DNA from: Thermoflexus hugenholtzii
GTDB taxonomy: Bacteria > Chloroflexota > Anaerolineae > Thermoflexales > Thermoflexaceae
DNA: 64,000 bases
Assembly: GCF_018771565.1 (NCBI RefSeq)
Contig: NZ_CP076326.1
Coordinates: 1,116,001 to 1,180,000 of the forward strand
Reading direction: 5' to 3'
Both the position numbers and the translations under genes were made by a program. Shown here one piece after another: positions 1-64,000 of this stretch. The notes under the pieces are model-generated. The model was not told the DNA's origin and ran no database searches. It saw only the letters and a list, made by a program, of their open reading frames with translations. Numbering within the stretch: the first letter of the stretch is position 1; each line of letters starts with the position of its first letter.

Positions 1-27
1 TAGGGGCGACCCGACGGGTCGCCCCTA
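1..27. repeat. 27-bp perfect palindrome
   Basis: Two 12-base arms (TAGGGGCGACCC and its complement) enclose a 3-base GAC loop. The palindrome lies at the window edge, just past the stop of the minus-strand MgtC-like gene, where it could act as a transcription end or be a dispersed palindromic repeat. Two other intergenic palindromes in the window (58451-58480 and 62991-63026) share the TAGGGC/TAGGAC-type outer arm. Confidence 0.8.
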
Positions 28-44
28 CCTTCAATCCGACGCGC

Positions 45-1292
45 TCAGCGGAGCATGCGCTCGGCGGCCAGGCCGAGGAGGCCGACGAGGGCGGTGAGGG
101 CGGAGAGGCGGGCCAGGGTCCGCAGCCCCTGCCCGCGCAGGCCGCCCAGCCAGGCCATGGGGACGTGGAACAGCAGGCTGGCCATCGAGGCCAGCACCAC
201 CCCCATCCCGGCCATCTCGATCCCGATCCTTCCCTGCCCGGCCAGCGTGGCCACCGCCGCCGTCGTCGAGGCGCTGCTCACCAGCCCGCCCAGGAAGGCC
301 ACCACCAGGAAGCCGCCCGTCCCCAACCATCGCTCCGCCAGCACCACCGCGCCCCGCAGCACCAGATACAGGGCTCCGAACAGCAGGGCTTGTCGCAGCG
401 AAAAGGGGAAGGCGAGCCGGATCTCCGGCGCCGCCGTCCCGCGGCCCCGTCGCATCGCCCGGAACACCAGCCACCCGGTCACCGCGACCATCCCCCCCAC
501 CGCCAGCCATCCGTGCCCCAGCGCCGCCGGGGCGAAGATGGCCAGGATCAACCCGTTTCGGGCCATCATCGCCACGTTCGCCAGCAGCATCCCTTCCAGG
601 GCCACTGCCTCCGCGCCCCCTCCCTGTCCTCCGCACCGCCGCGCCAGCTCCCCCACCGCCGCCGTGCTGTTCACCAGGCCGCCGAGCAGCCCGGTGAAAT
701 GGATCCCTCGTGCCCCATACAGCCGCAACAGGGCATAGTTCACCAGCCCGATCCCGGAGAGGACCACCACCACCAGCCACGCGCCCCGCAGGTTCACCAC
801 TCCCAGGGGGTCCCAGTTCCCCGGCAGCCCCTCGGGCAGCAACGGATAGATCACCACCGTCAGCAACCCGAACAGCACGATGGAGCGCAGCTCCTCCAGC
901 GACAGCCCCACCGTGAACCGCACCAGCTCCGCTTTCCAGGCCAGCAGCATCGTCACCAGCACTGCTGTCGCCGCCGCCACCAATCCCTGTCCCTGGGCCA
1001 CCACCATCCCCAGCAACAGCGTCACCAGCAACGCCACCGACGTCGTCATCTCCAGCGTCCGATCCACCAGCAGGCTCCGGATGTTCAGCAGGCTCACCAG
1101 CGCGATGGCTCCCCCCAGCAACAGAAACGCTGCCACCGGATGGATCAGCCACCCGAGGCATCCGGCCAGGGCCACCAGCGCGAAGGTCCGCAGCCCCACG
1201 TCTTTGTGGGCCCATTCCCGTTCCAGTCCGATCAACAACCCGATCCCCAGGGCGATCCCCACCGGCTCCAGCCACATTCGATACCCTTCCAT
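45..1292 (-). CDS. MgtC/SapB and DUF4010 family membrane protein
   Basis: This 415-aa protein is almost entirely hydrophobic, with about a dozen predicted membrane segments. The N-terminal third has the MgtC/SapB signature (GLLIGLEREW near residues 17-26, followed by GLRTFALVALAG). The C-terminal two thirds match the DUF4010 type, with SASTTAAVATLAGQG near residue 340. The fused MgtC-DUF4010 layout is common in bacteria. Its function is unknown; MgtC relatives influence Mg2+ homeostasis. The start at 1292 is preceded by GGAGG about 9 bases upstream; an internal ATG at residue 6 is possible. The gene stands alone, with its own gap to the SDR gene upstream. Confidence 0.85.
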   Translation of the reverse strand: MEGYRMWLEPVGIALGIGLLIGLEREWAHKDVGLRTFALVALAGCLGWLIHPVAAFLLLGGAIALVSLLNIRSLLVDRTLEMTTSVALLVTLLLGMVVAQGQGLVAAATAVLVTMLLAWKAELVRFTVGLSLEELRSIVLFGLLTVVIYPLLPEGLPGNWDPLGVVNLRGAWLVVVVLSGIGLVNYALLRLYGARGIHFTGLLGGLVNSTAAVGELARRCGGQGGGAEAVALEGMLLANVAMMARNGLILAIFAPAALGHGWLAVGGMVAVTGWLVFRAMRRGRGTAAPEIRLAFPFSLRQALLFGALYLVLRGAVVLAERWLGTGGFLVVAFLGGLVSSASTTAAVATLAGQGRIGIEMAGMGVVLASMASLLFHVPMAWLGGLRGQGLRTLARLSALTALVGLLGLAAERMLR

Positions 1293-1362
1293 TCCTCCTC
1301 CCCTCCACCTCTTCGCGATCGGTTCGAAGGGAAACGGACAGAGCCTCCGGGTGTGTGGAACA

Positions 1363-1398
1363 CAGGCTGGGCGGCCCCCCTGGCAACCGCCCAGCCTG
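1363..1398 (-). terminator. GC-rich hairpin ending the catabolic operon
   Basis: A 12-bp perfect stem (CAGGCTGGGCGG and its complement) encloses a 12-base loop. It lies between the stop of the SDR gene and the start of the MgtC-like gene. No strong T-run follows, so its terminator role is inferred from position and stem strength. Confidence 0.55.
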
Positions 1399-1439
1399 CA
1401 AGACCATTCAGAGAGCAGACGTTAACCGGGATGCCGGGA

Positions 1440-2219
1440 TCAGGTCAGGTGAGCGCCACCGGTCACGTCCAGCACGGCCCCGGTGATGAAGTCGGCCTCC
1501 GGCAGGCACAAGAGCAGCACCGCATTGGCCACGTCCTGAGGTTCCTCGATGCGCCCCAGCGGGGTTTTGCTGACATATTCCGCCCGCACGGCCTCCGGAT
1601 CCATCCCCCGCAGCTTTCCCTCCCAGACGATCTCCCGCTCCTGCATGGAAGTGCGCACAAAGCCCGGGCAGATCAGGTTGACCTTGATATTATACTTGCC
1701 GACTTCCACCGCCAGGCTGAGGCCGAAACCGATCACCGCCCATTTGGAAGCGGCATAGTGGGCCAGCAGGGGGACGGCCCGATGGCCGGCCATGGAGGCG
1801 GTGATGATGATCCGTCCGCCGCCCTGGCGGATCATATGGGGGATAGCGGCCTGGCAGGTCAAGAACACGCCCTTCGTGTTCACATTGAAGTTGTAGTCCC
1901 ACTCCTCCTCGGTGAGATCCTTAGCCCAGTTCATAGTGGAGACCCCGGCGTTGGGGCAGACGATGTCGAGGCGGCCCCACTTGGCCACCACGGCATCCAT
2001 CACCGCCACGTTGTCGGCCTTGCGCGTCACATCCAGCCGCCACGCTTCGGCCACCCCGCCGGCCTTTCGGATCTCCTCCGCCACCTGGCGGGCCCACTCC
2101 TCATTGATATCCGTCACCGCCACGTAGGCCCCTTCACGGGCCAGGGTCCGGGCGATGGCTGCCCCGATCCCCGTCCCGGCTCCCGTAACCACTGCGACCT
2201 GTCCATCCAGGCGTCCCAT
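1440..2219 (-). CDS. SDR family NAD(P)-dependent oxidoreductase
   Basis: This 259-aa classical short-chain dehydrogenase would oxidise or reduce a hydroxyl or keto group of a sugar-like substrate with NAD(P). The cofactor motif TGAGTGIGAAIA is near residue 12, NAG near residue 90, the catalytic Ser in ITASMAGH, and YAASK carries the catalytic Tyr and Lys. The family C-terminal signature GAVLDVTGG is present. An acidic residue at the end of beta-2 (TDIN) suggests NAD rather than NADP. It is the last gene of the minus-strand operon, 38 bp after the FGGY kinase, so it probably acts on the same imported polyol or sugar. The substrate cannot be told from sequence. Confidence 0.88.
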   Translation of the reverse strand: MGRLDGQVAVVTGAGTGIGAAIARTLAREGAYVAVTDINEEWARQVAEEIRKAGGVAEAWRLDVTRKADNVAVMDAVVAKWGRLDIVCPNAGVSTMNWAKDLTEEEWDYNFNVNTKGVFLTCQAAIPHMIRQGGGRIIITASMAGHRAVPLLAHYAASKWAVIGFGLSLAVEVGKYNIKVNLICPGFVRTSMQEREIVWEGKLRGMDPEAVRAEYVSKTPLGRIEEPQDVANAVLLLCLPEADFITGAVLDVTGGAHLT

Positions 2220-2257
2220 GGCAAGCCTCCTTAGATAGGGATTTCACAGCGTGCTTT

Positions 2258-3784
2258 TCAAGCCTCCCCAGGGGCCGCTCCGAGCGGTTGTCCCAGTGAG
2301 GCCGCCTGGGGGAAGAGCGGCTTTAAGGCCTCGTAGAGCTGACGGTAGAGGCGATAGGCCTCCTGATAGCGGGCATGGGCCTTTGGGTCGGGCTCGTTAC
2401 GGAGGGCCTGGCCGGCAAAGGCCTCGATCTCCGCCCAGTCGCGGAAGAGGCCCACGGCCATCCCGGCCACGAAGGCAACCCCCAGGGCGGATCCGGGATG
2501 CTCCGGGAAGGAGGTGATGGGCAAGCCCAGGACGTCGGCGGCGATCTGACGCCAGAGGCCGCTGCGCACACCGCCGTCGGTGGCCACCACCCGTCGGATG
2601 GTGTAACCGCGAGCGGTCAGGACCTCCACGTGATGCTGGAAGCCGTAGATCACCGCCTCCAGGATCGCCCGGAACATATGGCCCCGGCCGTGGCTCAGCG
2701 TGAGTCCGAAGAAGATCCCACGGGCCTGAGCGTCGAAGATGGGCGTCTTCTCCCCCAGGAAGTAGGGCAACACGATCAGCCCCTCCGAAGCCGGCGGCAC
2801 ACGGGCGGCGGCCTCATCCAGCCGGCGATAGCTCTCCCCCGAGGCCTCCCAGCCCAGCACTTCCGTGACGAACCACTTGACCAGAGAGCCCGAGGCCGCC
2901 ATACACCCGTTGAGAAGATAGCGCCCGGGGATGTCGTGGTAATCGATGTAAAGTTGAGGATGGGTCTCCAGGCGATCCAGACAATACAGGATGTCTCCGG
3001 CCCCGCCGAATTTGATCAGGAGGTCCCCGTTCTCCCGCAGGCCCGCCGCCAGGGCGGAGGCCACGTGGTCCGCGCTCCCTGCGATCACAGGGGTGCCCGG
3101 AGCCAACCCGGTCTCCTCCGCTGCAGCAGGGGTTACTTCTCCCACCACCTCCGTAGGGAAGCGCACCGGCGGGAAGAGCTCCGGATGGAGGCCGCTCGCG
3201 CGGAGAAGATCCGTATCCCACTCCCGCCGGTGGATGTTGAAAAGACCGGACTCCACCGCCCAGTTGATTTCGAGGGAGCGCTGTCCCGTCAGCCGGTAGA
3301 CGATGTAATCGTAAGATCCCATCACCCAGCGCGTCCGGCGCCACACCTCCGGCTCATGGCGCTGGACCCACATCAGGCGCGGCCCGACGTGCTGCTGATT
3401 GGTGTAGCCTCCGGTGATGGCGAAGAGGCGCTCCTGATCGAGCTCCCGGCGCAGCTGCTCGATCTCCTCCACCGCCCGGGCGTCGTTCTGCTGGATGGAT
3501 GGACGCAGCACCTGCCCCGCCTCGTCCAGGAGCACCAGGGCCGGGACCATCCCGCTGCAGCCCACTGCAACGATCTCCCGAGGATCCCGCTTGTGGAGCA
3601 GCTGGCGACAAACCGTCTGCACGCCCTGCCACCACTCGACAGGATCCTCCTCGGCCCAGCCCGGATACGGCGAGCGCAAATCGTGGGCGGCCATCGCTTC
3701 CGCGACCCGCTCCCCTCCCGGACCGATCAGAAGCCCTTTCACCCCCGTCGTCCCGATATCGATACCCAGCACCCAGCGTCCCAT
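2258..3784 (-). CDS. FGGY-family carbohydrate kinase (xylulokinase-like)
   Basis: This 508-aa protein would phosphorylate a ketose or polyol with ATP. The N-terminal phosphate loop WVLGIDIGTTGVKG and the C-terminal ADENOSINE motif ATDGGVRSGLW are both clear, and length fits the FGGY family. The start at 3784 (MGRWVLG) is chosen because GGAGGCC precedes it by a few bases and homology begins there; the frame stays open for 115 more codons upstream without resemblance to a kinase. It follows two sugar permease genes and precedes the SDR gene, so import, phosphorylation and oxidation of one substrate is the likely sequence of events. Motif spelling is closest to xylulokinases, but FGGY substrates are not safely predicted. 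Confidence 0.9.
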   Translation of the reverse strand: MGRWVLGIDIGTTGVKGLLIGPGGERVAEAMAAHDLRSPYPGWAEEDPVEWWQGVQTVCRQLLHKRDPREIVAVGCSGMVPALVLLDEAGQVLRPSIQQNDARAVEEIEQLRRELDQERLFAITGGYTNQQHVGPRLMWVQRHEPEVWRRTRWVMGSYDYIVYRLTGQRSLEINWAVESGLFNIHRREWDTDLLRASGLHPELFPPVRFPTEVVGEVTPAAAEETGLAPGTPVIAGSADHVASALAAGLRENGDLLIKFGGAGDILYCLDRLETHPQLYIDYHDIPGRYLLNGCMAASGSLVKWFVTEVLGWEASGESYRRLDEAAARVPPASEGLIVLPYFLGEKTPIFDAQARGIFFGLTLSHGRGHMFRAILEAVIYGFQHHVEVLTARGYTIRRVVATDGGVRSGLWRQIAADVLGLPITSFPEHPGSALGVAFVAGMAVGLFRDWAEIEAFAGQALRNEPDPKAHARYQEAYRLYRQLYEALKPLFPQAASLGQPLGAAPGEA

Positions 3785-3828
3785 AAAGGCCTCCTTATTG
3801 AAGACAGGGCGGAACAAGGCGACATGGC

Positions 3829-4698
3829 TTAACCTTTGATGGCGCCACCTCCCAGCCCTCGAATCAGGAAACGTTGCACGAAAAACGAAGCCACCAGCAC
3901 CGGCAGGGCGGCGGAGAGGATGGCAACAGACATCTTCCCCAGCTCCACACCACGGAAAGTCCAGTAACCGGCGATGGCCACCGGAAGGGTTTTCGAATGG
4001 CCCCCGGCCAGCATCAGCGCGTAGAACATCTCGTTCCAGGACATGATGAAAGCAAAGAGCCCAGCGGCCCCCAGGCCCGGGCGGGCGGTCGGCAGCACCA
4101 CCCGCAGGAACGCCTGCCATCGGGTGCATCCATCCACCATCGCCTGCTCCTCCAGGTCCCGAGGCACGTCCTCAAAGAAGCCGATGAGAAACCACGTGAC
4201 CAGAGGGGCGATGAAAGTGAGGTGGGCCGCCGCCACCGCCCACACGGTGTCCAGCAAGCCGGTGTAATAGGCCATCAGGAAGAAGGGGATGATGAAAAGG
4301 GCCGGCGGCAGCATCTGGGCAGCCAGGATGAGAAAGCGCAACCATGTCCCTCCGGTGCGGAAGCGGGAGAACGCGTAGGCGGCGGGAGCTCCCACCAGCA
4401 GAGAGATCCCCACCGTGAGAACGCCCACCACGATGCTGTTCAGAAAATAACGGGAGAAGGGAGAGCCGAGCCAGACCTCTACCCAATTGGCCATTGTGGG
4501 CGTGAAACCCCACAATGAGGGTCGGTTCAGCTCCACAGGCGGCTTCAGGGAGGCCGCCAGCACCCAGAGGAAGGGAAACAGAACGACAAAGGCGCTGAGC
4601 CCCAGAAGGCTCAAGCGAAGCCCGATTCCCAGATGTCGGCGGGTGAGGGCCCGTCGGGCAGGGATGGCCATCGCCCAGGAACGGGTGACGGTGGTCAT
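3829..4698 (-). CDS. carbohydrate ABC transporter permease (MalG/UgpE type)
   Basis: This 289-aa inner-membrane protein has six predicted membrane segments and the EAA loop of binding-protein-dependent permeases (EEQAMVDGCTRWQAFLRVVL near residue 190). The N-terminal extension and the AASLKPP sequence near residue 50 are typical of the MalG half of CUT1 sugar importers. The start codon overlaps the stop of the preceding permease gene by 4 bp (ATGA), showing translational coupling. It acts with the permease at 4695-5564 and the binding protein at 5575-6873. This set has no ATPase gene of its own. Confidence 0.92.
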   Translation of the reverse strand: MTTVTRSWAMAIPARRALTRRHLGIGLRLSLLGLSAFVVLFPFLWVLAASLKPPVELNRPSLWGFTPTMANWVEVWLGSPFSRYFLNSIVVGVLTVGISLLVGAPAAYAFSRFRTGGTWLRFLILAAQMLPPALFIIPFFLMAYYTGLLDTVWAVAAAHLTFIAPLVTWFLIGFFEDVPRDLEEQAMVDGCTRWQAFLRVVLPTARPGLGAAGLFAFIMSWNEMFYALMLAGGHSKTLPVAIAGYWTFRGVELGKMSVAILSAALPVLVASFFVQRFLIRGLGGGAIKG

Positions 4699-5564
4699 GC
4701 CCAGGCCTCCTGGCGGCGGAGGATGTAGAAAAGGACAACCACCAGGATCAGGATCACGAGGGCCAGGGTGAAGGCCATAGCGGCCGCCTCGCCCAGACGG
4801 AAATAGAGAAAGCCCACCCGGTAGATGTGAAACAGGATGGTTTCCGTGCGCTCCCCCGGCCCGCCGCGGGTGATGGCGTAAACGTATTCGAAGATCCGGA
4901 AAGCATCCAGCATACGGATGAGCACCGCGGCGAGGATCACCGGCCGCAACAGAGGCAAGGTGAGATGGCGCAGGATCTGAAAGCCGGAGGCGCCGTCCAC
5001 CCGGGCCGCCTCAAAGGGCTCCGTGGGCAGCGCCTCCAGCCCCGCCAGAAGGAACAGCGTCATCAGCGGCGTCCACTGCCACACATCGATGAGGATCAGG
5101 GAGAACAAAGCCAGGTCCGGGCCGAACCAGTCGATCTCCACGCCGATGGAGCGCAGGGCCACCGGGATGATGCCCAGCTGGGAGTTGAGGAGGAAACGGA
5201 ACATCAGCCCCACCGCGATGGGGGTGATGAACATGGGCATCAACACGACAGCCCGGAAGGCGTTCTGCCCGGGGACCGGCCGGTGCAGCAGGAGAGCCAG
5301 GGCCAGGCCCAGCAGGAGCTCCAGGGTCACCGCCCCGCCGACGAAGATCAAGGTGTTCGTCATCGCGGTCCAATAGGAAGGGTTGTCCGCCAGCCCCTGA
5401 TACTGGGCCAGCCCCACCCAGCGCACCTGGTCCAGGGCGGTTAGCCGGTAATCGTGGAAGGAGATATAAGCGGCGAAGACAATGGGATAACCCTGGACCA
5501 GGGCCAGGAGCCCCAGGAGGGGCAGCAGCAACCGGCGCCCCAGGGCGCGATCCCGTCGACCCAT
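4695..5564 (-). CDS. carbohydrate ABC transporter permease (MalF/UgpA type)
   Basis: This 289-aa protein has an N-terminal membrane helix (LLLPLLGLLALVQGYPIVFA), five further helices and an EAA loop (PFEAARVDGASGFQILRHLT near residue 185). This is the MalF-like partner of the following permease, with which it overlaps by 4 bp. The start lies 10 bp after the binding-protein stop. The order binding protein, MalF type, MalG type is the standard CUT1 order. The transported substrate is unknown but is probably the one handled by the downstream kinase and dehydrogenase. Confidence 0.92.
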   Translation of the reverse strand: MGRRDRALGRRLLLPLLGLLALVQGYPIVFAAYISFHDYRLTALDQVRWVGLAQYQGLADNPSYWTAMTNTLIFVGGAVTLELLLGLALALLLHRPVPGQNAFRAVVLMPMFITPIAVGLMFRFLLNSQLGIIPVALRSIGVEIDWFGPDLALFSLILIDVWQWTPLMTLFLLAGLEALPTEPFEAARVDGASGFQILRHLTLPLLRPVILAAVLIRMLDAFRIFEYVYAITRGGPGERTETILFHIYRVGFLYFRLGEAAAMAFTLALVILILVVVLFYILRRQEAWA

Positions 5565-5574
5565 GGACCTCCTT

Positions 5575-6873
5575 TCACTTCCCCAGGATCTTGCGGACCT
5601 GAGCGGCGGCGTCCTTGAGGGCCTGCTCGGCGGTCTTCTCCCCGGCTACCGCCGCGTTCAGCTCGGTGCCCACCACCTGGATGATCTCCTCCGCCTTGGG
5701 ACCCCGGGCCAGCGGCTCGGCATCCTCGAGGATCTTCAGCACCGTCTCGTAGTAGGCCTGGCCGAACCCCTTCTGCCAGACCTCAGGATCTTTCATCGCG
5801 CTCACCCGCACCGGCGCGCCGCCCAGGATCACCCGTTGCTTCTCCATGCGCTTGGAGGTGAGCCAGGAGATGAAACGCCAGGAGGCGTCTTTGTTCGGCG
5901 CGTTGCGGGGGATGGCCCAATGCCAAGCTCCGAGCACCGCCTTCCCGCCGGGGACCTCGTAGAGGGCAAACTTGCCGGCCAGGGCGCCGGCGGGCCCTTG
6001 CGGGTTGTTCAGGGTGGGCAGCATCCAGTTATAGCTCATCATCGTAGCGGCCTCCCCCGCCGCCATCGCCCGAAGGGCCTCGTCGAAGCCCCAGTTCAGG
6101 GAGTTGGGCGGCGCCGCCGTCTTATACATCTCGATGTAGAGCTCCAGGGCGCGCACCGCCTCGGGCCGGTCGATGATCACGTTGCCCTGCTCATCCAACA
6201 GGTTCCCGCCTGCGGCATACAGCCAGTTCTTCCACTCCTCGAACACCTTGTAACCGCGCTGGGGCTGCATGGCCGCGCCGTAGATCTTCCCGCCGCTCTG
6301 CTCCTTGAAGAACTGGGCGACGCGCAAGTAGTCCTCCAGGGTGGTCGGCGGGGCCAGGGGTTTCCCGTATTTCTTCTGATAGGCCTCCCGATAGGCAGGG
6401 TCATCGAAGAGATCCTGGCGCACGATCAGGCCCACAGCGTAGTTGTAGAAAGGAATGCCGTAGACTTTGCCGCCCACCACCCCGATCTCCCGGACCGGAC
6501 CCACGAAGTCCTCGAAATCGTAATCCGGGATGCCCCGGATCCGATCGTCCAGGGGCTCCAGGAAATTCCCGGCCACGAACTCATCCATCCATGGGTTGTC
6601 CACGATGATCACGTCGTAGGTCGCCTTAGGGGCCATGAACGAGGCCAGGATCTTATCCCGCATGGCGTCGTAGGGCATCGCGTCGATGACCACCTTGATG
6701 CCGGGGTTCTCCTTCTCAAAGTCGGGGAGGAGCTTGCGGACCACGTCGGTGTCCGGGACCTGTTCCATAATGATGGTGAGGGTGACGGGGGCCTGGGCGG
6801 CCGGGCGACAGCCCATCAGCCAAGCGCTGAGCAACGCGACCGCAATGAGCAGACGTCCAATCCGGCAGCACAT
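5575..6873 (-). CDS. extracellular sugar-binding lipoprotein (family 1 SBP)
   Basis: This 432-aa solute-binding protein carries a lipoprotein signal peptide: two Arg near the start, a hydrophobic stretch and the lipobox LMGC with Cys22. The mature part begins with VTLTIIMEQV and the FEKENPGIKVVIDAMPYDAM stretch typical of the MalE-like family that feeds CUT1 permeases. It would be anchored outside the membrane and deliver sugar to the two permeases encoded directly downstream. It is the second binding protein in this operon and is unrelated to the one at 8637-9785. Confidence 0.92.
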   Translation of the reverse strand: MCCRIGRLLIAVALLSAWLMGCRPAAQAPVTLTIIMEQVPDTDVVRKLLPDFEKENPGIKVVIDAMPYDAMRDKILASFMAPKATYDVIIVDNPWMDEFVAGNFLEPLDDRIRGIPDYDFEDFVGPVREIGVVGGKVYGIPFYNYAVGLIVRQDLFDDPAYREAYQKKYGKPLAPPTTLEDYLRVAQFFKEQSGGKIYGAAMQPQRGYKVFEEWKNWLYAAGGNLLDEQGNVIIDRPEAVRALELYIEMYKTAAPPNSLNWGFDEALRAMAAGEAATMMSYNWMLPTLNNPQGPAGALAGKFALYEVPGGKAVLGAWHWAIPRNAPNKDASWRFISWLTSKRMEKQRVILGGAPVRVSAMKDPEVWQKGFGQAYYETVLKILEDAEPLARGPKAEEIIQVVGTELNAAVAGEKTAEQALKDAAAQVRKILGK

Positions 6874-6895
6874 CGCTCACCTCCTTATGGGAAGT

Positions 6896-7678
6896 TCATG
6901 AAGCGCGCATGCGCCGCATGCGCGCGCCCAGGTAGGTCATCAGCACAAAGGAGAGGAAGGAAACGTAGATCAGAAAAGCCGTGATCGCCGAGGCGATTCG
7001 CATATCGTTCCGGATTTGCTGGAAGAGACGCAGGGGGAGAGTTTGGGCAGTGAAACCGGCCACCATCGAGGTGACCTCGAACTCCCCCATGCTGATGGCG
7101 AACACCAGGAGGGCTCCGGAGAGGATGCCGGGCATCACGTTCGGAATGAGCACATAACGCATCCGCTGCCAGAAAGTGGCCCCCAGGCTGGCCGCCGCCT
7201 CGCTGAGGGTGCGCTCGTCGATGGTCTGAAAAGCGGCCAGGACGATGCGGAACATGAACGGGAAGCCCAGGATCGCGTGGGCGATGATGACCATCCAGAT
7301 GGTTCCCGTGAGGGCCAGAGGCGGTCGGGTGAAAGCCTGGAGAAGGGCCGTGCCTACCACCAGAGGTGGGAACAGAAGGGGAAGGATCACCGCCCCTTCC
7401 CGCAGCCGCTGCCCCCAGCCCGGCCCTGCTCGGTTCAGGGCATATGCCGCCGGCACCGTGATCAACAGGTTGAGCAGGACAGCTCCGGAGGCCACGGTCA
7501 GCGAGACCAGTAAGGCCTCATAGTTGGCCGGACGGGTGAGGATCGCCTCATACCAGCGCAGGGTGAACCCCTGGGGCAGGATGTCCTGCCAGAAAACGCT
7601 GAAGGAGAAGATGATGGGCATCAGAAGGGGCACCACGATATACAGCACCAGGAAGACAAACAGGATCCAGCGGATCAT
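6896..7678 (-). CDS. ABC transporter permease (PotC/ThiP/FbpB type)
   Basis: This 260-aa membrane protein starts with a hydrophobic helix (IRWILFVFLVLYIVVPLLMP) and contains the EAA loop LSEAAASLGATFWQRMRYVL near residue 160. The PotC-like pattern, with short loops and GTALLQAF before the loop, fits importers for polyamines, iron, phosphonates or other organic acids rather than CUT1 sugars. It overlaps the preceding permease gene by 4 bp. Together with 7675-8577, 8637-9785 and the ATPase at 10684-11763 it completes one importer. Confidence 0.9.
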   Translation of the reverse strand: MIRWILFVFLVLYIVVPLLMPIIFSFSVFWQDILPQGFTLRWYEAILTRPANYEALLVSLTVASGAVLLNLLITVPAAYALNRAGPGWGQRLREGAVILPLLFPPLVVGTALLQAFTRPPLALTGTIWMVIIAHAILGFPFMFRIVLAAFQTIDERTLSEAAASLGATFWQRMRYVLIPNVMPGILSGALLVFAISMGEFEVTSMVAGFTAQTLPLRLFQQIRNDMRIASAITAFLIYVSFLSFVLMTYLGARMRRMRAS

Positions 7679-8577
7679 GGCCCCCTCCGAGCGAGTCGCC
7701 GGGCGCCCCAGCTCAACAGGATCAGCGCCACGCCGGTGATGGTGATCAGCACCATCGCCAGCGCCCCAGCCTGAGGCAGGTTATAAGTCGATTCGGAGGC
7801 GTGGGAGTAAATCTGCAGGGAGAGCAGATTCTTCGCCATCCCCACCAGGGCCAGCACCGTCCCGAAGGCTCCCATCATCCCGGCGAACTGAATGCTCATC
7901 CCGGCCAGAAAACCGGGAAGCAGCACCGGGATCACCACGTAGCGCCAGACCTGCCAGGGCCGGGCTCCCAGGTTGCGAGCCGCCTCAATCAAGTTGGGAT
8001 CCAGGTTCTCAAAAACCGCGGCCATGCTCAGGGTCATCAAGGGGATCTGGAAGAAGGCGTAAACCAGCACAATGCCAGGCCAATCATAAAGGTTGAAATA
8101 AACCGTTGGCGGGAGGCCGAAGGCGCGCCGGACCAGAAGGTTCAGGACACCGTTGCGGCCGAGCAGGACGATGAAGGCGAAAGCCACCACCAGCCCCGAG
8201 AGAGTCATCGGCAACGCATAGAGGGAGAGCAACAGATTGCGCCATCGTGCCGGCAACCGAACCGCCAGGGCGGCCACGAAAGTCCCACCAATCCCTCCCA
8301 CCAGGCTGGCCGCCGCGGCAAACAGCAGGCTGTTCCGAATCGCCATCTGAAACTGCGGCTTGGTGAAAGCATTGATGTAATTTTCAAGCGTGAAGTTACC
8401 ATTTAAATCGAAAAAACTACGATAGGCCATATTTATAATAGGATAAATCTCAAAAATCCCCACAAATAGCACAAAGGGAAGGATCAACAACATCTCTGTG
8501 GAGAGGAAGCGACTCACCTGGCGGGCTTCTCCGCGGATCCCGCGCAACGCGGCGGTCATGGCGCTCATGCCGGGCAT
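7675..8577 (-). CDS. ABC transporter permease (PotB type)
   Basis: This 300-aa protein has six predicted membrane helices and an EAA loop (IEAARNLGARPWQVWRYVVI near residue 200). It is the PotB-like partner of the following gene, with a 4-bp overlap. It is separated from its binding-protein gene by a strong hairpin at 8598-8624. This is a common arrangement that lets binding protein be made in excess over membrane components. Two further ATG codons lie near the start (MPGMSAM), so the exact start is uncertain by up to six residues. Confidence 0.9.
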   Translation of the reverse strand: MPGMSAMTAALRGIRGEARQVSRFLSTEMLLILPFVLFVGIFEIYPIINMAYRSFFDLNGNFTLENYINAFTKPQFQMAIRNSLLFAAAASLVGGIGGTFVAALAVRLPARWRNLLLSLYALPMTLSGLVVAFAFIVLLGRNGVLNLLVRRAFGLPPTVYFNLYDWPGIVLVYAFFQIPLMTLSMAAVFENLDPNLIEAARNLGARPWQVWRYVVIPVLLPGFLAGMSIQFAGMMGAFGTVLALVGMAKNLLSLQIYSHASESTYNLPQAGALAMVLITITGVALILLSWGARRLARRGP

Positions 8578-8597
8578 CGCGAATCTCCTCCCGGATG

Positions 8598-8624
8598 AGG
8601 GGAGGGGCCTGGGGCCCCTCCCCT
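8598..8624 (-). terminator. intercistronic hairpin after binding-protein gene
   Basis: A 12-bp perfect GC stem (AGGGGAGGGGCC and its complement) with a 3-base loop lies between the binding-protein stop and the PotB-like start. It has no T-run. It probably stabilises the upstream message or causes partial termination, lowering permease expression relative to the binding protein. Confidence 0.6.
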
Positions 8625-8636
8625 GTGAGCCGGGCC

Positions 8637-9785
8637 TTATGGGGCTCCGGTGGCCTCCGCCCAGGCCTTCTTCAGATCCTCCGAGATGGCCGCATCCTTG
8701 GCGTAATCGATCATGACCACCTTGGCGTAGGCCTCCTTAGGCGGGAACTTCGCTGCCACCTCCGGCGGAAGCTCCACATCCGGCCGGATCGGCGTAACAA
8801 AGCCCTGCGCGTAGAGTTTCTGGCCATCGCCGCAGAGGAGGAACTCCATAAACAGACGGGCCGTGTAAGGATGCGGCGCGTTCTTGGCGATGATCACCCC
8901 GCCCCCGCTGGCGATGGTCCCGTCCGCCGGGATCACCACCTCGCTGGGCACGCCCAGCTCCTCCTTCCACTTGAGCAGGTTGTAGTCGAAGTTGATCAGG
9001 ATCCCCACCTCGCCCCGCTGGAACTTGTCCACCGTCACTTTGGGGTCCACCGTAGCCACCAGGCCCATCTTGTGCAGACGGCCCAGGAACTCCGCGCCGG
9101 CCTTGTAATTGTAAGGATCGCCGCTCACCGCATAGGCCGCCGCCTCTACGGTGTTGACCCCGGTGCCGGTCGCCCGCGGATCCAGATAGGCGATCATGTT
9201 CTTGTATTCAGGGTTCTCCAGCTCCTTCCAGCTCCGCGGGATCTTCTTGACCAGGTTCGTGTTCACGATCCAGCCCAGGGTCCCCTTGTAACCGACATAC
9301 CAGACGGACTTGGTGTTGGGATCCTGGCCCTTCTGGCCCTCGGGGAGCTTGTCCCAGCAGGAGACCTTGTAATCGGCGGTGAGGCCCCGCTTGGCCAGCT
9401 CGGCCGCGAAGGCCGGCTTGAGGTCGGCGACGTCGTTCTTGCTGGCGTTCTCCTCGGTCATGCGCGCCAGCACCACCGAGCTGCCCATATCGATGTCTTG
9501 CTGGGTGATCCCGAAGCGCTTCTTGAACTCCGCGTAGATGCCACCGTAGTTGGCCCAGATCTCCGGCATCCCGTAGGAGTTGATCACCCCGCCCTCCGCC
9601 TTCGCCTTCTCCGCCAGGAAGGCGATGCGCTCCTCATAGCTCATCTGCTCGAGGGCCTTGGTCGGTGTAGGCGGCACCGGCGTGGGAGAGGCCGGAGCCG
9701 GCGTAGGGGAGGCCGGGGCAGGAGCCGGGGTCGGCGTGGCCGCCGGCGCACAGGCGGCCAGCAACAGCGCAACCAGGATCATCAC
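8637..9785 (-). CDS. ABC substrate-binding lipoprotein (PotD/Fe-binding type)
   Basis: This roughly 382-aa binding protein begins at GTG 9785 (GTG ATG ATC) with a very short hydrophobic stretch and the lipobox LAAC at Cys12, followed by an Ala-Thr-Pro linker. The mature part (GVINSYGMPEIW, GTLGWIVNTNLV, GEVGILINFDYN) matches the periplasmic binding protein family used for Fe3+, thiamine, polyamines or phosphonates. A better-placed ATG lies 7 codons upstream behind GGAGG, but its second codon is TGA. If that stop were absent, the leader would read M-x-SKGFSVMILVALLLAAC, a normal lipoprotein signal with a Lys. The visible start therefore looks damaged, or secretion uses an unusually short leader. 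Confidence 0.85.
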   Translation of the reverse strand: MMILVALLLAACAPAATPTPAPAPASPTPAPASPTPVPPTPTKALEQMSYEERIAFLAEKAKAEGGVINSYGMPEIWANYGGIYAEFKKRFGITQQDIDMGSSVVLARMTEENASKNDVADLKPAFAAELAKRGLTADYKVSCWDKLPEGQKGQDPNTKSVWYVGYKGTLGWIVNTNLVKKIPRSWKELENPEYKNMIAYLDPRATGTGVNTVEAAAYAVSGDPYNYKAGAEFLGRLHKMGLVATVDPKVTVDKFQRGEVGILINFDYNLLKWKEELGVPSEVVIPADGTIASGGGVIIAKNAPHPYTARLFMEFLLCGDGQKLYAQGFVTPIRPDVELPPEVAAKFPPKEAYAKVVMIDYAKDAAISEDLKKAWAEATGAP

Positions 9786-9835
9786 GGAAAACCCTTTGCT
9801 TCACATGGGAACCTCCTCTCCGGAATATCGGAGTG

Positions 9836-10684
9836 TCAACCGGCGTGCGCTTTCAGCAGCTCCCGGACCTGGGCGGGCCAGCTCCGGAAGCGCTCCAGCT
9901 CGTCCTCTGATCCCGGCGCGATCTCGATCAGAACAGTGGCTTGGGGGCAACGCTCCTTTACCGTTCGCAACACCTCCGCTACACCCGGGATGGAGGGCTC
10001 CGGGAACTCATGGGTGTCGAAGGCACCGTCGTTCCAATGCAGATGGAGGTGCCGAACCCGTCCGTTCAGGGCATGCAGGAAGGCCACAGGAGGCCAGCCG
10101 GCCAGGGCCGCATGTCCCGTGTCCAGCGTGAACCCCACCGACCCCTCCAGCCGGCTCAGGAAGGTCGCAACCTCCTCCGGGCTACATAACAACTCCCACG
10201 GCTTATACAGGTTCTCCACCACCACCTCCACGCCCTGAGGACGGGCGGCCTGGGCGATCTCCGCAATGGAGCGGGCCGCCGCCGCCCGATGCTGCTCCCG
10301 CAAGCGATTCAACGCCTCCACCATGCGGGCATGCGCCGGATGATCCGGAGGAGGCACATCATACCAGTTCACATCTCCTGCGTGCAGGTTCAGCCGTCGC
10401 GCCCCGATTCGCACGGCGAAGGCCAGATCCTCCAGGGCCACCTCCACCGCCGCCCGCCGCACCCGCGGGTTCGGGCTGGATAGGTTGACCCCGAAGAACC
10501 GCGCGTGGACCGAGTAGGACCAGCCATCCCGCTCCCGCCATGCGCGCAGCTGCTCCTCCCAACCGGGATCCGGGGCCTCCGGAGCGCGGAGCTCCATCCA
10601 TGAGAACCCCGCCTCCCTCAGGATCCCAGACCACTCCTCGAAGGAGCTCCAGAGATCCGGTCCTTTCAGGCCCAAGGTCAACAT
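9836..10684 (-). CDS. sugar phosphate isomerase/epimerase-like TIM-barrel protein
   Basis: This 282-aa protein belongs to the AP-endonuclease-2-like TIM-barrel fold used by sugar epimerases and inosose dehydratases. Metal-binding positions of the fold appear in order: LNLHAGD, VVVENLYKP (Glu), LDTGHAAL (Asp, His), LHLHWND (His) and a late Glu in LIEIAPG. The start at 10684 is chosen because it gives a TGATG overlap with the stop of the ATPase gene and homology begins at MLTLGLKG; an upstream in-frame start would overlap the ATPase gene further. It lies between the ATPase and the binding protein, so it probably isomerises the transported compound or a product of it. Confidence 0.85.
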   Translation of the reverse strand: MLTLGLKGPDLWSSFEEWSGILREAGFSWMELRAPEAPDPGWEEQLRAWRERDGWSYSVHARFFGVNLSSPNPRVRRAAVEVALEDLAFAVRIGARRLNLHAGDVNWYDVPPPDHPAHARMVEALNRLREQHRAAAARSIAEIAQAARPQGVEVVVENLYKPWELLCSPEEVATFLSRLEGSVGFTLDTGHAALAGWPPVAFLHALNGRVRHLHLHWNDGAFDTHEFPEPSIPGVAEVLRTVKERCPQATVLIEIAPGSEDELERFRSWPAQVRELLKAHAG

Positions 10685-11763
10685 CACGATCGCTCCTGTG
10701 GCACCACCTGCGCGGTCTCCGGATGGAAGTGAACCCACACCGGAGAGCCCACCGGAAAGCGCAACGCCTCGTCCGATGGCATATCGACCAGTAACGTCTC
10801 GCTATCGCTACGCACCGAGAGACGTCCGACCGGCCCCAGGAAAGTCACCCACTCCACCCGCCCGGGCAGGGCATTGTGGTCGGGAGGGACCCCTTCCGGC
10901 GCAAGGCTCACCCTCAGGCGCTCGGGCCGGAGGGCGAGATACGCCGCCTGCCCGGCCCGGACGCCGGGGTTCGGGCGGATGCGGAGAGCCCGTTCCTTCC
11001 ACCGGAAGATGCCGTCCGACTCCATCCGCCCCGGAAGAAGGTTCATCGTCCCCACGAACGTGGCCACGAAGGGCGTGCGCGGGGCATTGTAGATCTCGAA
11101 GGGGGTGCCGATCTGCTCGATGCGCCCCATGTTCATCACCACCACTCGATCCGAGAGGGCCAGGGCCTCCTCTTGATCGTGGGTCACATAGAGGGTGGTG
11201 ATCCCCAGGGTCTTCTGGATCCGACGGATTTCCCCCCGCAGCTCCTCCCGGATCTTGGCGTCCAGGGCGGAGAGAGGCTCGTCCAGCAGGAGGACCTTGG
11301 GACGCATGGCCAGGGCGCGGGCCAGGGCCACCCGCTGGCGTTGGCCTCCCGAGAGCTGGTGCGGATAGCGATCCTCCATGCCCTCCAGATGGACCAGGGC
11401 GACCATCTCCTTCACCACCCGCTCCTGCTCCTCCCGAGGCCGGCCGCGGATCATCAGGGAGAAGGCGATGTTCTCCGCCACGGTCATATGGGGAAAGAGG
11501 GCGTAGGTCTGGAACACCATCCCGATCCCCCGGCGTTCGGGAGGCACATCGTTCAGCACCCGGTCATCCACGAGGATGCGGCCGGAATCGGGACGCTCAA
11601 AGCCGGCGATGCAGCGCAAGACCGTCGTCTTGCCGCACCCGGAAGGGCCAAGCAGGGAAACCAGCTCCCCTTCCCCCACCTCCAGATTGAAGTCCTGGAC
11701 CGCCACCACCCGGCCGAACCGCTTGGTCAGGCCTTCCACCACCACCCGTGCCATGCCCATCAC
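10684..11763 (-). CDS. ABC transporter ATP-binding protein (PotA/UgpC type)
   Basis: This 359-aa ATPase has Walker A GPSGCGKTT near residue 38, Q-loop MVFQTYALFPHM, signature LSGGQRQRVALARAL, Walker B VLLLDEPLSALD and the switch His in YVTHDQEEAL. A C-terminal TOBE-type domain follows, with LALRPERLRV near residue 285. The first codon is a GTG overlapping the BtpA-family stop by 4 bp; a second start (ATG) follows at once. It is the only ATPase in an operon that encodes two permease pairs. CUT1 permeases often borrow such an ATPase (MsmK/UgpC behaviour), so it may energise both. Confidence 0.95.
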   Translation of the reverse strand: MMGMARVVVEGLTKRFGRVVAVQDFNLEVGEGELVSLLGPSGCGKTTVLRCIAGFERPDSGRILVDDRVLNDVPPERRGIGMVFQTYALFPHMTVAENIAFSLMIRGRPREEQERVVKEMVALVHLEGMEDRYPHQLSGGQRQRVALARALAMRPKVLLLDEPLSALDAKIREELRGEIRRIQKTLGITTLYVTHDQEEALALSDRVVVMNMGRIEQIGTPFEIYNAPRTPFVATFVGTMNLLPGRMESDGIFRWKERALRIRPNPGVRAGQAAYLALRPERLRVSLAPEGVPPDHNALPGRVEWVTFLGPVGRLSVRSDSETLLVDMPSDEALRFPVGSPVWVHFHPETAQVVPQERS

Positions 11764-12569
11764 TCCCCTCGGAGCCGGCGCACGATGGCCATAAACGACC
11801 GCACCCGCTCCGGATCCACCGGGTTCCAGGTGATGCCGTCAACCTTTAAGCTGGAGCCCACGATCACGCCGTCGGCATGCGGCAGCAGGTCGGCGATGTT
11901 GTCATGTCGAGCGCCCGTGTTGATGAACACCGGCAAGGGACCCACCGCCTCCTTCACCGCCTGCAGGTCCTCCACCCGGACCGGCAGGCTGGTCATCGGG
12001 CCGGAGACACAGATCCCGTCGGGCAGGCTGGAGAAGGCCACGGAGCGAGCCACCTCAGCCAGGGGCCGGCTCCCCATCGGGGCGGCGAACTCCGCGTTGA
12101 TGTTGAAGAGCACCCGCACCCCCTCTGCCCCGATGGCCCGTCGGTACCGCAGGGCCTCCCCGGCCGAGGGACTCCAGAGCCCCATATCGCTGGCATAAAC
12201 GCCCGTGAAGACCTCCCGGACGAACCGGGCGCCGGTGGCATGGGCCACCGCCAAGGCGGCGATGGGATCCCAGAGGATGTCGATCCCGAAGGGGACCCGG
12301 ATCTCGGCCCGCAGCCGTCCCACCACCGCGGCCATCGCCGCCACCGTCGCCGGGTCCGCCCGCAGGGCGTAAGGCCGATCGTTCTCATTGCAGAACATCA
12401 CCGCGTCGACCCCCCCGGTCTGAAGGGCATGCAGATCCTGCCGCGCCCGCTCCAGGATGCCCTCCATCCCCCGGGCCGCGTCGTAAAGGGGAGAGCCGGG
12501 GAGGGCCGGCAGATGCACCATCCCGATCACCGGCTTGGAGACTCCGAAGACCTCCCGCAACCAGGACAT
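11760..12569 (-). CDS. BtpA/SgcQ family protein
   Basis: This 269-aa TIM-barrel-type protein has the family hallmarks KPVIGMVHLPALPGSP near the N-terminus, VMFCNENDRPY, VFTGVYASDMGLW and PVFINTGARHDNIADLL near the C-terminus. BtpA was named from cyanobacterial photosystem I biogenesis and SgcQ from an E. coli sugar cluster that also has a DeoR-type regulator. The enzymatic role is not firmly known; a nucleoside- or sugar-related lyase or phosphorylase is possible. The start at 12569 (MSWLREVFG) is preceded by AGGAG; an upstream in-frame ATG would add 13 low-similarity residues. It sits second in the operon, directly after the DeoR gene. Confidence 0.85.
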   Translation of the reverse strand: MSWLREVFGVSKPVIGMVHLPALPGSPLYDAARGMEGILERARQDLHALQTGGVDAVMFCNENDRPYALRADPATVAAMAAVVGRLRAEIRVPFGIDILWDPIAALAVAHATGARFVREVFTGVYASDMGLWSPSAGEALRYRRAIGAEGVRVLFNINAEFAAPMGSRPLAEVARSVAFSSLPDGICVSGPMTSLPVRVEDLQAVKEAVGPLPVFINTGARHDNIADLLPHADGVIVGSSLKVDGITWNPVDPERVRSFMAIVRRLRGE

Positions 12570-12614
12570 CGAGCCGCTCCTGCCTGAGGGTTTTCGCCTG
12601 TTGCCCATAGGGGC

Positions 12615-13427
12615 TCAGGCGCGATGGGCCGCGCGGCTCCGCCGGCCAGCCACGCGATCCTCCGTGACCGGCACCACCCGCACCTCCACTCCCAGCTCTC
12701 GCAACCGGTCGACGATCTGTGGATCCGCCCCCGCATCGGTGATCACCCGGTGCACCCGCTGGACCGGACAGATGGCCGTGAAGGAGATGTGGCCCAGCTT
12801 GGTATGATCGGCCAGGACGATGATCTCGCGGGCCCGCTCCAGGAAGACCTTCTTGACCTCCACGTCGTCCAGGCTGAAATCCGTGCACCCGGCCTCCGGA
12901 TGCAGGCCGGCCACGCCCATGAAGAAGCGGTCATAATAGAACTGGGCCGCCATCCGCAACGCCAGAGGTCCCACGATAGAGAGCTCCTTCTTGCGCAGCT
13001 GGCCGCCCAGGAGGAAGACGGCGACCTCCGTGTTGGCTAAGAGCTGCGCGATGGGAACCGAAGCAGTGAATACCGTGAGGTTTCGTCGGGGGCGCAGGAG
13101 CCGGGCCAGCTCGAAGGTGGTGGAGCCCACATCCAGGGCGATCACATCCCCTTCCCGGATGAACTCCAGGGCCGCTCGGGCGATGGCCCGCTTCTCCGGC
13201 AGCTGAACCCGAGCCCGGGTCAGATAGGGGACCTCATGGCCGATGCCCGGTGTCCCCAGGGATGCCCCACCACGGGTCCGGACAATCAACCCCTCCTCCG
13301 CCAAGGCCTGCAGATCCCGGCGGATGGTCGGCAGCGAAGCGCCTGTCAGCCGGGCCAACTCCTCCGCCGTCGCGAAGGACCGCTCGCTCAGGATCTGGAG
13401 AATCTGCTCCCGACGGGCCGCCCACAT
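12615..13427 (-). CDS. DeoR/GlpR family transcriptional regulator
   Basis: This 270-aa repressor has an N-terminal winged helix (REQILQILSER, LARLTGASLPTIRRDLQAL, GLIVRTRGGAS) and a C-terminal DeoR sensor domain that binds a sugar phosphate (ALDVGSTTFELAR, FLLGGQLRKKELS, VLADHTKLG). DeoR proteins usually repress the operon that contains them and are released by a phosphorylated intermediate; here that could be the product of the FGGY kinase. The start at 13427 is an ATG with GGAGG five bases away; an upstream GTG at 13439 overlaps that Shine-Dalgarno sequence. It is the first gene of the operon, and an insertion sequence lies only 43 bp upstream. Confidence 0.93.
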   Translation of the reverse strand: MWAARREQILQILSERSFATAEELARLTGASLPTIRRDLQALAEEGLIVRTRGGASLGTPGIGHEVPYLTRARVQLPEKRAIARAALEFIREGDVIALDVGSTTFELARLLRPRRNLTVFTASVPIAQLLANTEVAVFLLGGQLRKKELSIVGPLALRMAAQFYYDRFFMGVAGLHPEAGCTDFSLDDVEVKKVFLERAREIIVLADHTKLGHISFTAICPVQRVHRVITDAGADPQIVDRLRELGVEVRVVPVTEDRVAGRRSRAAHRA

Positions 13428-13462
13428 CCCTACCTCCACACCGGATTTTAATCGATCCTGAT

Positions 13463-13470
13463 CGAAAAGT
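13463..13470. repeat. left 8-bp target-site duplication of the IS1-like element
   Basis: CGAAAAGT occurs here immediately before the left end of the insertion sequence and again at 14598-14605 immediately after its right end. An 8-bp duplication fits the IS1 family and fixes the ends of the element. Confidence 0.85.
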
Positions 13471-13537
13471 GGTAATCACCCCCCTGAGTAGTGCTCGGTG
13501 GTATAATCGGGGCCAGATTCCGACGGAGGTGGGCCCG

Positions 13538-14592
13538 ATGAATCGAAAGCCCAATTCCCAGAACCCCCCCTGCCCTCGCTGTGGGGCCACCCATGTGGTA
13601 AAGAACGGCAGTAAGGGTGGGCGGCCCCGTTGGGTCTGTCGGAACTGCGGGCGCTCGTTTGGGCCTACCCTGGGCACGGCGATGTATCGCTTGCGTGTGA
13701 CCCCTGCGGAAGTGGCGCGCACCCTGCTGGTGGTGATGCGTCGGGGGAGCCTGAGCGCCGCTGAGGAGATCACCGGCCACAAATATGAAACCATTGGCCG
13801 ATGGCTCCGGATGGCCGCCCAACACGCTGAGGCCCTCACCGAGGTCCTGGTCCACGACCTGCATTTGAGCGAGGTCGAGGTGGATGCTTTCTGGTCGTTT
13901 GTCAAAAAAAGTGTCCAGAGGCTGGAGATCCAGACGCCTCGGCGGGCGGGGTGGGCCCGCGTTGGGGATGTTTGAGCCAGGACCGGGCGACTCGTTTTGT
14001 GGTGGCGTGGGGCTTTGGGTCTTCGGAGGATGAGGTCGCGCCGAAGGTGGTGGCGCAGACCCGCCAGCGCACATCTGGCAGGAGGGGCGTGATCTGGATC
14101 AGCGATGGACGGCCGGTCTACCGACGGGCGGTTCGTCAGGTCTATCGGGACGCGCAACCGACGGGAAAGCGGGGGCGTCCGCCCCTGGTGCTCACGCCTG
14201 GGGTGGGGTTGACGCAAGCGGTCAAGCGTCGTCATCAGGGCCGGATGGTGCGCGTGGAGGTGCGTCAGGTTCTGGGGGAGGCGGTGGATTGCCCCTATCC
14301 GGTGCATGAGGAACGGTTGAATGGCATGTTGCGCGATCGGTTGAATGCGCTGACGCGTAAGACCCATGCCTTTGCGAAGACGACAGGGACCTGGGATGCG
14401 CTGGTGATCCTCTGTTTGTTTGAGCACAACTGGCTGCGGCCCCATCGGGCCTTGCGGGAAGCGGGGGAGGGCCTGCCGGAGGGGCGGCGGTATCGGCCGC
14501 GGACGCCGGCGATGGCCATCGGGTTGACCGATCATATCTGGACCTGGGAAGAGTTCTTGACCTTCAAGCATTATCAATACCAAAAGGAGTGA
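13538..14592 (+). CDS. IS1-family transposase, made by -1 frameshift
   Basis: The first frame (13538-13975, 145 codons, GGAGG upstream) encodes an InsA-like zinc ribbon (CPRCGATHVVKNG, CRNCGRSFG), a helix-turn-helix (GHKYETIGRWLRM) and the start of the catalytic domain (VEVDAFWSFVKK). It then runs into a TGA. The second frame continues the protein (RWGCLSQDRATRFVVAWGFG, WISDGRPVYRRAV, EERLNGMLRDRLNAL, TFKHYQ), which matches the InsB part of IS1 in order. Moving back one base at the A7 run (13904-13910) joins the frames and gives a protein of about 351 residues with D, D and E positions. This is the classic IS1 expression strategy, so the gene is probably functional rather than broken. Confidence 0.88.
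13904..13910 (+). promoter_or_regulatory. A7 ribosomal slippage site in the transposase gene
   Basis: Seven consecutive A bases follow GTC in the zero frame (GTC AAA AAA AGT). A -1 slip gives AAA AAA AAG and opens the InsB-like frame at exactly the point where InsA-type similarity ends. IS1 itself uses an A6C slip site at the equivalent position. Confidence 0.8.
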
Positions 14593-14597
14593 CTACC

Positions 14598-14605
14598 CGA
14601 AAAGT
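14598..14605. repeat. right 8-bp target-site duplication of the IS1-like element
   Basis: CGAAAAGT directly follows the right end of the element and matches 13463-13470 exactly. Confidence 0.85.
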
Positions 14606-14721
14606 CAAGTTTAGATCAAAACCGCTCATAGATGGATCGCAAAGAATCGAACCAGGATCGCCTGCGCACGGGGCCGGATCGACCTGGAGCGCGGGGATTC
14701 AGAGGGGCTTCCCCTGGTTCC

Positions 14722-15840
14722 TCACCCGGAGGTAGGGGAAGGAGTCTCCTCCAGGGGTTGCCATGGCGCGGTGGGATCGTCCAGGGGGCGCCAGCGCGGG
14801 CCCTCCCGGGTGTCCTGCACTTCATAGCCCAGAGCCCGCAGGCGCTCCCGTAAGGCGTCCGCTGTCATCCAGTCCCGCCGCCGCCGGGCAGCCTCCCGCT
14901 CCCGGATCAGCGCGGCCACCTCCGGCGGCAGCGCCGGCTGGGGGAAGCCGGGCGCTCCAGGGGGCCGCTCCACCGGGATCGGAGGCGGAAGACGAACCTC
15001 CCCCAGCCACTCGATGGGGAAGGACCCCCCAGCCTCCACCTCGCGGATCTCCTTTCCCCGCTGGATCGTCACCCGACCCAGCCCCAGCACCTCTACACTC
15101 CCCTTCTGGAAATCGAAGACCGCCATGGTGTGCTCATCGATTCCCAGGATCACCACTTCCGGCGGGAGGAAGCGGCGCATGGCCTCGAAGCGCTCGCGGC
15201 CCATAAAGCAGCGGCTGGTGTCCACCTCCTCGCCGCCCTCCTGATTGTTCCAATGGGAGACGATGGCCAGCCGCAGACCGAAGTCCCCAAACAGGTCCAG
15301 CCCCCGCACCCAGTGGGGATCGTGGCCCGCTTTGTAGATCTCATAGACCGGCAGGGCCCATGCGCTGACCGCGATGGCCGCCGCGCTGGCCAGGCCGAGG
15401 GCTGCCCCCTGTCGATGACGGGCCTGCAGATACTTCCAGGCGACGCTTCCCTGCAGCTGCCGGATCGCATACGTGGGGCTCCCCGGACCCATAAAGATGT
15501 AATCCGCCTCCAGCAGCGGGGCGGCCAGATACGGATCATCCGGGCTGAAGGGGGTCCCCCGCTTGCGGGCTGGGAGGACCAGGACACGGGGACGGAACTC
15601 TCCGAGACGCTCCCGGATGAAATCCGCCACCCGTCCGGCCACCCGTGCGGAGTTCAGCTCGAAGCCCGCGGGCGTCTCCAGCACCACCACCTTCACCGGC
15701 GGCTCGAAATCCGCCATGGCGGCCGCATGCCCCCGCCGCCCCGCGGGAGCGATCTCCCCCGAACCGAACAGCACGATCTTCCCCGGCCGCGCGCGGCCTT
15801 CCAATCCAGAAGCCGAAGCAGATGGACGCCCGAGCCCCAT
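14722..15840 (-). CDS. S51/cyanophycinase-like protein with CysRS-type C-terminal tail
   Basis: The first roughly 270 residues of this 372-aa protein look like the peptidase S51/type 1 glutamine-amidotransferase-like fold: KIVLFGSGEIAP, a YIFMGPGSPTYA turn, and ALGLASAAAIAVSAWALPVY where S51 enzymes carry the nucleophile Ser motif G-x-S-A-G. Here the sequence is ASAAA, so activity is uncertain. Residues from about 305 (VAALIREREAARRRRDWM, ADALRERLRALGYEVQDT) closely resemble the C-terminal helical tail of cysteinyl-tRNA synthetase, yet no synthetase domain is present. The start at 15840 has AGGAGGG just upstream; an in-frame ATG 16 codons earlier lacks one. The gene stands alone between the IS element and the MNT gene. 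Confidence 0.7.
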   Translation of the reverse strand: MGLGRPSASASGLEGRARPGKIVLFGSGEIAPAGRRGHAAAMADFEPPVKVVVLETPAGFELNSARVAGRVADFIRERLGEFRPRVLVLPARKRGTPFSPDDPYLAAPLLEADYIFMGPGSPTYAIRQLQGSVAWKYLQARHRQGAALGLASAAAIAVSAWALPVYEIYKAGHDPHWVRGLDLFGDFGLRLAIVSHWNNQEGGEEVDTSRCFMGRERFEAMRRFLPPEVVILGIDEHTMAVFDFQKGSVEVLGLGRVTIQRGKEIREVEAGGSFPIEWLGEVRLPPPIPVERPPGAPGFPQPALPPEVAALIREREAARRRRDWMTADALRERLRALGYEVQDTREGPRWRPLDDPTAPWQPLEETPSPTSG

Positions 15841-15977
15841 CCCCCCTCCTGACACAAAATCCAGGGTTTTGAGTTCAACATACCGCATCCGGAGCGATCA
15901 TGCTACTTTTGTCCGCCTTCGGAGGTCCTTACGCTCGTGTTACAATGAAGGTAGAAAGCCCGGGAGGAACAACCGGC

Positions 15978-16433
15978 GTGGAGGAGAACCCGATCTGGGA
16001 ACGCTACCGGGAAAGCTGGCGGGAACGGGAGGCGCGACGGCGGGCCGAGGCCGAGGCGCGCCGGGCCGCCGCCCAGGAGGCCGCCGAGCGGGCCATCCGG
16101 GCGGTTGCGCCGCGCTATCCCGGCATCCGGAGGGTTTACCTCTTTGGCTCGGTTCTGCGGCCTGGGGCGTTCCGCCCGGATTCGGACATCGATGTGGGCG
16201 TGGAGGGGGATGACGGACACGGGCTGTTCGATTTCTGGCGGGAGCTGGAGACCGCGGCCCCCGGCTGGGCCTTCGATGTGCGCCCGCTGGATCCAGAGGA
16301 TCCCTTCTCCCAGCGCGTGCAGGAGCGAGGACGACTGATCTATGAGCGAACGCCTTCGGGTGCTTCGATCGGATCTGCAGGCGGAGTGGACCCATATCCG
16401 CCGGATTTACAGCGCCCTTCGGGAGACCCCTGA
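15978..16433 (+). CDS. MNT-type nucleotidyltransferase (antitoxin-like)
   Basis: This 151-aa protein has a charged N-terminal helix rich in Arg, Ala and Glu, then a minimal nucleotidyltransferase core: VYLFGSVLRPGAFRPDSDID near residues 55-74, the GS-x(n)-D-x-D motif that binds metal and NTP. Such proteins pair with HepT RNases, and some act by AMPylating the toxin. The start is a GTG at 15978 with GGAGG ten bases upstream; a -10-like TACAAT lies at 15941-15946. The reading frame extends 92 bp into the following HepT-like gene, so the last 30 residues have no counterpart in the family and come from reading the neighbour in another frame. Confidence 0.82.
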   Translation: MEENPIWERYRESWREREARRRAEAEARRAAAQEAAERAIRAVAPRYPGIRRVYLFGSVLRPGAFRPDSDIDVGVEGDDGHGLFDFWRELETAAPGWAFDVRPLDPEDPFSQRVQERGRLIYERTPSGASIGSAGGVDPYPPDLQRPSGDP

Positions 16434-16818
16434 CGATCCCCGGTATCCCAAAGAGGCCATCGTGGCCGGCTATTATCTGCACAACCTCTACAACGCATGC
16501 GAGAACATCTTCCGCCGGATCGCAGAGGCCTTCGAGAACGAGATCCCCGACCCCACGCGTGGGCATGCGCTGCTGCTGGAGCGGATGGGACGGGAGATCG
16601 AGGGAATCCGCCCCCGCGTGCTCCGGGAGGAGACCTTACGCCTCCTGGATGAGCTGCGACGGTTCCGGCACGTGTTCCGCACCCTCTATCGCTTCGACCT
16701 GGATCCGGAGCGCGTGGCCCGGGCGCGGCAGGACGCCTTCCGTCTGGAGTCGCTGCTGGAGGCGGATCTTCAAGGCTTTCTGGAATTCCTGAGCCGAATG
16801 GAAGAGGGAACCTCCTGA
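16342..16818 (+). CDS. HepT-like (DUF86-related) helical protein
   Basis: This 158-aa, all-helical protein sits directly behind the MNT-type gene, with which it overlaps by 92 bp. The sequence FRRIAEAFENEIPDP resembles the HepT/DUF86 family near residue 58. RRFRHVFRTLYRFDLD near residue 113 could be the R-x(4-6)-H RNase motif region of HepT, though spacing is not canonical (R-F-R-H-V-F-R-T-L-Y). The pair would form a type VII toxin-antitoxin-like unit. It ends 5 bp before the convergent glycosidase gene. The family call comes from neighbour plus pattern and is less sure than that of its partner. Confidence 0.7.
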   Translation: MSERLRVLRSDLQAEWTHIRRIYSALRETPDDPRYPKEAIVAGYYLHNLYNACENIFRRIAEAFENEIPDPTRGHALLLERMGREIEGIRPRVLREETLRLLDELRRFRHVFRTLYRFDLDPERVARARQDAFRLESLLEADLQGFLEFLSRMEEGTS

Positions 16819-16822
16819 GCCA

Positions 16823-18682
16823 TCAGCGGAGAGGACCCTCGAAGAACCGGCGATGGCCTCGCTGGTGCGCCCACAGGGCCCAGGCCAGGAAGCCGGCCAG
16901 GCTGGCCATCGCCGCCCCCGTGCGCACGATGCCCGTCTGCGGATCGATGGACTCGCATGCCAGGCCCCCGTCCAGGGGCGCGCGCCGCACCACCTCCAGG
17001 ATCCCCGGATCCGGATCGGTGAGCAGGCGGTTGGCCAGGTCGAAGACCCCCGGGAAGGGGAAATGGGGCGAGCCCGGCCCGCCGAAGGGTCCGGGGAAGA
17101 AATAAGGGTTCGCCGGCGAGGCCAACCAGCGCACCGTGTTCCGGTAAATTGGATCCTCCGGATCGCAGAACCCATAATAGGCGAGCAGGCGCAGGCTCCC
17201 GGGCGGCTCCTCCCGCAGCTCCCACCGACCCTGGCGATCCCGCGCCCAGGCCCACATCGGCCCTTCCGGCCCCTCCACGATCCCATGTTGGCGGATCGCC
17301 TCGGCCAGCTGCTCCGCCTCCGCTTCCCAGCGCGCCGCCTCCACTTCGGCGCCCTGGCGCCGGAGAAGATCCGCCGCCGCCCGGAAGGCCGCCCAGACCA
17401 GGACGTTGTCGTAGATGACCAGGGGATAGTCCGTGGGGTCGTCCGTCGGGAGCAGGAAGGTCTCATACAGACCAGTCTCCGGATCCCGATGGGCCGTGAT
17501 CTCCTGCAGGAGGAGGGGGATGGCCTCCGCGATCGCCGGCTCGCGGAGGAGGTTCACATCCCCTGTATCACGGACATATCGCCAGAGGGCCAAGAGGGGC
17601 GCGGCGGCCTGATCCAGCTCGAACCCTGGATACAGAGGGACACCGTTCAGATACAGGGCGTGGTCCGCAATATGCGGAAGATAACGGGGGAGACAGCGCC
17701 GCAGCAACTGACGCGCCCGCTCCGCGTCCACCAGCACGATCGCAGGGAAAGACCAGAGGAACGCATCGCGGCTCCAGAAGGCCCCGCTCACGTAATACAG
17801 GGGGCTCCGCGAGGTCACCATCACCGGAGCCCCTGTGTCCAGACAGTCGCCCTGGCTGAAAAAGTAAGCGAAGAAGAGGTTTTCGTTGAGGCGGGCGGCC
17901 AGCTCCGGGTCCTCCAGGGGAAGGGCCCGGCTTTCCAGCCAGCGCCGCGTCTCGCGCAGGAGCGCCGTCGCGCCGCGACGCCGCAGATGCAGCGCACCCG
18001 TCCGGGCGCCGTCCCCATCCGGCGCCACCGCCACATAAAGGACGGCTTCCAGGTTTTCCCCGGGATGGAGATCCCGCGTCTGAAAGCATCGATAGGCAAA
18101 GGGCTGTTCCGAGGTGATCTCCAGGGAAAGGGGGGCTTCCACCTGCCAGCCCAGGGCCAGAAGCGGAAGGCCGGCCTGGAACTCGGCCACCCCGCTTCCG
18201 GTCCACGGATCCCGCCCGCCGCTCCACGTCCCGGGGAGGGGCCGGGAGGCGAAGCGGGAGAGGAGCGCCTTCATCCATCGCCCCTCGAAGCCGAGGATGA
18301 CCTGCCGGGGGGAGCCGCTGCGGAGGGTCACGCGGACCTGATACACCAGCCCCCGCTCAGCGATAGGGGCCCACAGGCGACCCTCGACCTCCACGTCCTC
18401 GGCCCGGAAACGCCAGGTGGGGATCCAGAAGCCCTCGCGGGACCACTCCAGACGGCCCCCCCAGTCCACCGCCTGGCCGTCCACCGTCAGGAAGGGACGG
18501 ATCAGCGGATCCCCCTCGGCCTCCAGCAGGCCGTTGAGATGCTCGTGGAGCACGCCCAGGCGCCACAGGCTCCCATCCCGCCGATCGATCAGCGGGAGGG
18601 AGATCCAGAGGTTCCCGGTGGGCAGGAACGGCGGAGGCTCCTCCAGGACGGGAGGGCGAGTGATCAGCGGATGCGCGCTCAT
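16823..18682 (-). CDS. six-hairpin glycosidase-like protein
   Basis: This 619-aa protein has an N-terminal beta-rich part (residues 1-250: GNLWISLPLIDRRDG, WIPTWRFRAEDVEVEGRLW) followed by an (alpha/alpha)6 barrel (FFSQGDCLDTGAPV, GAFWSRDAFLWSFPAIVLVD, ETGLYETFLLP, GPMWAWARDRQGRW). This is the layout of metal-independent glycoside hydrolases of the GH15/GH65/GH125-like group. No signal peptide is seen, so it would act in the cytoplasm on an imported oligosaccharide. The start at 18682 overlaps the stop of the truncated permease gene by 4 bp, so the gene belongs to the ROK-led locus. The exact GH family and substrate are not determined. Confidence 0.75.
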   Translation of the reverse strand: MSAHPLITRPPVLEEPPPFLPTGNLWISLPLIDRRDGSLWRLGVLHEHLNGLLEAEGDPLIRPFLTVDGQAVDWGGRLEWSREGFWIPTWRFRAEDVEVEGRLWAPIAERGLVYQVRVTLRSGSPRQVILGFEGRWMKALLSRFASRPLPGTWSGGRDPWTGSGVAEFQAGLPLLALGWQVEAPLSLEITSEQPFAYRCFQTRDLHPGENLEAVLYVAVAPDGDGARTGALHLRRRGATALLRETRRWLESRALPLEDPELAARLNENLFFAYFFSQGDCLDTGAPVMVTSRSPLYYVSGAFWSRDAFLWSFPAIVLVDAERARQLLRRCLPRYLPHIADHALYLNGVPLYPGFELDQAAAPLLALWRYVRDTGDVNLLREPAIAEAIPLLLQEITAHRDPETGLYETFLLPTDDPTDYPLVIYDNVLVWAAFRAAADLLRRQGAEVEAARWEAEAEQLAEAIRQHGIVEGPEGPMWAWARDRQGRWELREEPPGSLRLLAYYGFCDPEDPIYRNTVRWLASPANPYFFPGPFGGPGSPHFPFPGVFDLANRLLTDPDPGILEVVRRAPLDGGLACESIDPQTGIVRTGAAMASLAGFLAWALWAHQRGHRRFFEGPLR

Positions 18683-18930
18683 CCCTTCATCCCCGTCAGG
18701 GCGATGCCCTCGATGATCTGACGCTGCAACAGGAAGAACACCACCAGCATCGGGAGGGCGGCGATCAACGCCCCCGCCATCTGCCAGTGAATGTTCGTCC
18801 CGTATTGCTCCGAGAAGAACTGCAAGCCAACCGGGATCGTGCGGCTGGCATCCGAGCTGGTGATGATCAGTGGCCAGAGGAACTCTTCCCATGCGCCCAG
18901 AAAAAGGAATACGCCCGCCACCACCGCTCC
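18679..18930 (-). pseudogene. C-terminal remnant of a CUT1 sugar permease (MalG type)
   Basis: About 80 codons remain (FLFLGAWEEFLWPLIITSSD, TIPVGLQFFSEQYG, RQIIEGIALTGMKG). These are the last two membrane segments and the C-terminal GxxKG end of MalG-type permeases. The first roughly 200 residues, including the EAA loop, are missing. Going upstream, the sequence changes abruptly at about 18925-18935 into the start of an amidohydrolase gene in a different frame. The 4-bp overlap with the glycosidase gene is retained. No gene for the binding protein or first permease remains, so the importer is dead. Confidence 0.85.
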
Positions 18931-19085
18931 TGATACCAGCGGGCATCCCGACGCAGGCGCTCCAGTTTCTCCGCCCCGAAGCGGGTCACGTAACGGGCCT
19001 CCCAGTCGGCCAGGTAGCCCTCTGGGACCGGGAAGTGGGCGTGGAAATCGATGATGCGGATCCCCCAGCGGCTGATCCGCGTCAC
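18867..19085 (-). pseudogene. N-terminal remnant of an amidohydrolase gene
   Basis: The frame opens with MTRISRWGIRIIDFHAHFPV, in which DFHAH is the N-terminal HxH metal motif of amidohydrolase-2-type enzymes. It keeps a helical stretch to about RRDARWYQERWWR, then runs into permease sequence in the wrong frame and stops at 18867. An intact enzyme would need about 250 to 300 more residues. Its start overlaps the ROK stop by 4 bp (19082-19085), so it was once the second gene of the operon. It marks one side of a deletion. Confidence 0.8.
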
Positions 19086-20296
19086 TGGAGCGCCCTCCGG
19101 ATCTGCATCAATCCCTCCAGCTCGAAGATGGCATAAGCCACCGCTCCCAGCACGCCTGCCCGATCCCCCAGGGCGGAGAGGCGGAGCTCCGGCATAGCGG
19201 GGACCACCCCTTCCAGCCGGCGGCGGAGACCGTCCAGCAGGTAAGGGCCGGCGCGGGCCACGCCGCCCCCCAGCACGATCATCTCCGGGTCGACTACCGC
19301 GATCACGCTCGCCAGCATGATCGCCAGATCGTCCATCGTCTCCTCCGCTACCTGAACGGCCAGAGGATCCCCGGCCTCTGCTGCCCGGAACACATCGGTC
19401 GCCTCCAGGCGGCCCGCTTCGATCAAGGGTCGGAGGACGCTCTCCGGGAACTCCCTGGCCCGCTCGATGGCCCGGCGGGCGATGGCCGGCCCTGCCGCGA
19501 GGGTCTCCAGACAGCCGAACGTTTCATACTTCTGATGGAGGAGGGCACGCTCAGGGATCACATAGCCGACCTCGCCCGCCGCATAGTGATGGCCGCGATA
19601 CAGCTCCCCGTTCAGGATCAAACCCGCCCCGATCCCGGTCCCGATGAACACGCAGACCAAGTTCTGCACCCCCTGCCCTACCCCGAACCACCTCTCCCCG
19701 AAGGCCGCGAGATTCACATCGTTCTCCACGAACGTGGGGATATGGAACCGGGCCTCGAGCTCATCCCGCAACGGGAGATCCCGCCACTGAAAAGCCGGCG
19801 CCCAGATCACCCGACCCGCAGTCGGATCGGTTACTCCCGGGGCCCCGATCCCGATCCCTCGCACAACATACCCGCTGGCGCGGGCCTGCTTCAGAAGCAC
19901 CTCGATGGCCGCGATGAGCTGCCCCAGGGCCTCCTCCGGCCTCCCATTGGGTCGGGAGGGACGTCGCACCTCGGCCCGGATCTCCCCGTTCAGGTTGGCG
20001 ACGGCCCCAACCAGATATGTGCCCCCCAGGTCCACGCCGATCAGATGATAGGCCTCATGGTTCAGGTAAAGGGCCCGAGGGCGCCGTCCAGAGGACCGGC
20101 GAGCCCCCGGCTCCGATTCACGTTCGATCACCAGACCCTCCTCCAGCAGTTGTCCGACCAGACGGGTGACGGTCGCCGGGCTGAGGCCCAGCACCCGTCC
20201 CAGCTCCGCCCGCGAGAGCCCGGGCCGTTCCCGAATCCGCTGCAGGATCGCGGACCGGTTGATCCGCTCCAACACCTCCGGCCGCCCCGGATGCAT
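19082..20296 (-). CDS. ROK-family transcriptional regulator (NagC/XylR type)
   Basis: This 404-aa protein has an N-terminal winged helix (RSAILQRIRERPGLSRAELG, LSPATVTRLVGQLLEEGLV) and a ROK sugar-kinase-like domain with the ATP loop IGVDLGGTYLVGAV, GIGIGAPGVTD, the catalytic-type Asp in FVENDVNLAAFGE and GTGIGAGLILNG. The ROK zinc motif is degenerate: where the family has CxCGxxGC it reads KYETFGCLETLA, keeping a single Cys. The ATG at 20296 has GGAGGGG nine bases upstream; a GTG at 20314 is possible. It should repress the sugar locus that it heads. A promoter overlapping a palindrome lies just upstream. Confidence 0.9.
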   Translation of the reverse strand: MHPGRPEVLERINRSAILQRIRERPGLSRAELGRVLGLSPATVTRLVGQLLEEGLVIERESEPGARRSSGRRPRALYLNHEAYHLIGVDLGGTYLVGAVANLNGEIRAEVRRPSRPNGRPEEALGQLIAAIEVLLKQARASGYVVRGIGIGAPGVTDPTAGRVIWAPAFQWRDLPLRDELEARFHIPTFVENDVNLAAFGERWFGVGQGVQNLVCVFIGTGIGAGLILNGELYRGHHYAAGEVGYVIPERALLHQKYETFGCLETLAAGPAIARRAIERAREFPESVLRPLIEAGRLEATDVFRAAEAGDPLAVQVAEETMDDLAIMLASVIAVVDPEMIVLGGGVARAGPYLLDGLRRRLEGVVPAMPELRLSALGDRAGVLGAVAYAIFELEGLMQIRRALQ

Positions 20297-20344
20297 TCCC
20301 GAAATCCCCTCCACAACCTCCTCTCTGCCAACCAGTTTAATTTC

Positions 20345-20372
20345 ATTCTAAAAGAAAATTTTGTTTTGTCAA
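20345..20372 (-). promoter_or_regulatory. promoter with embedded palindromic operator for the ROK locus
   Basis: Read on the minus strand, TTGACA (20372-20367) and TAGAAT (20350-20345) are spaced by exactly 16 bp. The spacer is an imperfect palindrome (plus strand AAAGAAAATTTTGTTT, 20351-20366, one mismatched pair). AT-rich palindromes of this sort are typical NagC/ROK operators, so autoregulation by the downstream ROK protein is likely. Confidence 0.75.
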
Positions 20373-20438
20373 GGGGGAAAGTCTTGGGGGAGGAGTGGAG
20401 CGGAGGCCCACGTCCTCCGGGGGTAGAGCAGAGGGATC

Positions 20439-20936
20439 CTACGGGTTCCTCGGCTTGGCTTCGAGGGCGATCTGGACCGCCTGGGCGCGGATGATGAGCT
20501 CCGGGCCCAGCATGCCCTGCATCAGCGGGGTGATCAGCGGCATCGTGTAGATCACCGTCACGGTGATGGGATCCCCCTCATAGATCACCGGGGTGGCCGA
20601 AGACCCCTGGTTCGGCTCCACGACCACCGCAATCCGGCTGGGATCCACCAGGGAGAAGGGGATCCAGCGGGTCTCGCTCAGGGCCCGGGTGTAGGCCCGA
20701 TACTGCACGTTGTTCGGATCCGTGCACTGGACGTCCGGGTCCGCGTCCGGTGGGAGCGAATCGTTGGGGTTCCGGCAGTAGGGGTTCACCGCCGCGTAGA
20801 GGGCCCCCTCCGCGGCGGCGTCGTGGATCGCCAGCCAGGCCACGAAGGCCCGCCCCAGATCGATCAACCCCATGACCAGCAGCAGCAACACCGTCAGGCT
20901 CAGCGCCAGCTCCACCAGCCCCTGTCCTCGCCGCAT
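20439..20936 (-). CDS. TadE-like minor pilin
   Basis: This 165-aa protein opens with RRGQGLVELALSLTVLLLLV, the short basic leader and hydrophobic helix of TadE-type pseudopilins, followed by a soluble C-terminal domain with two Cys pairs (NPYCRNPND, VQCTDPNN). It would be membrane-anchored and exported with the Flp/tad system. It is the last of three tad-type genes in a row. No tadA ATPase, tadB/C platform or flp major pilin gene is nearby. Confidence 0.85.
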   Translation of the reverse strand: MRRGQGLVELALSLTVLLLLVMGLIDLGRAFVAWLAIHDAAAEGALYAAVNPYCRNPNDSLPPDADPDVQCTDPNNVQYRAYTRALSETRWIPFSLVDPSRIAVVVEPNQGSSATPVIYEGDPITVTVIYTMPLITPLMQGMLGPELIIRAQAVQIALEAKPRNP

Positions 20937-20945
20937 CCATTCCTC

Positions 20946-22289
20946 CTATCGGATCAACTTCATCCGCGGCCGCCCCAGCGGGCCCAGGCCCTGCTGAGCG
21001 ATGATGGAGATCTTGCTGCCCGAGAGATCGATCCGCCAGGCCAGGATGGCCCCCGCGTCGGTCACGATGTTGCCCGCGCTGGACATGCGGACCAGTCCGA
21101 CGGGCGCGTAGATCAGGCCGTTCCAGTAAATGTTGGGGGAACTGACCTGGATCACCGGCGTGGAGGCATCCTTCACCGGGCTGAAGAACAGGAGGTTCCT
21201 CGCGGTGTAGGCATACAGCGGGGAACAATCCGGGAGATTGTCCCCGTTGATGTCGGGGCAGTTCTTCATGTCCACATTGATCCGCCCGGTCGCGGCCACG
21301 GTGATGGTGATGGGCGTGGTCCAGCCGCTGGGGATCTTCACGGTCACATCCCCGTTCACAAAATAAAGCGCTTCGTTCGCCAGCCGGTAAGTGCTGAGGG
21401 TGTTCGAACCGCAGGAGCCCTGCGTGGGCGTATAGGGAGCCGTCGGGTCCAGGGTCACCCCCTGGGCGGAGGAGGGCTGCAGACAGAATTTCCGCCCAGC
21501 ATCCTGCCAGTAAGTCCCTCCCGGCTGGAACTGGTTGATGGTATACAACGGCTCGAGGATGATCGGCGAGGCTCCTTCACATCCCAGCCCGGCGTCGTTC
21601 AGGCCATACGCCTCTCCTCCATATTCGCACACCCCGTTCTCCAGCACCACGTGAGGGGCTTTGCTGGGATCCGCGCTTGTGAGGTTCAGGCCGGCATTCG
21701 AGTGAATCCCCCCGTTGATGTAGATGTCGCTCCCGCTCAGGTTCAGGGCGTTCTGATAGCAGGGCCCGTTCGTGTTTTCATTCTTGCACAGGGCGGTCAG
21801 GGCGTATTCGCCCGAGCTCCAGCCCGGGGAATAGATCGCCGTGGCCTGGGCTCGCACCTCCAGCCAGGCGTGGCCGATCACTGCCGCCAAGAAGGACCGG
21901 AAGGGGTTCCGGACCACCACCGCTATCCCCCGGGCGTTTGGAGGGACAGCGCCCGCCGGGATGGGGATCTGCTCCGCCTCCGAGATGTAGTAGAAAGCCT
22001 GGACGTTCGCGTTCTGGGCATCCCCCGGCTGTCCGCCGGCGTCCGGGATCCCCTGGGCCTCGACGACGGAATGGATGGCCTGCAGGATCGCCGTCTCACC
22101 GCCAACCCCATGCTGGGCAAACCACAACGCCCGCGTCCCGGCCAGCGCCCCTGCGTCCGCGGCGTTCTGAGCCCGCCGTCGCTGGGCATAAGCCTGGTTG
22201 CCATCGATGGCCAGGGCCGCCAGCCCGATCAGGGCCGTCAGCATCAGCGCCACCAGCACCAGCGTTTGACCGGAGCGTCCTCGCCCCAT
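20946..22289 (-). CDS. TadG-like Flp pilus-assembly/surface protein
   Basis: The 447-aa product begins with GQTLVLVALMLTALIGLAAL and DGNQAYAQRRRAQNAADAGA, the classic TadG/DUF2134 start. The rest is a long secreted region containing GGIHSNAGLNL and repeated Asn/Gly-rich segments that look beta-rich. Several Cys residues are present (ALCKNENTNGPC, GVCEYGG), suggesting disulfide bonds outside the cell. It lies between two TadE-like genes with gaps of 9 and 19 bp, so the three are probably co-transcribed. Confidence 0.85.
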   Translation of the reverse strand: MGRGRSGQTLVLVALMLTALIGLAALAIDGNQAYAQRRRAQNAADAGALAGTRALWFAQHGVGGETAILQAIHSVVEAQGIPDAGGQPGDAQNANVQAFYYISEAEQIPIPAGAVPPNARGIAVVVRNPFRSFLAAVIGHAWLEVRAQATAIYSPGWSSGEYALTALCKNENTNGPCYQNALNLSGSDIYINGGIHSNAGLNLTSADPSKAPHVVLENGVCEYGGEAYGLNDAGLGCEGASPIILEPLYTINQFQPGGTYWQDAGRKFCLQPSSAQGVTLDPTAPYTPTQGSCGSNTLSTYRLANEALYFVNGDVTVKIPSGWTTPITITVAATGRINVDMKNCPDINGDNLPDCSPLYAYTARNLLFFSPVKDASTPVIQVSSPNIYWNGLIYAPVGLVRMSSAGNIVTDAGAILAWRIDLSGSKISIIAQQGLGPLGRPRMKLIR

Positions 22290-22308
22290 GGATCCCCTCC
22301 CTCCCTAT

Positions 22309-22839
22309 TTATGGGCTCGGCAGCTGGCTCGGGCCGAAATACACCCCGTCCGGCGGGAACAGGGTCCGCCCGGCCCGATAGCGGATCGTCACCTGAGGCA
22401 GCAGGGCCTGGATCATCGGCGTCACCGGCGAGACAGTCACCTGAGCATCGATCACCACCCGATCCTCCCGCTTCAGCACGAACTTCTTATCGACCGAGGC
22501 GCACTCCACGGCCGGCTGGAATTGTCCGGTGTCGTAGCGGAAGGATTCGAAATACACAAAGTAAGTGCGCTGCGGGACCAGCGCCTGTTTCGGGGTCAGC
22601 ACCAGCGTGGCCTTCAGGCGATCCAGCAGATCCCCATAGCAAAAGCTGCTCCACTGGGCTTTGGTCATGCTGCCGGTGGGGGCCTGGACGATGGCATACC
22701 GCAGGGCCTCCCGCACGCCCCCGCCCAGCTCCGCATAGACCAGCAGGATCCGCCCGAAATCGGCGATCGCCATCGCCAGAAACAGCAACAAGGGCAACGC
22801 CAGGGCAAACTCCACCAACCCCTGTCCCCTTCGCCGCAT
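22309..22839 (-). CDS. TadE-like minor pilin
   Basis: This 176-aa protein starts with RRRGQGLVEFALALPLLLFL, the TadE signature with basic leader, GQGLVEFAL and a single hydrophobic helix. A C-terminal domain follows with ITVSPVTPMIQALLP-like spacing shared with the neighbouring TadE protein (MPLITPLMQGMLGPEL there). It is the first gene of the three-gene tad-type group. AT-rich sequence about 90 to 140 bases upstream (22915-22985) may hold the promoter. Confidence 0.85.
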   Translation of the reverse strand: MRRRGQGLVEFALALPLLLFLAMAIADFGRILLVYAELGGGVREALRYAIVQAPTGSMTKAQWSSFCYGDLLDRLKATLVLTPKQALVPQRTYFVYFESFRYDTGQFQPAVECASVDKKFVLKREDRVVIDAQVTVSPVTPMIQALLPQVTIRYRAGRTLFPPDGVYFGPSQLPSP

Positions 22840-23444
22840 GATGCCCTCCGGGATCCTCCCGCGGGTCTTCTCTCATTCACTCTCATTCACTATACCGCAC
22901 ATCATCCTTATCCGGATACGCTCCTACCGTTTTCATACGCTGGTTTATAATTTATAACCGCTTGATGCGATAGGGTTTATCTTTACATAACCTGATTGAT
23001 GAGGATCGGTTCGGGATGAAGGGCGGACGCGGCCCTCTCGGGAACCGGGGATCCGCGCGGGCGTGTTGGGCTGCGAAGGAGAGATCTCCGGCGCTCCACG
23101 CTCCGCATGTCCCTTAGGGCTTTCGGTTTCCCGGGCGGGGGAGCCTCCGGCCTCGGGATGGAGGAAGCGGTGAATCGACGCCTTTCGCGGTCGCGGCCCG
23201 GAGCGCCCGGTGCGGTAGCGGAACCGTCCACTGGATCCGCAGGGCGGTATGGAGTTCGGGAGATCGTTGGGATGCTCCCGGAGGCGGATGGGTTCTCCCG
23301 ATGGCTTAGAGGGGAGAAACCATCGTCCGAGGTGGGGGCTGCTGAGGGCGCCTCCTCATTTGGGGGAACTCCTGAGACGGCTGAAGTCCATCGCCAAGCT
23401 AAGTAGAATAAGGGAAATGGATCATATCCTGGAGGAGAATCCCG
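22840..23444. other. 605-bp intergenic region
   Basis: The left part holds a perfect 10-bp tandem duplication (TCTCATTCAC twice, 22871-22890) and an AT-rich stretch with TTTATAATTTATAA near 22945, probably promoter DNA for the tad genes. The right part (about 23000-23400) is GC-rich, is open in several frames and carries one copy of a 41-bp direct repeat. A 99-codon frame at 23107-23406 has no recognisable domain and no clear ribosome site. A -10-like TAGAAT at 23404-23409 may serve the DUF3105 gene. Confidence 0.6.
23174..23214. repeat. 41-bp direct repeat, copy 1
   Basis: Forty-one bases starting ATCGACGCCTTTCGCGGTCG are identical to 23994-24034, which is the 3-prime end of the DUF3105 gene, 820 bp away. 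Here the same DNA is intergenic and would be read in a different frame. Confidence 0.9.
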
Positions 23445-24038
23445 GTGGCAAAGAGAAGGAAAGGGAAGAAGCTGATCCACCGCGCCCCTCATCGATGGCT
23501 GCTGGGAGGGCTGGGGATCGCCCTCCTGCTTCTCATCGCCAGCGGTCTGGGGTGGTGGTTCCGGTCCCAGAGCGCCGCGTATGCCGCCTTTCAAGCAGCC
23601 GTGCTACGAGGCCAGCCCGCGCTCCAGCGCGTGGAATCGTTCCCCGACGAAGGCCGGGCCCACCTGGGACCCGGGGAGCGCGCGACCTATCGAACGGATC
23701 CTCCGACTTCCGGCCCCCACAGCCCGGAATCGGTTCCCCCGGGTTTCTACACCATAGAACAGCCTCCCGAGCGCCTGGTCCACTCCCTGGAACACGGCCT
23801 CGTGGTGATCTACTATGAGGACCCAGGGCCGGAGGCGCTCCGGACGCTCCAGGCGTGGGCGCGCATGTTCAATGGCCCTTGGGATGGGATCGTGGTCGTC
23901 CCCCGGCCCGGGCTCGGGCGGGCGGTGATCCTGACCGCCTGGACCCGCATGCTACGCCTGGAGTCCTTCGACCCAGAGGCCGCGGCCGCCTTCATCGACG
24001 CCTTTCGCGGTCGCGGCCCGGAGCGCCCGGTGCGATAA
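23445..24038 (+). CDS. DUF3105 domain membrane-anchored protein
   Basis: This 197-aa protein has a basic N-terminus, one membrane helix (WLLGGLGIALLLLIASGLGW, residues 19-38) and a DUF3105 domain outside: YRTDPPTSGPH, PPGFYTIEQPPERLVHSLEHG and VVIYYEDP. The conserved His residues in SGPH and HSLEHG suggest a metal site; the function is unknown. The start is a GTG at 23445 behind GGAGG. Its last 14 codons lie in a 41-bp sequence repeated at 23174-23214. It converges on the flippase gene, with 5 bp between the stops. Confidence 0.88.
   Translation: MAKRRKGKKLIHRAPHRWLLGGLGIALLLLIASGLGWWFRSQSAAYAAFQAAVLRGQPALQRVESFPDEGRAHLGPGERATYRTDPPTSGPHSPESVPPGFYTIEQPPERLVHSLEHGLVVIYYEDPGPEALRTLQAWARMFNGPWDGIVVVPRPGLGRAVILTAWTRMLRLESFDPEAAAAFIDAFRGRGPERPVR
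23994..24034. repeat. 41-bp direct repeat, copy 2
   Basis: This copy is identical to 23174-23214 and encodes the C-terminal IDAFRGRGPERPV of the DUF3105 protein. Confidence 0.9.
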
Positions 24039-24043
24039 GGAGT

Positions 24044-25291
24044 TCAGCGGGACCTCAGGGAGGGAAGGAAGGCGAGGGCCATGGCCGCGGTGGAAACGAG
24101 CATGGCGATCGCGGCCCCCACCCCGCCCCAGCGGGGGATCAGGATCAGGTTCCAGCTCAGGTTCAGGGCCGCCCCCATGGCGAAGACGACCAGCAGCCTC
24201 CCCGACCGGCCCGCGCTGATCCAGACCGTCGCCCCCAGGCTGGAAAGGAAGGCGGGGATCCAGGTCAGCCCCAGCCACCGCAACATCGGGACCGCCGGGA
24301 GATAGCGGGGGCCAAAGGGAAGCCGGATCAGCGGTTCCGCCAGAAGCGCCATCCCGATGGCCATGCCCAGAGGAAGCGCCAGGTAGGCGCCGAGGAGGCG
24401 ACGGGCCCGATGGGCCGGGGACTCCTCCCGGGCCAGCCGGGGAAGCAGCGCCACGGCGAGGGCGTTGCTGAGCAACAGCCCGGCCTCGTAAAAACGATAC
24501 GCCAGGCTGTAAAAGCCCGCCTCCACAGATCCCCGCAAGCTCAAGAGCAGGAGGCTGTCCGCCCGCGCGTAGAGGGATCCCAGGATCCCAAAGGCCAGCA
24601 TCTGGAGCCCCTCCCCCATCGCCTCGGGCGCCCACCGCCGCCCGGCGGCCGGCCAGAGCGGCAGCCCCACCCGTCGGGCGGCCAGCCAGAGGCCCAGGCC
24701 GTCCAGGGCCATCGCCCCCGCGAAGCCGAGCCACAACGCCGTCCATCCCCACCGCGCCGCCAGGGTCATGCCGGTGAGCCCCACCGTGCGCGTGAGGAAC
24801 ACCACCGCCGCCGCGCGGTCCAGCCGGCCAGCCGCCGCCAGGCGGGCGCCCTGCAACGGGATGAGCACCGTCAGGAACAGCAGCGGGGTCAGCGCCGGCA
24901 GCTCCGGTCGGATCGCCGGGGGCGCCACTGCTCCCCACGCCGCCAGCCCGGCCAGCCCGCACAGGCCCGCGATCCAGAGCCCCCGCAGGATCATATACGT
25001 GCTCACGCGAGGGGTATCGCCGCGGGTCAGATCCCGAATGATGAGCATCGAGAGGCCGGACTCGCCGCTCTCGTGGCCGAAGCGCAACCAGCTCTGGAGG
25101 GCGCTGAACCGTCCGAAATCGGCCGGGCCCAGCCAGCCGGCCAGCAGGAGGGTTTGAAAGAACCCCAGGAACCGCGACCAGGCCAGCGCCATCCCCCAGA
25201 GGGCCGACTGGACGGCCAGCCGTTCCCGCCACCGGGCATATCCGCCCGCCCGTTGCATCGCCATCGTCTCGATGCGCGCTCGCAGGCTCAT
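24044..25291 (-). CDS. polysaccharide/O-antigen flippase-like membrane protein
   Basis: This 415-aa protein has about 12 predicted membrane helices and matches the MOP/Wzx exporter pattern: an N-terminal SRFLGFFQTLLLAGWLGPAD, FGRFSALQSW, a middle RADSLLLLSLRGSVEAGFYS and a C-terminal LNLSWNLILIPRWGGVGAAI. It would move lipid-linked glycans across the membrane. The start at 25291 (MSLRARIETM) is preceded by a weak GAGG; MAMQRAGG 9 codons later is possible. The frame remains open far upstream but is antisense to the GH2 gene there and has no membrane pattern. No glycosyltransferase gene is adjacent. Confidence 0.8.
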   Translation of the reverse strand: MSLRARIETMAMQRAGGYARWRERLAVQSALWGMALAWSRFLGFFQTLLLAGWLGPADFGRFSALQSWLRFGHESGESGLSMLIIRDLTRGDTPRVSTYMILRGLWIAGLCGLAGLAAWGAVAPPAIRPELPALTPLLFLTVLIPLQGARLAAAGRLDRAAAVVFLTRTVGLTGMTLAARWGWTALWLGFAGAMALDGLGLWLAARRVGLPLWPAAGRRWAPEAMGEGLQMLAFGILGSLYARADSLLLLSLRGSVEAGFYSLAYRFYEAGLLLSNALAVALLPRLAREESPAHRARRLLGAYLALPLGMAIGMALLAEPLIRLPFGPRYLPAVPMLRWLGLTWIPAFLSSLGATVWISAGRSGRLLVVFAMGAALNLSWNLILIPRWGGVGAAIAMLVSTAAMALAFLPSLRSR

Positions 25292-25435
25292 CCGTCGGAT
25301 ATCCTCAGAGATCGGCCTCAGGATACCATGGGTCTCGCCGTCGGTCGACCGTCCGCTCCGACTGTTCCTCTCAAGCCGCCGCCTGTATACTGGAGGGCGA
25401 TCCACGTCTATCCCGGGCTGGAGATTCTCTTCATC

Positions 25436-27484
25436 ATGCGAGCGCACTTCCTTCCACATCCTGCGGAAACCCCCTCCGGGCTGCCCTCCGAGGGCTGGCG
25501 GGAGGTCTCCCTTCCCCATCAATGGGCTTTGGAGGGCATGGAGGCGGAGGTGGGCTGGTATCGGCTGGAGCTGCCGGCGGCGACGGGGCCCCGCCGCTGG
25601 GCCCGCCTGCGCGCGGATTACTTCGGCCGCGCGTGGGCGGATGAGCGGCTCCTCGGCGCCCACGAGGGGTACTTCGAGCCCTGGCTCCTGGAGCTCCCCC
25701 GGGAGCCCCACACCCTCTGGCTCCGCGTAGCGGCCCCCAAGGAGCCTTACGGCACCGTGTGGCCCCGCCTGAAGCGGCAGATCAAGGGGATCTTCGGCCA
25801 GCACGATTGCCGCCCCGGCGGCACCACCGCCCGCGGGCAGGAGCGGGGAACCGGCGGGCTGTGGGGAGGAGTCACGATCTTCGAGACCGGGCCGGTGGCG
25901 CTGCTCCATCTCACCCATCAAACCTTCCATCGCCCCCAGGGCTGGCGCCTCCGGATCCAGCTCACCCTGGACGCCCTCGCCGCCGGCCGCGCGGAGGTCA
26001 CTTTCGCCCTCCGCCCGGAGAACTTCGAAGGCCTCTCCCTCACGACGGTGCGGACGCTGGACCTGGAGGCCGGACGACAGACGATCTCCCTGATCTGGGA
26101 TCTCCCCGAGCTCCCGCGCTGGGAAATCTGGGAGCGGGGCTTCCCCCATCTCTACCGGCTGGAGGCCGCCCTGGGGGATCAACAGGCGGCGGCGCCCATC
26201 GGCTTCCGGACCCTCGGCCAGGAGGGCGCGTGGCTGCTCCTGAACGATCGCCGGGTGTTCCTGCGGGGCACCAACATCATCCCCACCCAGTGGCTGGCCG
26301 CCTACACTCCGGAGGACGCGGCGCGGGACGTCCGCCTGCTGAGAGCGGCGAACCTCAACGCCGTGCGGGTGCACGCCCACCTCACCCACCCGGCTTTCTA
26401 CGAGGCCTGCGATCGGGAAGGGATCCTGGTCTGGCAGGACTTCCCCTTGCAGTGGGGCTACGCCGACGATGAGGCGTTCGCCCAGGAGGCCGTCCGCCAG
26501 GCGCAGGCGATGGTGGCGCACTTCGGGGCGCATCCTTCGATCTTTTTGTGGTGCGCCCACAACGAGCCCACCCACAACCGGTATACCCTGGCGCCCCTGG
26601 TGGCGGCGGCCATCCGGGCCGCGGATCCCACCCGACCGGTGAAAGAGGCCTCGGATTTCCGGGAGCACGCGTATCCCGGATGGTATTGGGGCCACATGCG
26701 GGACTTCCAGGCGTTGCCCGGCGCGCCGCTGCCCTCGGAGTTCGGGGCGCAGGCGCTGCCCCGGGCGGAGCTCCTCCGACGGGTCCTCGGCCCCGACGCC
26801 TGGCCGCCGAAATGGGAGACGTGGATGTATCACAACTTCCAGCCGGAGCAGACCTTCCGCGTGGCAGGGGTGGAGATGGGGGAGAGCCTGGAGGCCTTCG
26901 TGGAGAACAGCCAGCGCTACCAGGCCCGCCTCATCGAGTTCGCCATCCACACTTACCGCCGGGCCAAGGGGCAGATCACCGGTTACTTCCACTTTATGTT
27001 CGTCGAGCCCTGGGAAGGGATCACCTGGGCGGTGCTGGACGTGGAACGCGTCCCCAAGCAGGGCTATTTCGCCCTGCAGCAGGCTTCCACCCCGGTCCTG
27101 GTCTCCATCGTCCCCTATGTGGAACGGGCAGGGGTGGGCCAGCCGCCCCTGCGGGAGGTCTGGGTGATCTCGGACCTGGACCGGCCGCTCTCCCTGCGGG
27201 TCTCCCTCCGCCTGGAGGGACCGGTGGCCTTCCCCCTGGGGGAGATGACCGTGACCCTGGCGCCCCACGAGGTCCGTCGGGTGTTCGAGGTGATGGAGCT
27301 TTTCGAAGCCCCGCTGGACCAGCGGGAGGCCCTGGATGCGGCGAGCGCCGTCTTCCGGCAGCTGCCGCCCGGACGCTATTCGGTCATCGCGGAGGCCTGG
27401 GAGGGGGAGCGCCTCTGGTCCCGTCACGTCGTCGAGATGGAATACCTGGAACCCATCGGGCCGCAGGAAGAAGGGTTCTGGTGA
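25436..27484 (+). CDS. glycoside hydrolase family 2 protein
   Basis: This 682-aa GH2-type enzyme has an N-terminal sugar-binding beta domain (EVSLPHQWALEGMEAEVGWY), an immunoglobulin-like domain and a TIM barrel: LNDRRVFLRGTNIIPTQW, LNAVRVHAHLTHPAFYEACD, LVWQDFPLQWGY, SIFLWCAHNEPTHN with the acid/base Glu, and PLPSEFGAQALP with the probable nucleophile Glu. The pattern fits beta-mannosidase, beta-galactosidase or beta-glucuronidase subtypes. No signal peptide is seen. The start at 25436 is where homology begins; TATACT at 25386-25391 may be the -10 element. The flippase gene is divergent. Confidence 0.88.
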   Translation: MRAHFLPHPAETPSGLPSEGWREVSLPHQWALEGMEAEVGWYRLELPAATGPRRWARLRADYFGRAWADERLLGAHEGYFEPWLLELPREPHTLWLRVAAPKEPYGTVWPRLKRQIKGIFGQHDCRPGGTTARGQERGTGGLWGGVTIFETGPVALLHLTHQTFHRPQGWRLRIQLTLDALAAGRAEVTFALRPENFEGLSLTTVRTLDLEAGRQTISLIWDLPELPRWEIWERGFPHLYRLEAALGDQQAAAPIGFRTLGQEGAWLLLNDRRVFLRGTNIIPTQWLAAYTPEDAARDVRLLRAANLNAVRVHAHLTHPAFYEACDREGILVWQDFPLQWGYADDEAFAQEAVRQAQAMVAHFGAHPSIFLWCAHNEPTHNRYTLAPLVAAAIRAADPTRPVKEASDFREHAYPGWYWGHMRDFQALPGAPLPSEFGAQALPRAELLRRVLGPDAWPPKWETWMYHNFQPEQTFRVAGVEMGESLEAFVENSQRYQARLIEFAIHTYRRAKGQITGYFHFMFVEPWEGITWAVLDVERVPKQGYFALQQASTPVLVSIVPYVERAGVGQPPLREVWVISDLDRPLSLRVSLRLEGPVAFPLGEMTVTLAPHEVRRVFEVMELFEAPLDQREALDAASAVFRQLPPGRYSVIAEAWEGERLWSRHVVEMEYLEPIGPQEEGFW

Positions 27485-27521
27485 GCGGATCCTTGCCTCC
27501 GGATTCGGAGCGAAGGGAGCG

Positions 27522-28766
27522 ATGGGGAAACGAGGGCGCTCAGAGATCTCGTTGCGCGGAAAAGGGCGGGCGCTGTTCGCTGGCCTCGCCGAGTGGGTGG
27601 AGCCGGCGGAGTCGCCCCCTGCCCCGCCAGAGCCTTCGGTTTCGCGTCCTCCGGCCGAACCCTCCTCGGCCCCTCCGGTGCCGGAAGCGCCACCGGTCCC
27701 GGATGTGGAAGCCGGGGCCTCCGGGTCCGGGGATCGGGATCCCCAGGAGCGCCTTCCCTCTCCGACTCCCACAGGGGGGCGAGACGGAGACGGCTTTCGT
27801 TTCCTGGCCATGGAAGCGGCGCGAGCGGCGACCGTGAGGGCCTCGCCGCTTCCCGAGGCCGCTCCCCCCTCCTGGCGCTGGGAGGCCCCTCCTCCGGCTT
27901 CGGAGGGGATTCAAATCGACCCGGAGGGGCCGATGCGGGCGCTGCGCATCCCGGGCCTGCTGGAGCCCGAGGCCGTGGGCCCCATCGCGCCTTCTCTCGA
28001 GACATCTATGGAGACCCCTGAAGAAGGAGAGGCATCGATGGGACCTGTGCCCACCTCCTCCCCCGAGCGGCTCTCCGCTTCCCGCCCTCGTTCCGTGGAC
28101 GAAGCCCAGACCCGCCAGCTCCACGGGCGGATCGATGAGCTCTACCGGCGCATCGCCGGCGGGGCGATCCCGGACCCGGGCTCCGCGGAGCAAGCCCTGA
28201 GCTGGCTGAAGCAGGCCCGCGAGGCGCTCCTGAAGCCCGATGGCTACGATGAGGCGGAATATTATTACAGCCTCGCCCTGACCCGATATGCCATCGCCCG
28301 CCGGCTCTGGCGCTGGTCATACACCTACGGGCTCTTCGTGTTCCTGTGGGGGCTGGCCTGGCTGGGGGCGTATCTCTGGGCCCTCACGGCCGGGCGGGGC
28401 TACAGCGCCTGGGTGGTCCCGCCCGGCTATGAGGGGATCTGGGAGCCGATCATGTGGGGCGGCCTGGGCGGGGTCTGCGGGATCTTCTACAGCCTTTACT
28501 GGCACGTGGCCATCCGGCGGGACTTCGATCGCCAGTATGTGATGTGGTATCTCGTCCAGCCGATCCTGGGGAGCATGATCGGGATGATCATCTACATGAT
28601 CATCACCGTGGGGTTCTTCACCATCCAGGGAACCCCCGCGCCGGCCAACCCGCTTTTCATGTATCTGATCGCCTTCATCGCCGGCTTCCGGCAACGTTTC
28701 TTCCTGGAGCTCATCGATCGCATCGTTCAGACCTTCACCCCCAACCCGAGGAGCGGGAACTCCTAA
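27522..28766 (+). CDS. membrane protein with long Pro-rich N-terminal region
   Basis: I do not recognise this 414-aa protein. The first roughly 200 residues are low-complexity, rich in Pro, Ser, Glu and Ala. A short helical part follows (RQLHGRIDELYRRIAGGAIP, EQALSWLKQAREALLKP, AEYYYSLALTRYAIARRLWR). The last roughly 150 residues form four membrane helices: TYGLFVFLWGLAWLGAYLWA, IMWGGLGGVCGIFYSLYWHV, LVQPILGSMIGMIIYMIITV and FMYLIAFIAGFRQRFFLELI. The disordered N-terminus is probably cytoplasmic and could recruit a partner. It follows GH2 by 37 bp and precedes fabD by 17 bp, so it may be co-transcribed. Confidence 0.75.
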   Translation: MGKRGRSEISLRGKGRALFAGLAEWVEPAESPPAPPEPSVSRPPAEPSSAPPVPEAPPVPDVEAGASGSGDRDPQERLPSPTPTGGRDGDGFRFLAMEAARAATVRASPLPEAAPPSWRWEAPPPASEGIQIDPEGPMRALRIPGLLEPEAVGPIAPSLETSMETPEEGEASMGPVPTSSPERLSASRPRSVDEAQTRQLHGRIDELYRRIAGGAIPDPGSAEQALSWLKQAREALLKPDGYDEAEYYYSLALTRYAIARRLWRWSYTYGLFVFLWGLAWLGAYLWALTAGRGYSAWVVPPGYEGIWEPIMWGGLGGVCGIFYSLYWHVAIRRDFDRQYVMWYLVQPILGSMIGMIIYMIITVGFFTIQGTPAPANPLFMYLIAFIAGFRQRFFLELIDRIVQTFTPNPRSGNS

Positions 28767-28783
28767 GCGAGGAGGGATGGAGG

Positions 28784-29731
28784 ATGCCTCCGCGGCTCGC
28801 CTTCGTCTTCCCCGGCCAGGGCTCCCAGTATGTCGGGATGGGCCGGGCGCTGTATGAGCGCTTCCCCGAAGCCCGGGCGATCTTCGAGGAAGCCGATCGC
28901 CGGCTGGGATACGCCCTCTCCCGGCTCTGCTTCGAGGGGCCGGAGGAGCAGCTGAACGACACGTTCTACACCCAGCCGGCGCTGCTCACCGTCTCCATCG
29001 CCGCTTACGAGGCGTGGCGAACTCGGGGCGGGCTCCCCCCCGATTGGGTGGCCGGCCACAGCCTGGGGGAGTTCTCGGCGCTGGTGGCCGCCGGGGCCCT
29101 CGCGTTCCCCGACGCCCTGCGGCTGGTGCAGGAGCGCGGACGATGGATGAAATGGGCCGGCGAGCAGCAACCAGGGGCGATGGCGGCGGTGCTGGGCCTG
29201 GAACGGGCGGCCCTGGAGGAGATCTGCGAGGAAGCCCACCGCGAGACCGGCGAGGCCGTGGTGGTCGCCAACGACAATTGCCCGGGGCAGCTGGTGATCT
29301 CCGGAGGCCAGCGGGCCATCGCCCGGGCCGGCGAGCTCGCCCGGGCCCGAGGCGCCCGTCGGGTGATCCCCCTGGCCGTCAGCATTGCGGCGCACTCCCC
29401 CCTGATGGCCCCCGCTGTGGAACCCTTCCGGTCGGTGCTGGAGACCATCCCCTTCTTCCCGCCCCGCGTCCCGGTGATCGGGAACGTGGAGGCCCGCCCC
29501 CTCGATGGCCACCCCGACGCCCTGCGGGCGGAGCTGGCCCGCCAGCTCATCGCCCCCGTCCGCTGGACGGAGAGCGTGCGCTATATGGTGGAGCAAGGGG
29601 CGGAGATCTTCATCGAGTTCGGCCCCCGGGATGTGCTGAGCGGCCTGATCCGCCGCATCGCCCCGCATGTGCGCACCCTCCGGGTGGAGGATCCGGAGAC
29701 GCTGACGCAGGCCCTGCAGGCCCTCGATTGA
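28784..29731 (+). CDS. fabD: malonyl-CoA:ACP transacylase
   Basis: This 315-aa enzyme loads malonyl groups onto acyl carrier protein for fatty-acid synthesis in the cytoplasm. Motifs are complete: FVFPGQGSQYVGMG at residues 7-20, the nucleophile Ser in AGHSLGEFSALVAAG near residue 89, Arg in VQERGRWM, the catalytic His in SIAAHSPLM near residue 202, and the C-terminal EFGPRDVLSGLI. Length is normal. The ATG at 28784 follows GGAGGG. No other fab gene is in the window. The stop lies 1 bp from the stop of the convergent ndk gene. Confidence 0.95.
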   Translation: MPPRLAFVFPGQGSQYVGMGRALYERFPEARAIFEEADRRLGYALSRLCFEGPEEQLNDTFYTQPALLTVSIAAYEAWRTRGGLPPDWVAGHSLGEFSALVAAGALAFPDALRLVQERGRWMKWAGEQQPGAMAAVLGLERAALEEICEEAHRETGEAVVVANDNCPGQLVISGGQRAIARAGELARARGARRVIPLAVSIAAHSPLMAPAVEPFRSVLETIPFFPPRVPVIGNVEARPLDGHPDALRAELARQLIAPVRWTESVRYMVEQGAEIFIEFGPRDVLSGLIRRIAPHVRTLRVEDPETLTQALQALD

Positions 29732-29732
29732 A

Positions 29733-30185
29733 TCAGCGCTCCAGGACCCAGGGGTCGATGGCCCGCTCATAGGAGAGGATCTCGTCCTCGCGGAAGAACA
29801 GCCCGATCTCAAAGGCGGCGGTCTCCGGCCCGTCGGAGCCGTGGACCAGATTGCGCCCGATGGTGAGGCCGAAGTCCGCCCGGATGGTCCCCGGCTCCGC
29901 CTTGGCCGGGTCGGTGGCGCCCATCGTCTTGCGCACCACCTCGATGGCCTGGGGTCCCTCCACCACCATCGCCACCACCGGCCCCGAGGTGATGTAACGG
30001 ATCAGGCCCTCATAGAAAGGCTTGCCCTGATGGACCGCGTAATGCCGCGCGGCCAGCTCGGGGGTGATCCGCATCATCTTCAGCGCCACGATCTTCAATC
30101 CACGGCGTTCCAGACGGGAGATGATCTCCCCGATCAACCCACGCTGCACACCGTCCGGCTTGATGAGCACCAGCGTCCGCTCCAT
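29733..30185 (-). CDS. ndk: nucleoside diphosphate kinase
   Basis: This 150-aa protein is of standard length for Ndk, which balances NTP pools by phosphate transfer from ATP through a phospho-His. It opens with [20 protein letters not shown] and carries [18 protein letters not shown] and the active-site His in [12 protein letters not shown]. The C-terminus [20 protein letters not shown] is complete. It is convergent with fabD and transcribed alone. Confidence 0.97.
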
Positions 30186-30236
30186 GAAGCGCCTCCGTCC
30201 ACATAGGGTTTTGAAGTGGATTCGACCAACGGACGA

Positions 30237-32477
30237 TCATATCGAAGCCCGACGGGCCTCCAGCACCCCCGTCCCCTGAAACGCCTGCTCGACCCGCCAG
30301 AGGCCCTCCCCTGCCCGCTCGATCGGACACGGCCTCCCGTTCCATCGGATCTCCGGCACGCCTCCCTCATCCGGGATCCCCAGCCAGACGAACCCCCGCG
30401 CGCGGGCTTCCCGGCGGAGCACCCAGCGCCCCCAGGAGGCTTCCTCCTCCCCTTCCACGACCTCCGCACCCGGCGGGATCCGAAGGGTGGAGCCCACCCA
30501 CTGCGGTCCGGGTCGGATCGGCCGCAGGAGCCAGAGGGCCGCTCCATGCGGCGGCAGGTCCACCGGGAGGTTCCCCGTCAGCCGCTGGGCCCGGCCGGAC
30601 CAGCGCTCAAAGCCCCAAGCCGGCTCCGGCAAGCCGAGGTCCCTCAGGGGCAGCGCCGTTCGCCAGGGCCGATCCTCCGGATTCAGGAGACCCACCCACA
30701 CCGCCGGAGCGCCGCAAAGAGTTCCCGCCCGGCGCATCACCCGGGGGAACTCCCGTTCGAAGAGATCCCGCACCTCGGGCCGCTCCCCCGTGGGGGGAAG
30801 CAACGCCGCCCAGAGCGCTCGCCGCTCCTCCGGAAGCTCCGCCACCGGGTCGCTGACCAGGACCATCCCCCCGCTCAAGGCAACGGCGGTGAGCATCAGG
30901 CGGACCTCATCCTCCGTGAGGGAGGTGGCACGGGCGCGCAGCAGCAGACAGTCGGGATCGTTCCACCACCATCGGCGATGCATCCAGGAGCGGGTGAGGG
31001 TGTTCCGAAAGGCGTTCCGCGCCGCCGGGAGGCTGCGCTCGGCCCGAAAGGGACGGCTCAGGCCGAACATGCGGGGCTCCCAGTGGGGCGCCACATCCGG
31101 GCCGATTCGCATGCCGTCCACCAGGCCGATGGCGGGGCCTAAGGGGCAGCCACATCCGAGCAGGAAAGCGGACTCCCCGGCCGCCTCCCGGATGGCCCGG
31201 AGCCCCCGGCGGAGGGCCTGCGCCCGGGTGGCCTTCGGATCATAGCGGCGACCGGGCAGCGCCGCCGCATACAGGAAGTCCAGCTTCAGGTAAGGGAACC
31301 CCCAGCGATGGACCACCGTGCGGATCAGATCCTGAAGCCATTCTTCCACGCCGGGATGGGTGGGATCCAGGGCGCGGAGCCAGCGATACCAGTTGAAGCC
31401 GGCGGAGACCGGACGGCCCCGCGCATCCCGCAGCAGCCAGTCCGGATGCCTCCGGACGACCGCCGCCTCCGGCCACGTTAAGAAGGGCGCAAGCCACAGG
31501 CCCGGCGTGAAGCCTGCCTCCCGGATCTCCTGGGCCAGCGGGGCCACCCCCTCGGGGAAACGAGGACTGAACCGGGTCCATTCCCCCACCGCCGCCTGGA
31601 AGCCGTCGTCGATCTGGATCAGCTCCACAGGGAGGACTTCCCGCCATGCCGCCAGCGCCTGCAGGTTCGAACGGATATCGGCATCGCGCACGCGCGTGTA
31701 GTAGAAATACCAGGAGCACCAGCCGGAAGGAGCATGCGGCGGGATCCGGGGCTGCATCGCTCGGGCGACCGCCTCCGCATAGTCCCCGAACGGATCGGGA
31801 TCGGTCGCCTCCCGGGTTTCCACCCAGATCCACTCAGAGGGAACCTCCTCTTCCGGGTCGACGGAGATCCCGTCCAGCTCGGCATACACGTGCAGCTGGG
31901 GCATCCCGCGCGCGTCCAGCTCGATCTTGACGAACTGATCCGCCGTGGTGATCTGGCCGACGATCAGCGCCCGCTCCCCCACGATCAGGGCGGCAACCAG
32001 ATCGCTGCGTCGCACACCTGAGGGTCCGGGAGGAGCCGCCACATCGAAGGTCATAGGGGCACCCAGGGGTCCGAAAAGGGTCCCGGCGTCCCGGCCTTCC
32101 ACCGGGGTGGTTCCGGCGAAGCTCCACGAGTGAAACCCGTTCCGGTAGAACCGCCAGCGGGAAGGCGGCAGAGGAGCCGCCACCGGCCCGGTCAGCACCG
32201 CCGCCCGGCGCAGGGCGATGGAGGAAGCCGCGCGCCGGCGCAGCTGCAACCGGACAGCCGTCGCCGCCCCGTAGCGGCGCAAGAGACGGATCGCCTCCCA
32301 GCCGGGCGCCTGGAAGACCTGTCGGAGCTCCTCGCCGGATCCGTGGAGATCGGAGAAAGGGGAGCGCTGTTCCTCCACCAGACGCCAAACGGTCGACGGC
32401 CAGGTCTGACCGTCGACCGCCTCAAGGGCGATCCCCGCGGTCCACCGCAGGCCGAAGGGGTCCAGGAAGGTGAACAT
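30237..32477 (-). CDS. alpha-galactosidase-like glycoside hydrolase (GH36 type)
   Basis: This 746-aa enzyme has an N-terminal beta-supersandwich (residues 1-250) and a TIM barrel: GWCSWYFYYTRV, ELIQIDDGFQAAVGEWTR, PGLWLAPFLTWPEA, FPYLKLDFLYAAALPGRR with the probable nucleophile Asp, and GMRIGPDVAPHWEPR with the acid/base Asp. This order of motifs is that of GH36 alpha-galactosidases and raffinose-family enzymes. No signal peptide is present, so it would hydrolyse imported alpha-galactosides in the cytoplasm. It is not beside a transporter. The quinone oxidoreductase gene lies 34 bp upstream in the same direction. Confidence 0.88.
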   Translation of the reverse strand: MFTFLDPFGLRWTAGIALEAVDGQTWPSTVWRLVEEQRSPFSDLHGSGEELRQVFQAPGWEAIRLLRRYGAATAVRLQLRRRAASSIALRRAAVLTGPVAAPLPPSRWRFYRNGFHSWSFAGTTPVEGRDAGTLFGPLGAPMTFDVAAPPGPSGVRRSDLVAALIVGERALIVGQITTADQFVKIELDARGMPQLHVYAELDGISVDPEEEVPSEWIWVETREATDPDPFGDYAEAVARAMQPRIPPHAPSGWCSWYFYYTRVRDADIRSNLQALAAWREVLPVELIQIDDGFQAAVGEWTRFSPRFPEGVAPLAQEIREAGFTPGLWLAPFLTWPEAAVVRRHPDWLLRDARGRPVSAGFNWYRWLRALDPTHPGVEEWLQDLIRTVVHRWGFPYLKLDFLYAAALPGRRYDPKATRAQALRRGLRAIREAAGESAFLLGCGCPLGPAIGLVDGMRIGPDVAPHWEPRMFGLSRPFRAERSLPAARNAFRNTLTRSWMHRRWWWNDPDCLLLRARATSLTEDEVRLMLTAVALSGGMVLVSDPVAELPEERRALWAALLPPTGERPEVRDLFEREFPRVMRRAGTLCGAPAVWVGLLNPEDRPWRTALPLRDLGLPEPAWGFERWSGRAQRLTGNLPVDLPPHGAALWLLRPIRPGPQWVGSTLRIPPGAEVVEGEEEASWGRWVLRREARARGFVWLGIPDEGGVPEIRWNGRPCPIERAGEGLWRVEQAFQGTGVLEARRASI

Positions 32478-32511
32478 CGATGAACAGGCCTCCGGGGAGC
32501 GCGGATTCAGG

Positions 32512-33480
32512 CTATGGGATCAGCAGGATCTTCCCCACCGTCTGGCGGGAGGCCAGGCGGCGGTGGGCCTCCGCCGCCTGCTCCAGCGGGAAGGTAGAGT
32601 CGATGAAGACCTTCAGCTGGCCGGTCGCCACCAGATGGAGCACCTCCCCGGCCCGCCAGAGCAGCTCCTCACGGGTCAGCAGATAATGCCACATCGAGGG
32701 ACGGGTGAGGAACAGGGAGCCCTTCTGGTTCAGGATCTGCGGATCGGTGGGCGGGACCGGCCCGCTGGACTGGCCGAAGAGCACCATATAGCCGCGAGGG
32801 CGCAGGCAGTTCAGGCTCTTCTCGAAGGTGTCCTTTCCCACGGAGTCATAGACCACATCGACGCCGCGGCCATCGGTGAGGCGCTTGACCTCCGCCTCAA
32901 AGTCCTGCTCGGTGTAGAGGATCACCGCGTCCGCCCCCAGGTTGCGGACGATCTCGGCCTTGGCGGGGGAGGAGACCGTGGCAATCACCCGGGCGCCCCT
33001 TCGCTTGGCCATCTGCACCAGCAACGTCCCCACGCCTCCGGCCGCCGCGTGGATGAGACAGGTCTCCCCGGGCTTGAGGGGATAGGTGCTGACGGTGAGG
33101 AATTGCGCGGTGATGCCCTGGAGGAGGACCGCCGCCGCCTGCGGGAAATCGATGGCGGGGGGGAGCTTCACCAGACGATCCGCGGGCACCACGTTGTATT
33201 CCGCGTAGGAGCCGGAGACCCCGGCGTAGGCCACCCGGTCCCCCTCCCGGAACTCCGTCACCCCGGGGCCGACGGCGGCCACCTCGCCCGCCCCTTCCTG
33301 CCCGGGGATGAAGGGGAGCGAGATGCGGTAGAGGCCGGTTCGGTGATAGGTATCGATGAAGTTCACCCCGATGGCCCGGAGGCGGACCAGGACCTGGCCG
33401 GGGCCAGGGGTGGGGGTGGGGATCTCGTCCACCTGGAGGACTTCGGGGCCGCCGAACTGATGGATCCGAACCGCGCGCAT
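32512..33480 (-). CDS. quinone oxidoreductase-like zinc-free MDR protein
   Basis: This 322-aa medium-chain reductase would reduce quinones or enones with NADPH. It has the GroES-like start MRAVRIHQFGGPEVLQVDEI, NFIDTYHRTGLY, the Rossmann turn HAAAGGVGTLLVQMAKRRGA near residue 150 and YDSVGKDTFEKSLNCLRPRG. The Cys/His ligands of catalytic zinc found in alcohol dehydrogenases are absent, as in the QOR subfamily. Length and ends match QOR. It is read towards the GH36 gene; tRNA-Sec lies 100 bp upstream on the same strand. Confidence 0.9.
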   Translation of the reverse strand: MRAVRIHQFGGPEVLQVDEIPTPTPGPGQVLVRLRAIGVNFIDTYHRTGLYRISLPFIPGQEGAGEVAAVGPGVTEFREGDRVAYAGVSGSYAEYNVVPADRLVKLPPAIDFPQAAAVLLQGITAQFLTVSTYPLKPGETCLIHAAAGGVGTLLVQMAKRRGARVIATVSSPAKAEIVRNLGADAVILYTEQDFEAEVKRLTDGRGVDVVYDSVGKDTFEKSLNCLRPRGYMVLFGQSSGPVPPTDPQILNQKGSLFLTRPSMWHYLLTREELLWRAGEVLHLVATGQLKVFIDSTFPLEQAAEAHRRLASRQTVGKILLIP

Positions 33481-33579
33481 CGTCTCCTGCCTCCGCGTGA
33501 GGATGAACCGCCTCGGTGGGCGCCTTTACGGGCCCGCCGGGGAAAGCGCGCTCCGAACGGCCTCTGAGCGCGCCGGCGA

Positions 33580-33673
33580 CGGGAGCGGATGGGAATCGAA
33601 CCCACCCCGGGCCGCGCCGCGGCCCGACACCGGTTTTGAAGACCGGGGGCCTCACCAGAGGCCAACCGCCCCC
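33580..33673 (-). tRNA. selC: tRNA-Sec, anticodon TCA
   Basis: The 94-nt gene folds as a bacterial selenocysteine tRNA. It has an 8-bp acceptor stem (GGGGGCGG with CCGCTCCC, one G-U pair), a 6-bp D stem (GGCCTC/GAGGCC) with a 4-base loop, an anticodon loop CTTCAAA with TCA at 33637-33639, a long variable arm (GGGCCGC/GCGGCCC), a 5-bp T stem with TTCGATT loop, and discriminator G. CCA is not encoded. The 8+5 acceptor/T-arm and the extended D stem are diagnostic and distinguish it from a suppressor tRNA. No selA, selB or selD gene is in the window. Confidence 0.95.
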
Positions 33674-33722
33674 AGAGAGGGATTATAGCGATTTTACGCT
33701 TCCACAGAGAGAGGCAAAACAA

Positions 33723-33751
33723 GATCGGGGCAGGGTTCTCCTGCCCCGATC
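33723..33751 (-). terminator. Rho-independent terminator of the BMP-family gene
   Basis: A 12-bp perfect stem (GATCGGGGCAGG and its complement) encloses a 5-base loop. On the minus strand it is followed by TTGTTTTG. It lies 39 bp past the stop codon of the binding-protein gene. Confidence 0.8.
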
Positions 33752-33789
33752 CGGTGCCCTGGGCCGGAATGGCGATGGACGGCGACGGC

Positions 33790-34884
33790 TTATTGCGGCT
33801 TGGCCGGCGGCACGTTGGTCTTGATCGTGCCGTCCTTCAGCCCCTTCTCGATCTCCGCCAGCTTCTGGCGGACCTCCTGGGGGACCTGGCTCTCCAGGTC
33901 GTGGAAGGGCGCCAGGCGCACCGGGCCGATCACGTTGCCGCCCTGCCACTTCCCTTCATAAGCGGCCTTGATCAGGTTGAAGGTCCCCTCGGTGAGGTCC
34001 TTCATCGCGCTGGTGAGGAGGACGCTGCGGGCCTCCGGCACCGTGTAATACTGATCGACGTCCACGCCGATGGCCAGGCACTTCTTGGTCTCCGCGCAGG
34101 CAATGAGGGCCCCGTTGCCCGTCTTGCCGCCCGCCCCGAAGATCACATCCACGCCCTTGTCCACCAGGGAGAGGGCGGTGGACTTGCCCCACTCGGGATC
34201 CGTGAAGGTCTTATCCAGCCCCACGTCGTTGTGGTAGACCACCAGGACCTCGATGTCGGGGCGGACGTATTTGGCGCCGGCGCGGTAGCCCTCGCCGAAG
34301 CGCCACACCGGCGGGACGGCATCGGTGCCCAGGACGGCGCCGATCTTGCCGGTCTTGCTCATCAGGGCGGCCAGGGCGCCGGCCATGAAGCCCGCCTTGT
34401 CCTCCTCGAAGATCAGCCCGGCGACGTTGGGGATGGTGCTCTCCTGGAACTGATCGACGCCGATGAATTTGACGTTGGGATACTTCTGGGCCGCCTCGCG
34501 GGTGGCCTCCCCGAGGGCGAAGCCCACGGTGACGATGACGTCATAGCCGGCGTCCGCGAACTGGGCGATGTTCTTCATGTAATCGTTGGGGTCCTGGGTC
34601 TCGATGTATTTGGCCTCCACGCCCAGCTCCTTGACCGCCTTCTGCACGCCCTCCCAGGTGCCCTGGTTGAAGGACTTGTCATCGATCTTGCCCACATCGG
34701 TCACCAAGCCCACCCGGAAGGGCTTCTTCGTCGGCGTCGCAGCGGGAGCAGATGTGGCCGCGGGTTGAGCGGCTGTGGGCGCGGGAGGCTGGGTGGGGGC
34801 AGGCGTCGCCGGCTGAGCACACGCCGTTAGAAGCAGGGTGAAAACCAGCGTGGCCAGAGCCCAGATTCGGATCCGTTTCGACAT
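33790..34884 (-). CDS. BMP-family ABC transporter substrate-binding lipoprotein
   Basis: This 364-aa protein has a lipoprotein signal with lipobox LTAC at Cys22, an Ala-Pro-Thr linker to about residue 53, then the BMP/PnrA domain: FRVGLVTDVGKIDDKSFNQG, YDVIVTVGFALGEATREAAQ, KFIGVDQFQ, GFMAGALAALMSKTGKIGAV and IGVDVDQYYTVPE. Family members bind nucleosides (PnrA, BmpA) for an ABC importer. The start at 34884 has GGAGG four bases away from ACG ATG; the open frame continues upstream without similarity. The permease and ATPase genes that normally follow are absent here, so it either partners with a transporter elsewhere or has a sensory role. Confidence 0.93.
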   Translation of the reverse strand: MSKRIRIWALATLVFTLLLTACAQPATPAPTQPPAPTAAQPAATSAPAATPTKKPFRVGLVTDVGKIDDKSFNQGTWEGVQKAVKELGVEAKYIETQDPNDYMKNIAQFADAGYDVIVTVGFALGEATREAAQKYPNVKFIGVDQFQESTIPNVAGLIFEEDKAGFMAGALAALMSKTGKIGAVLGTDAVPPVWRFGEGYRAGAKYVRPDIEVLVVYHNDVGLDKTFTDPEWGKSTALSLVDKGVDVIFGAGGKTGNGALIACAETKKCLAIGVDVDQYYTVPEARSVLLTSAMKDLTEGTFNLIKAAYEGKWQGGNVIGPVRLAPFHDLESQVPQEVRQKLAEIEKGLKDGTIKTNVPPAKPQ

Positions 34885-35177
34885 CGTGACCTCCTCTCCT
34901 CCGTGACTTTCTGGACGGCCGGCCAGGGCACACCCCGGATTATAACGGGCCTCTCCCGGTCCGACAAGGCCCCGCTCCGCATCCCATGACCTTGGCCTTT
35001 CGGCCTGGGGAATGGCCTCCGGCCCGAAAGGCGGATCCGGGATCCACCGGGCATGAGCGAGCCGCCGGACGCCGCCCGACAGCGAAGCCGTCTCTCCATC
35101 CCCTCTCCGAACGCTTTGTCCCTTTTCGATCACCTATATGATCCCAAAGCCCCCAAGCTTGTGATTTTCCGCACCAA

Positions 35178-35199
35178 AGGTTGTGACAGGAGACACAAC
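35178..35199 (+). promoter_or_regulatory. inverted repeat upstream of arsR, operator candidate 1
   Basis: GGTTGTG and CACAACC form a perfect 7-bp inverted repeat with an 8-bp spacer. The size and spacing suit a dimeric winged-helix or CRP/FNR-type regulator. It lies 57 to 78 bp upstream of the arsR start codon. Confidence 0.55.
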
Positions 35200-35211
35200 C
35201 CCGGAGCGGGG

Positions 35212-35243
35212 TCTCCGGTTATCCTGTTAACCGGATAACCGGA
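35212..35243 (+). promoter_or_regulatory. 12+12-bp inverted repeat at the arsR start, operator candidate 2
   Basis: CTCCGGTTATCC and its exact complement flank an 8-bp spacer (TGTTAACC). The right arm runs into the arsR Shine-Dalgarno region (GGAGAGGAG, start codon at 35256). The element could be the autoregulatory operator of the ArsR protein, or an RNA hairpin that limits translation of the cluster. Confidence 0.65.
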
Positions 35244-35255
35244 GAGGAGTGGGGG

Positions 35256-35582
35256 ATGCAGCGGCCGACCCGGCAGGAGATTTATCAGCTTCACGCGGAG
35301 ATCTGCGCGGGCCTGGCGGATCCCACCCGGATCCTGATCCTTTACGAGCTGGCGGAAGGCCCGCAAACGGGCACGGCCTTAGCCCGGACCCTGGGGCTTC
35401 CCCAGTCCACGATCGCCCGCCATCTCCGGGTCCTGGCCTCGAAAGGGCTGGTGATCGCCACCCGCCGGGGCGGCGTCGTGGAATACGCCCTGGCGGATCA
35501 CCGGGTGATCCAGGCCCTGGACCTGATGCGGGCGGTCATGCTGGATCGCATCCATCTCTACCAGCACATCGCTCAGTCCTGA
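35256..35582 (+). CDS. ArsR/SmtB-family transcriptional regulator
   Basis: This 108-aa winged-helix protein contains LADPTRILILYELAEGPQTG, the recognition helix LPQSTIARHLRVLASKGLVI and the wing TRRGGVVEYALAD. This is the ArsR fold at normal length. Only one Cys (EICAGLAD) is present, so the paired-Cys sulfide/persulfide switch of SqrR/BigR regulators cannot be formed within one subunit as seen there. The neighbouring sulfur-transfer genes nevertheless suggest that it senses a sulfur species or redox state. It is the first gene of the cluster and its start lies beside a long inverted repeat. Confidence 0.88.
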   Translation: MQRPTRQEIYQLHAEICAGLADPTRILILYELAEGPQTGTALARTLGLPQSTIARHLRVLASKGLVIATRRGGVVEYALADHRVIQALDLMRAVMLDRIHLYQHIAQS

Positions 35583-35594
35583 AAGGAGGCCCCG

Positions 35595-36113
35595 ATGGCT
35601 CTGGAGCAGATTGCGGAAGTTCCGGCCGCGGAGGCGGAGCGCGCTGTCCAGAACCGCCTCTCGATGGTGGTTTTCAGCGGCGATATGGATCGCCTGATGG
35701 CGGCCTTCATCATCGCCACCGGCGCTGCGGCCTCCGGCATGGACGTGACGATGTTCTTCACCTTCTGGGGGCTGCAGGCCATCAAGAAGCCCAGCCCCAC
35801 CGGGCGCAGCCTCTTCGGGCGCATGCTCGGCGTCTTCCTCCGGGACATCCAGGGGGTCGGCCCCAGCAAGATGAACTTCGGCGGCCTGGGCCGCTGGATG
35901 TTCAAGAAGATGATGAAGGCCCACAACGTGACCCCGCTGCCCGAGCTGCGCCGCCTCGCGGCGGAGCTGGGCGTCCGCATGCTGGCCTGCCAGATGAGCA
36001 TGGAGGTCATGGAGATCCGACGCGAGGATCTCATCGATGAGGTCCAGGACGTGGTGGGCGTGGCCACCTTCCTGGAGGAAGCGTCCCGCTCGAAGATCAC
36101 CCTGTTCATTTGA
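35595..36113 (+). CDS. DsrE/DsrF-like (DsrE2-type) sulfurtransferase-family protein
   Basis: This 172-aa protein has the DsrE fold pattern: LSMVVFSGDMDRLMAAFIIA, ASGMDVTMFFTFWGLQAIKK and a late Cys in VRMLACQMSMEVMEIRREDL, the position where DsrE2-type proteins carry persulfide. A middle segment rich in Gly, Phe and Lys (GRMLGVFLRDIQGV, NFGGLGRWMFKKMMKAHNV) is typical of DsrE2 and may contact the membrane. Such proteins pass sulfane sulfur to TusA. It lies 12 bp after arsR and 24 bp before tusA, so transfer between DsrE and TusA is likely. Confidence 0.88.
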   Translation: MALEQIAEVPAAEAERAVQNRLSMVVFSGDMDRLMAAFIIATGAAASGMDVTMFFTFWGLQAIKKPSPTGRSLFGRMLGVFLRDIQGVGPSKMNFGGLGRWMFKKMMKAHNVTPLPELRRLAAELGVRMLACQMSMEVMEIRREDLIDEVQDVVGVATFLEEASRSKITLFI

Positions 36114-36137
36114 TCCGATCTGCCGAGGAGGTGCCCG

Positions 36138-36374
36138 ATGGAGCTCAAGCCGGATCTCACCCTGGATCTCAAAGGGCTGCTGTGCCCCATGCCGGTGGTC
36201 AAGATCAACCAGGCGATCAAGAACGTCCCCGTCGGCGGCCTCATCGAGGCCTACGCCACCGACCCGGGGGTCATGGCCGACATCCCGGCGTGGTGCCGGA
36301 GCACCGGCAACGAGCTGGTCACGATTGAGAAGCAGGACAAGGTGATCCGCTTCGTGGTGCGGAGGCTGAAATGA
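36138..36374 (+). CDS. tusA: TusA-family sulfur carrier protein
   Basis: This 78-aa protein has the TusA/SirA signature TLDLKGLLCPMPVVKINQAI, where the Cys before PMP carries persulfide, and the family C-terminus ELVTIEKQDKVIRFVVRRL. It is a small cytoplasmic carrier that receives sulfur from a DsrE- or rhodanese-type donor. GGAGG lies upstream. The stop overlaps the start of the cytochrome-like membrane gene by 4 bp, linking soluble sulfur transfer to a membrane complex. Confidence 0.95.
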   Translation: MELKPDLTLDLKGLLCPMPVVKINQAIKNVPVGGLIEAYATDPGVMADIPAWCRSTGNELVTIEKQDKVIRFVVRRLK

Positions 36375-36988
36375 GCACGACGGCGCTGTGGGGCGGGATC
36401 GTCCTCATCGCCCTGGCCCTGTGCGGGGTGGGCCTGGGATGGCGACTCCGGCGGCTGCTGGCCCATCCCTCCCGTCCGGATCGGGCGCCCCCGCGCGGCG
36501 CCGCGTGGCGGGGCATCCTCTACGCGTTCACCTGGGGCATGATGCCGTGGGCGAAGGAGAGCACCCGCCGCCATTTCCTCCCCTATGTGCGGGGGGTGCT
36601 CTTCCACATCGGCATCTTCGCCACCTTCGCCTCCCTGATCGTCAGCCCATGGCGTCATGCCCTCCCTCCAACGCTGGCCCAGGTCGGCCTGGGGCTCACC
36701 CTGATGGGCGCCCTGGGAGGGTTGATCGGCGTCCTGATGCGGATCCTCGATGAACGGCTCCGGGCCCTGAGCCATCCCGATGACTATGCGGCGGTGGTTC
36801 TGGTGACTGCGTGGCAGGCCGCCGGGACGGCCTTCTGGGCGGATCCGGGGGCGCTCCCCTTCTTCTACGGGCTCTCCGCCCTGACCCTGGTCGCCATCCC
36901 GCTCACCAAGATCCGGCACTGCCTGTATTTCTTCTTCTCGCGCTTCTTCTTCGGACGGTTCTACGGCCGACGGGCCGTGCTGGGTTAG
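36371..36988 (+). CDS. NarI/DsrM-like cytochrome b membrane subunit
   Basis: This 205-aa protein has about five membrane helices: LWGGIVLIALALCGVGLGW, YVRGVLFHIGIFATFASLIV, AQVGLGLTLMGALGGLIGVL, AAVVLVTAWQAAGTAFW and LPFFYGLSALTLVAIPL. It ends in KIRHCLYFFFSRFFFGRFYG, very like the KIRHxxYFxFSR ending of NarI-type haem b subunits. His residues in RRHFLPYVRGVLFHIG and KIRHC could bind haem. It would exchange electrons between the quinone pool and the Fe-S protein encoded next, as DsrM does with DsrK. Confidence 0.78.
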   Translation: MSTTALWGGIVLIALALCGVGLGWRLRRLLAHPSRPDRAPPRGAAWRGILYAFTWGMMPWAKESTRRHFLPYVRGVLFHIGIFATFASLIVSPWRHALPPTLAQVGLGLTLMGALGGLIGVLMRILDERLRALSHPDDYAAVVLVTAWQAAGTAFWADPGALPFFYGLSALTLVAIPLTKIRHCLYFFFSRFFFGRFYGRRAVLG

Positions 36989-37043
36989 GAGGCCGGAAGA
37001 TCCGGTGGGGAACCATCTCCTTCCCGCTGACAGGAGGAACCTG

Positions 37044-38363
37044 ATGAGCGAGCTCGTGCAGCAGGCGTTAGCCGCCTTCGAGAAATCCCTGGACCGGCGG
37101 TTGCTGGCGGCCCTCGAGGTCTGCGCGCGGTGCGGGATCTGCGCGGAATCCTGTCACGTGTTCGCCGCCGAGCCGGACTTCCGCAACGCCCCCGCCGCCA
37201 AGGCGGAAGCGGTCCGCCGGTTCTACCGGCGCCACCATGATCCCATCGGGCGTCTCTTCCCCTGGTGGGTGGGGGCGAAAGATCTCACCGAGGCGGACCT
37301 GGATGAGCTGGCGGAGCTCGCCTTCGGCGCCTGCACCCTCTGCCGTCGATGCACGATGAACTGCCCGATGGGGGTGGACACGGCCCTGATCATGCGGGCC
37401 GCCCGGGCGATGCTGACCGCCGCCGGGAAGGCCCCCGAGATGCTGGTGCAGCTGGCCGACGCCGCCATCGCCCGGGAGGAGAACCTGGAGCTCTTCCGGG
37501 AATTTTACATCGACCAGATCCGGGAGCTGGAGCGGGAGCTTCAAGAGCAGACCGGGGATCCCGCCGCTCGCATCCCGGTGGAGAAGGAGGGGGCGGAGAT
37601 CCTCTACGTGGCCCTCTCCGGCGCCCACACCATCCTGCCCGCGGCCATCCTCTTCCACGCGGTGGGGGCTGACTGGACCTTGAGCATGTTCGAGGCGGCC
37701 AATTACGGCTACTTCCTGGCCGACCTGCAGCGGGCGAAGGCCATCGCCCGGCGGATCGTGGAGGAGGCCCGACGCCTGAAGGTGAAGGAGATCGTCCTGG
37801 CGGAGTGCGGGCACGCTTACACGGTCCTGCGCTGGGAAGCCCCGAACTGGTTCGAGGACTTCCCCTTCCGCGTGCGCAGCATCATCGAGGTCGCCGCGGA
37901 GTGGATCGAGCAGGGCCGCCTGCCCCTGGATCCCGCGGCGAACCCGGAGCCGGTCACCTACCACGACTCCTGTAACCTGGGCCGCAACGGGGGGCTGCTG
38001 GAGGAGCCGCGGCGGATCCTGCGGGCGGTGGTTCAGGATTTCCGGGAGATGAACCCGAACCGGGCGGAGAACTTCTGCTGCGGCGGCGGGGCGGGTCTGG
38101 TCGCCGTTCCGGAATGGTATGAGAAGCGCATGCGGGCCGGGCGCCGCAAGGTCGAGCAGATCCGGGAAACCGGGGCCCGCATCGTCGTCGCCTCGTGCGA
38201 CAACTGCCGCCTGCAGCTCGGGGATCTGAACGATTACTACCAGCTCGGCGTCCGGGTCAGCGGGCTGATGGACCTCGTGGTCAACGCCTACCTGGCCGCC
38301 CGCCGGAGCTCCCCCACACGGCCCGCCCCCATCCCCACCCCGGCTCCAGTCTCCGTTTCCTAA
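37044..38363 (+). CDS. HdrD/DsrK-like (Fe-S)-binding reductase subunit
   Basis: This 439-aa protein has two 4Fe-4S ferredoxin motifs (CARCGICAESCHVF near residue 28 and CTLCRRCTMNCPMG near residue 98). A C-terminal CCG domain follows (THE elements are HDSCNLGRN, NFCCGGGAG and ASCDNCRLQ), which in HdrB/HdrD/DsrK holds the noncubane cluster that handles disulfides or trisulfides. The first CCG half is degenerate: LAECGHAYTVLRWEAP keeps one Cys. The ATG at 37044 follows AGGAGG. With the preceding cytochrome b it forms a minimal DsrMK/HdrDE-like pair beside DsrE and TusA. It ends at a strong terminator. Confidence 0.85.
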   Translation: MSELVQQALAAFEKSLDRRLLAALEVCARCGICAESCHVFAAEPDFRNAPAAKAEAVRRFYRRHHDPIGRLFPWWVGAKDLTEADLDELAELAFGACTLCRRCTMNCPMGVDTALIMRAARAMLTAAGKAPEMLVQLADAAIAREENLELFREFYIDQIRELERELQEQTGDPAARIPVEKEGAEILYVALSGAHTILPAAILFHAVGADWTLSMFEAANYGYFLADLQRAKAIARRIVEEARRLKVKEIVLAECGHAYTVLRWEAPNWFEDFPFRVRSIIEVAAEWIEQGRLPLDPAANPEPVTYHDSCNLGRNGGLLEEPRRILRAVVQDFREMNPNRAENFCCGGGAGLVAVPEWYEKRMRAGRRKVEQIRETGARIVVASCDNCRLQLGDLNDYYQLGVRVSGLMDLVVNAYLAARRSSPTRPAPIPTPAPVSVS

Positions 38364-38370
38364 TCGGCAG

Positions 38371-38415
38371 ACATCAGCCGGGCGGAGGGATCCAGAACCT
38401 CCGCCCGGCTGATGT
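38371..38415 (+). terminator. strong hairpin terminating the arsR-dsrE-tusA cluster
   Basis: An 18-bp perfect stem (arms 38371-38388 and 38398-38415) encloses a 9-base loop and is followed by TTTCGAC on the plus strand. It starts 8 bp after the stop codon. It may also serve the convergent AT-rich gene from the other side. Confidence 0.85.
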
Positions 38416-38420
38416 TTCGA

Positions 38421-38957
38421 CTATTCACGGTGCAAACCCGTCGCAATCTTCTCGAAGAGCTCCCACCTATCTTTGTATTCACTCAAATCTTTTGGATATA
38501 TCGCACAATGAGTTGATTCGGGAGTTCGTGGCCTACGACCACCTCGCTTCTTGATTATCTCTTCTTCGTATTTCCTGTATATCAAATCCCTTAAATCCTC
38601 CCAAGTTAATACATAAAACAGATCTTCTCCATAAAATTTTCCGCGCTGAACAAGAACACAAATTAAATTAGAATACAATGAGTCTTTCGGGGATTTTAGG
38701 ATTTGACGACCCCCATTAATTTCGATATTAGCAAACTTACGGACATCAAATTGCCATGAAGAGTTACTTTTTATAGTTTTAACTTGGACATATATGAAAT
38801 TTCCGGATTGATCCGTTGCTACAATATCGATATGCGGAATATTTCCTGCAAACGGCGTAGCGCTAAATCCACGTCGACAAAGCTCAGCAGTAACCAGATA
38901 CTCGCCAAACCTCTGAATTGTATATTGATCCCACGATTTGGATTTAATTTTAAACAT
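38421..38957 (-). CDS. AT-rich gene, PD-(D/E)XK nuclease-like protein
   Basis: This 178-aa protein has a restriction-endonuclease-like core: FGEYLVTAELCRRGFSATPF (N-terminal Glu helix), IPHIDIVATDQSG (Asp) and FIYVQVKTIKS (Q-x-K), in the order and spacing of the PD-(D/E)XK superfamily. I cannot name a family. Base and codon use is much more AT-rich than all neighbours (many AAA, ATA and AAT codons), which marks it as recently acquired. The start at 38957 has GGAGG five bases upstream, and TATAAT lies at 38992-38987 on the minus strand. It lies against an IS605 relic. Confidence 0.7.
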   Translation of the reverse strand: MFKIKSKSWDQYTIQRFGEYLVTAELCRRGFSATPFAGNIPHIDIVATDQSGNFIYVQVKTIKSNSSWQFDVRKFANIEINGGRQILKSPKDSLYSNLICVLVQRGKFYGEDLFYVLTWEDLRDLIYRKYEEEIIKKRGGRRPRTPESTHCAIYPKDLSEYKDRWELFEKIATGLHRE

Positions 38958-38990
38958 ATTTGCCTCCAATTTGATGTTATTAAATCATTA

Positions 38991-39226
38991 TAAGGTTTAC
39001 GTAGTTTCCTGCGTATTCCGGTCGTGGCCCCGAGCGGAAACCCAAAGCCAAAGAACTGGCAACAGGAGTCGTCCATCGACCCCTGCCCCGGAGGCCGGAG
39101 CCTCCAAGGAGTTTCTCGCATAAAGCATGTCTTTTAGTCATCTGCTACTTATCGGCAGGCCACTTCCATAATAACGCACTTCCATAATAACGTCAGAGGA
39201 ACACCTTGTCAACTGCGTAACTCCTA
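38991..39226 (-). mobile_element. internally deleted IS200/IS605-type element
   Basis: The left end (39226-39210, TAGGAGTTACGCAGTTG on the minus strand) matches the left end of the intact element at 54697 over 17 bases. Near the right end, 26 bases (GGCCACGACCGGAATACGCA and the following GGAAAC) are identical to 55961-55986. The tail of a TnpB gene is recognisable between them, reading CTCCGGGGCAGGGGTCG against CTCGGGGCAGGGGTCG in the intact copy. The rest of tnpB is gone, leaving a non-autonomous derivative of about 236 bp. The left end begins at the stop codon of the YhfC-family gene. Confidence 0.82.
39161..39192. repeat. 16-bp tandem duplication
   Basis: CACTTCCATAATAACG occurs twice without a gap inside the IS605 relic. 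It is probably a slippage product with no function visible. Confidence 0.9.
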
Positions 39227-39988
39227 CGTTATCGACCCAGCTTTGCGCAACCGGATGAAGATTCCTCCCAGGAAGAGCCCTACCCAGAGGGCGATCAGGC
39301 CTTCGGCGACTCCTATCCCCCATCGGGACATGGCGGCGACCGCTGTTCCATTCACCAGCGTGTGGAGGAGCACGGCCGCCGCCCAGCCTGTCCGGCGCGC
39401 CCGACGGACGCCGTCCCAGATCACGAGGGAGAGCCCGACGTGCAGCAGGATGGCCATCCCGCGCTCCAGGACCCCCACCCACACCCAGCCGGGCGGCGTG
39501 GCCCAGTAAGCGGCGACGGGGGCTTCCATCCCCGGGGGGATCGGGATCAGCCCTTCGCGCATCAGGAGCATCCCCATCAGGGTCGTCCACCCCACCAGGC
39601 CGAGGGCAAAGGCTTCCGTCCCGCCATGGGCCAATCCCAACACCACCGCATCCGTCAACCCCAGGATCTGTCCGTGTCGGGCCTGACGGCGCTGGGCCCA
39701 GCGCATCCCCCACCAGCGGGCGGTCTCCTCGAACAAGCCTGCGGACAGGCTGAGGACGACCCAGTTGAACGCGAGGGGATCCCGGGGTGGCGGAAGCAGG
39801 CCCTGCCGGAAAAGAGCGGTCAGCCCGGCCAGGAGCGGCAACCGCACCGCCTGCGCCCCGAGGAAGGTCAGCGCCCCCACCCCCAGCCAGGCGACAGGCC
39901 GACCCCAGCGCCCCCTCGCCCAGAGGGCCAGGGCCGGCCCTCCGAAGGCCATCACCAGCCATCCCAGCATCCGCAGGACATCTCCCAT
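39224..39988 (-). CDS. YhfC-family intramembrane protease-like protein
   Basis: This 254-aa membrane protein has about seven helices. It carries motifs of the YhfC/CPBP-like group: AGLFEETARWWGMRW (EE-x3-R) near residue 84, GLAHGGTEAFALG, ILLHVGLSLVIWDGV and VLLHTLVNGTAVAA, the Glu and His residues that bind metal in this superfamily. The role is unknown; relatives process membrane peptides. The last codons run into the IS605 relic: the stop TAG is the first three bases of that element, so the original C-terminus may have been longer. It is divergent from the NarL-type regulator gene. Confidence 0.82.
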   Translation of the reverse strand: MGDVLRMLGWLVMAFGGPALALWARGRWGRPVAWLGVGALTFLGAQAVRLPLLAGLTALFRQGLLPPPRDPLAFNWVVLSLSAGLFEETARWWGMRWAQRRQARHGQILGLTDAVVLGLAHGGTEAFALGLVGWTTLMGMLLMREGLIPIPPGMEAPVAAYWATPPGWVWVGVLERGMAILLHVGLSLVIWDGVRRARRTGWAAAVLLHTLVNGTAVAAMSRWGIGVAEGLIALWVGLFLGGIFIRLRKAGSIT

Positions 39989-40007
39989 GATCCTCTCGCA
40001 TCCCGGT

Positions 40008-40036
40008 TTGTCAAATCTACGGTTTTACTTTAAAAA
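40008..40036 (+). promoter_or_regulatory. probable promoter of the NarL-type two-component operon
   Basis: TTGTCA (40008-40013) is followed after 17 bp by TAAAAA (40031-40036) inside an AT-rich patch, about 100 bp upstream of the regulator start. The -35 box is good and the -10 box is weak. Confidence 0.45.
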
Positions 40037-40137
40037 TATTTTGAACCCGATGAGGGCAAACTCCCCAGAAGCGGGCGATCCGCTTCGTCAACCCGGAGGG
40101 GGAGACGCCGCGGAGCCGCTGGAAAGGAGGCGCGGCG

Positions 40138-40812
40138 ATGTCGTATCGGGTCCTGATTGTGGACGATCATCCCCTGTTCCGCAAAGGCGTCCGGGACACC
40201 CTGGCCCTGGAACCGGGCTTTCAGGTGGTCGGGGAAGCGGCGGACGGCCAGGCCGCTCTGGAGATGATCATGCGTCTGGCCCCTCACCTGGTGCTGATGG
40301 ACGTGCATCTCCCGGTCCGGAACGGCCTGGACGTGATCCGGCAGGCCCGCGCCCACCGGTTCGAAGGCGCCATCCTGGTCCTCACCGCCTATGACAGCGA
40401 GGAGCAGATGCGATATGCCGTTCGCATCGGCGCGAACGGGTATTGCTCCAAAGACACCCCTCCCGAGCAACTCCTTCAGAACATCCGTCACGTGCTCTCC
40501 GGCCGCTACGTCCTGGGATCCCGGGTGCTGACCGCCCCCGAGGTTCGACAGATCATCGGCGAAGCGGAGGCGGAAGAGGATCTCAGCCTCTCCCCTCGGG
40601 AGCGGGAAATCCTGCAGTACGTCGCCCTGGGCTACAGCAACAAGGCCATCGCCGAGCGGCTGGGGATCAGCCAGCAGACGGTGAAGAACCACATGACGGC
40701 CATTTTGCGTAAACTGGATCTGAGCGATCGCACCCAGGCCGCCATCCTGGCCGTGCGCCGCGGATGGGTCCGTCTGCCTGAAGAGCCCATCTCTCCGGAG
40801 GAGAAATCGTGA
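40138..40812 (+). CDS. NarL/FixJ-family response regulator
   Basis: This 224-aa protein has a receiver domain (VLIVDDHPLFRKGVRDTL, phospho-acceptor Asp in LVLMDVHLPVRNG, Thr in LVLTAY, Lys in YCSKDTPPEQLL) and a C-terminal LuxR-type helix-turn-helix (LSPREREILQYVALGYSNKA, GISQQTVKNHMTAILRKL). All phosphorylation residues are present. GGAGG lies upstream. The sensor kinase gene overlaps its end by 4 bp, so the two are a cognate pair. Confidence 0.95.
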   Translation: MSYRVLIVDDHPLFRKGVRDTLALEPGFQVVGEAADGQAALEMIMRLAPHLVLMDVHLPVRNGLDVIRQARAHRFEGAILVLTAYDSEEQMRYAVRIGANGYCSKDTPPEQLLQNIRHVLSGRYVLGSRVLTAPEVRQIIGEAEAEEDLSLSPREREILQYVALGYSNKAIAERLGISQQTVKNHMTAILRKLDLSDRTQAAILAVRRGWVRLPEEPISPEEKS

Positions 40813-41846
40813 GCGAGCCGACATCCCCGCTCCAGGATCTGATGGCCTACTGCCGCGAGGAGCAGGAAGCCGCGCGACGGCAGCTCGCAGAGGTGCAGGC
40901 GCTCATCCGACAGACCTCCGCGGACGTGGAGCGGCTGGCCCAGCGCAGCCTCCAGCTGACGAATCAGATCAAGCAGATGGAAAGCCGCCCGGGGAGCACC
41001 CCGCCTGAGGAGATCATTGAAAGCTACCAGTCCGCCATGGACATTCAAAAGCGTCTGTGGCTGATGCGGGGCCAGCTGGAGAAGTTCCAGAGCCTGGAAG
41101 CCCACCTCCGTCGGTATGTGGAGGCTCTCGACCGCATCCTCTCAACCCTCGCCGCGCTGGAAGCGGAGAGCGCCTCCGCCCGCCCAAGCGTGGAGCCGAC
41201 CCTGATCGTGCGGCTCTTCGAGGCTCAGGAGCAGGAGCGGCAGCGCCTGGTCCGCCAGCTGCACGATGGACCTGCCCAGGCCCTGACCAACCTGGTGTTG
41301 CAGGCCGAGATCTGCGAGCGGCTCTTCCAGCGGGATCCGGAGCGCGCCCGGGCCGAGCTGGCCGCTTTGAAGAACGCCGTCGCCGAGACCTTCCAGCGGA
41401 TGCGGGAGTTCCTCTTCGATATCCGCCCCATGAGCCTCGACGATCTGGGGCTGGTCCCCACCGTGCGACGCTATGTGGAGACCCTGAAAGAGAAAGTGAA
41501 GTTCTCCCTCCAGCTCCAGATCAGCGGCGAGGAGCGTCGTCTGGCAGCCCATCAGGAGGCCGCGCTCTTCCGGATCGTCCAGGAGCTGCTCACCAACGTT
41601 CGCCTGCATGCCCAGGCCTCCCAGGCCACGGTGCGGCTGGCCTTCACCCCGCAGGGGGTGCGCCTGGAGGTGGAGGACAACGGGGTGGGGTTCGACGTGG
41701 AGGAGGCCATGGCCCAGGCGCCTCAGCGCAAGACCATCGGCCTGACTTCCATCCGCCAGTGGGTGGAGATGCTGGGCGGGCAGCTCTCCATCACCAGCGC
41801 CCCCGGCCGGGGGACGCGGGTGGCCGTGTTCCTCCCGAACCCGTGA
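40809..41846 (+). CDS. soluble NarX/DegS-type sensor histidine kinase
   Basis: This 345-aa protein starts with a GTG overlapping the regulator gene. Residues 1-135 are a long coiled coil (EAARRQLAEVQALIRQTSAD, LQLTNQIKQME). Next is a HisKA_3 dimerisation domain with the phospho-His in RLVRQLHDGPAQALTNLVLQ near residue 151, and a HATPase domain (RIVQELLTNVRLHAQASQAT, LEVEDNGVGFDVEE, GLTSIRQWVEMLGGQ). No membrane helix is present, so it is a cytoplasmic sensor like DegS. The signal is unknown. A hairpin-rich repeat array begins just after the stop. Confidence 0.92.
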   Translation: MSEPTSPLQDLMAYCREEQEAARRQLAEVQALIRQTSADVERLAQRSLQLTNQIKQMESRPGSTPPEEIIESYQSAMDIQKRLWLMRGQLEKFQSLEAHLRRYVEALDRILSTLAALEAESASARPSVEPTLIVRLFEAQEQERQRLVRQLHDGPAQALTNLVLQAEICERLFQRDPERARAELAALKNAVAETFQRMREFLFDIRPMSLDDLGLVPTVRRYVETLKEKVKFSLQLQISGEERRLAAHQEAALFRIVQELLTNVRLHAQASQATVRLAFTPQGVRLEVEDNGVGFDVEEAMAQAPQRKTIGLTSIRQWVEMLGGQLSITSAPGRGTRVAVFLPNP

Positions 41847-41859
41847 GAGGCGCACCTTA

Positions 41860-42370
41860 CGAGTCGAACGAATTCGACCTGCTGAGGCCTTCGGCCGGCG
41901 GTCGGCCTGCGCCGAATGAATTCGGCCTCGAGAGGCCTTCGGCCAACGGTCGGCCTGCGCCGACCGAAAAGGCATCCTTCGCGTCGGCGGAGGCCGACGC
42001 CCGGCGCGCAGCGCCCGGAGAGGCCGATTTCAATCGGCGTGAAAGCCTCCGGCCAACGGTCGGCCTGCGCCGACCGAGGAGCGTCGCTTGCGTCGGCGGA
42101 GGCCGACGCCCGGCGCGCAGCGCCCGGAGAGGCCGATTTCAATCGGCGTGAAAGCCTTCAGCCAGCGGTCGGCCTGCGCCGACCGAAAAGGCATCCTTTG
42201 CGTCGGCGAAGGCCGACGCCCAGCGCGCCAGCGCCCGGAGAGGCCGATTTCAATCGGCGTGAAAGCCTTCGGCCAACGGTCGGCCTGCGCCGACCGAGGA
42301 GCGTCGCTTGCGTCGGCGGAGGCCGACGCCCGGCGCGCAGCGCCCGGAGAGGCCGATTTCAATCGGCGCA
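41860..42370. repeat. tandem array of about 110-bp units built from inverted repeats
   Basis: Successive copies of AGGCCGATTTCAATCGGC start at 42021, 42130, 42241 and 42350, giving units of 109, 111 and 109 bp, preceded by a divergent partial unit from about 41860. Each unit holds several short perfect inverted repeats: GCCGATT-TC-AATCGGC, GGTCGGC-CTGC-GCCGACC, CGTCGGC-GGAG-GCCGACG and GGCGC-GCA-GCGCC. Two versions of a 13-base segment alternate between units (GGAGCGTCGCTTG and AAAGGCATCCTTT). The first partial unit uses GAATTC-centred relatives (GCCGAA-TGAA-TTCGGC). The array fills the gap between convergent genes. The frames it leaves open are by-products of its composition. Confidence 0.9.
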
Positions 42371-42394
42371 AGGGGCGCAAAGAGGCCCGAGGCG

Positions 42395-43375
42395 CTACAG
42401 GCGAAAGCGCCCTCCGATCCGGCGGGCGAGCCGGAGGCTTGCGGCGCGGAACATCCGGGAGCGGAAGAGGGCTCCGCTGAGCCCGGCCCCCAGCAGCGCC
42501 CCCGCGACCACATCCAGGGGATAATGCACCCCGCCATAAACCCGGGCCAGGCTGATCCCGGCCGCCAGCCCCATCGCCACCCACCCGACCCGACGGTTCC
42601 CCGTCTTCAAGGAGACCGCGATGGCCCAGGCCACCGTCGCGGCGTTGCTGGGGAACGAGGAATCCGAGGGATGATAGAAAAGCAGATGCACCTCATGGTC
42701 CGTGAAGGGGCGAGGACGGAAATACACCGCGTTCATCGCCTCCAAGAGGGCGCCGCTGAGGGGAACGGCGAGGACGGCCCGCAGGACGGCCGCCTGCTGC
42801 ACCGGATCGCCGCTCCACCACATCCACCAGGCCAGCATGGCCAGAGCCGTGGGCACCGCATAGTCGTTGATCAGCAAGCGGGCCAGCCCGTCCAGCCAGG
42901 GAACCCGGCCGGCATAGGCGTTCAACGCGAAGAAGAGCGGCACATCCCAGCGCCAGAGGATCAGCAACAGCGCGAGGAGCCCACCCCACAGAAGCGGCCG
43001 GAGCCCGGCGTTCCTCACCCCCTCAGCCCCCGGCTCCGGCCTCTCGCCCCGTGAAGGATGCGGATCGGAGATCGCTACACCGGAGGCGGGCCGGGATCCG
43101 GTCAGGGCCTGCAGCGCCCGCAAGACCCCCCACGCCCCCAGCATGGCCAGCCCGCTCATCGCCGCCAGCTCCGTGCCTGCCGGCCCCGGCGTCCAGATCT
43201 CCGGGACGCCCGCGAAGAAGCCGATGCCGCTGGCCAGCAGGAGGAGAACCCCCACGCCCTGGAGTTCCCACGAGGCGCGGCCTCGGCCCCAGCGGAGGAG
43301 GAGGACCCCCAGGGCGACCGCCCACGACGCCCCCAGGTAGCCCGCCACCAGATACCAGGCCATATACGACCGCAC
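42395..43375 (-). CDS. PAP2-family membrane phosphatase
   Basis: This 326-aa protein has several N-terminal helices of unknown role (residues 1-130) and a type 2 phosphatidic acid phosphatase domain with the three motifs in order: NAVYFRPRPFTDHEVH, PSDSSFPSNAATVAWA and LARVYGGVHYPLDVVAGALL, which hold the catalytic His residues. Such enzymes dephosphorylate undecaprenyl pyrophosphate or other lipid phosphates on the outer face of the membrane. It ends beside the repeat array and is divergent from the LLM gene. Confidence 0.88.
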   Translation of the reverse strand: MRSYMAWYLVAGYLGASWAVALGVLLLRWGRGRASWELQGVGVLLLLASGIGFFAGVPEIWTPGPAGTELAAMSGLAMLGAWGVLRALQALTGSRPASGVAISDPHPSRGERPEPGAEGVRNAGLRPLLWGGLLALLLILWRWDVPLFFALNAYAGRVPWLDGLARLLINDYAVPTALAMLAWWMWWSGDPVQQAAVLRAVLAVPLSGALLEAMNAVYFRPRPFTDHEVHLLFYHPSDSSFPSNAATVAWAIAVSLKTGNRRVGWVAMGLAAGISLARVYGGVHYPLDVVAGALLGAGLSGALFRSRMFRAASLRLARRIGGRFRL

Positions 43376-43448
43376 GATCCTCTCCCTCAGGGAACCTGTC
43401 GAGCCGGATTATAATGGCAGAAGAATGATCCCACCGAGAGGCGATCCC

Positions 43449-44459
43449 ATGCATCTGGACGCCGCGCTCCACTACGACCGGCTGAGCGAGGTTCCGGATC
43501 TGGCCCGGGCGGCGGAGGCCATGGGCTTCGACGGGATCTGGACCCACGAGACCCGCCACGATCCGTTCCTGCCGCTGGCCTTAGCCGCGGAACACACCCG
43601 GCGCATCCACCTGGGGACCGGCGTGGCCATCGCCTTCGCCCGCAGCCCGACGGTCATCGCTTACACCGCCTGGGATCTGGCGGCCATGGCGCCCGGCCGG
43701 ATCTTCCTCGGGCTGGGCACCCAGGTGAAAGCGCACATCGAGCGCCGCTTCGGGATGACCTGGGATCCCCCTGTCCCCAAGCTTCGGGAGACCGTGGAGG
43801 CGATCCGGGCGGTGTGGGCGTGCTGGCAGAACGGGGAACGGTTGAACTACCGGGGCCGCTTCTTCAAGCTCACCCTGATGTCCCCTTTCTTCAACCCCGG
43901 CCCCATCCCGGATCCGCGCATCCCCATCCTCCTGGCGGGGGTGAACCCGCCGCTGGCCCGCCTGGCCGGCGAGGTGGGCGACGGCTTCTTCGTCCATCCC
44001 TTCCATACCCCTCGCTACCTTCGGGAGGTCCTGATCCCAGCGATTGAGGCCGGCGCGCGCAAAGCCGGCCGGCGGCCCGAGGAGATCCTCCGGGTGGGCA
44101 GCGTCTTCGTCATCACCGGCCGGGATGAGGCGGAGATGCAGCAAGCCCGGGAGCTCGTCCGCGCCCAGGTCGCCTTCTACGGCTCCACGCCCTCCTATCG
44201 GCGGGTCTGGGCCCTCCACGGCTGGGAAGCCATCGGGGAGCAGCTCTCCGCCCTGGCCGCCCGGGGGCGCTGGGAGGAGATGCCGGCGCAGGTTCCCGAT
44301 GAGGTCCTGGAGGCTTTCGCCCTGACCGCCCCGCCCGAAGGGGTCTGGGAACGCCTGAAAGCCACTTACGAAGGCCTGCTGGATCGGGTGATCCTGTATC
44401 AACCCTTCCGGCTGCAGGATCGGGAGCTATGGGAGAGGATCCTGAGCGGGCGACGGTAA
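43449..44459 (+). CDS. LLM-class flavin-dependent oxidoreductase
   Basis: This 336-aa luciferase-like TIM-barrel protein resembles the F420/FMN-dependent group: GFDGIWTHETRHDPFLPLAL, IHLGTGVAIAFARSPTVIAY, GRIFLGLGTQVKAHIERRFG and PILLAGVNPPLARLAGEVGD. The cofactor (F420 or FMN) cannot be decided. The start at 43449 has GAGAGG eight bases upstream; an in-frame ATG 8 codons earlier is possible. TATAAT at 43410-43415 is a good -10 candidate. The end overlaps the AAA-ATPase gene by 31 bp. Confidence 0.88.
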   Translation: MHLDAALHYDRLSEVPDLARAAEAMGFDGIWTHETRHDPFLPLALAAEHTRRIHLGTGVAIAFARSPTVIAYTAWDLAAMAPGRIFLGLGTQVKAHIERRFGMTWDPPVPKLRETVEAIRAVWACWQNGERLNYRGRFFKLTLMSPFFNPGPIPDPRIPILLAGVNPPLARLAGEVGDGFFVHPFHTPRYLREVLIPAIEAGARKAGRRPEEILRVGSVFVITGRDEAEMQQARELVRAQVAFYGSTPSYRRVWALHGWEAIGEQLSALAARGRWEEMPAQVPDEVLEAFALTAPPEGVWERLKATYEGLLDRVILYQPFRLQDRELWERILSGRR

Positions 44460-45646
44460 GCCCGGAGATCTCCGCGGAGGTCTCCCCTCGCACCTCCCTG
44501 CTGCTCCGGCTTCTGGAGGAACGGAGCCCGGCGGCCCGGGTGCTGCGGGCGCGCCCCCCCGTCGACCGGCCGGTGGAAGAGACCGTTCGCTTTCCCTTCC
44601 TGGCCATTGTCGGCCAGACCGAGATGAAGCTGGCGCTGGTCCTGGCCCTGATCAACCCGGCCATCGGAGGGGTGCTGCTGATGGGCGCCCGGGGCACCGG
44701 GAAGACCACAGCAGTGCGAGGCTTGCTGGATCTCCTCCCGCCGGTGGAGCGCTCCCTCTGCCCTTACGGCTGCGAGCCGGAGGCTGCCTACACCCTGGGC
44801 TTTCATATGATCTGCAAGGATTGCGCCCGCAAGCTGGGCCAGGGGGAGCCCATCACCGCGCCGGATCGCATGCGGCTGATCGAGCTCCCCCTGAACGCCC
44901 GCCTGGAGGACGTGATCGGGGGGCTGGATGAGCAGGCGGCGATGGAGGGGAAGGTGCGGATCCGGCGCGGCCTCCTGGCCCAGGCGGATCAGAACGTGCT
45001 CTACGTGGACGAGGTGAACCTTCTGGATCCGGAGATCGCCAACGCTATCCTGGACGCCGCCGCCCTGGGCCGATACACGGTCCGACGGGGACCCCTGGCG
45101 GCCACCTACCGCGCCCGCCTGATCCTCATCGCCTCGATGAACCCGGAGGAGGGGCCGTTGCGCCCTCAGATCCACGATCGCTTCGGACTGCGAGTGGTGG
45201 TCCGCGGCTTGACGGACCCGCGGGACCGGCTGGAGGTGTATCGCCGGGTGCGCCTGTTCCGGACGAATCCCTACGCCCTGGTGGCCCAGTGGGCTCAGGA
45301 GACCGCGGCGGCCGCGGCGGAGATCGCGGAGGCCCGCCAGCGACTGCCCCGGGTGGCCATCCCGCCGGAGCTGGAGCAGGAAGCCATGGGCTGGATCTAC
45401 CGGCTGGGCATCGAATCCAGCCGCGCGGAGGTCGCCCTCCTGGAGGCCGCCCGGGCCTACGCCGCCGCCGACGGCCGGGAAACGGTCACCCGGGAGGATC
45501 TGCAGGCGGTGGCGCCGATGGCCCTCCGCCAGCGTCGCAGCGCTTTCATCGCCGCCTTCATCGCCCAGCAGGAAAAGGAAGACGAAGAGATCCGGGCGGT
45601 GATCCAGGATCGCGTGCGCCCGCCCCGACGGCGCCGTCGAGCATGA
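44429..45646 (+). CDS. magnesium-chelatase subunit I-like AAA ATPase
   Basis: This 405-aa AAA+ protein has Walker A LLMGARGTGKTTAVRG near residue 92, Walker B NVLYVDEVNLLDPEI, sensor 1 LILIASMNPEEGPLRPQIHD and arginine-finger region DRFGLRVVVRGLTD. This is the BchI/ChlI layout, including an insert with two CxxC-like pairs (LCPYGCEP and MICKDCARK). BchI works with BchD and BchH in Mg-porphyrin synthesis, but no D or H subunit is adjacent. A general metal-chelatase or MoxR-like remodelling role is possible. Its start lies inside the end of the LLM gene and its stop overlaps the pseudouridine synthase start (ATGA). Confidence 0.85.
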   Translation: MGEDPERATVSPEISAEVSPRTSLLLRLLEERSPAARVLRARPPVDRPVEETVRFPFLAIVGQTEMKLALVLALINPAIGGVLLMGARGTGKTTAVRGLLDLLPPVERSLCPYGCEPEAAYTLGFHMICKDCARKLGQGEPITAPDRMRLIELPLNARLEDVIGGLDEQAAMEGKVRIRRGLLAQADQNVLYVDEVNLLDPEIANAILDAAALGRYTVRRGPLAATYRARLILIASMNPEEGPLRPQIHDRFGLRVVVRGLTDPRDRLEVYRRVRLFRTNPYALVAQWAQETAAAAAEIAEARQRLPRVAIPPELEQEAMGWIYRLGIESSRAEVALLEAARAYAAADGRETVTREDLQAVAPMALRQRRSAFIAAFIAQQEKEDEEIRAVIQDRVRPPRRRRRA

Positions 45647-46644
45647 GCGTGGACGCCATGCGGATCGAGACGTTCGTCGTCGAAACCGCCGATCGCCTCG
45701 ATCGGGTCATCGCCGCCCGCTGTCCGGAGCTCTCCCGCTCGGCGGCCCAGCGCCTGATCGAGGCCGGCCATGTGCAGGTGAACGGGACGCCCATCCAGCG
45801 GCCCGCCCACCGCGTCCGCCCCGGCGATCGGATCACGGTGCACATCCCGCCTCCGGAGCCGATGGATCTAACCCCGGAGCCCATCCCGCTGGACATCCTC
45901 TATGAGGACGCCGACGTCCTGGTGATCCACAAGCCGGCCGGGATGGTCGTGCATCCCGGGGCGGGGCATGCCTCCGGCACCCTGATCCACGCCGTCCTGG
46001 CTCATTGTCCGGATCTGAAGGGGGTCGGAGGGGTGCTGCGGCCGGGCCTGGTGCACCGCCTGGACAAGGAGACCTCCGGGGTGCTGCTCATCGCCAAGCA
46101 TGAGCAGGCCTATCACTTCCTGCAGGCGCAGTTCAAAGCCCGCACCGTGCGGAAAGTTTACGACGCCCTGGTGATCGGGCATCCGCCCCCGGAGGGGCTC
46201 ATCGAGGCGCCCATCGCCCGCGATCCCCGCCACCGCCAGCGCATGGCCGTGGTCCCCACCGGGCGGCCGGCCCGCACCCGCTATCGGGTGGTCCATACCT
46301 ACGAGGGGCGCTGGGGGCGCTACGCCCTCCTGGAGGTCTATCCGGAGACCGGGCGGACCCATCAGATCCGCGTGCACCTGGCCTATGTAGGCTACCCGGT
46401 GGTGGGGGATCCGGTCTACGGGCGGCGGACCGCCCTCCCCTGCCCGCGCCTGTTCCTGCACGCCCGCTCGATCACGGTGCGCCTCCCCTCCCGGCCGGAG
46501 CCGGTGACCTTCGAAGCTCCCCTGCCCGCTGATCTGGCCGGGGTCCTGGAGCTCCTGGAGAACGCTCCGGCTTCCGCGGAGGAGTCGGGAGGGAGGAGCG
46601 CCCTTCCCGCTCACTCATCGAAAACCACCACGCTCTCCTCGTAA
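45643..46644 (+). CDS. rluD: RluD-type large-subunit rRNA pseudouridine synthase
   Basis: This 333-aa protein has an N-terminal S4 RNA-binding domain (LDRVIAARCPELSRSAAQRL, EAGHVQVNGTP) and an RluA-family catalytic domain: VIHKPAGMVVHPGAGHASGT, the active-site Asp in GLVHRLDKETSGVLLIAKHE, and PETGRTHQIRVHLAYVGYPV. RluD modifies helix 69 of 23S rRNA; relatives RluC and RluA have different sites, so the exact target is inferred. The start overlaps the ATPase stop by 4 bp. The last about 30 residues are divergent, and the end overlaps the convergent ParB-like gene by 34 bp. Confidence 0.9.
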   Translation: MSVDAMRIETFVVETADRLDRVIAARCPELSRSAAQRLIEAGHVQVNGTPIQRPAHRVRPGDRITVHIPPPEPMDLTPEPIPLDILYEDADVLVIHKPAGMVVHPGAGHASGTLIHAVLAHCPDLKGVGGVLRPGLVHRLDKETSGVLLIAKHEQAYHFLQAQFKARTVRKVYDALVIGHPPPEGLIEAPIARDPRHRQRMAVVPTGRPARTRYRVVHTYEGRWGRYALLEVYPETGRTHQIRVHLAYVGYPVVGDPVYGRRTALPCPRLFLHARSITVRLPSRPEPVTFEAPLPADLAGVLELLENAPASAEESGGRSALPAHSSKTTTLSS

Positions 46645-47456
46645 ACCCGGATCTCCCGCGCGGCCAGCTTGCGCCGGAACCAGTCGGCCAGCCACGCGTT
46701 CTTCTCCTCCAGCGAGAGGGGGGCCGCCATGATCTCGAGGGGGATGAACACGCGCAGGGCCCGGTAGGGGATGATGTGGCGGGTGATGCCGGCGGGGAGC
46801 CGGGCCCCGTTGCGGGCCAGCTCGATGATCTCGGCCGGCTCGTAACGAGGGAAGACCACCACGGCGATCACCTGATCATAGTAAGACAGGATCTGCTCCA
46901 GCTGATCCGTGGCGGTCCGATAGAACCGAAAGCGGGATTTATAAGCGTCCACCAGGAGGTTAAGCAGCGCCGTCCGGCGGTAGAGATCCCCCTCCGCCCG
47001 CACCAGATAGATCTCCCCGCGCGGACAGCTGAGATAGGCCAGGGCCTGGCGGCGGGCCAGCTCCGCGCGGGCGTGCAGACGCTCCGAAGGCTCCAGCGTG
47101 ATCCCTTCGATCCCCCGGACCGCCTCGAAAAACGCCTGGGGATCCTCCCCGCTGATCACGTGGGTCCACGCCTCCACCACCAGGCGAGGGTCCTCGTAAT
47201 CCACAACCTGGACCACCAGATGGGGAAGGCCCAGGCGGCGGGCGGCCTCCACCCGGTTGGCGCCGTCCAGCACCACGTAGCGCGGTTCGCCCGGGATGGG
47301 CGCCACCACCGGGGGGTTCTTCAGAACGCCCTCCGTGCGGAGGCGCTGGACCAGCGGCTCCGTCCGCACCTGATCCGCCTGTTCGTGGGGGATCAGATCG
47401 GCCACCGGCACGAACCGCAACACCGGCATTCGCTCGGCCCCATGCAGGGCTCCCAT
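46611..47456 (-). CDS. stand-alone ParB/sulfiredoxin-fold protein
   Basis: The N-terminal half of this 281-aa protein has the ParB/Srx fold: VADLIPHEQADQVRTEPLVQ, GVLKNPPVVAPIPGEPRYVV and LDGANRVEAARRLGLPHLVV near residue 63. The DGxxRxEAxxxLG element is shared with SbnI/SerK free-serine kinases as well as ParB CTPases. No helix-turn-helix like that of chromosome-partitioning ParB is seen. The C-terminal half (YLVRAEGDLYRRTALLNLLV, YEPAEIIELARNGARLPAGI, HIIPYRALRVFIPLEIM) resembles the second half of SerK/SbnI-like proteins. A small-molecule kinase is therefore more likely than partitioning. It lies 103 bp after the S1-domain gene. Confidence 0.7.
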   Translation of the reverse strand: MGALHGAERMPVLRFVPVADLIPHEQADQVRTEPLVQRLRTEGVLKNPPVVAPIPGEPRYVVLDGANRVEAARRLGLPHLVVQVVDYEDPRLVVEAWTHVISGEDPQAFFEAVRGIEGITLEPSERLHARAELARRQALAYLSCPRGEIYLVRAEGDLYRRTALLNLLVDAYKSRFRFYRTATDQLEQILSYYDQVIAVVVFPRYEPAEIIELARNGARLPAGITRHIIPYRALRVFIPLEIMAAPLSLEEKNAWLADWFRRKLAAREIRVYEESVVVFDE

Positions 47457-47497
47457 CTTCCTTCCCTCTTCAATCGCGGGGCACTCCGAAACGAAAA

Positions 47498-47539
47498 GGA
47501 GGTTGGGATGGGACGGCTCCGTCCATCTCCCAACCTCCT
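47498..47539 (-). terminator. terminator of the S1-domain gene
   Basis: A stem of about 19 bp with one mismatch (AGGAGGTTGGGA and ACGG arms) encloses a short loop. On the minus strand it is followed by TTTTCGTTTCG. It begins 21 bp past the S1-gene stop. Confidence 0.8.
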
Positions 47540-47559
47540 GAGGTCTCTCAGACGTCCGG

Positions 47560-48552
47560 TTAATTCGTGGACATCGACTCCAGCGGCGGGACGGAGCGTC
47601 CGCGAGCCCGGGCCTCCTCCAGCGCCCGCTTCAGGGCATAAGCCATCACAGTGAGCTCCTCCTCTCCCTCTACGGGCTCGGGCTCGGGCGGCGGAGCCGG
47701 ACGGGAGGGCACCGTCTTGCGCACCGGCACCTCCGGCTCCACCTCCTTCACCGGGAGCAGCCCGCGCAAGCTCAGCCGGATCTGCTTCTTCTCCGGATCC
47801 ACCAGGATGATGCGGGCCTCGATCTCCTGGCCCTCCTGAAGGACCTCCGCGGGGTCTTTCAGGTTGCGGACCCCGAACTCGCTGATGTGGATCAGGGCAT
47901 CCCGCTCCGCGCCGATGTCCACGAAGGCCCCGAACTTCTCCACCCGGGTCACCTTCCCCCGGATCAGCTCCCCTACTTTCAGGTCCTCCCACCTCACGGA
48001 GGGCGGCGGGATCATCGTCAGGCGCAGGCGGCGCTCGCGGCGGCTGGCGCTCACCACCCACACCCGGACCTCATCGCCGGGATGGAACAGCCCGGTCGGA
48101 TCCACCCGCCCCTCCTTCCGGATCTGGGAGGCGGGGACGAAGCCCTCCACCGGCGCGTCGATGTCCACGAACAACCCATCGGGCTCCACCCGGGTGACCC
48201 GCCCGGTGAACTCTCGCCCGGGCCGGAGTTGCCCCCAGCCGTAGGACGCCGGGCGGATCAACGTCAGGCTGAGCAGGCCTTTCTTCCGGTTCACCTGCTT
48301 TACCCAGGCGGTCACCCGATCTCCGGGCTTCAACACATCGGAAACCCGTAAAACCGGTTGAGGGGCCAGCTGGGAGATATGGATAAAGCCAGGGATCTCG
48401 GAGCCGATGTCAACGAAAGCGCCGGCGGGGGTCACAGCGGTGACGATGCCTTCCACCTGCATTTTCGGACGCAGAGATCGAAGGGGAACTCGGACGGAGC
48501 CTTCTGTCTCCTCCTGCTGCTCCACGATCACAGGGCTCGTCTCCATGGCCAC
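47560..48552 (-). CDS. S1 RNA-binding domain protein (ribosomal protein S1-like)
   Basis: This 330-aa protein has three S1 domains: about residues 30-98 (GIVTAVTPAGAFVDIGSEIP, GFIHISQLAP), 113-182 (GRVTRVEPDGLFVDIDAPVE, GFVPASQI) and 198-268 (GKVTRVEKFGAFVDIGAERD, ALIHISEFG). An acidic, Pro-rich tail follows. Bacterial S1 normally has four to six repeats; short forms occur in Chloroflexota and Actinobacteria. It would bind mRNA on the 30S subunit or act as a general RNA chaperone. A good promoter lies 50 bp upstream. Confidence 0.9.
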   Translation of the reverse strand: MAMETSPVIVEQQEETEGSVRVPLRSLRPKMQVEGIVTAVTPAGAFVDIGSEIPGFIHISQLAPQPVLRVSDVLKPGDRVTAWVKQVNRKKGLLSLTLIRPASYGWGQLRPGREFTGRVTRVEPDGLFVDIDAPVEGFVPASQIRKEGRVDPTGLFHPGDEVRVWVVSASRRERRLRLTMIPPPSVRWEDLKVGELIRGKVTRVEKFGAFVDIGAERDALIHISEFGVRNLKDPAEVLQEGQEIEARIILVDPEKKQIRLSLRGLLPVKEVEPEVPVRKTVPSRPAPPPEPEPVEGEEELTVMAYALKRALEEARARGRSVPPLESMSTN

Positions 48553-48600
48553 TCGCTCCCTCCTTACCAGGATGAGCCGGAATCCGTTCTTGCTTTCACA

Positions 48601-48629
48601 ATTCTACGTCGAAGTCCCCTCCTGTGCAA
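48601..48629 (-). promoter_or_regulatory. promoter of the S1-domain gene
   Basis: On the minus strand TTGCAC (48629-48624) and TAGAAT (48606-48601) are separated by 17 bp. Transcription would start near 48594 and give a leader of about 40 bases. Confidence 0.7.
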
Positions 48630-48851
48630 ACTCGCGCTCCGGAAGGATGGGTCCATGCAGCCGAGCCGGACAAAATGGGGACCCACCCCTCCGGAACCTC
48701 GGGGGAAGATGCTTTTGTCCTGTTCACACCCTGTTCCCAGGCCTATGCAATCCATTGCAGGGGCCATCGCCCCGGGGGTCGCCCTGTCTCGGCCCCGCCG
48801 GCGGGCTGATGATACAATGGTGAGGAGAGATCCGGTCGATCGAGCGGCTCG
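48630..48851. other. structured intergenic region between S1 and TIM-barrel genes
   Basis: An imperfect 17-bp inverted repeat (TCCGGAAGGATGGGTCC against GGACCCACCCCTCCGGA, 15 pairs) lies at about 48639-48699, and an 8-bp pair GGACAAAA/TTTTGTCC overlaps it. Both lie upstream of the S1 promoter, so they are not part of the S1 leader. A -10-like TACAAT at 48813-48818 may serve the plus-strand TIM-barrel gene; no matching -35 box was seen. Confidence 0.5.
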
Positions 48852-49643
48852 ATGATCGGGATCAGCTGCGGCAGGCTGACGGATCTTCCGGCCCTGCGGG
48901 AGTTTGCGGAAGCTCATGGCCTGGGCCTGGAGCTCCAGGAGTTCGCCCTCCCGGAGGTCCTGGATGGCGAGTGGAGGGACCTGCTTCGGCGCTACCGCCA
49001 GGCCCTGAGCGGGTTCACCGGACCGATCTCCCTCCACGGCCCCTTCGTGGATCTCTTCAGCGGCAGCGTGGATCCCCGGATCGCCGCCGTCACGATGGAG
49101 CGCTACCGCCACTCCCTGGCCATCGCCGCGGAGCTGGGGGCCTGGCTGGTGAACTTCCACCTCAACTACAACCCGCTGGTGGACGAGCCTTCTTACCGTC
49201 CGCGCTGGCTGGAGCGGCAGGTTGCCTTCTGGACCGAGCTGGCCTTCGAGGCCCAGGAGGCCGGCATCCGCATCGCCCTGGAGAACATGTGGGAGCCCGA
49301 TCCCTTCCTGCAAGTCGAAGTCATCCAGCAGGTGAACCATTTCGGCGTCGGGGCCTGCCTGGACATCGGCCACGCTTATCTCTATTCGCGGGTGCCGATC
49401 CAGGCCTGGATCAACGTGCTGGAGCCGGTGCTGATCTACGCTCACCTTCACAACACCAGCGGATCCCAGGACCGGCACCTTCCGCTGACCCAGGGGGTCA
49501 TCCCGGTGGAGCCGGTGCTCAGCCGGCTGGCCCGCTGTCTGAACCGCCCGATGCTGATCCTGGAGATGCCCGGCCTGGCGGAGATCCGGGAGAGCCTGCC
49601 GCTCCTTCAACGGATCCTGCAACGGGTGACGTCGCTGGGATGA
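48852..49643 (+). CDS. sugar phosphate isomerase/epimerase-like TIM-barrel protein
   Basis: This 263-aa protein of the AP-endonuclease-2-like fold has ISLHGPFVDLFSGSVDP (His), WLVNFHLNYNP (His), IRIALENMWEPDP (Glu), ACLDIGHAYLYS (Asp, His), IYAHLHNTSG (His) and LILEMPG (Glu), the usual metal ligands. The substrate is unknown. Its stop overlaps the PIG-L deacetylase start by 4 bp (ATGA), so the two enzymes probably act on related glycans. Confidence 0.82.
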   Translation: MIGISCGRLTDLPALREFAEAHGLGLELQEFALPEVLDGEWRDLLRRYRQALSGFTGPISLHGPFVDLFSGSVDPRIAAVTMERYRHSLAIAAELGAWLVNFHLNYNPLVDEPSYRPRWLERQVAFWTELAFEAQEAGIRIALENMWEPDPFLQVEVIQQVNHFGVGACLDIGHAYLYSRVPIQAWINVLEPVLIYAHLHNTSGSQDRHLPLTQGVIPVEPVLSRLARCLNRPMLILEMPGLAEIRESLPLLQRILQRVTSLG

Positions 49644-50545
49644 TCGCGCGCGGGACTCTTCTGGCGGCTTTCGCCCATCCCGACGATGAGTCCTTCGGGC
49701 CGGCAGGGACGCTGGCCCTTTACGCGTCCCGGGGGTATGCGGTGCATCTGATCTGCGCCACCCGAGGGGAGGCAGGCACCCCGGACCCCCGCATCGGCCC
49801 GGTGGGGGACCTGGGCGCGCTGCGGGAGGAGGAGCTGCGCTGCGCCGCCCGGATCCTGGGCCTCCAGGGCCTGCACCTGCTCGGCTACCGGGACTCCGGC
49901 ATGCCCGGCTCCCCGGATGCGGCGCACCCGCAGGCCTTCATCCGCGCGCCCCTGGAGGAGGTCGTCGGCCGACTGGTCGCCCTCATCCGGGAGCTCCGCC
50001 CGGATGTGGTGGTGACCTTCGATCCTTACGGCGGCTATGGGCACCCGGACCATATCCACATGCATCGGGCGATGGTGGAGGCGTTCCATCGGGCGGGCGA
50101 TCCGACGGCTTTCCCGGAGCATTTCGCCCGTGGGCTTCTACCGCATCGCCCGGCCCGCCTGTATTACACGGTCTTCCCTCTGAGGCCGCTCCGCCCGCTT
50201 CTCGCCCTTCTCCGGCTTCTGGGTTACGATCCGCAACGCTTCGGGCGCAACCGGGACATCGATTTAGAGGCCGCCCTCCGGGCGGCCCTCCCGGTGACCA
50301 CGCGGATCGACATCCGCGCGGTGCTGGATCGCAAGGAGCAGGCTATGGCCTGCCACCGCAGCCAGGGCGGGGGATGGATGCGGTCCTTCCGCCTTCCCCG
50401 GTTCCTCCGGCGCCGCCTGTGGGGGTTTGAAACCTTCCATCGGGCCATCCCCCCTTTCCGACCGGGGGAGCCGATCGAGCGAGAGCTGTTCCCGGAGCAG
50501 GCGTCATCCTCCCCAGCCTGGTTCACGCGATCGCGCCCCCGATGA
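49640..50545 (+). CDS. PIG-L/LmbE-family deacetylase
   Basis: This 301-aa protein is a zinc-dependent N-acetylglucosaminyl deacetylase-like enzyme with LLAAFAHPDDESFGPAGTLA (His, Asp, Asp ligands at residues 13-16) and DVVVTFDPYGGYGHPDHIHM, which holds the second His cluster. Family members remove acetyl groups from GlcNAc-linked substrates such as mycothiol, bacillithiol or lipid precursors. Length is normal for the family. It is coupled to the TIM-barrel gene and followed, 82 bp later, by a degenerate response regulator. Confidence 0.9.
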   Translation: MIARGTLLAAFAHPDDESFGPAGTLALYASRGYAVHLICATRGEAGTPDPRIGPVGDLGALREEELRCAARILGLQGLHLLGYRDSGMPGSPDAAHPQAFIRAPLEEVVGRLVALIRELRPDVVVTFDPYGGYGHPDHIHMHRAMVEAFHRAGDPTAFPEHFARGLLPHRPARLYYTVFPLRPLRPLLALLRLLGYDPQRFGRNRDIDLEAALRAALPVTTRIDIRAVLDRKEQAMACHRSQGGGWMRSFRLPRFLRRRLWGFETFHRAIPPFRPGEPIERELFPEQASSSPAWFTRSRPR

Positions 50546-50627
50546 ACGCGGGGGGCGGCGAACGCCCGTGGAGCTTGTCCCGGCTTCCCACGCCTTCAAG
50601 ATCGACGCGGAACAGGAGCATCCTGGG

Positions 50628-51332
50628 ATGCAACCATCCGGCGGAGGGACGAAGGTTCTCTGGGTGGTGTTTGAAGGCACCGGCCCGGACGCCCACCTGC
50701 TTCGGGTCCTCCAGCGTCACGGGTTTAGAGCCGAGACGCTGGTGGTGGAAGATCTGCTCGCCGCCCTCCGGGCGCGGCGCTCGGCGGATTCATGGCCGTG
50801 GGCCCCGCCGGATCTCATCCTCCTGGACCGACCGAGCCCCTCCTATGGAATGGAACTCTATCAGCGTCTGCGACGGCGGATGAAGGCGCCGGTCCTGCTG
50901 ATCGTGGAGCGCGAGACCGCCCCGCTGTGGGGCCGTCAGGACGATGGGATCCTGATCGCGCCGTTCTCCTCCCGGCGCCTGCTTCACCGGGTGCGGGCGA
51001 TGCTGATGGAACACCCCATGGAGGATGAGGGGATCATCGAGGTCGGGCCCTTCCGGCTGAACACCGTGCGCCGGGTGCTGCAACGCGGGGACGCGATTTA
51101 CTGTCTGACCCCCAAGCAGTGCCGCTTGCTCGCCATCCTCATGCGACGGGTCGGCCATGTGGTTCCGCGCCGGGATCTGATGCGCTGGGTCTGGGGAACC
51201 GAAAGCCTATCCAGCAGCCGGACCCTGGATGTGCACATCCGATGGCTCCGCCGCATCCTCGAAGAAGACCCGGCCCACCCCCGCTATCTGGAGACCGTCC
51301 GCCAGGTAGGTTACCGGTTCCGGGTGCCCTGA
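50628..51332 (+). CDS. OmpR-type winged-helix regulator with degenerate receiver
   Basis: The C-terminal half of this 234-aa protein is a clear Trans_reg_C domain (FRLNTVRRVLQRGDAIYCLT, RLLAILMRRVGHVVPRRDLM, SRTLDVHIRWLRRILEEDP, YLETVRQVGYRFRVP). The N-terminal half has receiver-like spacing, but the acidic pair after beta-1 is missing (KVLWVVFEGTG) and the conserved Lys is replaced (LIAPFSSRRLL). An Asp remains at PDLILLDRPSPSYG. It may not be phosphorylated normally. It faces a large sensor kinase gene tail to tail, with a 22-bp overlap of coding ends. Confidence 0.82.
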   Translation: MQPSGGGTKVLWVVFEGTGPDAHLLRVLQRHGFRAETLVVEDLLAALRARRSADSWPWAPPDLILLDRPSPSYGMELYQRLRRRMKAPVLLIVERETAPLWGRQDDGILIAPFSSRRLLHRVRAMLMEHPMEDEGIIEVGPFRLNTVRRVLQRGDAIYCLTPKQCRLLAILMRRVGHVVPRRDLMRWVWGTESLSSSRTLDVHIRWLRRILEEDPAHPRYLETVRQVGYRFRVP

Positions 51333-54300
51333 GAGGCATCCGAAGGGAGGGCCTGGGGGATCGCGAGATAGAACGTGCTCCCATGGCCCAGCCGGCTCTC
51401 CACCCAGACCCGTCCGCCGTGCCATTCGGCGATCGATTTCACCAGGGCCAGCCCCAGGCCGCTTCCTTTCACATGGGCCGTCTCCTGCCGACGCGCCCGA
51501 TAGAACTTCTCAAAGATGCGCGCCTGATCCCCCGGGGCGATGCCGATCCCCGTGTCCCGCACCCAGATCACCGCCTCCCCGCCGGCTTCGGTGAGCCCGA
51601 TGGTGATCGTCCCCCCCTCCGGCGTATACTTGATGGCGTTGTCCACCAGGTTCGCGATCGCCCGTCGCAGCCACGCCGGATCTCCATGGACGACCCCCGG
51701 GGCCTTCACCTCCATGGTCATGCGGAGCCCCCGCGCCATCGCCTGGGGTCGGAATTCATGGAACACGTCCCGGATCAGATCTCCCAGGCGGCAGATCCCG
51801 CGCTGGCCGATCCCCTCCTCGATCCGCCGCAGGTCCATCAGGTCCTCGATCATGCGGGTCATCTGATCGATGCCGCCCATGATCTTCTCCACATACTCCT
51901 GCTGGCGGGAGGTCAGCGGGCCGGCCATGCCGAGCATGGTGACGAAGCCCCGCATATACGTGAGGGGCGAACGCAGATCGTGGGAGATGGCGGCGATCAG
52001 GTCGGACTTCAGGCGATCCAGCGCCTTGAACGGCGTGATGTCCCGGAGGAACAGAAGCCGCCCGATCTCCCGTCCGTCCCGCAGCCGCAGGTCATAGCGG
52101 CCCGCCCACAGCACGCGGCCGTCCGCCCGGTGGAGCTCCCGGCTCCGCACCTGGCCGGGCGGGACCGCCTCCTGGAGCAGGGCGAGCAGCTCAGTGTCCC
52201 GGAGCAACGCCGCGAGCGGCTGGCCCAGGGCCCTGGAGGTAGGCGTCCCCAGGAAGCGCTCGGCGGCCGGGTTGAGATCGAGCAGGTTCCCCCGCGCGTC
52301 CACCAGCATCAAGGGATCCGGGCTGCTCTCCAGGACGGCCCGGAGCCGCTCCCGCTCGGCCGTGATGGCCTCATACAGACGGGCCCGGGCGATGAACACC
52401 GCCGCCTGGCTCAGGATCAGACGGGTCAGCTGTCGCTCCGAGGAACCGGCCCGATGGGAGGAAGGAAACGCCAACCACGCCGCCCCCACTCGCTCCTCGC
52501 CGAGATGGATGGGGAAAACTCCCAGGACACGAGGGGCGCGCTCCGACCGGAGAGCGGGAGCAAGATCGTCCGGGCGGACCCCAGGGCCGATCCACACGGG
52601 CTCGGTGTGTGCATCCACCTGCTCCCAGCATGCATGATCCAGAGGCTCCGGCGGCACCTCCCCGGCGGCGGTGAACACCCGCAGGGAGCCACCCGGGCCC
52701 GGGAGCAGGAGCCGGACGAGGTTCGCCGCAGTGGCGCGCTCCAGAGCGCGGGCCACCTCCGGAAGGCCCCGGGCCAGGTCCTCCACCTCCATCAGCCGCC
52801 TGTTGAGCTCCAGAAGCAAGGAGAGATCGGCCATGCGGGCCCGCAGGCCGTGCCGGGCGTGCTCCATCGCTTCCGCCAGCTGCCCGATCTCATCCGGCCC
52901 GTCGCTGAGGATAGGGGCCTCCAGATCTCCGCCGGCCATGCGCCCGGCCGCCCTCGCCAGCCCCTCCAGCCGCCGGGCGAGGAGGCGGCTCACGATGCCG
53001 AAAAGGAGCGCGCCGATGAGGGAGAACCCCAGCAGGATCCCCCCGGCGGGAAGCGCCCGCTCCGCCGCCCGCCGGATGAGGGCGGCCCGGGGATACCGGA
53101 TCACCGCCCACCAGTCGGTGCCCGGGAGCCGCCGGAGGAGCACCTCCTCCACAGTCCCGGAGGGAGAAACGATGGGCTGCACAAGCGTCCCGGCAGGGAG
53201 CGCCGCGGGGAGCGGGAACAGATCCAGAAGGACCCCCGCCTCGGGATGCAGGAGGATCCGCCCCTCCCGGTCGACCAGGAACGCCTGGCCGGCCGGCGCG
53301 ATTTCCGAGAGCGAGGCCAGGACCTCCCGGAGGGCCGGATGCTGAGCCACCCGCACGCGGCCGATCAGGAAGCCGCGCACAGGCTCCCCTGCCAGCGGGG
53401 CCACGAACGAGAGGCCAGCCTGTCCGTCCGGCAGGCGGTGCACCGCCGTGTGCACCACGGACTGAGCGAGCTGAGCCTGGGCCATGGCCGCCCGCTCCGG
53501 CACCGAGAGCCCTCGCCCCTGCTCCTCAACCGGATACGCCGCCTGCACCTCCCCCCTCTCATCTACCCACAACACCGTCTGATAAATCGGCCCCGTCTGG
53601 ACGAAGCGCTGGAGGATCAGCGCCACCGTGACGGGCATCGCATCCGGAGGCACACCCAGGGCCGCCAGGTCCATCAGCAGGGTGTCCCCGGTGTGGAGGA
53701 AATAGGTCAGCTGCTCCGCGGCCCGCCGGACCCCGCGGTCCAGCGCCTGGGCGCGCTCTTCGTAGGCCTGCCGGATCGCCAGGGCGGACACCACCCCGAA
53801 GAGGGCAAGGATGAGGGCGCTTACCCAGAGGCTGAAGAAGACGAGAAAGCGGATCTGGATGCGGAGCGCATAAAACGGCCAGCGGGGAGGCTGGCGGGTT
53901 CGGAAGCGCTCCGGCCACCGGGCATGCAGGGCCTGGGCGATGCCCCCACAGACCAGCGCGCTGAGCCCGGCAGGGAGGGCCATCACGGCCGTAAGCGTCC
54001 AGATCCCATCCAGGGCCTCCGGCCAGGACGGATAGAACGCTCCCCATGAGATGGCCTGCAGGAGCCACCACCCCACCCAGCCGATCCCCGCCGCGACCAG
54101 CGGCTGCCGGAGGATGCGGAAGGGGCGCCCTACATCGTTCTGGAACAGCAGCGCGCTGATGAGGGCGGCATCCAGAGCCACGATCCACGGGAGGTGCAGG
54201 AAACGTCCATCCTGCAAGAACCCCGCCGCGGCCCCGGCCAGCAAACCGATCAGCCCCACCGCACCGGGGCCCAGCTGCCCTCCCCAGATGAGATAGGGAA

Positions 54301-54565
54301 GCCAGAGGAAAAGAGGGAACCCCACCCGGAAGGGGAGGCCGGAGAAGCGCTCCCACGAGAGGGTCGGCGTCAACGCGGTGAGAAGGGCCAGCAGCGCGAA
54401 CCCCGCCAGTGAGGAGGGGCCCACCCGGCGCAGCCCCCGCAGATCCTGCGCTCTCCATCCCCACAGCGCGAAGAGGGCCAGGAAGCCGAGGACCGTCCAT
54501 CCCCATCCCCAGGCGGATCCCGGTCCCACGAGGTTCCCGGGGAGGACTCCGAAGCTCACCCGCAT
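51311..54565 (-). CDS. large membrane sensor histidine kinase with Cache, HAMP, GAF and PAS domains
   Basis: The N-terminus of this 1084-aa protein holds about six membrane helices (residues 20-235). A helix at about 245-270 (FLVFFSLWVSALILALFGVV) leads into an extracytoplasmic Cache-like domain, closed by a helix at about 510 (LPAGGILLGFSLIGALLFGI). HAMP, a GAF-like region (LLELNRRLMEVEDLARGL to QLTRLILSQAAVFIARARLY), a PAS region (SSPDPLMLVDARGNLLDLNP) and the kinase core follow: phospho-His in AAISHDLRSPLTYMRG near residue 854, NLVDNAIKYTPEGG, VRDTGIGIAPGDQ and GSGLGLALVK. It would sense an external compound and cytoplasmic signals. Its partner is probably the facing regulator. Confidence 0.9.
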   Translation of the reverse strand: MRVSFGVLPGNLVGPGSAWGWGWTVLGFLALFALWGWRAQDLRGLRRVGPSSLAGFALLALLTALTPTLSWERFSGLPFRVGFPLFLWLPYLIWGGQLGPGAVGLIGLLAGAAAGFLQDGRFLHLPWIVALDAALISALLFQNDVGRPFRILRQPLVAAGIGWVGWWLLQAISWGAFYPSWPEALDGIWTLTAVMALPAGLSALVCGGIAQALHARWPERFRTRQPPRWPFYALRIQIRFLVFFSLWVSALILALFGVVSALAIRQAYEERAQALDRGVRRAAEQLTYFLHTGDTLLMDLAALGVPPDAMPVTVALILQRFVQTGPIYQTVLWVDERGEVQAAYPVEEQGRGLSVPERAAMAQAQLAQSVVHTAVHRLPDGQAGLSFVAPLAGEPVRGFLIGRVRVAQHPALREVLASLSEIAPAGQAFLVDREGRILLHPEAGVLLDLFPLPAALPAGTLVQPIVSPSGTVEEVLLRRLPGTDWWAVIRYPRAALIRRAAERALPAGGILLGFSLIGALLFGIVSRLLARRLEGLARAAGRMAGGDLEAPILSDGPDEIGQLAEAMEHARHGLRARMADLSLLLELNRRLMEVEDLARGLPEVARALERATAANLVRLLLPGPGGSLRVFTAAGEVPPEPLDHACWEQVDAHTEPVWIGPGVRPDDLAPALRSERAPRVLGVFPIHLGEERVGAAWLAFPSSHRAGSSERQLTRLILSQAAVFIARARLYEAITAERERLRAVLESSPDPLMLVDARGNLLDLNPAAERFLGTPTSRALGQPLAALLRDTELLALLQEAVPPGQVRSRELHRADGRVLWAGRYDLRLRDGREIGRLLFLRDITPFKALDRLKSDLIAAISHDLRSPLTYMRGFVTMLGMAGPLTSRQQEYVEKIMGGIDQMTRMIEDLMDLRRIEEGIGQRGICRLGDLIRDVFHEFRPQAMARGLRMTMEVKAPGVVHGDPAWLRRAIANLVDNAIKYTPEGGTITIGLTEAGGEAVIWVRDTGIGIAPGDQARIFEKFYRARRQETAHVKGSGLGLALVKSIAEWHGGRVWVESRLGHGSTFYLAIPQALPSDASQGTRNR

Positions 54566-54696
54566 TGCGCCGTCTCCCTCCTGTGGCCCGGCGGCTTCAC
54601 CTTCGCTATGTTACCCCATCCACCGAATCCCCGGCGAGTCCCCTCTGGATCCCGAAGCGCAACCTTCGACAGTCATCCCTCCGCTCCATATAATCA

Positions 54697-55998
54697 TAGG
54701 AGTTACGCAGTTGGATTCTTCCTCTTCCCCATGCAACGGATGGGTTATCATTATGATGGAGGCGGCGAAGATGCCGACGGTCTGCCTGCGGTTCCGGTTC
54801 GAGGAGCATCCCAGGATCCGCGCCTTGATGGAGGCCTGCGCCGACATCCAGCGGCAGGCCGTCGACTACGCCCTGGAAAACGGCAAAACCGCCACCTTCA
54901 CCCTCATCCAGGCCCTCTACCCCTCCCTGCGCGCGCAGCATCCGGATCTCCACTCCCACCTCATCTACGGAGCGATCCGATCCGGCGCCCGGGTCGTCCA
55001 CGGTTTCCGAAACCAGCAGCGGAAGGGGAAGACCCAGGCGGACCGGCCGGAGATCCGGCGCCCCTCGATCTATCTGGTCCGGCAGACGGTGAGGATCGAG
55101 TGGGATGGCGAGACCCTGACCGTCACGATCCCGGTCTCCCCCCGGGATCCGGATCCCATCGTCCTTACCTTCCGTCCCCACCACAAGTATCGCCGGCTGC
55201 TGGATGAATGGAAAGCAGGGCGGGCAAAGATGGGGGAGCCGACGCTCACGGCCCACTCCCTCTCCATCCCCCTGAAGTTCCCAGATCCCACCCCCTATAA
55301 GCCGGATGGGGTAATCGGGATTGACAGCAACGAGGGGAATCTGACGGCTTTCGCGACGTCCACTGGAGAGATCCGGGAGATTGACACCAGCTACGTGGGG
55401 AAGGTCAACCGGGACCATCTGCGGCGTGAGATCAAGGGGACAAGGGGGAAGCAGAATCCGAAAGCCAGGAAGAAGATCGCCTCCAAGTATCGGAGGATCC
55501 GCCAGGAGAAGACGGAGAATTTCTGGCATCATTTGGCCCTGGCACTGATCGCCTGGGCGCTGGGGATGAAGGCGGCCTTGGTGCTGGAGGACTTGAAGGG
55601 AATGAAGGAGCGGATCGGGAAGGGGAAGTCCAGGAGGATGCGGCAGCGTCTGCTCAATTTCTGGAGCATTATGACTTTCCATCGCATTCTGGTTCACAAG
55701 GCAAGATTCTACGGCGTTCCGGTGATTTGGGTGGATCCGCAAAACACGTCCAAGACGTGTCCGGTATGCGGCAGGGTAGGTGAAAGGCTAAGGGGACACG
55801 TCTTGACGTGCCCTTGCGGAGCGAAGACGGGCCGTCACGTAGCGGCGGCAGTGAACATCGCCCGCAGGGGAATGGAATTCCTCGAGGGCTTAGACCCTCG
55901 GGGCAGGGGTCGGTGGGCGACCCCCGTGGCCGGTCCTCTGGCCCTGGGCTAAAACCCAAGGCCACGACCGGAATACGCAGGAAACGGCGTAAGTCCTA
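54697..55998 (+). mobile_element. IS200/IS605-type (TnpB-only, IS1341-like) element
   Basis: The ends carry an imperfect inverted repeat, TAGGAGTTACGC at 54697-54708 and GCGTAAGTCCTA at 55987-55998 (11 of 12 bases match). The only gene is tnpB; there is no TnpA (Y1 transposase), so movement would need TnpA in trans. The same ends occur in the relic at 38991-39226, confirming a family. The DNA between the tnpB stop and the right end is the expected site of the guide (omega/re-) RNA scaffold. Confidence 0.85.
54771..55952 (+). CDS. TnpB (OrfB) RNA-guided nuclease-family protein, RuvC-III altered
   Basis: This 393-aa protein has the TnpB layout. RuvC-I is GVIGIDSNEGNLTAFAT (catalytic Asp present), RuvC-II is ALVLEDLKGMKERIG (Glu present), followed by a helix MTFHRILVHKARFYGVPVIW and a zinc ribbon (TCPVCGRVGERL, LTCPCGAKTG). 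RuvC-III should read D-R-D-x-N-A-A-x-N-I after the last CG, but here it is G-R-H-V-A-A-A-V-N-I, so both acidic residues are missing. The protein may be nuclease-inactive. The start at 54771 has GGAGG eight bases upstream; two earlier ATG codons lie in frame at 54753 and 54756. Confidence 0.88.
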   Translation: MPTVCLRFRFEEHPRIRALMEACADIQRQAVDYALENGKTATFTLIQALYPSLRAQHPDLHSHLIYGAIRSGARVVHGFRNQQRKGKTQADRPEIRRPSIYLVRQTVRIEWDGETLTVTIPVSPRDPDPIVLTFRPHHKYRRLLDEWKAGRAKMGEPTLTAHSLSIPLKFPDPTPYKPDGVIGIDSNEGNLTAFATSTGEIREIDTSYVGKVNRDHLRREIKGTRGKQNPKARKKIASKYRRIRQEKTENFWHHLALALIAWALGMKAALVLEDLKGMKERIGKGKSRRMRQRLLNFWSIMTFHRILVHKARFYGVPVIWVDPQNTSKTCPVCGRVGERLRGHVLTCPCGAKTGRHVAAAVNIARRGMEFLEGLDPRGRGRWATPVAGPLALG

Positions 55999-56020
55999 AA
56001 TCAAAGCGAAGGAGGCGACC

Positions 56021-56353
56021 ATGGATCCCCGGATCGCGTTCCACGCCCTTCAACCCTACCGTCATCGAGGGCCCCTCGTCGTGGCCATCGAGCCGGACCC
56101 CACCCCCCAGCGCCTCCGCTGGTGGGAGGAAGCCGCCGGGCCCCTCGCCCAGGCCGGGGCGGCCCTCTTCGTGTGGACCTCCGCCGGGGGGCTGACCGCG
56201 CTGGCTCCGCTGGCCCCGGAGGGTCCTGCCGTATGGATCCTGGACGCCGATCTGGAACCCCGGGCGCGTCTGAGCGCAGCAACCCTGGGGAACCCGTTGC
56301 TCCAGCGGGTGATCGCATGGATCGAGGGGATCCAGCACGAGTGCCCGGAATGA
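56021..56353 (+). CDS. hypothetical protein, 110 aa
   Basis: I do not recognise this protein. It is small and alternating hydrophobic/charged: PLVVAIEPDPTPQRLRWWEE, AAGPLAQAGAALFVWTSAGG, AVWILDADLEPRARLSAATL and NPLLQRVIAWIEGIQHECPE. A mixed alpha/beta fold is likely. It begins 23 bp after the IS605 right end with a strong GGAGG, so its original promoter may have been separated by the insertion. It is followed 69 bp later by the RpiB-like gene in the same direction. Confidence 0.65.
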   Translation: MDPRIAFHALQPYRHRGPLVVAIEPDPTPQRLRWWEEAAGPLAQAGAALFVWTSAGGLTALAPLAPEGPAVWILDADLEPRARLSAATLGNPLLQRVIAWIEGIQHECPE

Positions 56354-56421
56354 GGAGCTCCGGAATGGCCCGGGGGGCCGGAGATCGCAACGGAATGATC
56401 CGGAGATCAGGAGGGGATCCC

Positions 56422-56898
56422 ATGCGGATCGTTGTGGGAAGCGATGAGCGCACCCATCTGACGGATGTGGTCCTGGAGGAGCTGCGCCGCCGCGGGTTGG
56501 AAGTGGAGCCGGTGGGCCCGCTGGCCGGCGAGAAGCGCACCTGGTCGGAGGTGGCCCGCATCGTGGCGGAGAAGGTGGCCCGGGGCGAGGCCGACGAGGG
56601 CATCCTGTTCTGCTGGACCGGCACCGGCGTGAGCATCGCCGCCAACAAGGTGCCGGGGATCCGCGCGGCGCTGTGCGACGACGCCGAGACCGCACGGGGG
56701 GCGCGCCTCTGGAACAACGCCAACGTCCTCTGCATGAGCCTGCGGCGGACCTCCGAAGCCGTCGCCAGGGAGATCCTGGAGGCCTGGTTCAGCACCCGCT
56801 ACATCCCCAACCCGGAGGACGACGCCTGCCTGGCCCAGGTCGCGGAGATCGAGCGGACCTATCTCCGGGAGCCGGCCCCGGCCTCCGGCCGCCCTTGA
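56422..56898 (+). CDS. RpiB/LacA/LacB-family sugar-phosphate isomerase
   Basis: This 158-aa protein has the family start MRIVVGSDERTHLTDVVLEE, and DEGILFCWTGTGVSIAANKV near residue 63, where RpiB has the catalytic Cys followed by GTG-x-G. Here the Cys is kept but the next Gly is Trp. RAALCDDAETARGARLWNNA and NVLCMSLR complete the signature. It would interconvert aldose and ketose 5- or 6-phosphates. The start at 56422 follows GGAGGGG. The altered loop beside the Cys suggests a substrate other than ribose 5-phosphate. Confidence 0.88.
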   Translation: MRIVVGSDERTHLTDVVLEELRRRGLEVEPVGPLAGEKRTWSEVARIVAEKVARGEADEGILFCWTGTGVSIAANKVPGIRAALCDDAETARGARLWNNANVLCMSLRRTSEAVAREILEAWFSTRYIPNPEDDACLAQVAEIERTYLREPAPASGRP

Positions 56899-56923
56899 GC
56901 GCCCCGCCCACGAAGGAGCCACG

Positions 56924-58066
56924 ATGGACATCGAGACCCGATGGCGATTGCTGACCCAGGCGGCGCTCTGGGAGCCCGCCGAGGAGACCGGCCCGAGCGG
57001 GCGGACGCCGGAACCTGTGATGGATTGCATCTACGAGGCCCGGGCCTCCGGGCGCCCGGTCCGCCTGCTGAAGATCTTGCTGACCTCCGCGTGCGAGCGG
57101 GATTGCTTCTATTGCCCCTTCCGCGCCGGCCGCTCCTTCCGCCGCGCCACCTTCCGGCCCGACGAGCTCGCCCGCCTCTTCGCGGAGATGCACCGACGCG
57201 GGCTGGTGGACGGCCTGTTCCTGAGCTCGGGGATCATCGGCGGAGGCCTTCGCACGCAGGATCGTTTGCTGGCCACGGTGGAGCTGCTCCGCCGGCGCTA
57301 TGACTACCGGGGTTACATCCACCTGAAGCTGATGCCCGGGGCCGAGCCGGATCAGATCCGGGAGGCCATGCGATGGGCGGACCGGATCTCCATCAACCTG
57401 GAGGCGCCCAACCCCGAGCGACTGGCCCGCCTGGCCCCTCACAAGGCCTTCGCCGCCGAGCTGGAGGCGGCGCTGACGACCGCTGGGCGGATCCGCCGGG
57501 AGGAGCTTCCTTCGCCGCCTGGGTCCGGGCGCTGGCCTTCGCTGACCACCCAGTTTGTGGTGGGCGCTGCCGGGGAGAGCGATCGGGAGCTGCTGGAGAC
57601 CGTGGCCCGGCTGCATCGGGAGATCGGCCTGGCCCGGGCCTACTTCTCCCCCTTCCATCCCGTGCCGGACACCCCGCTCGAGGGTCTTCCGCCCGCCCCG
57701 CCGCAACGGGCCCAGCGCCTCTATCAGGCGGAATGGCTCCTGCGGGTGTATGGCTTCCGGCTGGAGGAACTGCCCTTCGATGAGCAGGGGAACCTGCCTC
57801 TGGACGAAGACCCCAAGCTGGCGTGGGCCCGGCGGGCCCTCCGGGAACGTCCGGTGGAGGTCCTGCGGGCTTCATACGAGGAGCTGATCCGCGTGCCGGG
57901 GATCGGGCCGAAGGCCGCGCGGGCCATCCTCCGCGCCCGACGGGAAGGCCGTCTGAGCCAGCCGGAGCACTTGAGCGCCCTGGGCGTCTCCCTCCGTCGG
58001 GCCGCGCCGTTCCTCCTCCTCCGCGGGCGCCGGCTGCCGCATCCCCTTCAACTCCCTCTCCCCTGA
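56924..58066 (+). CDS. radical SAM protein with C-terminal helix-hairpin-helix
   Basis: This 380-aa protein carries the radical SAM cluster motif SACERDCFYCPFRAG (C-x3-C-x2-C) near residue 57, DGLFLSSGIIGGG and GYIHLKLMPGAEPDQI. The C-terminal helix-hairpin-helix VPGIGPKAARAILRARREG is typical of DNA-binding proteins. This architecture is that of the putative DNA modification/repair radical SAM family (TIGR03916-like). The reaction is unknown; a DNA-base or tRNA target is suggested by the hairpin motif. It lies 25 bp after the RpiB-like gene. Confidence 0.9.
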   Translation: MDIETRWRLLTQAALWEPAEETGPSGRTPEPVMDCIYEARASGRPVRLLKILLTSACERDCFYCPFRAGRSFRRATFRPDELARLFAEMHRRGLVDGLFLSSGIIGGGLRTQDRLLATVELLRRRYDYRGYIHLKLMPGAEPDQIREAMRWADRISINLEAPNPERLARLAPHKAFAAELEAALTTAGRIRREELPSPPGSGRWPSLTTQFVVGAAGESDRELLETVARLHREIGLARAYFSPFHPVPDTPLEGLPPAPPQRAQRLYQAEWLLRVYGFRLEELPFDEQGNLPLDEDPKLAWARRALRERPVEVLRASYEELIRVPGIGPKAARAILRARREGRLSQPEHLSALGVSLRRAAPFLLLRGRRLPHPLQLPLP

Positions 58067-58081
58067 AAGCCACCTCGTCCT

Positions 58082-58270
58082 TCACGGGTCCGAACAATCC
58101 CGCATCCGGCCGCAGTTGGGACAACGCAACTTGCAGTGGATCTCCACCATCGGGGAGCCGCAGATCTCACACCGATCGTCCTTCAGGGACGAAGGGATCC
58201 CCTCCGGATCTTCGCAGGCGGCCGCGGAAACTTCATCGGAAACCACAGGCCCCTCCTTCGCGCCGAACAA
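58082..58270 (-). CDS. small zinc-ribbon protein
   Basis: This 62-aa protein has an acidic N-terminus and a C-terminal zinc ribbon: DRCEICGSPMVEIHCKLRC followed by PNCGRMRDCSD, giving CxxC pairs plus extra Cys. Small proteins of this design are common in Chloroflexota next to tRNA or translation genes; their role is unknown. It lies 27 bp downstream of tRNA-Asn on the same strand, beyond that gene's terminator, and is convergent with the radical SAM gene. Confidence 0.72.
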   Translation of the reverse strand: MFGAKEGPVVSDEVSAAACEDPEGIPSSLKDDRCEICGSPMVEIHCKLRCPNCGRMRDCSDP

Positions 58271-58271
58271 A

Positions 58272-58293
58272 AAAGGCCGCCGCGGCGGCGGCC
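58272..58293 (-). terminator. terminator after tRNA-Asn
   Basis: On the minus strand a GC-only hairpin (GGCCGCCG and CGGCGGCC arms) is followed by TTTTTTG. It lies 4 bp past the tRNA 3-prime end and just before the zinc-ribbon start. Confidence 0.8.
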
Positions 58294-58296
58294 CTG

Positions 58297-58369
58297 CTCC
58301 CCGGGGAGGACTCGAACCTCCAACCCGCCGGTTAACAGCCGGCTGCTCTGCCTGTTGAGCTACCGGGGA
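58297..58369 (-). tRNA. tRNA-Asn, anticodon GTT
   Basis: The 73-nt cloverleaf has acceptor stem TCCCCGG/CCGGGGA with discriminator G, D arm GCTCAACAGGCAGAGC, anticodon stem GCCGG/CCGGC with loop CTGTTAA (GTT at 58334-58336 on the complementary strand), and T arm GGAGGTTCGAGTCCTCC. CCA is not encoded. Confidence 0.96.
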
Positions 58370-58433
58370 AAGTCACTAAAATTATAAAAAGCCTCCGCCG
58401 GACCGTCAAGGATGCGCGGGCTGGCCCGGGCTG

Positions 58434-58514
58434 GGGGTGTGTCCCAAAATCGTAGGACAACTGCTCGCAGTTGTCCTACGAAGCGGCCAGCCCGACAAAA
58501 TTGGGACACACCCC
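58434..58514. mobile_element. MITE-like element with inner palindrome
   Basis: A 14-bp terminal inverted repeat (GGGGTGTGTCCCAA at 58434-58447 and its complement at 58501-58514) flanks a non-coding core. A 10-bp direct repeat, CCCGGGCTGG, lies at 58425-58434 and 58512-58521, overlapping the ends by a few bases, and looks like a target duplication. The core holds a 13+13-bp palindrome (CGTAGGACAACTG, loop CTCG, 58451-58480). It is too short to encode a transposase, so it would depend on one elsewhere. Confidence 0.7.
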
Positions 58515-58601
58515 GGGCTGGCGGATATCCAGCAACGGGGATGAGGAAGCGGAAGGCCGCTTCCGTGATCCCTGTTGCATCTCCACGGCGGAGCACCCGG
58601 G

Positions 58602-59573
58602 ATGCCCCTTTTGCTGCGCGAGGAAGAGGTGCAGGCCCTGCTGTCCGTCGGGGACGCCATCGAGGCCCTGGAGCGGACGTTCCGGGCCCAGGCGGAAGGC
58701 CGCGCCGTCAACCTGCCCCGCCAGCGAGTCCGCTGGCCCGGCGGGACGCTCCACGTGATGGCAGCCGGCGATCTGGGGTCCGGCTATGTGGGCCTCAAGG
58801 CTTACACGGCGGTAGGCGGGCAGACGCGCTTCGTGGTGCTGCTCTTCCACGCGGAGAGCGGCGAGCTGCTCGCGATCATCGAGGCCGACCGCCTGGGCCG
58901 CCTGCGCACCGGGGCGGCCACCGGCCTGGCTACTCGCTACCTTGCCCGCCCCGACGCCCGGGTGGTGGGGATGATCGGGGCCGGCCGCCAGGCCGCCACG
59001 CAGCTGATGGCCGTCTGCGCCGTCCGACCGATCGCCGAGGCCCGGGTCTACAGCCCCACGCCCGAGCGCCGCGCCGCCTTCGCCCATCGCATGCGCGAAA
59101 CCCTGGGGATCCCGGTGCAGGCCGTGGAGCGCCCGGAGGCGGCCGTCGAGGGCGCGGACATCCTCATCACCATCACCTCCGCTCGGGAGCCGGTGCTCCG
59201 GGGAGCCTGGCTGCGCCCCGGGGTCCACCTGAACGCCGCAGGATCCAACGCCCTCCTCCGCCGCGAGCTGGACGAGGAGGCCATCGCCCGGGCGGACCTC
59301 ATCGTCATCGACTCCAGAGCGCAGGGGCAGATCGAGGCGGGGGACTTCCTGGAACCCCTGGAGCGGGGACGTCTGCAGTGGGAGCGGGTTTACGAGTTGA
59401 GGGACGTGGTCGCCGGTCGGGTGGGCCGTGCGCATCCGGAGCAGATCACCCTGTTCAAATCCCTGGGCATCGCCCTGGAGGACGTCGCCGTCGCCGCCGT
59501 GGCTTATGAGCGCGCCCGCGCCCAGGGAGCCGGGGAGCGCATCCGGTTCCTGGAGGACCTCCTGCCCGATTGA
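58602..59573 (+). CDS. ornithine cyclodeaminase/mu-crystallin family protein
   Basis: This 323-aa protein has the family pattern: LLREEEVQALLSVGDAIEAL, GYVGLKAYTAV with the substrate Lys, AIIEADRLGRLRTGAATGLA with Arg and Thr, the NAD-binding turn VVGMIGAGRQAATQLMAV near residue 130, and HLNAAGSNALLRRELDEEAI. Members convert ornithine to proline, or act as alanine or lysine-type dehydrogenases or imine reductases, so the exact reaction is open. The start at 58602 is chosen from family length; an ATG 9 codons earlier is in frame. It lies 18 bp before mutM. Confidence 0.88.
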   Translation: MPLLLREEEVQALLSVGDAIEALERTFRAQAEGRAVNLPRQRVRWPGGTLHVMAAGDLGSGYVGLKAYTAVGGQTRFVVLLFHAESGELLAIIEADRLGRLRTGAATGLATRYLARPDARVVGMIGAGRQAATQLMAVCAVRPIAEARVYSPTPERRAAFAHRMRETLGIPVQAVERPEAAVEGADILITITSAREPVLRGAWLRPGVHLNAAGSNALLRRELDEEAIARADLIVIDSRAQGQIEAGDFLEPLERGRLQWERVYELRDVVAGRVGRAHPEQITLFKSLGIALEDVAVAAVAYERARAQGAGERIRFLEDLLPD

Positions 59574-59591
59574 GAAGGAGCGCGGAACGCT

Positions 59592-60407
59592 ATGCCCGAG
59601 CTTCCTGAAGTCGAGACGCTGGTGCGTGAGCTGGAGCCTCGCGTGACCGGCCGCCGCATCGAGAAGGTGATCCTGCGCTGGCCGCGCTGCGTGGCCGTCC
59701 CTTCCCCACACGCTTTCGCGCAGCGGATCCGCGGACAGACCATTCGGTCCCTGCGCCGGCGGGGCAAATTCCTCTGGTTCGCCCTGGATCAGGGGGCGTT
59801 GCTGATCCACCTCAAGATGACCGGCCGCCTCTTCCTGCTCTCCCGCCCCGAACCGGACGCCCACGCGCGGGCCGACTTCATCCTGAATGACGGGCGGATC
59901 CTCCGGTTCAGCGACGTCCGCAAGTTCGGGCGCCTTTACTGGGTTCAGGACCCGGAGGTCATCCTCAGCGCCCTGGGGCCGGAGCCCCTGGATCCCCACT
60001 TTGGGCCCGAGGATCTCGCCCGGCGGCTATCCGGGCGGCGCGGCCGTCTCAAGGCCCTGCTCCTGGACCAGCGGGTGATCGCCGGGGTCGGCAACATCTA
60101 CGCCGACGAAGCCCTCTGGCGGGCCCGACTGCATCCCATGCGGCCGGCCGCCTCCCTGAGCCCTGCGGAGATCCGACGCCTGTGGACAAGCCTCCGGGCC
60201 GCCCTCCGCGCCGGGCTGCGCCACCACGGGACCACCATCCAGTGGTATCGCCGGCCGGACGGGGAGGCCGGGGCCCATCAGCGCTATCTGCGGGTTTACG
60301 GCCGGGCCGGACAACCCTGCCCGCGCTGCCGGACGCCCATCGCCCGGCTTCTCCTGCAGGGCCGGAGCACCTATTTCTGCCCCGTCTGCCAGCCTCCTCC
60401 GGCTTAA
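59592..60407 (+). CDS. mutM: formamidopyrimidine-DNA glycosylase
   Basis: This 271-aa enzyme removes 8-oxoguanine and other oxidised bases and nicks the abasic site. The N-terminus MPELPEVETLVREL gives the catalytic Pro2 and Glu3, RRRGKFLWFAL the DNA-binding Lys, GVGNIYADEALWRARLHP the helix-two-turn-helix, and QPCPRCRTPIAR with YFCPVCQPP the zinc finger. All ligands are present and the length is normal. GGAG precedes the start. Confidence 0.96.
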   Translation: MPELPEVETLVRELEPRVTGRRIEKVILRWPRCVAVPSPHAFAQRIRGQTIRSLRRRGKFLWFALDQGALLIHLKMTGRLFLLSRPEPDAHARADFILNDGRILRFSDVRKFGRLYWVQDPEVILSALGPEPLDPHFGPEDLARRLSGRRGRLKALLLDQRVIAGVGNIYADEALWRARLHPMRPAASLSPAEIRRLWTSLRAALRAGLRHHGTTIQWYRRPDGEAGAHQRYLRVYGRAGQPCPRCRTPIARLLLQGRSTYFCPVCQPPPA

Positions 60408-60508
60408 CCGGCCATCCGGCCTCCTGCGCGCTGCGTATCTCTATCACGGAGAGCGAGGACGTTGCGGCATGCCCCGGCTCTCCGCATCCCATGCGCAGGA
60501 GGTGCGAG

Positions 60509-61006
60509 ATGCCTCGGGATCGAAGGATCCTCATCCTGGCGATCGGACTGGCGCTGGCCGCCTGCGCCGCGCCCGCGGCTTCCCCCACGCCCACGGCCCC
60601 AGCCCCTCCGACCCCCACGACGGCGCCCCCAACCTCGCCGAGCCCGGCCGCCCGGGGGACCCAGGTCACCATTCGGAACTTCGCCTTCCAGCCGGCGGAG
60701 CTGGAGGTCGAGGTGGGCACGACCGTCGAGTGGGTCAACGGGGAGGATAGCGTTCCGCACACTGTCACCAGCGGGACACCGGGGTATCCGGCGGGGGTCT
60801 TCGACTCCGGCCGCCTCCGCCCGGGGGACTCCTTCCGCTTCACCTTCCAGCAGCCGGGGACCTACGAATACTTCTGCAGCATCCACACCCGCATGCGCGG
60901 CCGCATCATCGTGAAGCCGAAGCCGATCTCGGAGGCGGCGCCTTCGAATCCGTCCGCCTCTCCCTCCCCGACTCCCCCTCTGTCGAATTACGGCTATGAC
61001 TACTGA
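60509..61006 (+). CDS. cupredoxin-domain lipoprotein
   Basis: This 165-aa protein has signal peptide RRILILAIGLALAAC with lipobox Cys19, then a Thr-Pro-Ala linker. A plastocyanin-like domain follows with type 1 copper ligands: His in DSVPHTVTSG, and Cys, His and Met in YEYFCSIHTRMRG. The C-terminus is again Pro/Ser-rich. It would carry electrons at the outer surface of the membrane. The ATG at 60509 has GGAGG upstream; one at 60491 is in frame. It is convergent with the dehydrogenase gene across a terminator. Confidence 0.9.
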   Translation: MPRDRRILILAIGLALAACAAPAASPTPTAPAPPTPTTAPPTSPSPAARGTQVTIRNFAFQPAELEVEVGTTVEWVNGEDSVPHTVTSGTPGYPAGVFDSGRLRPGDSFRFTFQQPGTYEYFCSIHTRMRGRIIVKPKPISEAAPSNPSASPSPTPPLSNYGYDY

Positions 61007-61029
61007 AGGCGGAAGGTGAAGGATGAAAA

Positions 61030-61055
61030 GGGGAGGCCCTTCCGGCGGCCTCCCC
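61030..61055 (-). terminator. terminator of the isocitrate/isopropylmalate dehydrogenase gene
   Basis: A 9-bp perfect stem (GGGGAGGCC and its complement) with an 8-base loop starts next to the stop codon. On the minus strand it is followed by TTTTCATCC. It is also placed to act for the convergent cupredoxin gene. Confidence 0.8.
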
Positions 61056-62207
61056 TCATCTCGTCGCTGAAGAAGCGGAGGCGCCGGCCGGCCCCGGCCG
61101 CGCAGCCCCTCCGGTGAGCCGCAGGGCCTCCCAGACCTCCAGCTTGCGGCTCACCCGACGGATCACCTCGTCGGTGAACTCGGTGGTGGTGGCCGAGCCG
61201 CCCAGATCCGCCGTGGCGATCCCATCGTAGACGCTTTCGAAGACGGCCTCGTAGATCGCCCGGCTGGCCTGCTGGGCGGCCTCCGCCTCGATGAACGAAA
61301 GCAGCGCCGCCCCCGCCAGGATCATGGCCATCGGATTGGCGATGTTCTTGCGGTAGAGGGCGGGGGCCGTGCCGTGGGGCGCTTCGGCCATCACCACCTT
61401 CACCCGCAGATCCTCGTCGAACGAAAGCAACAGGGACTCGCTGCCGGCGATGGAGCCGAACATCTGGAGGATCAGATCGCTCAGCAGATCCCCGTCCCGG
61501 TTCAGGCATGGGATGACCAGGGGCTCCGCGGCCCGGGTGAACAGGAGGGCCAGGGTGGCGTCGATCAGCTGGGGCTCATAGCGCACATCCGGATAGCGAC
61601 GGGCCGCGGCGTCCAGCTCCTCCTTGAACATCCCCTCGTAGATGCGGCTCACCGTCCACTTCGGCCCGCCGAAGACTTTGGCGCCGATGCGGCGCGCATA
61701 CCAGAAGGCGAACTCCACCACCGCCCGGCAGGTCCGACGGGTGATCCGATCCAGCCGATACGCGGCCTCCTCCGATCCCTCTCCCTCCCGCCATTCCCGG
61801 GCGTTGTAGGCGTCCTCAACGGCCATGCGCACGATCGCCACGGGCCCCACCACCCCGCCGATGGGGCGGACCCCCGGGATGCGCCGGCCGACCCGCAGGA
61901 TCACCTTGCCGTCGATCCGCTCCCGGAGGATGGCGTTGGGGCTGCCCACATCCGCCGGATCCTCCGGGGTGATGGTCGCAGCCTTCAGGCCCAGGCCGGC
62001 CTCTTTCATCGCCTCCGCCGCCTCGATCACCACCCCGTTGCGGGTGCGACGCCGGTTCTCCAGGCTCAGATCGAAACGCAGGAACCGCAGGGGAACGCGG
62101 ATCACCCCCGGATCCAGGACCCGCAGGGCCTCCTCCAGCAGCTCCTGCCCGGTCTGATCCCCTTCCATCACCACAATCGTCCACGGCGCCTCCGCGCGCA
62201 ATCCCAT
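61056..62207 (-). CDS. isocitrate/isopropylmalate dehydrogenase-family protein
   Basis: This 383-aa member of the beta-decarboxylating dehydrogenases has WTIVVMEGDQTGQELLEEAL, TPEDPADVGSPNAILRERID, GKVILRVGRRIPGVRPI, Lys in GAKVFGGPKWTVSRIYEGMF, the metal-binding Asp region and APHGTAPALYRKNIANPMAM. The absence of the usual isopropylmalate start and the WTVSR/IYEG context point to an isocitrate dehydrogenase subtype, NAD- or NADP-linked. It lies 22 bp after the uracil-DNA glycosylase gene and is probably read with it. Confidence 0.88.
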   Translation of the reverse strand: MGLRAEAPWTIVVMEGDQTGQELLEEALRVLDPGVIRVPLRFLRFDLSLENRRRTRNGVVIEAAEAMKEAGLGLKAATITPEDPADVGSPNAILRERIDGKVILRVGRRIPGVRPIGGVVGPVAIVRMAVEDAYNAREWREGEGSEEAAYRLDRITRRTCRAVVEFAFWYARRIGAKVFGGPKWTVSRIYEGMFKEELDAAARRYPDVRYEPQLIDATLALLFTRAAEPLVIPCLNRDGDLLSDLILQMFGSIAGSESLLLSFDEDLRVKVVMAEAPHGTAPALYRKNIANPMAMILAGAALLSFIEAEAAQQASRAIYEAVFESVYDGIATADLGGSATTTEFTDEVIRRVSRKLEVWEALRLTGGAARPGPAGASASSATR

Positions 62208-62229
62208 GCTGGATCCCCTCCCGGAACGC

Positions 62230-62832
62230 TTAAAACAGGCTGAGCTGTCGGGGTTCCTCCGGGGGCTCTTCCTCCTCCGCTTTCAAGGCCCCGGCCAGGA
62301 AGGCCCCCAGCTTGCGGAAATCCTCCTCCACCGTCCGCTTGAGGGCGGGCTGGTGCAACGCCGCCGCCGGATGATACATGGGGAAGATCACCCGACTCCC
62401 CACGCGGATGGGCTTGCCGTGCACCTGGGAGATCTTGGCGTTCGGCAGCCAGTGGGCCAGGGAATACCGGCCCAGGGTGACGATGACCTTCGGGTTGATC
62501 AGCTCGACCTGACGATCCAGGTAGGGGCTGCACGCCTCGATCTCGTCCATATAGGGATCCCGGTTGCCCGGCGGCCGACACTTGATGATGTTGGTGATGT
62601 AAACCTCCTCCCGCTTCAGGCCGATGGAAGCCAGCAGCTCATTGAGGAAGTTCCCCGCGGCCCCCACGAAGGGCCGGCCCTGCCGGTCCTCGTGGAAGCC
62701 CGGGGCCTCCCCGACGAACATCACCCGGGCGCTCCGCGGCCCCTCCCCGGGCACCGCCAGGGTGCGTCCGCGGGCCAGGGGGCATTTGGTGCACCCCCGC
62801 ACCTCCTGATGCAACGCCTCCAGCTCATCCAT
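62230..62832 (-). CDS. family 4 uracil-DNA glycosylase (Fe-S)
   Basis: This 200-aa DNA-repair enzyme removes uracil and is typical of thermophiles. Fe-S ligands are the Cys residues in GCTKCPLARGR near residue 13, KCRPPGNRDP and EACSPYL. Active-site motifs are FVGEAPGFHEDRQGRPFVG and the C-terminal FPMYHPAAALHQP. The start at 62832 (MDELEALHQEV) has GGAGG nine bases upstream; the frame is open 31 codons earlier without similarity. It heads a probable two-gene unit with the dehydrogenase. Confidence 0.94.
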   Translation of the reverse strand: MDELEALHQEVRGCTKCPLARGRTLAVPGEGPRSARVMFVGEAPGFHEDRQGRPFVGAAGNFLNELLASIGLKREEVYITNIIKCRPPGNRDPYMDEIEACSPYLDRQVELINPKVIVTLGRYSLAHWLPNAKISQVHGKPIRVGSRVIFPMYHPAAALHQPALKRTVEEDFRKLGAFLAGALKAEEEEPPEEPRQLSLF

Positions 62833-62990
62833 AGAGGGCTGCCTCCGTCCATGAGTGCCTCGGCGACCCACGCCGGGCGCCGGCGCTGTGGAGCCCATTG
62901 AAACACGCCGGGCGGGCGTTGACAAGGTGCGCCGGATCTTTCGCGGGGCCTTTCAGATTTTCTGGGCAGGTGATCCCTTTCGGCCACAGG

Positions 62991-63026
62991 ACATGTAGGG
63001 CAACTGCGAGCAGTTGCCCTACATGT
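62991..63026. repeat. 36-bp perfect palindrome
   Basis: Two 16-base arms (ACATGTAGGGCAACTG and its complement) enclose a CGAG loop. The core TAGGGCAACTG-CGAG-CAGTTGCCCTA closely matches the palindrome in the MITE-like element (TAGGACAACTG-CTCG-CAGTTGTCCTA), with the loop in the opposite orientation. It is intergenic, upstream of the membrane-anchored Thr/Pro-rich gene. Confidence 0.9.
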
Positions 63027-63051
63027 GGCGCCTCCCTTCACCTCCCATCGA

Positions 63052-63079
63052 TTGCGGGGAATCGCGGCCTGCATACAAT
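63052..63079 (+). promoter_or_regulatory. probable promoter of the Thr/Pro-rich protein gene
   Basis: TTGCGG (63052-63057) and TACAAT (63074-63079) are spaced by 16 bp, 37 bp upstream of the ATG. Confidence 0.6.
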
Positions 63080-63115
63080 GGGGGCGAAGCCATCCTTCTT
63101 CCGGAGCGCTCTCGG

Positions 63116-63643
63116 ATGAACTGGCTGGATCAGCTGCCGCCGCGGACCCGCACGCTGTATGTGGTGTTCATCAGCATCATCCTGGCCACCCTGCCCTGCT
63201 ATCTCCTGGGTGGGGTGCTGCTGGCCATGGCCCGGCCGGCGGCTCCCTTTCCGCCCTCCCCCACGCCGTTCCCGACCCTGACGCCGCTGGCCCTCACCCC
63301 GGTGGTGCTGCCCACCTTCACCGTGCCCTTCGGCCCCACCGAGACCCGCCTGCCCACGCCCACCCAGTGGCTTCCGCCCACCTTCACCCCCACGCCGTCC
63401 CGCACGCCCACGCCGACGGCCACCCACACGGCCACGCCCTCCCCCACGCCGAGCCCCACCTCTACCGGAACTGCCACGCCAACTCATACGCCCACGCCAA
63501 CAGCTACCGTCACTGGAACACCTACAGACACTCCTACCCCTACGGTGACGCCTACGAACACACCGGCCGCACCACCGCCTACCGCCACTCCCACGGGGAC
63601 GCCTATTCCCATCATCTCTCCCACCGTGGCCCTAACCCCATAG
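63116..63643 (+). CDS. membrane-anchored Thr/Pro-rich protein
   Basis: This 175-aa protein has a short cytoplasmic start ([15 protein letters not shown]), one membrane helix ([20 protein letters not shown], residues 16-35) and about 125 residues of Thr-Pro-x repeats ([20 protein letters not shown] and similar). This is a typical exposed, probably glycosylated stalk of Chloroflexota. No folded domain follows, so it may be a spacer or anchor, or a protein that has lost its head. It lies 13 bp before a metallophosphoesterase gene. Confidence 0.75.
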
Positions 63644-63656
63644 CGTTCAGACGCCC

Positions 63657-64000
63657 ATGCGCATCCTTGTGATCTCCGACATTCACGCGAATCTGGAGGC
63701 GCTGGAGGCGGTGCTGGCCGACGCGGGCTCATGGGACGCCCTCTGGTTCCTGGGGGATCTGGTGGGCTATGGGCCGGACCCCGTGGCGTGCATCGATCGC
63801 CTCCAGGTCCTGGCGGCCGTCGCCCTCGCCGGCAACCACGACTGGGGCGTCCTCGGGCGGATCCCCCTGCATACATTTAACCCGGCGGCCCGCCGGGTGC
63901 TGGAGTGGACCCGGGAGCAGCTCCCCCCGCGCCAGATCGAATACCTGATGGGCCTCCCGCCCCAGACTGAGCGCGAGGGCTTCACCCTGACCCACGGCAG
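63657..64000 (+). CDS. metallophosphoesterase (YfcE/MJ0936-like), cut by the window end
   Basis: The visible 114 residues begin MRILVISDIHANLEALEAVL, the first metal motif D-x-H. WFLGDLVGYGPDP (second motif GD) and LAGNHDWGVLG (third motif GNHD) follow in order. This is the start of a calcineurin-like phosphodiesterase of the small YfcE/MJ0936 type. The gene continues past the window; the C-terminal His motifs are not visible. Confidence 0.9.
   Translation, partial: MRILVISDIHANLEALEAVLADAGSWDALWFLGDLVGYGPDPVACIDRLQVLAAVALAGNHDWGVLGRIPLHTFNPAARRVLEWTREQLPPRQIEYLMGLPPQTEREGFTLTHG

Follow-up and report, generated by a model that had tools for sequence, protein, structure and literature searches.

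The window, i.e., the whole stretch of 64,000 nucleotides of Thermoflexus hugenholtzii DNA that we analysed, contains an array of hairpins at 41863-42367, which is made up of four units of 109-111 bp and a leading module. The array is bounded by the stop of a sensor histidine kinase gene (41846) and the stop of a gene encoding a PAP2-type membrane protein (42395), and these two genes are convergent. The features are listed by their positions in the window.

40809-41846, plus strand: sensor histidine kinase, the left neighbour, outside the element
41863-41878, plus strand: E' hairpin GTCGAACGAATTCGAC, stem of 6 with a 4-nt centre, in the first, diverged half-unit
41886-41896, plus strand: P0 hairpin GGCCTTCGGCC of the first, diverged half-unit
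41911-41926, plus strand: E hairpin GCCGAATGAATTCGGC, stem of 7, loop GA
41934-41944, plus strand: P0 hairpin GGCCTTCGGCC of unit 1
41947-41966, minus strand: A hairpin of unit 1, CGGTCGGC-CTGC-GCCGACCG, with the GNAG loop on the minus strand
41967-41980, plus strand: spacer variant 1 between the inverted pair A/C, previously described as a cassette
41981-42000, plus strand: C hairpin of unit 1, GCGTCGGC-GGAG-GCCGACGC, with the GNAG loop on the plus strand
42000-42018, plus strand: D hairpin, imperfect, CCCGGCGC-GCA-GCGCCCGG
42023-42038, minus strand: T hairpin of unit 1, GCCGATT-TC-AATCGGC, of the inverted E type
42057-42147, plus strand: unit 2 (A 42057-42076, C 42090-42109, T 42132-42147)
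42077-42089: spacer variant 2, in unit 2
42166-42258, plus strand: unit 3 (A 42166-42185, C 42200-42219, T 42243-42258)
42277-42367, plus strand: unit 4 (A 42277-42296, C 42310-42329, T 42352-42367)
42395-43375, minus strand: PAP2-type membrane protein, the right neighbour, outside the element

The original prediction described four near-identical units, and this was confirmed by Tandem Repeats Finder, which reported 4.0 copies of period 109 with a 90% match at 41935-42368 and a 96% match for the same segment at period 220; the start-to-start spacings of the units are 109, 109, and 111 bp. A period of 48 was detected at 41865-41968. The short inverted repeats described there are all perfect hairpins with stems of 7-8. 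The leading partial unit was also found; it is an E module, part of a full unit of 160 bp that is common at other places in the genome. Likewise, the two 13-base cassettes exist, but they are the 13-14-nt spacers between inverted hairpins, and dozens of further variants of this A/C spacer occur in other arrays. Allowing up to 3 mismatches, we counted 10 copies of GGTCGGCCTGCGCCGACC in the window (9 inside the array), against 0.45 expected from shuffles, and 9 copies of GCCGATTTCAATCGGC, against 0.86 expected. Apart from the array, the window carries a perfect 16-bp tandem duplication, CACTTCCATAATAACG, at 39161-39192.

The repeat family in the Thermoflexus genomes

Comparison from array to array indicated that the full unit is ~160 bp long with the order E - P0 - A - spacer - C - D - T, and that the 109-bp unit is the full unit minus E. 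The full unit consists of two inverted half-units of ~57 nt, each with three hairpins, namely GCCGAWT-GA-AWTCGGC, then a GGCC/GCGC hairpin, and then GTCGGC-CTNC-GCCGAC. The half-units are separated by the 13-14-nt spacer (16-19 nt between the 16-nt hairpin cores), and E-P0-A aligned to the reverse complement of C-D-T with a score of 65, compared with 44.5 for the top of 1000 shuffles. As the half-units face each other across the spacer, the full unit folds as a single long hairpin when taken as a single strand from E to T (z -6.1). For the structured RNA that was among the earlier suggestions, an Rfam search of window positions 40000-44000 at E<=1 gave no match; a known RNA family was therefore rejected.

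The original prediction also proposed a genome search for the 110-bp unit, and this revealed a genome-wide repeat family. In the host genome (G000; 3.32 Mb, one contig), the unit gave 209 BLAST matches, and GGCCGANTNNANTCGGC was found at 216 sites, while its reversed control was found at 0. We mapped 35 arrays of 134-1493 bp each, which sum to at least 23.5 kb; the work on this genome drew on the stretches near the arrays and on sampled regions. According to heuristic gene calls, all 35 are intergenic, and 18 lie between co-directional, 9 between convergent, and 8 between divergent genes. The convergent setting that had been described thus applies to the array in the window but not as a rule, and a reading of the arrays as terminators was rejected because they show no preference for convergent genes. 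A strand bias relative to replication was not evident, with 11 plus and 6 minus as well as 11 plus and 7 minus arrays in the two halves defined by GC skew, which lie at roughly 2.8-3.3/0-1.1 Mb and 1.1-2.7 Mb.

Neighbouring hairpins with the GNAG loop had opposite orientations in 207 of 243 pairs (<> 117, >< 90, >> 23, << 13), and such alternation is a hallmark of BIMEs and REPINs. The stems of E, A, C, and T in this genome are 95-99% paired, compared with 85-93% for shuffled arms, while the short P0 stem showed no pairing excess over shuffled arms. We kept only these paired percentages and excluded two-sided stem changes, because the latter are inflated by E/T and A/C cross-alignment.

A search of relatives, which had likewise been proposed, showed that repeat arrays are also present in same-genus genomes. 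In the near relative G004 (~95% DNA identity; kinase 98% identical), the gap between the kinase and PAP2 genes is 152 bp long and holds a remnant, compared with 548 bp in the host genome. The gap is 177 bp with one unit in G006 (kinase 90%), and 54-150 bp with no unit in G001, G005, G007, and G008 (about 76-82%). The gap of 648 bp in G002 (L101) is occupied by an unrelated tandem repeat, TTCGTAGTCGGGCACGAAGCG...TGCCCTACTACGAAC, which looks like a GTAG-tagged REP family.

For 33 of the 35 arrays of the host genome, G004 carries a counterpart at the orthologous position, usually with fewer units, and one further array matches G004 on one flank. Because 33 sites are common to both genomes, the array sites are old relative to the split of the two, and the family has either ceased to colonise new sites or does so slowly. 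Recent hopping was rejected on the same ground, and no transposition event was observed. Array length, on the other hand, changes at fixed sites. The G004 assembly is fragmented, so part of the length difference may be due to collapse; the recombination hot spot suggested earlier is partly consistent with the length difference between relatives at one site, which may itself stem from such collapse.

Tandem repeats are prone to misassembly, and the 152 bp of G004 against 548 bp could raise the suspicion that the tandem array itself is an assembly artefact, a concern named in the original prediction. However, the host genome was assembled as one 3.3-Mb contig whose many arrays differ in their units and spacers, an independent genome (G006) has one unit at the kinase/PAP2 site, and it is the fragmented relatives, if anything, that are collapsed. 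We therefore consider an artefact extremely improbable.

A Y1 transposase gene and its flanking hairpins

The host genome contains four Y1-transposase genes. One of them, a 144-aa HUH-Y1 gene at 1827597-1828028, lies between two arrays of the window-type repeat, and tnpB was not found in the locus around it. Its orthologues in G003 (82%) and G008 (78%) are located inside arrays with their own species-specific stems and at chromosomal places other than in G000, and the gene is missing from the G000 site in the other genomes. G001, G004, and G006 have many repeats, and the gene was not detected there; contig breaks at the repeats or gene loss could account for this. The closest homologues in named records belong to Thermoflexus sp. 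SKYG36 and Candidatus Thermoflexus japonica.

The protein passed the IS200 model NF033573 (58 bits, cut-off 55) and failed the REP_Tyr model (25 bits, cut-off 80). It carries the motifs HLH, WQ, and YIQRQKEHH, and lacks the Y---NP motif. The catalytic HxH, Y, and Q are invariant; Y115, Q119, K120, H122, H123, and W95 are invariant in 15 sequences, and Q96 is present in at least 90%. The HuH motif is written DHLH in the Thermoflexus copies and DHVH or DHIH in many relatives. On the basis of these motifs, we assigned the transposase to TnpAY1 subclass 1.2, of which the genome has one copy, with the next best Y1 gene being 25% identical. Its predicted structure resembles IS608/ISDra2 TnpA and TnpAREP, with a model rmsd of 2.9 A to TnpAREP and 5-14 A to IS608-type TnpA; the latter value may reflect a displaced tyrosine helix, and a cis or trans active site is not readable from the model, which is a monomer.

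The other Y1 genes are a class-2 gene at 304772-305101 with the motif YIEENPVRR and two further genes at 2846483-2846749 and 2865282-2865512, and no GNAG hairpins were found beside any of these three. A classical RAYT partner was accordingly rejected. The proposed check for a RAYT-type gene thus did yield a Y1 gene flanked by the repeats, but one from the IS200 side (subclass 1.2) rather than a RAYT.

The transposase family was found in 129 of 396 genomes of the host's class, usually as one to four divergent copies, and also in Cyanobacteria, Gemmatimonadota, Abditibacteria, and a few others. We surveyed 99 non-redundant relatives from Chloroflexota, Cyanobacteria, and other groups. A stem-C-GNAG-G-stem hairpin lay within 600 bp of the gene at 84 of the 99 loci, at a median distance of ~55 bp, and on both sides at 71. 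The density of GNAG hairpins was 2.5/kb near the gene and 0.096/kb beyond 1.1 kb, a 26-fold difference, and the background in 400 kb of the host genome outside arrays was 0.017/kb. Among the four-base loops near 45 loci, 77 of 93 were CTNC/GNAG; for the remainder of the window, beyond the array, the count was 1 of 10. A search pattern that fixed the loop and left the closing pair and foot free returned 269 hairpins, of which 267 had a C-G closing pair; the 3' foot T-Y-G was enriched, and there were 31 distinct stem ends. The stems thus vary by lineage, while the GNAG loop and its C-G closing pair are constant.

Most of the 15 loci that lack the hairpin encode homologues with less than 45% identity, and several of these are flanked left and right by repeated hairpin sets of another kind. 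Such other sets, with loops of 3 or 6 nt, bracket the more divergent transposase relatives at L083, L085, L087, L092, and L163; at L083 and L092, one set of three hairpins recurs in the same order on the two sides of the gene.

In several other genomes, GNAG hairpins are also scattered over further places. When the 396 genomes were scored for at least 5 GTCGGC-GNAG-GCCGAC hairpins, 26 had both the hairpins and the gene, 15 the hairpins only, 103 the gene only, and 252 neither (odds ratio 4.2, Fisher p 2e-5, with kinship ignored). Many of the gene-only genomes carry other stems. On the other side, 15 of the 41 genomes with at least 5 hairpins have no gene, which speaks against the link to the enzyme, as do the repeat-rich G001, G004, and G006, in which the gene was not detected, and the other hairpin types beside the divergent homologues.

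In other bacteria, REPs have host roles such as transcription end, mRNA stability, and nucleoid-protein sites. The hairpins could be such host elements, with the transposase merely inserting in or beside them without recognition. The stable folds, the well-paired E, A, C, and T stems, and the sites kept in G004 agree with this idea. However, the arrays favour neither gene ends nor convergent pairs, the gene is bracketed by one and the same loop class across many phyla despite different stems, and seven other Y1 loci are free of GNAG hairpins. We consider this explanation unlikely.

Alternatively, the gene and its hairpins could be an IS200-like insertion sequence of the ordinary kind, and the arrays scattered through the genome would then be its decayed MITE/PATE-type derivatives rather than a stable REPIN system. 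The Y---Q motif, the score above the cut-off of the NCBIfam IS200 model, the hairpins that tightly bracket the gene on both sides, and the differing places of the gene in G000, G003, and G008, with the G000 site empty in others, are all consistent with it. Yet one subclass-1.2 gene stands against more than 200 repeats in the host genome, the surrounding locus is without tnpB, the copies across the class are few and divergent, and the units are inverted pairs in long tandem arrays rather than end-to-end deletion derivatives. In our opinion, this possibility is doubtful, though worth keeping in mind.

Relation to known systems and a possible mechanism

REP/BIME sequences and their RAYTs (Nunvar 2010, PMC2817692; Quentin 2018, PMC6006769) share with the present family high-copy extragenic palindromes in alternating orientation and a single Y1 gene flanked by repeats, and in both the stems differ by lineage as the proteins do. 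The 209 matches and 216 sites exceed the >100 extragenic palindromic copies per genome of REP families, and 207 alternating neighbours contrast with 36 in the same orientation. Unlike REPs, the Thermoflexus family has a GNAG loop with a C-G closing pair, three hairpins instead of one per half-unit, and no GT[AG]G foot in any of 279 hairpins of the host genome. Because its hairpins lack this GTAG/GTGG foot and the transposase beside them lacks the Y---NP motif, the family is not a REP/RAYT member, and the REP/BIME-like array suggested in the original prediction holds for copy number, extragenic position, palindromes, alternation, and the flanked Y1 gene but not as a documented REP/RAYT family. 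We conclude that the system probably works like REP/REPIN without belonging to REP/RAYT.

Bertels and Rainey (2011, PMC3116915) described REPINs as two inverted REPs with a short spacer that form one hairpin, as our units do, and reported that tandem REPIN clusters occur, some of them near RAYT genes. In Thermoflexus, by contrast, the half-units are composite with three hairpins, tandem arrays of up to ~1.5 kb are the usual form, and the transposase is of another class. Replication or excision within genomes is a further trait of REPINs; the observation in Thermoflexus that bears on it is the differing array length at orthologous sites.

Quentin (2018, PMC6006769) placed subclass 1.2 near the IS200 transposases but recorded for it no IS features and no REPs; its table gives YIKNQKEHH and 'REP: no', the HuH is DH[IV]H, and terminal hairpins are generally lacking. 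The target of the subclass was thus previously unknown. Our transposase shares with it Y---Q--HH, WQ, a length of ~145 aa, a low copy number, and the frequent occurrence in Cyanobacteria, whereas the conserved hairpin class at 84 of the 99 surveyed loci differs from 'REP: no'. With IS200/IS605 elements (IS608, ISDra2), it shares the HUH-Y1 fold, the catalytic residues including Y---Q, and subterminal hairpins as recognition elements. In those elements, several near-identical whole copies would be expected, but the Thermoflexus gene is present once, has no tnpB, and is far outnumbered by its repeats.

Taken together, the array is probably a REPIN/BIME-like non-autonomous tandem cluster, which the subclass-1.2 TnpA probably recognises and probably spread. 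The architecture, copy number, alternation, gene flanking, loop conservation, and length differences at orthologous sites were read from the sequences, and from these we infer binding, cleavage, mobilisation, and any host benefit. The single-copy enzyme encoded inside such arrays elsewhere in the genome would act on single-stranded DNA, recognising the stem-C-GNAG-G-stem hairpin and cutting and rejoining the DNA there; the recognition is modelled on that by IS608/ISDra2 TnpA and TnpAREP, which the protein resembles in sequence and predicted structure. This activity may once have seeded unit copies in intergenic sites, and local slippage or recombination may then have lengthened or shortened the tandem units. 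We also lean slightly towards a broader view, in which subclass 1.2 would be a separate REP-processing system, widespread in Chloroflexota, Cyanobacteria, and other groups, with the C-GNAG-G loop hairpin as its signature in place of a GTAG foot, of IS200-side origin independent of RAYTs, that drives composite REPIN arrays like that of the window.

A search of the open-access literature found no description of these repeats, nor of repeats with subclass 1.2. The hairpin beside 84 of 99 genes is a likely concrete substrate to test. If the proposal is true, Y1 transposases were also domesticated for repeat processing in a lineage other than the RAYTs, and there would be a candidate cause for many intergenic hairpins of Chloroflexota and Cyanobacteria that have so far lacked an explanation.

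A literature search for the cyanobacterial hairpin sequence yielded unrelated papers only. At the cyanobacterial loci L187-L189, L194, and L197, conservation next to the gene extends past the hairpin to the flank CTACACAGACAA-AACCCGCCTGCGCGGGTT.
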